Part shown: positions 1-13,099 of the stretch, piece by piece
Layout of the letters: each line of letters starts with the position of its first letter
How positions within the stretch are numbered: the first letter of the stretch is position 1
NCBI GenBank assembly: GCA_030698575.1
Contig: JAUYMQ010000108.1
Span: forward strand, 1 to 13,099
Length of the DNA stretch: 13,099 nucleotides
Direction of reading: 5' to 3'
Origin: Deltaproteobacteria bacterium
GTDB lineage: Bacteria > JAUYMQ01
Made by a program: the position numbers and the translations under genes
The notes under the pieces: generated by a model
What the model was told of the DNA's origin: nothing
Seen by the model: the letters and a program-made list of their open reading frames with translations, nothing else
Database searches by the model: none

Positions 1-286
1 CGGCCTCCCGGACGCAGATGTCCGCGTCCCGCGCCGGCCCGGGTTCGCTCGGCGCGGGACGTCTATCCCCCGCGCCGGTCTCGATCCGGCTGCCGCCCTT
101 GAACACGCGCCCGATCAGCCTCACCTCGGCGGTGTCGATCACATCGAGCACGTCGGCGAGTTCACGGCGCGCGAGTTCGTCGTGCGCCCGGAGGAGACCA
201 GCGATCAGGCGCAGGCGCGCGAGGCGGGCCGCCCGCGCCTGGTCCTTCACGGCGCCGGCGATGTCGAGCCTGCTGGCATCACGCAT
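1..286 (-). CDS. Unknown helical protein, 3' end outside window
   Basis: An open minus-strand frame runs from ATG at 286 to the left edge without a stop (95 complete codons). The start overlaps the stop of the upstream pentapeptide-repeat gene by 8 bases, so it is the next gene of the same operon and probably translationally coupled. Residues 1-50 are Ala/Arg/Leu-rich and look helical (begins MRDASRLDIAGAV; then repeated ARLARLRL-type heptads and DELARRELADVLDVID). Around residues 60-70 is a short hydrophobic/basic stretch (VRLIGRVFKGGSRIET), followed by a Pro/Gly-rich linker. I recognise no family. The codon pattern is strongly GC-ending, as in the neighbours, which supports it being real. 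Confidence 0.7.
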   Translation of the reverse strand, partial: MRDASRLDIAGAVKDQARAARLARLRLIAGLLRAHDELARRELADVLDVIDTAEVRLIGRVFKGGSRIETGAGDRRPAPSEPGPARDADICVREA

Positions 287-863
287 CAGCATCAGCGTCC
301 TCCTCCTCCTCGCCGAGCAGGGACCACTCAGCGAGCGTCAGCGGTGACGGCACGTCCTCGTCGCCGTCCAGGCGGGCGCCGTCCTGGACGGCGCCGGCCA
401 GGTCGGCGCCGGCCAGGACGGCCCTGCGCAGGTCGGCCCCAGTCAGGTCGGAGGCGCGCATGTCGGCCCGGCGCAGGATGGCCACGGTCAGGTCGGACCA
501 GCGCAGGTCGGAGGCGCGCAGGTCGGCCCCGGTCAGGTTGGACCTGCGCAGGCGGGCACTGCACAGGATTGCCTCGCGCAGGACGACCTCGCGCAGGACG
601 GCCTCGCGCAGGTCGGCGCCGCGCAGGCAGGCGCCGGTCAGGTCGGCGCCGGTCAGGTCGACGCCGCGCAGGTCGGCGCCGGACAGGATGGCGCCGAGCA
701 GGCAGGCGCCGCGCAGGTCGGCGCCGCGCAGGACGGCCCCGCGCAGGACGGCCCCGCGCAGGACGAGGCTCGGGTCCCACGGCCTTACGGCCCGCCTGGC
801 GGCCCGGTCCTCGCGTTGGAGGCGCGCGTGGGCCTCCGCGCGGAAGTGGATCGAGGGGGTCAC
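279..863 (-). CDS. Pentapeptide-repeat protein (long paralogue)
   Basis: 194 aa. Residues 9-32 form a short head shared with the upstream gene (AEAHARLQREDRAA, then VRPWD). From about residue 35 to 165 leucine (rarely M/I/Q) recurs at every fifth position in A(D/V/C)LRG-type pentapeptides, about 27 in a row, the signature of the pentapeptide-repeat family (Pfam PF00805), which folds as a right-handed quadrilateral beta-helix. The tail (residues 168-194) is acidic, ending in a D/A run. Some members mimic B-form DNA and protect gyrase; nothing here proves that role. Start is GTG at 863: AGGAGGT lies 6 nt upstream, and the start overlaps the previous stop as GTGA. The 15-bp DNA periodicity is the coding consequence of the protein repeat. 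Confidence 0.93.
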   Translation of the reverse strand: MTPSIHFRAEAHARLQREDRAARRAVRPWDPSLVLRGAVLRGAVLRGADLRGACLLGAILSGADLRGVDLTGADLTGACLRGADLREAVLREVVLREAILCSARLRRSNLTGADLRASDLRWSDLTVAILRRADMRASDLTGADLRRAVLAGADLAGAVQDGARLDGDEDVPSPLTLAEWSLLGEEEEDADADA

Positions 864-1063
864 GGCGTCACCTCCTCGGGGAGGCCCTTGGCGTAGGCCA
901 TGTCGGCGTCGCGCAGGCGGGCGTCGCGCAGGTCGGCCCCGAGCAAGTCGAGGCCGGACAGATCGATGCTCAAGTCCCACGGCCTCACAGGCCGCTGGGC
1001 GGCCCGGTCCTCGCGCTGGAGAGCCACGTGGGCCTCCGCGCGCTCGCGATTCGAGGCGCTCAC
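860..1063 (-). CDS. Short pentapeptide-repeat protein (tandem paralogue)
   Basis: 67 aa. Residues 9-32 are clearly homologous to the head of the next gene (19 of 24 identical: AEAHVALQREDRAA, VRPWDLS), followed by only about five pentapeptides (leucine or methionine at 35, 40, 45, 50, 55) and a short tail. It therefore looks like a tandem duplicate with a contracted, or never expanded, repeat domain. GTG start at 1063 overlaps the upstream stop (GTGA) and its own stop overlaps the next GTG start the same way, so the three genes are coupled. A nearby CGGTGA is only a weak ribosome site. A five-coil helix is short for a stable beta-helix, so it may act as a partner or cap for the long paralogue (inference). 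Confidence 0.8.
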   Translation of the reverse strand: MSASNRERAEAHVALQREDRAAQRPVRPWDLSIDLSGLDLLGADLRDARLRDADMAYAKGLPEEVTP

Positions 1064-1199
1064 GGTGTCACCGCAGGCCCGGAGGCCTGGCAGGCTGGGC
1101 ACCCGGGCTCGGGCCCCCAGCCATCGCCCGTGTACCAATTATGGCATCCGCAGCCAACGAGTTCCCCCGCGGCGGCGGAGGCGGCTGTGGCCGCGTCAT
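1060..1199 (-). CDS. Cys-rich mini-protein, reading frame broken near start
   Basis: The convincing frame ends at 1060 and reads ..AAGELVGCGCHNWYTGD, GWGPEPGCPACQASGPAVTP, with CxC and CxxC pairs suggesting a zinc site. It has no usable in-frame start. The only well-placed ATG (1199, with GAGGAG 7 nt upstream) is one base out of frame. Adding one base between about 1199 and 1164 (for example in the G5 run, 1164-1168 on the plus strand) would give a 46-aa protein. The stop overlaps the GTG of the next gene (GTGA), which supports the downstream frame. It is one of three mini-genes preceded by the same hairpin repeat. Sequence error, slippage or decay all remain possible. Confidence 0.55.
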
Positions 1200-1216
1200 C
1201 GTCTCTCTCCTCGGCT

Positions 1217-1297
1217 TGCGGCGGGCCCCACGCCCGCCTCGGTTTCAGATACCCCCTCCCGGTCGCGAGCCGGGGCCGCCGTGAGCGGGCGGGGGCG
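1217..1297 (-). repeat. Hairpin repeat copy A (about 80 bp)
   Basis: Nearly the same 80-bp sequence occurs at 1720-1799, and its downstream third again at 2124-2156. On the minus strand it lies between a stop codon and the next start. It contains a perfect 7-bp stem with a 5-nt loop, GGCGGGC-GTGGG-GCCCGCC (1220-1238), ending 20 nt before the ATG at 1199, and a second weaker CCCGG/CCGGG stem. It could be a translational or transcriptional control element or a mobile repeat. Confidence 0.85.
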
Positions 1298-1303
1298 CTG
1301 GTG

Positions 1304-1703
1304 CTACTCCTCGTCGTCCTCGACTGCCTCGGCGGCGAGGGCCTCGGACGCGAGGCGCTCGGCCAGGTCCGACACCGGTCCCCACACCGGGTCGTCTCCG
1401 TAATCACGTTCGGCGAGCGACGCGCGCGCGCACAGCCCGGCCGCGCGATCCCAGTCGCCGCGCTCGGCGGCCTCGACTGCCTCCGCGCCGTAATTCGCGG
1501 CAGCGGCCGCAGAATACGCTACCGAGGCGCAGAGCGAGCAGCCTGGGCGGCCGCCGTCACAGTACTCCGGCTGGACGCCGTCACAGTACTCCGGCTGGAC
1601 GCCGTCCAAACGGTACTCGTGCGTCCAGTCGCCCCCCCCCCCAGGAGACCGCTGCCGCTTCGACGGCGCGGCGAAGGACGGCGGCGGCGGTGTCGGTGCT
1701 CAT
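1304..1703 (-). CDS. Ala/Cys-rich protein interrupted at a G11 tract
   Basis: An ATG at 1703 with GGAG 6 nt upstream opens a frame (MSTDTAAAVLRRAVEAAAVSW) that leaves frame at an 11-base G run (C11 at 1632-1642 on the plus strand). Removing one G joins it exactly to the long downstream frame, giving a 132-aa protein: short helical head, a tandem 8-residue repeat DGVQPEYC, a CSLC pair, then an Ala/Glu-rich helical domain ending in EDDEE. The head resembles that of the gene starting at 2108 (MSTTDTAALTAL). As written, ribosomes starting at 1703 would stop within about 40 codons. Alternatives: a TTG start at 1609 giving 101 aa, phase variation at the G run, or a homopolymer sequencing error. No known family recognised. 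Confidence 0.65.
1556..1603 (-). repeat. 24-bp perfect tandem duplication inside coding region
   Basis: Two identical, adjacent 24-bp units (1556-1579 and 1580-1603) encode the octapeptide DGVQPEYC twice. The length is a multiple of three, so copy number can change without breaking frame, and each unit adds one cysteine. Confidence 0.95.
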
Positions 1704-1719
1704 CTTGCTCTCCGTTGGT

Positions 1720-1799
1720 TGCGGCGGGCCCCACGCCCGCCTAGCGTCAGATACCCCCTCCCGGTCGCGAGCCGGGGCCGCCGCGAGCGGGCGGGGGCG
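1720..1799 (-). repeat. Hairpin repeat copy B (about 80 bp)
   Basis: Near-identical to copy A over its whole length, differing at a few positions (for example CTAGCG in place of CTCGGTTT on the plus strand). The same perfect 7-bp stem and GTGGG loop lies at 1723-1741, and ends 19 nt before the ATG at 1703 with the ribosome site in between. It fills the whole gap after the stop of the gene ending at 1806. Confidence 0.85.
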
Positions 1800-1805
1800 G
1801 CGTGG

Positions 1806-2108
1806 TCAGTCGAGGCGCTCACCGAAGGGCTCAACGCCCTCGGCCTCACAGTCCTCGCAGGCCGGGCACTGGCCCGACGGCCAGCCACCGGCCGGCGGCT
1901 CGCCGTCCGGGTGACAGCGGGTGCACAACGGCTCGCCCTCTGCCTCCAGACCCGCCTCCTCCTCCTGCCGCGGCCGGCCGCAGCAGGAGCACTTGGCCTC
2001 GGCCCTGGCCGCAACGTTGGAATCCCACTCGAGCCCCGCCCAATCCTGGGCGTGGGCCTCGACGTAGGCGGTGAGGGCGGTGAGGGCGGCTGTGTCTGTG
2101 GTGCTCAT
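1806..2108 (-). CDS. Small zinc-ribbon-like protein
   Basis: 100 aa from ATG 2108 (an adjacent ATG at 2111 is also possible; GGAG lies 5 nt before 2108). N-terminus is helical (MSTTDTAALTALTAYVEAHA). From residue 36 on it carries CSCCGRPRQ, then CTRCHPDG, then CPACEDC: three cysteine clusters, compatible with one or two structural zinc sites. The gene is preceded by hairpin repeat copy C. The segment coding for the first two cysteine clusters (1901-2012) is duplicated in inverted orientation at 4246-4357. No family assigned; small zinc proteins in phage early operons are often DNA- or protein-binding, but function is unknown here. Confidence 0.75.
   Translation of the reverse strand: MSTTDTAALTALTAYVEAHAQDWAGLEWDSNVAARAEAKCSCCGRPRQEEEAGLEAEGEPLCTRCHPDGEPPAGGWPSGQCPACEDCEAEGVEPFGERLD
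1901..2012. repeat. 112-bp inverted duplication, left copy
   Basis: The reverse complement of this stretch matches 4246-4357 at 109 of 112 positions by eye. This copy lies inside the zinc-ribbon gene and codes for its CSCC and CTRC motifs, so it is probably the source. Confidence 0.95.
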
Positions 2109-2123
2109 CATCTCTCCGGTGGT

Positions 2124-2156
2124 TGCGGCGGGCCCCACGCCCGCCTCGGTTTCAGA
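2124..2156 (-). repeat. Hairpin repeat copy C (short form)
   Basis: Only the start-proximal third of the repeat is present: the perfect 7-bp stem with GTGGG loop (2127-2145) and the adjoining CTGAAACCGA box. It ends 18 nt before ATG 2108. The sequence upstream diverges completely from copies A and B, so the hairpin is the conserved core. Confidence 0.85.
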
Positions 2157-2210
2157 AGCCTCGGGTCCTCGGCAACACTGGACACACTGGAAACCTCCTC
2201 TCGACCCCTG

Positions 2211-2234
2211 TATACTGGCACACTGAACCGGAGG
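2211..2234 (+). promoter_or_regulatory. Possible plus promoter -10 box and ribosome site
   Basis: TATACT at 2211-2216 matches a -10 box at 5 of 6 positions; the -35 region is weak (CTGGAA near 2187). It would start RNA about 7 nt before GGAGG (2230-2234), which sits 8 nt before a GTG at 2243. ACACTGG-like words recur at about 2175, 2183 and 2222 and could be operator half-sites. Confidence 0.4.
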
Positions 2235-2242
2235 AGTCAATA

Positions 2243-2417
2243 GTGGACCGAAAAAAAAACCCGTGGCCCCGTCACTTGGGTGGCGGAGCGCTGGCAGGTG
2301 GGGCTCTCGAAGCGACATCTCGCGCCGAAGGCGCGGGTTATCCAGCTCCTCCTCGACCTGGCGGCTGACGAGCTCGGCCTGCCCGGGGAGCCGCTCGACC
2401 CTGGCAGGGGGCGGTGA
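2243..2417 (+). CDS. 57-aa plus-strand protein, frame broken at an A9 run
   Basis: GTG at 2243 has GGAGG 8 nt upstream, but its frame diverges at nine A's (2251-2259). With eight A's the frame would continue as MDRKKTRGPVTWVAERWQ, VGLSKRHLAPKARVIQLLL, DLAADELGLPGEPLDPGRGR and stop at 2417, a compact basic, amphipathic 57-aa protein. The stop lies 4 bp from the proposed end of the convergent gene 2422-2525, a tidy arrangement that supports both. Caveat: the antisense frame is codon-aligned here and also open, so codon bias cannot decide the strand. A short basic/helical protein could be a regulator, but no family is recognised. The A9 run is also a classic slippage site. Confidence 0.5.
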
Positions 2418-2421
2418 GGGG

Positions 2422-2525
2422 TCAGTAGGGCAGGTCGGCGTCGGGCGGCCCGCGGTATCGAGGTCTAGGCGGCACAGGCCCTTGACATCTCGTACGTGTA
2501 GCGCAGTAATGGTCTGGGTGGTCAT
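2422..2525 (-). CDS. Small ORF (about 34 aa), probable frame break
   Basis: ATG at 2525 overlaps the NinB-like gene's stop as ATGA, so translation here is expected. It begins MTTQTITALHVRDVKGLCRLDLDTAG. In the sequence as written the frame then stays open through the plus-strand gene and hairpin repeat into the zinc-ribbon gene (to 1806), which is implausible as one protein. A single-base shift near the GGGCCGCCC run (about 2448-2456) gives an ending PPDADLPY at a TGA at 2422-2424 and a 34-aa product. Exact end is inference; no function recognised. Confidence 0.45.
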
Positions 2526-2941
2526 GCCACTCCTCCGGGCTCTGGGATGTCTACCCCAAATTCGGTCAGCGCCCACTGCCGAGCCCAGTCGATCAACGCC
2601 GTGAATTCAGCCGTCGTCAGCCGTGACGACGACGTACATCGCGGCACTCGCTGTCCGAGCGCCTCGCCACTCCATCCACGCCAGCACGCCAGTAGCGCGT
2701 AGTGGATGCGGTCGAGGCCATCGGCTCCGCTTTCGCCCACGTGCTGGGCCACGCGCGGCACGACCACGCCCCACCAATAGCGGTTCTGATCCGTCGAGCG
2801 GCGCGCGCGAGTTCGACGGATCACCAGCTCGACGCGGATCCCTTCGAGGCGCTCCAGGTAGGCCGCTAGTCTCTGGCGGTCGAGCCCGTCGAGACGACCA
2901 TCGCGGACCATGGCGTGCCACACGGGCACAGGAGAGCTCAT
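2522..2941 (-). CDS. ninB: NinB-like recombination protein
   Basis: 139 aa. Recognised by the NinB-family pattern: basic stretch then STDQNRYWWGVVVPRVAQHVG (residues 49-69), the DRIHYALL segment (77-84), a threonine/serine segment (SSSRLTTAEFTALIDWARQW, 104-123) and the closing EFGVDIPEPG (127-136). In lambda, NinB (Orf) binds single-stranded DNA and SSB and assists recombinase loading, replacing RecFOR. Its position just behind a Rad52-like annealase fits a phage recombination module. Start ATG 2941 overlaps the preceding stop (ATGA) and has no strong ribosome site of its own, so it depends on coupling. Length is near the family's usual ~140 aa. Low overall identity expected; assignment is by motif reading. 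Confidence 0.8.
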   Translation of the reverse strand: MSSPVPVWHAMVRDGRLDGLDRQRLAAYLERLEGIRVELVIRRTRARRSTDQNRYWWGVVVPRVAQHVGESGADGLDRIHYALLACWRGWSGEALGQRVPRCTSSSRLTTAEFTALIDWARQWALTEFGVDIPEPGGVA

Positions 2942-3099
2942 CGGTGCTCGTGCTCGTGCTCGTCGAGCATGGCGCAGATGCGCGCCGCCTCCGCGCGAAG
3001 TGCACGCGGCCCGTAGTCTCGCTGGTGGCGAGCCCGACTCCGCGCCGTCGTGCCGCCGCGCAGTGGTACGCGGCGCACTGGCGGGCCAGATCTCCTCAC
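2938..3099 (-). CDS. Small coupled ORF between Rad52-like and NinB-like genes
   Basis: 53 aa from GTG at 3099, which overlaps the Rad52-like stop as GTGA; its own TGA overlaps the NinB-like ATG as ATGA. This double overlap bridges what would otherwise be the operon's only gap of about 150 bases. The first half is Arg/Pro/Gly-rich; the second half looks helical and natural (RDYGPRALRAEAARICAMLD, then EHEHEHR). No family recognised. An alternative is that the NinB-like gene starts further upstream in its own open frame, but that N-terminal sequence is low-complexity and lacks a start in a good context. Confidence 0.6.
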   Translation of the reverse strand: MRRSGPPVRRVPLRGGTTARSRARHQRDYGPRALRAEAARICAMLDEHEHEHR

Positions 3100-4127
3100 G
3101 GTGCGATCTCACCGCACGTCGAGCACGACCGCCCAGAGCGGTGCATCGACGCGCGCGGGCACCCGGGAGGCGAGGACGTCTCGGGCTCAGGATCCACCTC
3201 GGCCTCGGGCTCGGGCTCGGGCGGGCGCGGCGCGCCGACCAGGTGGATCAGGCGGGCCAGGTCTGCGCGGGTCGGATCGCGCGACGAGTCCCAGCCTGAC
3301 TGCTCCGCTGCTCGCGCGGCCACCTCTTCTCCAGCCGTGCGAGTAGCCCAGGCCGTGGCAGCCGCACACAGATCGATCGGGACTACCGCGTCGTGGTCGC
3401 CCCGCGACTCGACCAGCCAGTCCTCGAGCTCGTACGGGAGCTCGTACGGCTCTAACGCGCCACGCACCTCAGCCGCGCTCCGAGAAGCCCGCCGCGCCAC
3501 AGGGCGCGGGTCTGGGCCAGACGGCACAGTGCGGTCTCCGACCTGCTCGTCGGCGCTATCCTCCCGAGGCAGATCATCTGGGTCGGCGTCTTCGGCCTCG
3601 CCGAACAGGCCGGCTGGAAGGTGCTGCACGTCGTCCAGGCGTGGTACGAGAGCGTATCCGTAGACGGCCGCCTTTTTTTCGGAAATCCGGATCCACCGCG
3701 CCCGATCCGCACCACGCGGGGGCCGCTCGGCGAAGTCCAATGACCAAACATCCCTTATCGTCGAGATGGACGCTCCAATCCCGAGGTTACTCGCGACTCT
3801 CTTGAGGCTGTCGGAGTACCCGCCCTTGAGGGGCTCGGAGCTAGATGGCACACCTACATCCTCATGCGTGGTCTCGCGGTCACCGTCACGCACGGTCAGG
3901 CGGCAGACGAATCCACCGCCAACCGACTCGTACGCTGCCGACCACCCGAGCGGCCCGAATGCAGCGTTCAGGCGGCGAATCACTGCGTGTCTGTTGATGC
4001 AAGGAATCAGCAGCACGCTCGGTTTGCTCCTGGCGCCCTTTCCGGCCACGATATGACCGGCTCGCCACGCCACCTCGTCGTCACGGATCGGCTCCGCAAG
4101 GGCCGTTAGGTTCGTTATGCCCATCAT
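3096..4127 (-). CDS. Rad52-family single-strand annealing protein
   Basis: 343 aa. The N-terminal ~135 residues carry the Rad52/Rad22 double-strand-break repair pattern: a conserved start (LAEPIRDDEVAWR), a core of strands and helices (residues 47-95, containing GPLGWSAAYESV and VCRLTVRDG), and the diagnostic KGGYSDSLKRVASNLGIG (101-118), equivalent to the SDALKRAA..LGIG motif. Such proteins form rings that anneal complementary single strands during phage recombination and replication. A long, Pro/Glu-rich variable region follows, and the last ~20 residues contain three cysteines and a histidine (CPRASMH..CSTC), a possible zinc knuckle. ATG 4127 is chosen because GGAAGG lies 6 nt upstream and it overlaps the preceding stop; a second ATG follows at 4124. 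The frame extends upstream to 4337 but through the duplicated segment, which is not coding in that frame. Confidence 0.85.
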   Translation of the reverse strand: MMGITNLTALAEPIRDDEVAWRAGHIVAGKGARSKPSVLLIPCINRHAVIRRLNAAFGPLGWSAAYESVGGGFVCRLTVRDGDRETTHEDVGVPSSSEPLKGGYSDSLKRVASNLGIGASISTIRDVWSLDFAERPPRGADRARWIRISEKKAAVYGYALVPRLDDVQHLPAGLFGEAEDADPDDLPREDSADEQVGDRTVPSGPDPRPVARRASRSAAEVRGALEPYELPYELEDWLVESRGDHDAVVPIDLCAAATAWATRTAGEEVAARAAEQSGWDSSRDPTRADLARLIHLVGAPRPPEPEPEAEVDPEPETSSPPGCPRASMHRSGRSCSTCGEIAP

Positions 4128-4426
4128 TCCCGGCCTTCCCACGCCAGGGCGAGTTCGCAGCTCGGCCCGATGCCTGCCATAGACGAGACGCAATCCATGC
4201 AATCGTCTAGCAGATGGACGAGAGCCCCTGGCCGCCCTCGTCCTCGCGGCCAGTGGCGAGGCCAAGTGCTCCTGCTGCGGCCGGCCGCGGCAGGAGGAGG
4301 AGGCGGGTCTGGAGGCCGAGGGCGAGCCGTTGTGCACCCGCTGTCACCCGGACGGCGCGACCCACAACACTCGACATCGATCGGAGCCGAGAACTTCTCG
4401 CACGCCTCGCACCATAACTTTTCCAC
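4124..4426 (-). CDS. Cys-rich leader gene of recombination operon, with antisense insert
   Basis: 100 aa from GTG 4426 (AGAGGGG 5 nt upstream), 27 nt after the predicted RNA start, ending in TGA that overlaps the Rad52-like ATG (ATGATG). Residues 1-22 read like a zinc-ribbon (MEKLWCEACEKFSAPIDVECC) and residues 62-100 are ordinary soluble sequence with CMDC. Residues 24-60 are low-complexity Pro/Arg/Ala (for example RPPDPPPPPAAAGRSRS): they come from the antisense reading of the 112-bp inverted copy of the zinc-ribbon gene. The insert is not a multiple of three yet the frame is open to the coupled stop, so the ancestral length is uncertain. It may be a disrupted or chimeric gene, or an assembly artefact. 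Confidence 0.65.
   Translation of the reverse strand: MEKLWCEACEKFSAPIDVECCGSRRPGDSGCTTARPRPPDPPPPPAAAGRSRSTWPRHWPRGRGRPGALVHLLDDCMDCVSSMAGIGPSCELALAWEGRE
4246..4357. repeat. 112-bp inverted duplication, right copy
   Basis: Matches the reverse complement of 1901-2012 with about three mismatches. In the plus-strand sense frame it still reads AKCSCCGRPRQ and LCTRCHPDG without a stop, but an in-frame TAG lies upstream at 4180 and no ATG, GTG or TTG follows before the copy, so it is not a functional plus-strand gene. It interrupts the gene at 4124-4426 in antisense. Confidence 0.95.
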
Positions 4427-4428
4427 GT

Positions 4429-4456
4429 TTGCCCCTCTTGCTCGTGTTGGTATGAT
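4429..4456 (+). promoter_or_regulatory. Promoter for the rightward operon
   Basis: TTGCCC (4429-4434), 16-bp spacer, TATGAT (4451-4456; 5 of 6 to the -10 consensus). RNA would start near 4463, 27 nt before GTG 4490 with GGGAG as ribosome site. The two -10 boxes lie within 15 bp, so the divergent promoters should compete. Confidence 0.55.
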
Positions 4457-4459
4457 CCA

Positions 4460-4488
4460 ATCTTAACAGCACAGGCATGGGAGATCAA
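4460..4488 (-). promoter_or_regulatory. Promoter for the leftward recombination operon
   Basis: On the minus strand TTGATC (4488-4483), 17-bp spacer, TAAGAT (4465-4460). Predicted RNA start near 4453, giving a 27-nt leader before GTG 4426. It overlaps the rightward promoter. Confidence 0.65.
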
Positions 4489-4489
4489 C

Positions 4490-4843
4490 GTGACGGTATC
4501 AAAGAATCATGAAGACGGACCTAGGATCATCTTCATCGCGCTCGACGACGCTGGGTGGTCCGCGCTCCATAGGCACGCCGACCTAGGCGGCCCCCGGGAG
4601 CGCACGAAGGCCGCGTCGATTCGCTGCCTGATCCGGCGCGCCGGCGCCGCGCGGCTCGGGTTGAGGCCCCTCGGCGTGCAGCGCGCCAGGAGATCCGCAT
4701 CCCACGCGTACCATCTCCTGCTAGAGCCATCCGATGTCAAGGTGCTCGACCGCATACGAGGAGCACTCGCCGAGGGGGCCGGGAGGTCCAGGGTCTCGCG
4801 CACGGCGGCTATCCGTCACCTCCTGCTGACGTGCAGTCCGTGA
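4490..4843 (+). CDS. Putative ribbon-helix-helix regulator with two domains
   Basis: 117 aa. Two segments each look like a CopG/Arc-type ribbon-helix-helix: residues 11-55 (IIFIALDDAGWSALHRHA then RTKAASIRCLIRRAG) and residues 74-113 (YHLLLEPSDVKVLDRIRG then SRVSRTAAIRHLLL). The second has the classic strand, helix, polar turn with RVSR, helix ending AIRxLL. A single chain with two such units could bind DNA without dimerising. It starts from GTG 4490 directly at the divergent promoter pair, so it is the obvious candidate regulator of both operons (inference). Its stop overlaps the next start as GTGA. Assignment is by pattern, not by a recognised homologue. Confidence 0.65.
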   Translation: MTVSKNHEDGPRIIFIALDDAGWSALHRHADLGGPRERTKAASIRCLIRRAGAARLGLRPLGVQRARRSASHAYHLLLEPSDVKVLDRIRGALAEGAGRSRVSRTAAIRHLLLTCSP

Positions 4844-5079
4844 CGGACGAGATTACGCCCGTCGAGGCGCTACGCCGAGAGATCGAGCGTGAGCGCGCAG
4901 AACTGGCGAGAGTTCTGCGCCAGCGGAGGGGAGCCGACAACGTCGCACGGATCAATCGCTCGAAGGATCGGATCGAGCGGCTTAAGCGGCTTAAGCGGCA
5001 ACTCGTGGATGAAAATGCCAGCGATGGCGAGCGAGCGAGCTTTGCTGCCCGCTCCTCGACCTCCTGCCTGGAGAACTAG
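4840..5079 (+). CDS. Small coiled-coil protein, possible frame break near 3' end
   Basis: 79 aa from GTG 4840 (overlaps the previous stop as GTGA; an in-frame GTG at 4831 also exists). Residues 5-60 are a strongly charged heptad-like helix (EALRREIERERAELARVLRQ, later SKDRIERLKRLKRQLVDE). The last residues (FAARSSTSCLEN) look non-coding, whereas another frame from about 5030 reads PLLDLLPGELASRIDGIDGE and VGVCPLGVELAAEDTG to a TAG at 5174-5176. The switch falls on (GAGC)3 at 5029-5040: one additional GAGC unit would fuse the two frames. The real product may therefore extend to 5176. No family recognised. Confidence 0.6.
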   Translation: MTDEITPVEALRREIERERAELARVLRQRRGADNVARINRSKDRIERLKRLKRQLVDENASDGERASFAARSSTSCLEN

Positions 5080-5176
5080 CGTCTCGCATCGACGGCATCG
5101 ACGGCGAGTTAGACCAGGGACGGAGGGTAGGCGTGTGCCCGCTCGGGGTCGAGTTGGCCGCGGAGGACACGGGCTA

Positions 5177-5321
5177 GGCGGGAGCGCCAGGCGTGCGTGG
5201 GGGGCTCCGTGGATGGCCCATCGGACCCATGCTAGACTAACCGACCCGCCGTACAGGGGAGCGCCCCGAGCAGTGTAACTCGGGGCGCTCTGGCTGGCGG
5301 ACGGCCGGAGGATGCCGAACC
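5177..5321 (+). promoter_or_regulatory. Intergenic leader region of the replication gene
   Basis: No gene seen. A TAGACT (5233-5238) could be a -10 box but lacks a convincing -35, so the promoter is uncertain. The region contains the 12-bp hairpin at 5259-5290 and ends in GGAGG (5307-5311) ahead of a mini-ORF. Confidence 0.35.
5259..5290 (+). terminator. Perfect 12-bp hairpin (terminator or attenuator)
   Basis: GAGCGCCCCGAG, 8-nt loop CAGTGTAA, CTCGGGGCGCTC: a fully paired 12-bp GC-rich stem. There is no U tract after it (TGGCTGG follows), so it is not a canonical intrinsic terminator. It may stop upstream transcripts, protect an RNA end, or regulate the replication gene starting 72 bases further on. 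It is symmetric and could act on either strand. Confidence 0.6.
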
Positions 5322-5366
5322 ATGAGACAGTCTATCACACCCTCTGACGCCTACGCGACATCGTGA
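5322..5366 (+). CDS. 14-aa leader ORF coupled to the replication gene
   Basis: ATG 5322 lies 10 nt after GGAGG and encodes MRQSITPSDAYATS. Its TGA overlaps the GTG start of the replication protein (GTGA). The replication gene has no ribosome site of its own at that GTG, so re-initiation after this mini-ORF is a plausible way to start it. Confidence 0.45.
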   Translation: MRQSITPSDAYATS

Positions 5367-6613
5367 CCGGCATAGTTCGGGTCGAGCGCCAGAACGACCT
5401 ACGGGACAGCCTGCTAGCCCAGATCGATGCGTCGCAGCACTACACGACACTAGAATCCTGGCAGCTCGCGGACGTCCTCAGTAATCGAGTCGGCAAAACT
5501 GCCCTGGTAGTCTACCACGCCATCCAGGCCCACGGAAGAGCAGGCGTGGCGACCTGGCCGAGTAACACTAGGCTGGCTCGGGCGATCGGCGTGGACCCCA
5601 GGACGATCCAAACGCACGTCGCCACGCTCGAGTCTGCGGCATGGATCGGTCGCGAGGTCGATCGGTCGTCGAGTGGAACGAAGCGCGTGCTGATTTGCTA
5701 CCGGAGCCGTGGAGAAGGAAGCGTTAATGGGACGGATGTTGGCCATCCTGAGAGGGGTGATGCCAGTCTTCAAGGGGGCGATGTTGAGCATCCGGAGGGG
5801 GATGATGCTGATCATCATGGGGGGGGCGATGCGGCCCATCACCCTGAAGTACCATCAGTAGAACCACCAGAAAAGCCCCCTCTAAAGTCTCCCCCGTCGG
5901 GCTTGATCTCCGACGTCTGCACCCCCCCCCACCCCCCCCAAGGGGGGGGCTTGTTAGAATCTTCTTCAGCGGCCACGGCTACGGCCACGACGGATCAACG
6001 TCCGCGCAAACGCGACACGTTCTCCCCGGCTATCGATCCCTGGCTGGAGGAGCAGACGACCAAGCTGCTCGCAGCCTACCCGCCGCTCGGCTACGGCCGC
6101 GCGATCTCAACAGCCCCTCCGCTCAAGGTGCGTCGAGCCCTTGGCGAGGTTGCTGTCGGCCTGAACGCTGACGCCCTCCAATGCCTGGCCGACCAACTCC
6201 TCGAAGGCGCGGCGGCCCAGCGATCGCTGTGGACGCAGCGAAACCGGGCGCACGCGGACGGCCGATCAGTTCCCCTCCTACCCGCTCTCCCAGCTTGGAT
6301 CCGCAGCCGCTCATGGGATGCCGTGCCGGCCGAGCCAAGCCGCGCGAACGCCAAGCCGCCTGCGAGCTCCGTCACGCCACGAGCGGAGCAGAAGGCGGCA
6401 GGGTGGCACGTGGCTGAACGCGATCGGCTACGGGCCTGTCTCGCGGCCCTGCCGGAAGACGAGCGCAAAGCCCTGGAGGCTGAGGCGGAGAAGACTAACC
6501 CCCGCCTGTTCGCCTCGTGTAGGCTGGACGTGAGTCATCAGCGCGAGGAGCTCGTGCTCGATGCTCTCGACCGGAAGCAGAGGTCACAGCGGGCGCGAAG
6601 AGACAGGACATGA
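5363..6613 (+). CDS. Winged-helix phage replication protein
   Basis: 416 aa. Residues 40-100 form a helix-turn-helix/winged-helix domain of the kind found in phage replication initiators and DnaD-like proteins (GKTALVVYHAIQAH, then WPSNTRLARAIGVDPRTIQT and HVATLESAAWIGREV). Residues 124-162 hold about five degenerate Gly/Asp/His/Pro octapeptides, followed by a Pro-rich linker encoded by C and G runs, and a C-terminal helical domain (about 215-416; contains PWLEEQTTKLLAAYPPLG and PEDERKALEAEAEK). A repeat-bearing linker behind the HTH is a familiar plan in such proteins. Inferred role: recognises the origin and recruits replication machinery together with the helicase encoded next. Start GTG 5363 is chosen for its overlap with the leader ORF. 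Its TGA overlaps an ATG at 6610. Confidence 0.75.
   Translation: MTGIVRVERQNDLRDSLLAQIDASQHYTTLESWQLADVLSNRVGKTALVVYHAIQAHGRAGVATWPSNTRLARAIGVDPRTIQTHVATLESAAWIGREVDRSSSGTKRVLICYRSRGEGSVNGTDVGHPERGDASLQGGDVEHPEGDDADHHGGGDAAHHPEVPSVEPPEKPPLKSPPSGLISDVCTPPHPPQGGGLLESSSAATATATTDQRPRKRDTFSPAIDPWLEEQTTKLLAAYPPLGYGRAISTAPPLKVRRALGEVAVGLNADALQCLADQLLEGAAAQRSLWTQRNRAHADGRSVPLLPALPAWIRSRSWDAVPAEPSRANAKPPASSVTPRAEQKAAGWHVAERDRLRACLAALPEDERKALEAEAEKTNPRLFASCRLDVSHQREELVLDALDRKQRSQRARRDRT
5732..5848 (+). repeat. Degenerate 24-bp tandem repeats in replication gene
   Basis: About five units of 21-24 bp encode TDVGHPER, GDASLQG, GDVEHPEG, DDADHHGG and GDAAHHPE. Units keep the reading frame, so expansion or loss only alters linker length between the DNA-binding and C-terminal domains. 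Confidence 0.8.
5922..5949 (+). repeat. C9-A-C8-AA-G8 homopolymer palindrome
   Basis: Nine C's, A, eight C's, AA, eight G's inside the coding linker (PPHPPQGGG). The C8/G8 arms are perfectly complementary with a 2-nt loop. The frame downstream is clearly correct, so this slippage-prone tract is intact in the sequence. Confidence 0.9.
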
Positions 6614-6645
6614 GCCAGGCGAGCCAGGTCGAGGAGCCATGCTGA
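6610..6645 (+). CDS. 11-aa mini-ORF bridging replication and helicase genes
   Basis: ATG at 6610 overlaps the replication gene's stop (ATGA) and encodes MSQASQVEEPC; its TGA (6643-6645) lies just past the helicase ATG at 6639. It may relay ribosomes between the two genes, or be chance. Confidence 0.25.
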   Translation: MSQASQVEEPC

Positions 6646-8204
6646 GAGAACGCCCCTACTGGTACGCTCTCTACGCCGATGTCCCCGATGCGCTCGAACT
6701 ACCTTCACAGTTCGACCCCGAAGTAAGGGAATCTCACGCCGACTGGCTCGCCGGCGGTGCGCGTGGTCGTCTGCTGGATGTCCCCAAGTATCAACCCACT
6801 CAGTGCTTTTGGAGCCGCCTGGGGGCTTGTGAGATCCTGCCCTCGGGGGCGCTCCCTGACCCGCGCATCATGTGGCGCCTAGGATCCTGGCAGCCCGAAG
6901 GCGCCGAGTTCTTGAACACCCGTGTTGCAGCGCTCCTTGGGGATGAGCAGGCCGCGGGTAAGGCGGTGATGTCTTCGCTGGCGATCCCGTACGGCGCGTC
7001 GGTGATATACGTTTGCCGTGCTACGGGCGTTCACGACCAGGCGAGAAAGATTCAGGCGTGGCGACCAGACATGCTCGTGAGCAAGTGGAGGCGCCAAGAC
7101 TTCGTTCGCTGGCCCCAGCCAGCCGAGGTGGCCGTGATCTCGATGGACAGCCTGCCAAGGCCCAGAGGGTTGAGCGCGAGCGATCCAGTCGAGCGGAGAC
7201 GAGCGGCTGTCGAGCGCATGCTCCCGAGGGGCCGGTGGGGAGGCGTCCTGATCCTAGACGAAGTGGACAAGCTGTCCACTCCCAGGACGCATCGAAGGCT
7301 CGCCGCCGAGGCCATCGCCAGGCGCGCTAGCCGTCGATGGGGCCTAACGGGCACGCCCATGAGCAACGTTCCCGAGAATCTCAAGGAGGTGCTCAAGCTC
7401 CTCGGCCTCTTTCGCTGCGCGTTCCACTCCGAGGCAGAGTTCGACGAACTCCTGGGTGTACAGCGCGGGCGAGAAGAGGGCGAGCACGGAGGCAGGTCGA
7501 GGGGTGGTAACGTGTCTCCGGTTGTTCGGGAGCGCATGCAGCGCGTTTACCTGCGCCGGACGTGGAGGGACCTCGGCGGACTCGATGAGCCGCGCTTCAT
7601 CCGCACAGCCGTTGATATCGACCACGCCTACATCGACGAGCTCATCGCTGCCGCCGGCGGACTAGCTGCGGTCTTAGAGCGCGTCAAGCATCCAGGATTC
7701 GGTGACATCTCAGAGATGGCCCGTCTTCGGCAGGGGCTCGCTCTCGCCAAACTGCCCGTTGCCGTAGACCGCGTGAGGGCTCATCTTGAAGAGGGGGCGC
7801 CCGTCATCGTCTACTGCTACCACGTCGAGCCTCTCCACCAGCTCCAAAGAGCGCTGGGCAGAGATGCATGTGGCCTGATCGTGGGGTCGGTGAGCGTCGC
7901 GAGGCGAGATAAGGTCATCGCTGGCTTCTGCGCGGGCCGAACTCCTGTCGTTGCCATTTCTGGGGCAGGCGAGGATACCATTGACCTCATTCGCAGAGAT
8001 GACATCCCTTATCAGGCCCTTGTCAGGATCGACATCTCATGGGCCCCGAGAAGCAACGGCCAGGTAGTGGGGAGGGCTCGAAGGCCCGGAATGCGCTGGC
8101 CGTTGATAGTCGAGGACCTGATCGCGGACCATGCCCTCGAGCATCACGTCCACGCCATCGTTGAGCAGAAGGAGTCCGTCATGCGAGCGGCTGGGATCCT
8201 GTGA
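6639..8204 (+). CDS. SNF2-like superfamily 2 helicase/ATPase
   Basis: 521 aa. Motifs in order: Walker A region LLGDEQAAGKAV (99-110; lysine kept at 108), Ia-like VIYVCRATG, Walker B LILDEVDKL (204-212), motif III LTGTPMSNVPENL (236-248), a second RecA lobe with VIVYCYHVEPLHQL, motif V region VVAISGAGEDTIDL, and motif VI QVVGRARRPG (475-484) with the arginine fingers. This layout is SNF2-like, as in many phage helicases, and it would remodel or unwind DNA during replication or recombination. Unusual: the usual GLGKT is AAGKA, losing the Mg-coordinating Thr/Ser after the lysine. ATG 6639 is chosen because GAGGAG lies just upstream; an in-frame upstream start would overlap the previous gene. Stop overlaps the next ATG (TGATG). 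Confidence 0.85.
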   Translation: MLRERPYWYALYADVPDALELPSQFDPEVRESHADWLAGGARGRLLDVPKYQPTQCFWSRLGACEILPSGALPDPRIMWRLGSWQPEGAEFLNTRVAALLGDEQAAGKAVMSSLAIPYGASVIYVCRATGVHDQARKIQAWRPDMLVSKWRRQDFVRWPQPAEVAVISMDSLPRPRGLSASDPVERRRAAVERMLPRGRWGGVLILDEVDKLSTPRTHRRLAAEAIARRASRRWGLTGTPMSNVPENLKEVLKLLGLFRCAFHSEAEFDELLGVQRGREEGEHGGRSRGGNVSPVVRERMQRVYLRRTWRDLGGLDEPRFIRTAVDIDHAYIDELIAAAGGLAAVLERVKHPGFGDISEMARLRQGLALAKLPVAVDRVRAHLEEGAPVIVYCYHVEPLHQLQRALGRDACGLIVGSVSVARRDKVIAGFCAGRTPVVAISGAGEDTIDLIRRDDIPYQALVRIDISWAPRSNGQVVGRARRPGMRWPLIVEDLIADHALEHHVHAIVEQKESVMRAAGIL

Positions 8205-8602
8205 TGGACGCAGACAGACCCAGGCGCCTCTCTCCGACCATGAAGCGCGCCCTGCTAAACGAGCGAGATGGGCGGATCCCTCTCCTCGAGGCGGGGCTCA
8301 AGGCGAAGGGATCTAAGGAGCGCCGGGGGGCCGAGCGCACCAAGATGGCCTTGATCGAGCGGGGCTTCTTGATGGCCGCCGCTTTCGCTCGTTGCGAACT
8401 GACCAGCGAGGGCATGGTTCTCATCGAGGAGATGCGCAGGGAGGAGCGCCGAAAGGCGATACGGAACCAGATCAAGGCGGATAAGTTGGCATCGGAGCCT
8501 AGATCGCGCTGGGGTCCACGGAAGAATAAGCAACTCGTTTCAAGATGGGGCGAGTGTAGAGCGAAGAAGGTAAGATGCCGCTCGTCAGGGCACCGAGGAT
8601 GA
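8204..8602 (+). CDS. Small basic, winged-helix-like protein
   Basis: 132 aa, start overlapping the helicase stop by one base. Residues 10-80 have the cadence of a small phage winged helix: LSPTMKRALLNERDG, a basic turn, then a recognition-like helix ERTKMALIERGFLM and the wing-like CELTSEGMVLIEEMRR (compare the usual LxxRGLL...LTxxG). The C-terminal 40 residues are Lys/Arg-rich with a CxxxxxxC pair and may contact nucleic acid. This C-terminus has less natural composition than the rest, so a frame slip there cannot be excluded. Co-transcribed with the helicase. Function unknown; DNA binding is an inference. Confidence 0.65.
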   Translation: MDADRPRRLSPTMKRALLNERDGRIPLLEAGLKAKGSKERRGAERTKMALIERGFLMAAAFARCELTSEGMVLIEEMRREERRKAIRNQIKADKLASEPRSRWGPRKNKQLVSRWGECRAKKVRCRSSGHRG

Positions 8603-8606
8603 AGCA

Positions 8607-8969
8607 ATGGCACACGGCATGATTTCAACGCTCGTTAAAGTCCTAGATGACGTTACGGGCATCGAGAACACTACGTTCATTTCAATTCCGTCGGCTCATC
8701 TTCGAGCGTGTTCGCTTGGCTTCTACGGGCGCCTCGTTGTCGAGTTCTCATCGGTGACGACGGCTGGAGTGATCATTCAGGTCACCAAGGGCGCGTCGTC
8801 CCGGATCCTGTCGCGCACAGAGCCAACCGCAGCGATTTTCGGGAGGGTCAACATCCCCATTGACCCGGCGGCGACGAGCTACGAACTCATCTCTACGGCC
8901 GACGGCAATATCGCGTCGGTGATTGTTACCGAGATCGCCGGAGACTCTGGGCAGTTTGGGCTAAGCTAG
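8607..8969 (+). CDS. Beta-rich protein of unknown function
   Basis: 120 aa, GAGGA 7 nt before ATG 8607. Alternating hydrophobic/polar residues throughout (FISIPSAHLRACSLGF, RLVVEFSSVTTAGVIIQVTK, FGRVNIPIDPAATSYELIST, ASVIVTEIAG) predict a small beta-sandwich or beta-barrel with no cysteines of note, no signal peptide and no membrane segment. Such folds occur in phage capsid-decoration, spike or fibre-associated proteins, but there is no diagnostic motif. It is the last gene of the rightward operon and converges on the leftward operon with only 16 bases between them. Base composition is less GC-rich than the neighbours (Ser/Thr/Ile-rich), which may mark a different origin. Confidence 0.75.
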   Translation: MAHGMISTLVKVLDDVTGIENTTFISIPSAHLRACSLGFYGRLVVEFSSVTTAGVIIQVTKGASSRILSRTEPTAAIFGRVNIPIDPAATSYELISTADGNIASVIVTEIAGDSGQFGLS

Positions 8970-8985
8970 GATCCGGCCGACACGG

Positions 8986-9354
8986 CTAGCCCGACCCGCC
9001 AAAATGCTGTTCGCAGTAGTTCTCTCCCTCCAGCGTCTCTTGGCCGCATGTTCCGCCCGCTGCCGCGCACGTCTCGGACTCTCCTCCAGGGCCGAGAGAG
9101 TCTTCGATCCCCATCGCTAGCTTGATGGCCTGGCCCTCGTGATCCGTCAGGGCCTCTGACGCCACCGCGTAGAACATGGTCTTCGCGCGCTCCATCTCGA
9201 CCAGTACGCACGCCAGAATGGGTGCTCCTGCTCCCTTCTCGGCTGGCTGCTCAACGTAGTACGGGCACGCAGGTCCCTCGCAGGGGCCCTTGAGTCGCTT
9301 GATTGGAGCGCACAGGAATCGCGGGCTTCGCCCTTGCATCTTCAGGGGTGACAT
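8986..9354 (-). CDS. Cys-rich protein, last gene of leftward unknown operon
   Basis: 122 aa. ATG 9354 overlaps the preceding stop (TGATG) and has GGAGG 9 nt upstream. Residues 1-45 contain a cysteine cluster (FLCAPIKRLKGPCEGPACPYY) reminiscent of a zinc or metal site; the middle is a hydrophobic, mixed alpha/beta segment (APILACVLVEMERAKTMFYA, SEALTDHEGQAIKLAMGI); the tail has further cysteines (TCAAAGGTCGQET, YCEQHF) that could form a second site with His. No family recognised. It ends 16 bases from the convergent gene at 8969, so a shared terminator would have to lie within the coding ends. Confidence 0.75.
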   Translation of the reverse strand: MSPLKMQGRSPRFLCAPIKRLKGPCEGPACPYYVEQPAEKGAGAPILACVLVEMERAKTMFYAVASEALTDHEGQAIKLAMGIEDSLGPGGESETCAAAGGTCGQETLEGENYCEQHFGGSG

Positions 9355-9577
9355 CAGTTCTCGCCTCCAGCCTTCGAGAAGGCATTCTTGACTCCGAGGA
9401 GCCACGTAACTAGCTCTCCGTTCGATCGCATGGCATCGATGATCTCGCCCATCGGAAGGCCTGGCACGCGCTTGAACCACGCAAGGTACTCGTTGATTCC
9501 GTCTGCTCCCAGCAGCTTGATGCGACCCTGGTCGGTCAGGTACTGAGACGCGGAGGCTACAAATTCGGCGGGGTCAT
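9354..9577 (-). CDS. 74-aa protein with frame break at its start codon
   Basis: A clearly coding frame ends at 9354: FVASASQYLTDQGRIKLL, GADGINEYLAWFKRVPG, LPMGEIIDAMRSNGELVTWL, LGVKNAFSKAGGEN. It has no in-frame start codon. ATG 9577 (GGAGG 11 nt upstream) would fit if the C4 run just after it (G4 at 9570-9573 on the plus strand) had five C's, giving MTPAEFVASASQ. As written, that ATG hits a stop after six codons, and the good frame is instead continuous with the upstream gene through its TAG. Either a one-base error, or TAG readthrough producing a C-terminal extension of the upstream protein. Helical; function unknown. Its stop overlaps the next ATG. Confidence 0.65.
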
Positions 9578-9584
9578 CCGCTGT

Positions 9585-10712
9585 CTAGCCTCCCATGATC
9601 GCGTTGAGGTTCTCGATCAGGGCCTCCCCGAACTCTCTGGATGCGTAGGGCGCCGGGCCGTTGATGCGCGCTGGCGTCGCGGATTGGGGGCTCTGTGGCG
9701 GGGGGTCCTGCGGCTTGGCATCTGCCGCAGTCTTCTTGTCTCCGCTCAGGATGCGATCCAGGACTTCAGGGATGAGCTCCTTTGCCCACGCGAGCGGGTT
9801 GTCATCGTCATCGTCATCCCACGCGTACGGGTCCACGGCCTGGTTCGCGGGGCCAACCAGGCGCTCTTGGACCATCTGGGCCATTGCCTGCTCCATCGCC
9901 AACTCGGCCGGGGTCTTGGCGCGTTCTCTCGACGCTGAGCGCCGGTCCTCTCGGGCTTGGTCGAGGAGCATGGCCATAGCCGGGTCGAGAGGCTTGTTCC
10001 CGTGCGCCATCTGGGCCTCGAGCCGGGCGAGTTGGGCGTGGCTCTCACGCTGCATCTCGAGAGCCCGGTAACGGTCCTCGGCTCGCTGGGATTCCGCCTT
10101 GAGCGTTGCGTTGCGCTCGCGTAGGTCCGAGCACTCTGCGCGAAGGCCCTCGATGCGTCGGTCAGAATCTTCGCGCAGCGCCTCGATGCGCCGCTCGAGT
10201 TCGGACACGCGGCCGTGCGCCTGGCCGAGCTGCTGCGTGAGCACCTGCGTCGTGTCGAGAGTCGGAGCCATCGTGAACCCTCCGCCCGGAAGTTGCATCG
10301 GCGCGCGGATCCCGCCCAAAGGCGACGCCATTATCTGGGCCCACGGAGCGGCGTATCTTGGGTCTATCGGATCCCCGGGGCTCTGCGGAGGCTCGGTTGC
10401 GTCCTTTGGGTCTCGGAGTTCGATGACGTCGCCCTCGGCGTTCTTTGGCGCGCGATTTTCTGCGGGAGCGATTTTAAACCTTCGCGTCTCTCCGATCTTC
10501 TCGCCACCCTCGAAGCACTCGGCATCGTAGACTCCTGCCCCGAAGTCGGTTGTGATATCGGCTTGGATCCTCGCCGCCCCGCCGGCCTCGACGTCGTAGG
10601 TCCGGTAGTAGCCAGCCTGTGGCCTTCCTTGCTTGTCATAAGCGGGCTCGACCCGGGAGACTTCGACGGTCTGCCTGATCTGAGAGATAGGTTGAGCGGG
10701 GGGCAAGGTCAT
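9585..10712 (-). CDS. Coiled-coil protein, possible virion or scaffold component
   Basis: 375 aa. N-terminal ~85 residues are beta-rich (VEVSRVEPAYDKQGRPQAGY, VYDAECFEGGEKIGETRRFK). Residues 105-150 are Pro/Gly-rich. Residues 152-236 form a long coiled coil (LGQAHGRVSELERRIEALRE, then SDLRERNATLKAESQRAEDR). Next come a Met/Ala/Glu segment, an aspartate run (299-304), a hydrophobic helix (NPLAWAKELIPEVLDRILSG), a Pro/Gln/Ser linker and a C-terminal helix EFGEALIENLNAIMGG. No catalytic motif. Architecture resembles phage scaffold- or tether-type proteins but this is only a shape argument. ATG 10712 overlaps the previous stop (ATGA) with AGGAGG abutting it. Ends with TAG followed in frame by a further coding segment. 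Confidence 0.8.
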   Translation of the reverse strand: MTLPPAQPISQIRQTVEVSRVEPAYDKQGRPQAGYYRTYDVEAGGAARIQADITTDFGAGVYDAECFEGGEKIGETRRFKIAPAENRAPKNAEGDVIELRDPKDATEPPQSPGDPIDPRYAAPWAQIMASPLGGIRAPMQLPGGGFTMAPTLDTTQVLTQQLGQAHGRVSELERRIEALREDSDRRIEGLRAECSDLRERNATLKAESQRAEDRYRALEMQRESHAQLARLEAQMAHGNKPLDPAMAMLLDQAREDRRSASRERAKTPAELAMEQAMAQMVQERLVGPANQAVDPYAWDDDDDDNPLAWAKELIPEVLDRILSGDKKTAADAKPQDPPPQSPQSATPARINGPAPYASREFGEALIENLNAIMGG

Positions 10713-11167
10713 CCTCCTGATGCAGCCACGAGGGCCGCAGCGCGAGATAGAGCATCGAGGGCAACGCCTAGAGGGTTCCCTCTCGTGTCAAGGTCTTGGG
10801 TAAACATGGCCTGTCGAATCGCCTCCAGGGCAACGCCTAGAGCTGGTGCGTGATCCCGGTGGACCAGCAAGCCGCCCTCGCTCGGCAGGCGAAGCGAGAA
10901 CATCTGGTAGGGGTCGATTCGGGACGTGACGCCGCATCCAGGCTGCTCGCAGTGGCCGAATGTCAGCTTGCGCGTGCGGACCTGAACGAAGTGGACCCCA
11001 CACTCCCGAGAGAAGCTGCCGGGGCAGACGAAGAGGTAGTCCTCTACCGTGTCTCCCTTGCAGCGCTCGGCGCGACGCTCGGCCGTAGCCTGCGCCATCG
11101 CCTGAGCCCTCCGCAAGACGTGCGGAGGGATCGGTCGAATCATCTGCGGCGCCGTTTGCGGATCCAT
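10709..11167 (-). CDS. Zinc-finger-like protein, first gene of leftward operon
   Basis: 152 aa from ATG 11167, at the predicted RNA start, so the message appears leaderless; there is no Shine-Dalgarno site. Residues 1-35 are basic and helical. Residues 36-80 carry five cysteines and a histidine (FVCPGSFSRECGVHFVQV, LTFGHCEQPGCGVTSRI), compatible with a C-x6-C ... C-x4-C zinc finger. The C-terminal half is helical and contains LGVALEAIRQAM and LGVALDALSR, an internal repeat encoded by an exact 16-bp DNA duplication (10758-10773 and 10827-10842). An alternative start at the second Met (residue 9) exists. No family recognised. Confidence 0.75.
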   Translation of the reverse strand: MDPQTAPQMIRPIPPHVLRRAQAMAQATAERRAERCKGDTVEDYLFVCPGSFSRECGVHFVQVRTRKLTFGHCEQPGCGVTSRIDPYQMFSLRLPSEGGLLVHRDHAPALGVALEAIRQAMFTQDLDTRGNPLGVALDALSRAAALVAASGG

Positions 11168-11173
11168 GGTGGC

Positions 11174-11202
11174 ATGTTACGATTCACGGAACGACCACGC
11201 AA
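11174..11202 (-). promoter_or_regulatory. Promoter for leaderless leftward operon
   Basis: On the minus strand TTGCGT (11202-11197), 17-bp spacer, TAACAT (11179-11174). The RNA would start at about 11167, the A of the first ATG. Confidence 0.55.
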
Positions 11203-11263
11203 GCTAACCGCGATCAGACGAGACGCGGGAGGGTTTGCAGCTTTCACGGAGGTTGTGACCCAG

Positions 11264-11635
11264 ATGGGCGAACAGGATGGGGATGGGGAAGCTCCGGTCG
11301 CGGGCATCTCGTTTCACGGGAAACAGGACCCCAAGAAGGAGCAGGGCGCCGCGAACAGGGCGGAAATCGCCAAGATGGTCCTCGCAGACCCTGAGTGCGC
11401 GGCGATTTGGGTCTACTACAGCTCCCCTCGCAGGCTCCAAGCCCAAATCGACCGCGATGGCTACCTCAACATCTCGGGGGCATGGGCAGATGTCGTCGGG
11501 CACTTCAACCGTCCGAAGTGCCCGGCGACATCCCCGGCGGGGGGATCCTGCCAGCGCCACGAGGGCCACAGAGGCGAACACCACACCGTCATGCTGGGAG
11601 GGGGGCGTCTCTCCAGCGACATCATCATTTGGTAG
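11264..11635 (+). CDS. Unknown protein with C/H-rich tail
   Basis: 123 aa from ATG 11264 (GGAGG 11 nt upstream). The frame is open further upstream, but codons from 11174 to 11263 end mostly in A/T, unlike the rest, and the 11174 ATG lies in the opposite promoter's -10, so the shorter start is preferred. The centre is mixed alpha/beta (QGAANRAEIAKMVLADPECA, AIWVYYSSPRRLQAQIDRDG, YLNISGAWADVVGHFN). The end has KCPATSPAGGSCQRHEGHRG then EHH: a C-x8-C-x2-H-x2-H type arrangement, reminiscent of small metal sites in actinobacterial and phage proteins (compare CxxxSPxGxxCxxxxGHxGxH). Function unknown. Confidence 0.7.
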   Translation: MGEQDGDGEAPVAGISFHGKQDPKKEQGAANRAEIAKMVLADPECAAIWVYYSSPRRLQAQIDRDGYLNISGAWADVVGHFNRPKCPATSPAGGSCQRHEGHRGEHHTVMLGGGRLSSDIIIW

Positions 11636-11656
11636 AGCCTGCGAGATCCAGGCGCG

Positions 11657-11680
11657 CGAGAGATTGGGCCCGATCTCGTT
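11657..11680. terminator. Weak hairpin between convergent genes
   Basis: GAGAT (11660-11664) can pair with ATCTC (11673-11677), followed by GTTT. Short stem and poor U tract, but its location in the 82-base gap between convergent genes ending at 11635 and 11718 suits a terminator. Confidence 0.3.
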
Positions 11681-11717
11681 TCAGTGGCCCCGTGACCCAG
11701 CGTAGGCCTCGCCCGGA

Positions 11718-12416
11718 TCAGCGACGCATGATCTTTGCGACGGTGCCGTGGTGCCAGCGGCCGCCTCGCTTGGTCGGGATGCCGGCGGCGTTGAGCCGCC
11801 GGGCAACCTCGGAGAACGTCTCCCCCTGCTCGTCTACGAACTCGCGGACGAGCGCCACGGTGAGCAGCTCGTCCTCGACCTCGACCAGGCTCCGGCGCCC
11901 CTGGGCGTCGCGCTCGGGCGCGTAGGCGTAGCCGAGGGGCGGGGGACCCGTGCTGTAGCCCTGGGCTCGCAAGTGAGCCAGGGCGTCTCGGATGCGGTCA
12001 CGCAGAAGCGATCGCTCCATCTCCGCCGCGCTGGCGAGGATCCCGAGCACCATGCGCCCGGCCGTCGTCCCGACGTCCACGCCGAGGTCGAGCAGGTGGA
12101 GGCCCAGGCCGCGCTGCTGCCACGCTTCGGTGACCGTCAGCGCCTCGGACGCCCGACGAAACAGCCGATCGAGGCGCGGCGCCACGACCACGTCGACGAG
12201 ACGCTCCTCGACCAGGCGGACGAGCTCCGCACCCTCTGGGCGCTTGGCCAGTGGGACCGAGGCAGAGACGCCTCGGTCCACGGCTGTCCGCACGACCTCG
12301 AGCCCTCGGCCCTGGCAGAAGGCGGCGAGGGCGGCCTCCTGGGCGGCGAGCGAGACGCCGCCGTCTGCTTGCTCACGGGTCGAGACGCGTGCGTAGATGA
12401 CGGCCCTCTTGGTCAC
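11718..12416 (-). CDS. Serine recombinase (short resolvase-type)
   Basis: 232 aa. Residues 1-150 form the resolvase/invertase catalytic domain: YARVSTREQ with the nucleophile Ser12 and Arg10, DRGVSAS (47-53), RLDRLFRR with Arg81/Arg84, and the long E-helix (AEMERSLLRDRIRDAL, 131-146). Residues 155-232 match the start of the Recombinase domain that follows it in larger enzymes (PPPLGYAYAPE, FSEVARRLNAAGIPT, KRGGRWHHGTVAKIM), where a helix-turn-helix binds DNA. The zinc ribbon and coiled coil of phage large serine integrases are missing, so it is more likely a resolvase/invertase-like enzyme than an integrase. GTG 12416 overlaps the methyltransferase stop (GTGA), with GAGGAG 5 nt upstream. No att or res site recognised nearby. 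Confidence 0.9.
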   Translation of the reverse strand: MTKRAVIYARVSTREQADGGVSLAAQEAALAAFCQGRGLEVVRTAVDRGVSASVPLAKRPEGAELVRLVEERLVDVVVAPRLDRLFRRASEALTVTEAWQQRGLGLHLLDLGVDVGTTAGRMVLGILASAAEMERSLLRDRIRDALAHLRAQGYSTGPPPLGYAYAPERDAQGRRSLVEVEDELLTVALVREFVDEQGETFSEVARRLNAAGIPTKRGGRWHHGTVAKIMRR

Positions 12417-12931
12417 GACAACTCCTCGAACGCGAACGTTCCCTGATTCCGCTCGTGGCGGAAAAGGACATTGCCGCTGGCGAGACGCTCTCGAATGATC
12501 TCCGTGTAGGCGGGCTCGACCTCGATGAGCGTTGCCTCGATCCCGAGTTCCTGCGCGGCTACCCCGGTGGATCCAGAGCCGGCGAATGGGTCGAGGACCC
12601 GCGACCCCGGAGCGAGGGGAGCGAGGAGAGCATGCATGAGTTCGATGGGTTTGCCAGCCAGGTGCAACTTCTGCTTCGGCCCGCAGGAGGACAGCCCCTT
12701 CGCTCCCCACACGACGTAGGACCGCTGATCCCGATTGTCGCCAGAGAAGCTCGGGTCGACGGTCAAGCTTCCGGAATGGCGGTGCTTAACCTCGGGAGAT
12801 CGGGAGCGATCAGCCCGGGAAAGGCCTCCCGAGGAGTAGGGAGGGTCGGTCACGACAGCGTCGAACATCCCCTCTGGGAGCTCCCGGAGCGCAGCGTAGC
12901 TTTCACCCTCGATGATCGTGATTGCCGACAC
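12413..12931 (-). CDS. DNA methyltransferase with internal deletion
   Basis: 172 aa from GTG 12931 (GGAGG about 4 nt upstream). DPPY (29-32) is the catalytic motif of N6-adenine/N4-cytosine methyltransferases and DPFAGSGSTGVAA (114-126) is the AdoMet-binding motif I, with KPIELM between, as in the beta (permuted) class. Family members typically have, between GDNRDQRS and YVVWGAKG, about 60-70 residues containing a PGG turn, TDWRQLP-like and GRFR-Q-EY elements; here these join directly at residues 70-72. The deletion is in frame and both flanks are well conserved, so the loss is probably recent. Activity is doubtful. A stop-start overlap couples it to the recombinase. Likely role when intact: protecting phage DNA from host restriction. 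Confidence 0.85.
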   Translation of the reverse strand: MSAITIIEGESYAALRELPEGMFDAVVTDPPYSSGGLSRADRSRSPEVKHRHSGSLTVDPSFSGDNRDQRSYVVWGAKGLSSCGPKQKLHLAGKPIELMHALLAPLAPGSRVLDPFAGSGSTGVAAQELGIEATLIEVEPAYTEIIRERLASGNVLFRHERNQGTFAFEELS

Positions 12932-12936
12932 AAAAC

Positions 12937-12976
12937 CTCCGATACGTCTTGATCTCCGATACGTGGTAGTGTATCG
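12937..12976. promoter_or_regulatory. Operator-like repeats over the divergent promoters
   Basis: CTCCGATACGT occurs twice as a direct repeat (12937-12947 and 12954-12964), 17 bp apart, and the second copy forms a perfect inverted repeat CGATAC-N8-GTATCG (12957-12976) covering the leftward -10 box. This is a good candidate repressor site. Confidence 0.6.
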
Positions 12977-12977
12977 T
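12949..12977 (+). promoter_or_regulatory. Overlapping divergent promoter for the right-hand gene
   Basis: TTGATC (12949-12954), 17-bp spacer, TATCGT (12972-12977). RNA would start near 12984, about 50 nt before ATG 13035. It shares bases with the leftward -10, so the two cannot be used at once. Confidence 0.45.
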
Positions 12978-12996
12978 GTCGGGACCAGTCGGTCAA
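12968..12996 (-). promoter_or_regulatory. Strong promoter for methyltransferase-recombinase operon
   Basis: On the minus strand TTGACC (12996-12991), 17-bp spacer, TACACT (12973-12968). RNA start near 12961; leader of about 30 nt to GTG 12931. Confidence 0.7.
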
Positions 12997-13034
12997 CAGC
13001 ATGGAAAATCAGGGCCGCAGCCGAGGGAGGCGAG

Positions 13035-13099
13035 ATGGATCTGGACGAGCGATACTCCGCCGAGTGCATCCCGGCCACGCCGGCGAGCTGCGCGAGCAG
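13035..13099 (+). CDS. Start of a rightward gene, truncated by window edge
   Basis: ATG 13035 has GGGAGG 4 nt upstream and an open frame of 21 codons to the window end (MDLDERYSAECIPATPASCA). It is transcribed divergently from the methyltransferase. Too short to identify; a regulator acting on the shared operator would be a natural guess. Confidence 0.5.
   Translation, partial: MDLDERYSAECIPATPASCAS

Follow-up and report, generated by a model that had tools for sequence, protein, structure and literature searches.

An inverted, near-identical copy of a cysteine-rich gene segment lies within a second cysteine-rich gene next to a Rad52/Sak-type annealing gene

The window, i.e. the whole stretch of DNA analysed here, corresponds to one full contig (C7; 13,099 bp) from a metagenome bin of 4.13 Mb and 653 contigs. 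It encodes a Rad52/Sak-type annealing protein, NinB, an O-like replication initiator, an SNF2-type helicase, a serine recombinase and a DNA methylase, and is predicted from this gene content to be the early region of a phage or prophage without a known close relative. The Sak-type protein matches the Rad52_Rad22 and Sak profiles and belongs to the Rad52 superfamily. Two small Cys-rich genes, referred to as the left and the right gene, are separated by a region that includes a short rightward frame (2229-2416), and neither a promoter nor a terminator was recognised on the minus strand. The serine recombinase gene (11718-12488, minus strand) ends inside the Recombinase domain (profile positions 5-50 of 102) and encodes either a short form or a truncated protein. 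The minus-strand frame 279-980 encodes a pentapeptide-repeat-like protein and has a tandem DNA period of 15 bp.

Table 1. Features of the contig that bear on the inverted repeat
Feature	Position	Strand	Remarks
Left gene	1806..2108	-	Ordinary small Cys-rich gene, 100 aa; without family match
Left (putative donor) copy of the repeat	1901..2012	-	Sense segment of the left gene, AARAEAKCSCCGRPRQEEEAGLEAEGEPLCTRCHPDGE; in frame, coding-like codon use on both sides
Inner repeat edge	2002..2012	.	Two mismatches close together, followed by 8 identical nt, CTGGCCGC; possible microhomology junction
NinB/Orf recombination mediator	2522..2944	-	phrog_72 6e-13
Rad52/Sak-type single-strand annealing protein	3096..4127	-	Pfam PF04098 1e-6; phrog_1097 5e-21; start overlaps the stop of the right gene
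Right (putative recipient) gene	4124..4426	-	Small Cys-rich ORF, GTG start; 37-codon Pro/Arg-rich antisense insert
Inverted copy	4246..4357	+ (sense of the left gene on + strand)	Antisense to its host gene

In a repeat search, the two copies listed in Table 1 formed the longest inverted repeat of the window. They extend over 112 nt, are 97% complementary and are spaced by 2233 nt. The first-pass annotation had described the right copy as the reverse complement of the left copy with about three differences in 112 bases; there are exactly three mismatches, at left-copy positions 1941, 2002 and 2004, and the exact-match runs are 40, 60, 1 and 8 nt long. In a search of the whole genome bin, one copy matched the other with an E-value of 6e-49, while no third copy was detected, i.e. 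the segment is present in two copies that are both on this contig. The pair is not explained by chance. The core (1902-2001) has one mismatch in 100 nt, which is synonymous in the frame of the left gene (GCA/GCC).

The two remaining mismatches both fall within the terminal 11 nt at the repeat's inner edge, for which an identity of at least 9/11 has a chance probability of 4e-4. Clustered mismatches beside an 8-nt identity, observed at the inner edge only, are what a microhomology junction would leave, and this edge (CTGGCCGC) can be read as a microhomology switch point; it fits equally a true repeat end, i.e. shared ancestry followed by two later substitutions. The outer edge has no clear microhomology, and at the repeat edges no target-site duplication beyond a 4-mer was found. 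The repeat is centred on a 28-bp quasi-palindrome with the rest of its sequence outside the palindrome, and its fold is no better than that of shuffled sequences (z -0.8).

Inverted repeats of this kind are rare in the sequences with which the contig was compared. Among 762 kb, which is the readable sequence of 140 of the bin's contigs, no second inverted repeat of at least 50 bp at an identity of at least 85% was detected, and the one other inverted repeat found has a length of 41 bp. Eight Sak/Erf-encoding phages (349 kb) contained no inverted repeats of at least 40 bp. Direct repeats are present in both sets.

The left gene has a leader and an N-terminus similar in style to those of a neighbouring small gene. 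In its frame, codon scores are +6.5, +1.8 and +4.6 bits, i.e. the sequence is coding-like on both sides of the repeat as well as through it. Read in this frame, the left copy encodes the Cys motifs CSCC and CTRC, as had been proposed, and is continuous with a CPAC motif past the repeat edge. In a test for paralogy among the neighbouring small genes, the N-terminus of the left gene had weak similarity to that of the gene at 1304-1700, which is above most shuffles (23 of 1000 reach it); similarity to the N-terminus of the 1060-1200 frame was not significant (66 of 1000 shuffles reach it). For the left protein, structure prediction from its single sequence was of low quality (pLDDT 61) and was not used.

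The right gene is located directly upstream of sak, with its TGA and the Sak start overlapping in the sequence ATGATG. Its frame is open, and its flanks are Cys-rich, with the motifs CEAC...ECC and CMDC. These gene frames, including the coupling of the stop to the Sak start, had been called correctly in the first-pass annotation. The two flanks share a reading frame, which continues through the insert without a stop. The flanks (63 codons) score +9.0 bits, i.e. coding-like, whereas the insert (37 codons in the same frame) scores -10.1 bits and is not coding-like, with the reservations that such scores are noisy for segments of 23-40 codons and that two minus-strand frames tie in the N-terminal flank. 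Scores as low as that of the insert are found in 0.8% of true-frame windows from ten genes of the contig. The codon scores thus back the earlier description of an inverted duplication with sharp boundaries that is embedded antisense in another Cys-rich gene. Random antisense 111-bp frames of the contig are open with a frequency of 0.48; together with a chance of 1/3 for the frame, the probability of an accidental open in-frame insert is ~16%. Therefore, the preservation of the frame is weak evidence, and tolerance by luck is plausible without invoking selection.

We searched for relatives of the contig in several collections. The contig itself had no megablast match in sets of 50,697 phages and 72,556 plasmids. 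Searches of IMG/VR, phage, plasmid and GTDB contig collections with the segment, the two Cys-rich proteins, Sak, NinB, the helicase and a further protein of the contig did not reveal a close relative; one contig in IMG/VR shares only a Sak, which is 32% identical. The bin is the sole member of its phylum in the genome collection searched. A version of the right gene free of the insert, which the first-pass annotation had suggested looking for, was absent from every collection searched. Upstream neighbours of Rad52 genes in known phages were considered as empty-site homologues and rejected, none of them being Cys-rich. The gene order around the right copy resembles that in the Pseudoalteromonas phages Y3 and H6/1 and in the Vibrio phage 1.232.O, in which Rad52/Sak is leftward; two of these three records have a small leftward gene in front of it, and divergent rightward genes lie beyond on that side.

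In total, these observations support that a segment of ~100-112 bp was copied from the left into the right gene in a single recent inverted duplication, probably by template switching or strand annealing, and we give this reading a probability of about 0.7. The left gene is the likely donor and the right gene the likely recipient on the basis of the coding scores, the synonymous core mismatch and the antisense orientation of the right copy. Because no empty-site relative was detected, the direction and the date of the event are drawn from codon and frame arguments only. We infer that template switching is the best-fitting mechanism. A nascent strand would leave the recipient template, anneal to the left gene's complementary strand, copy ~110 nt of it and then go back to the recipient template. 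The phage's own Sak annealing protein may plausibly have helped, which is a guess. In fission yeast, the annealing activity of Rad52 drives template switching (PMC9701231), and promotion of template switching by Rad52-class annealing proteins is also reported elsewhere (PMC7954356, PMC2621351). The insert would now form a Pro/Arg-rich linker within a small protein, and is probably tolerated rather than selected.

As a sharp-edged reverse-complement copy of nearby sequence with possible microhomology, the repeat resembles the products of replicative template-switch mutations, i.e. those of the quasipalindrome/inverted-repeat type and of microhomology-mediated break-induced replication. It differs from those cases in that donor and recipient are 2.2 kb apart, no pre-existing inverted repeat is known and the setting is a phage; here, the mechanism is read back from its product. 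The locus would be a clean instance of a short piece of coding sequence that was copied in reverse into a different gene and left its frame open, in a phage with its own annealing protein. It has been proposed that events of this type give rise to new protein segments and to long stretches of RNA complementarity; young cases, in which the copies have kept 97% identity, can help to trace their origin. As a single unreplicated case on a metagenome contig, it is a curiosity and not a system.

An alternative, also raised in the first-pass annotation, is that the repeat is an assembly artefact, either a chimeric join at the right copy or a mis-orientation of the 2.2-kb segment between the copies via the 60-bp identical core. 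The bin is a metagenome of short contigs, identical runs of 40 and 60 nt could mislead a short-k assembler, and the repeat is the sole one of its size and identity in the 762 kb. However, three sites distinguish the copies, their four flanking sequences are all different, the flanks of the right copy share one frame with a stop that overlaps the Sak start, and neither a misjoin nor a flipped segment would be expected to yield the gene order and orientation shared with Y3, H6/1 and 1.232.O. With frame continuity and synteny with Rad52 phages speaking against it, an artefact is possible but rather unlikely. A further alternative is a mobile element that inserted itself in both genes. Rickettsia palindromic elements are ~100-150 bp and inserted in frame in protein-coding genes (PMC10969869), and the repeat, with ~110 bp, its in-frame position in a coding gene and its central quasi-palindrome, is reminiscent of these or of a MITE; however, those elements form multi-copy families, while one inverted copy of a coding segment is all that is found here. 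Moreover, the left copy is normal coding sequence continuous with its gene, the palindrome is confined to the centre and folds no better than shuffles, and the missing target-site duplication together with the lack of other copies in the bin gives no sign of a mobile element, which makes this origin very improbable. With only two copies and none elsewhere in the bin, no target-site duplication, and the only reverse transcriptase found in the bin on another contig, the segment-shuffling mechanism suggested in the first-pass annotation is not supported, whereas template switching, suggested alongside it, has become the favoured mechanism.

The arrangement could also be a working device. Both genes are on the minus strand, and their predicted mRNAs are complementary over 112 nt with a computed duplex energy of -278 kcal/mol; moreover, the contig's serine recombinase matches DNA-invertase as well as integrase families. 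Thus, the two transcripts might form dsRNA, or a recombinase or homologous recombination might flip the 2.2-kb segment. For a DNA-invertase segment, both orientations are expected in the population. However, complementarity follows automatically from any inverted copy between genes on the same strand and does not imply a function, and a flipped segment would part sak from the gene upstream of it and agree with none of the compared phage gene orders. We regard such a device as improbable. Still more speculatively, the duplicated segment might be kept as a regulator, with the message of the first gene of the sak operon acting as antisense to the downstream Cys-rich gene; if so, an accident of template switching would have turned into RNase III-type or translational cross-control between two genes, a proposal to which we give very little weight.

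A near-identical pair of ~110 bp with one copy inside another gene is also found in the template and variable repeats of diversity-generating retroelements. This candidate was rejected: no reverse transcriptase was found on the contig, and the bin's only RVT_1 match is on C132; the mismatches are not adenine-specific (they affect an A, a C and a G in the sense strand of the donor); and the copy is antisense in its host gene. In the coding palindromes of Nematomorpha mitochondria, long inverted repeats of up to 284 bp overlap coding sequence (PMC6649704); there, both arms encode conserved protein, whereas here only one arm reads in sense.

The contig also contains direct repeats near the left gene. 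Two leader copies, 1216-1297 and 1719-1799, have a length of 82 bp and an identity of 94%, from which it follows that short duplicative events happened here more than once. Three near-identical leaders (1204-1249, 1707-1752 and 2111-2156, minus strand) with a GGCGGGC...GCCCGCC hairpin are located directly before the starts of small genes, two of them sharing the 82-bp stretch, and are reminiscent of the start-associated sequences of Cluster K mycobacteriophages (PMC3203893). Homopolymers at ~1629-1641 and 2248-2256 (a C/G run and an A run) coincide with a shift in the likely frame of a small gene, from either assembly error or slippage. Finally, a locus on another contig of the bin (C50, 6128-16934) contains nine direct repeats of ~65-105 bp between short genes, most of which are bounded by GCCTAAC...GTTAGGC; it is a predicted integron attC cassette array.
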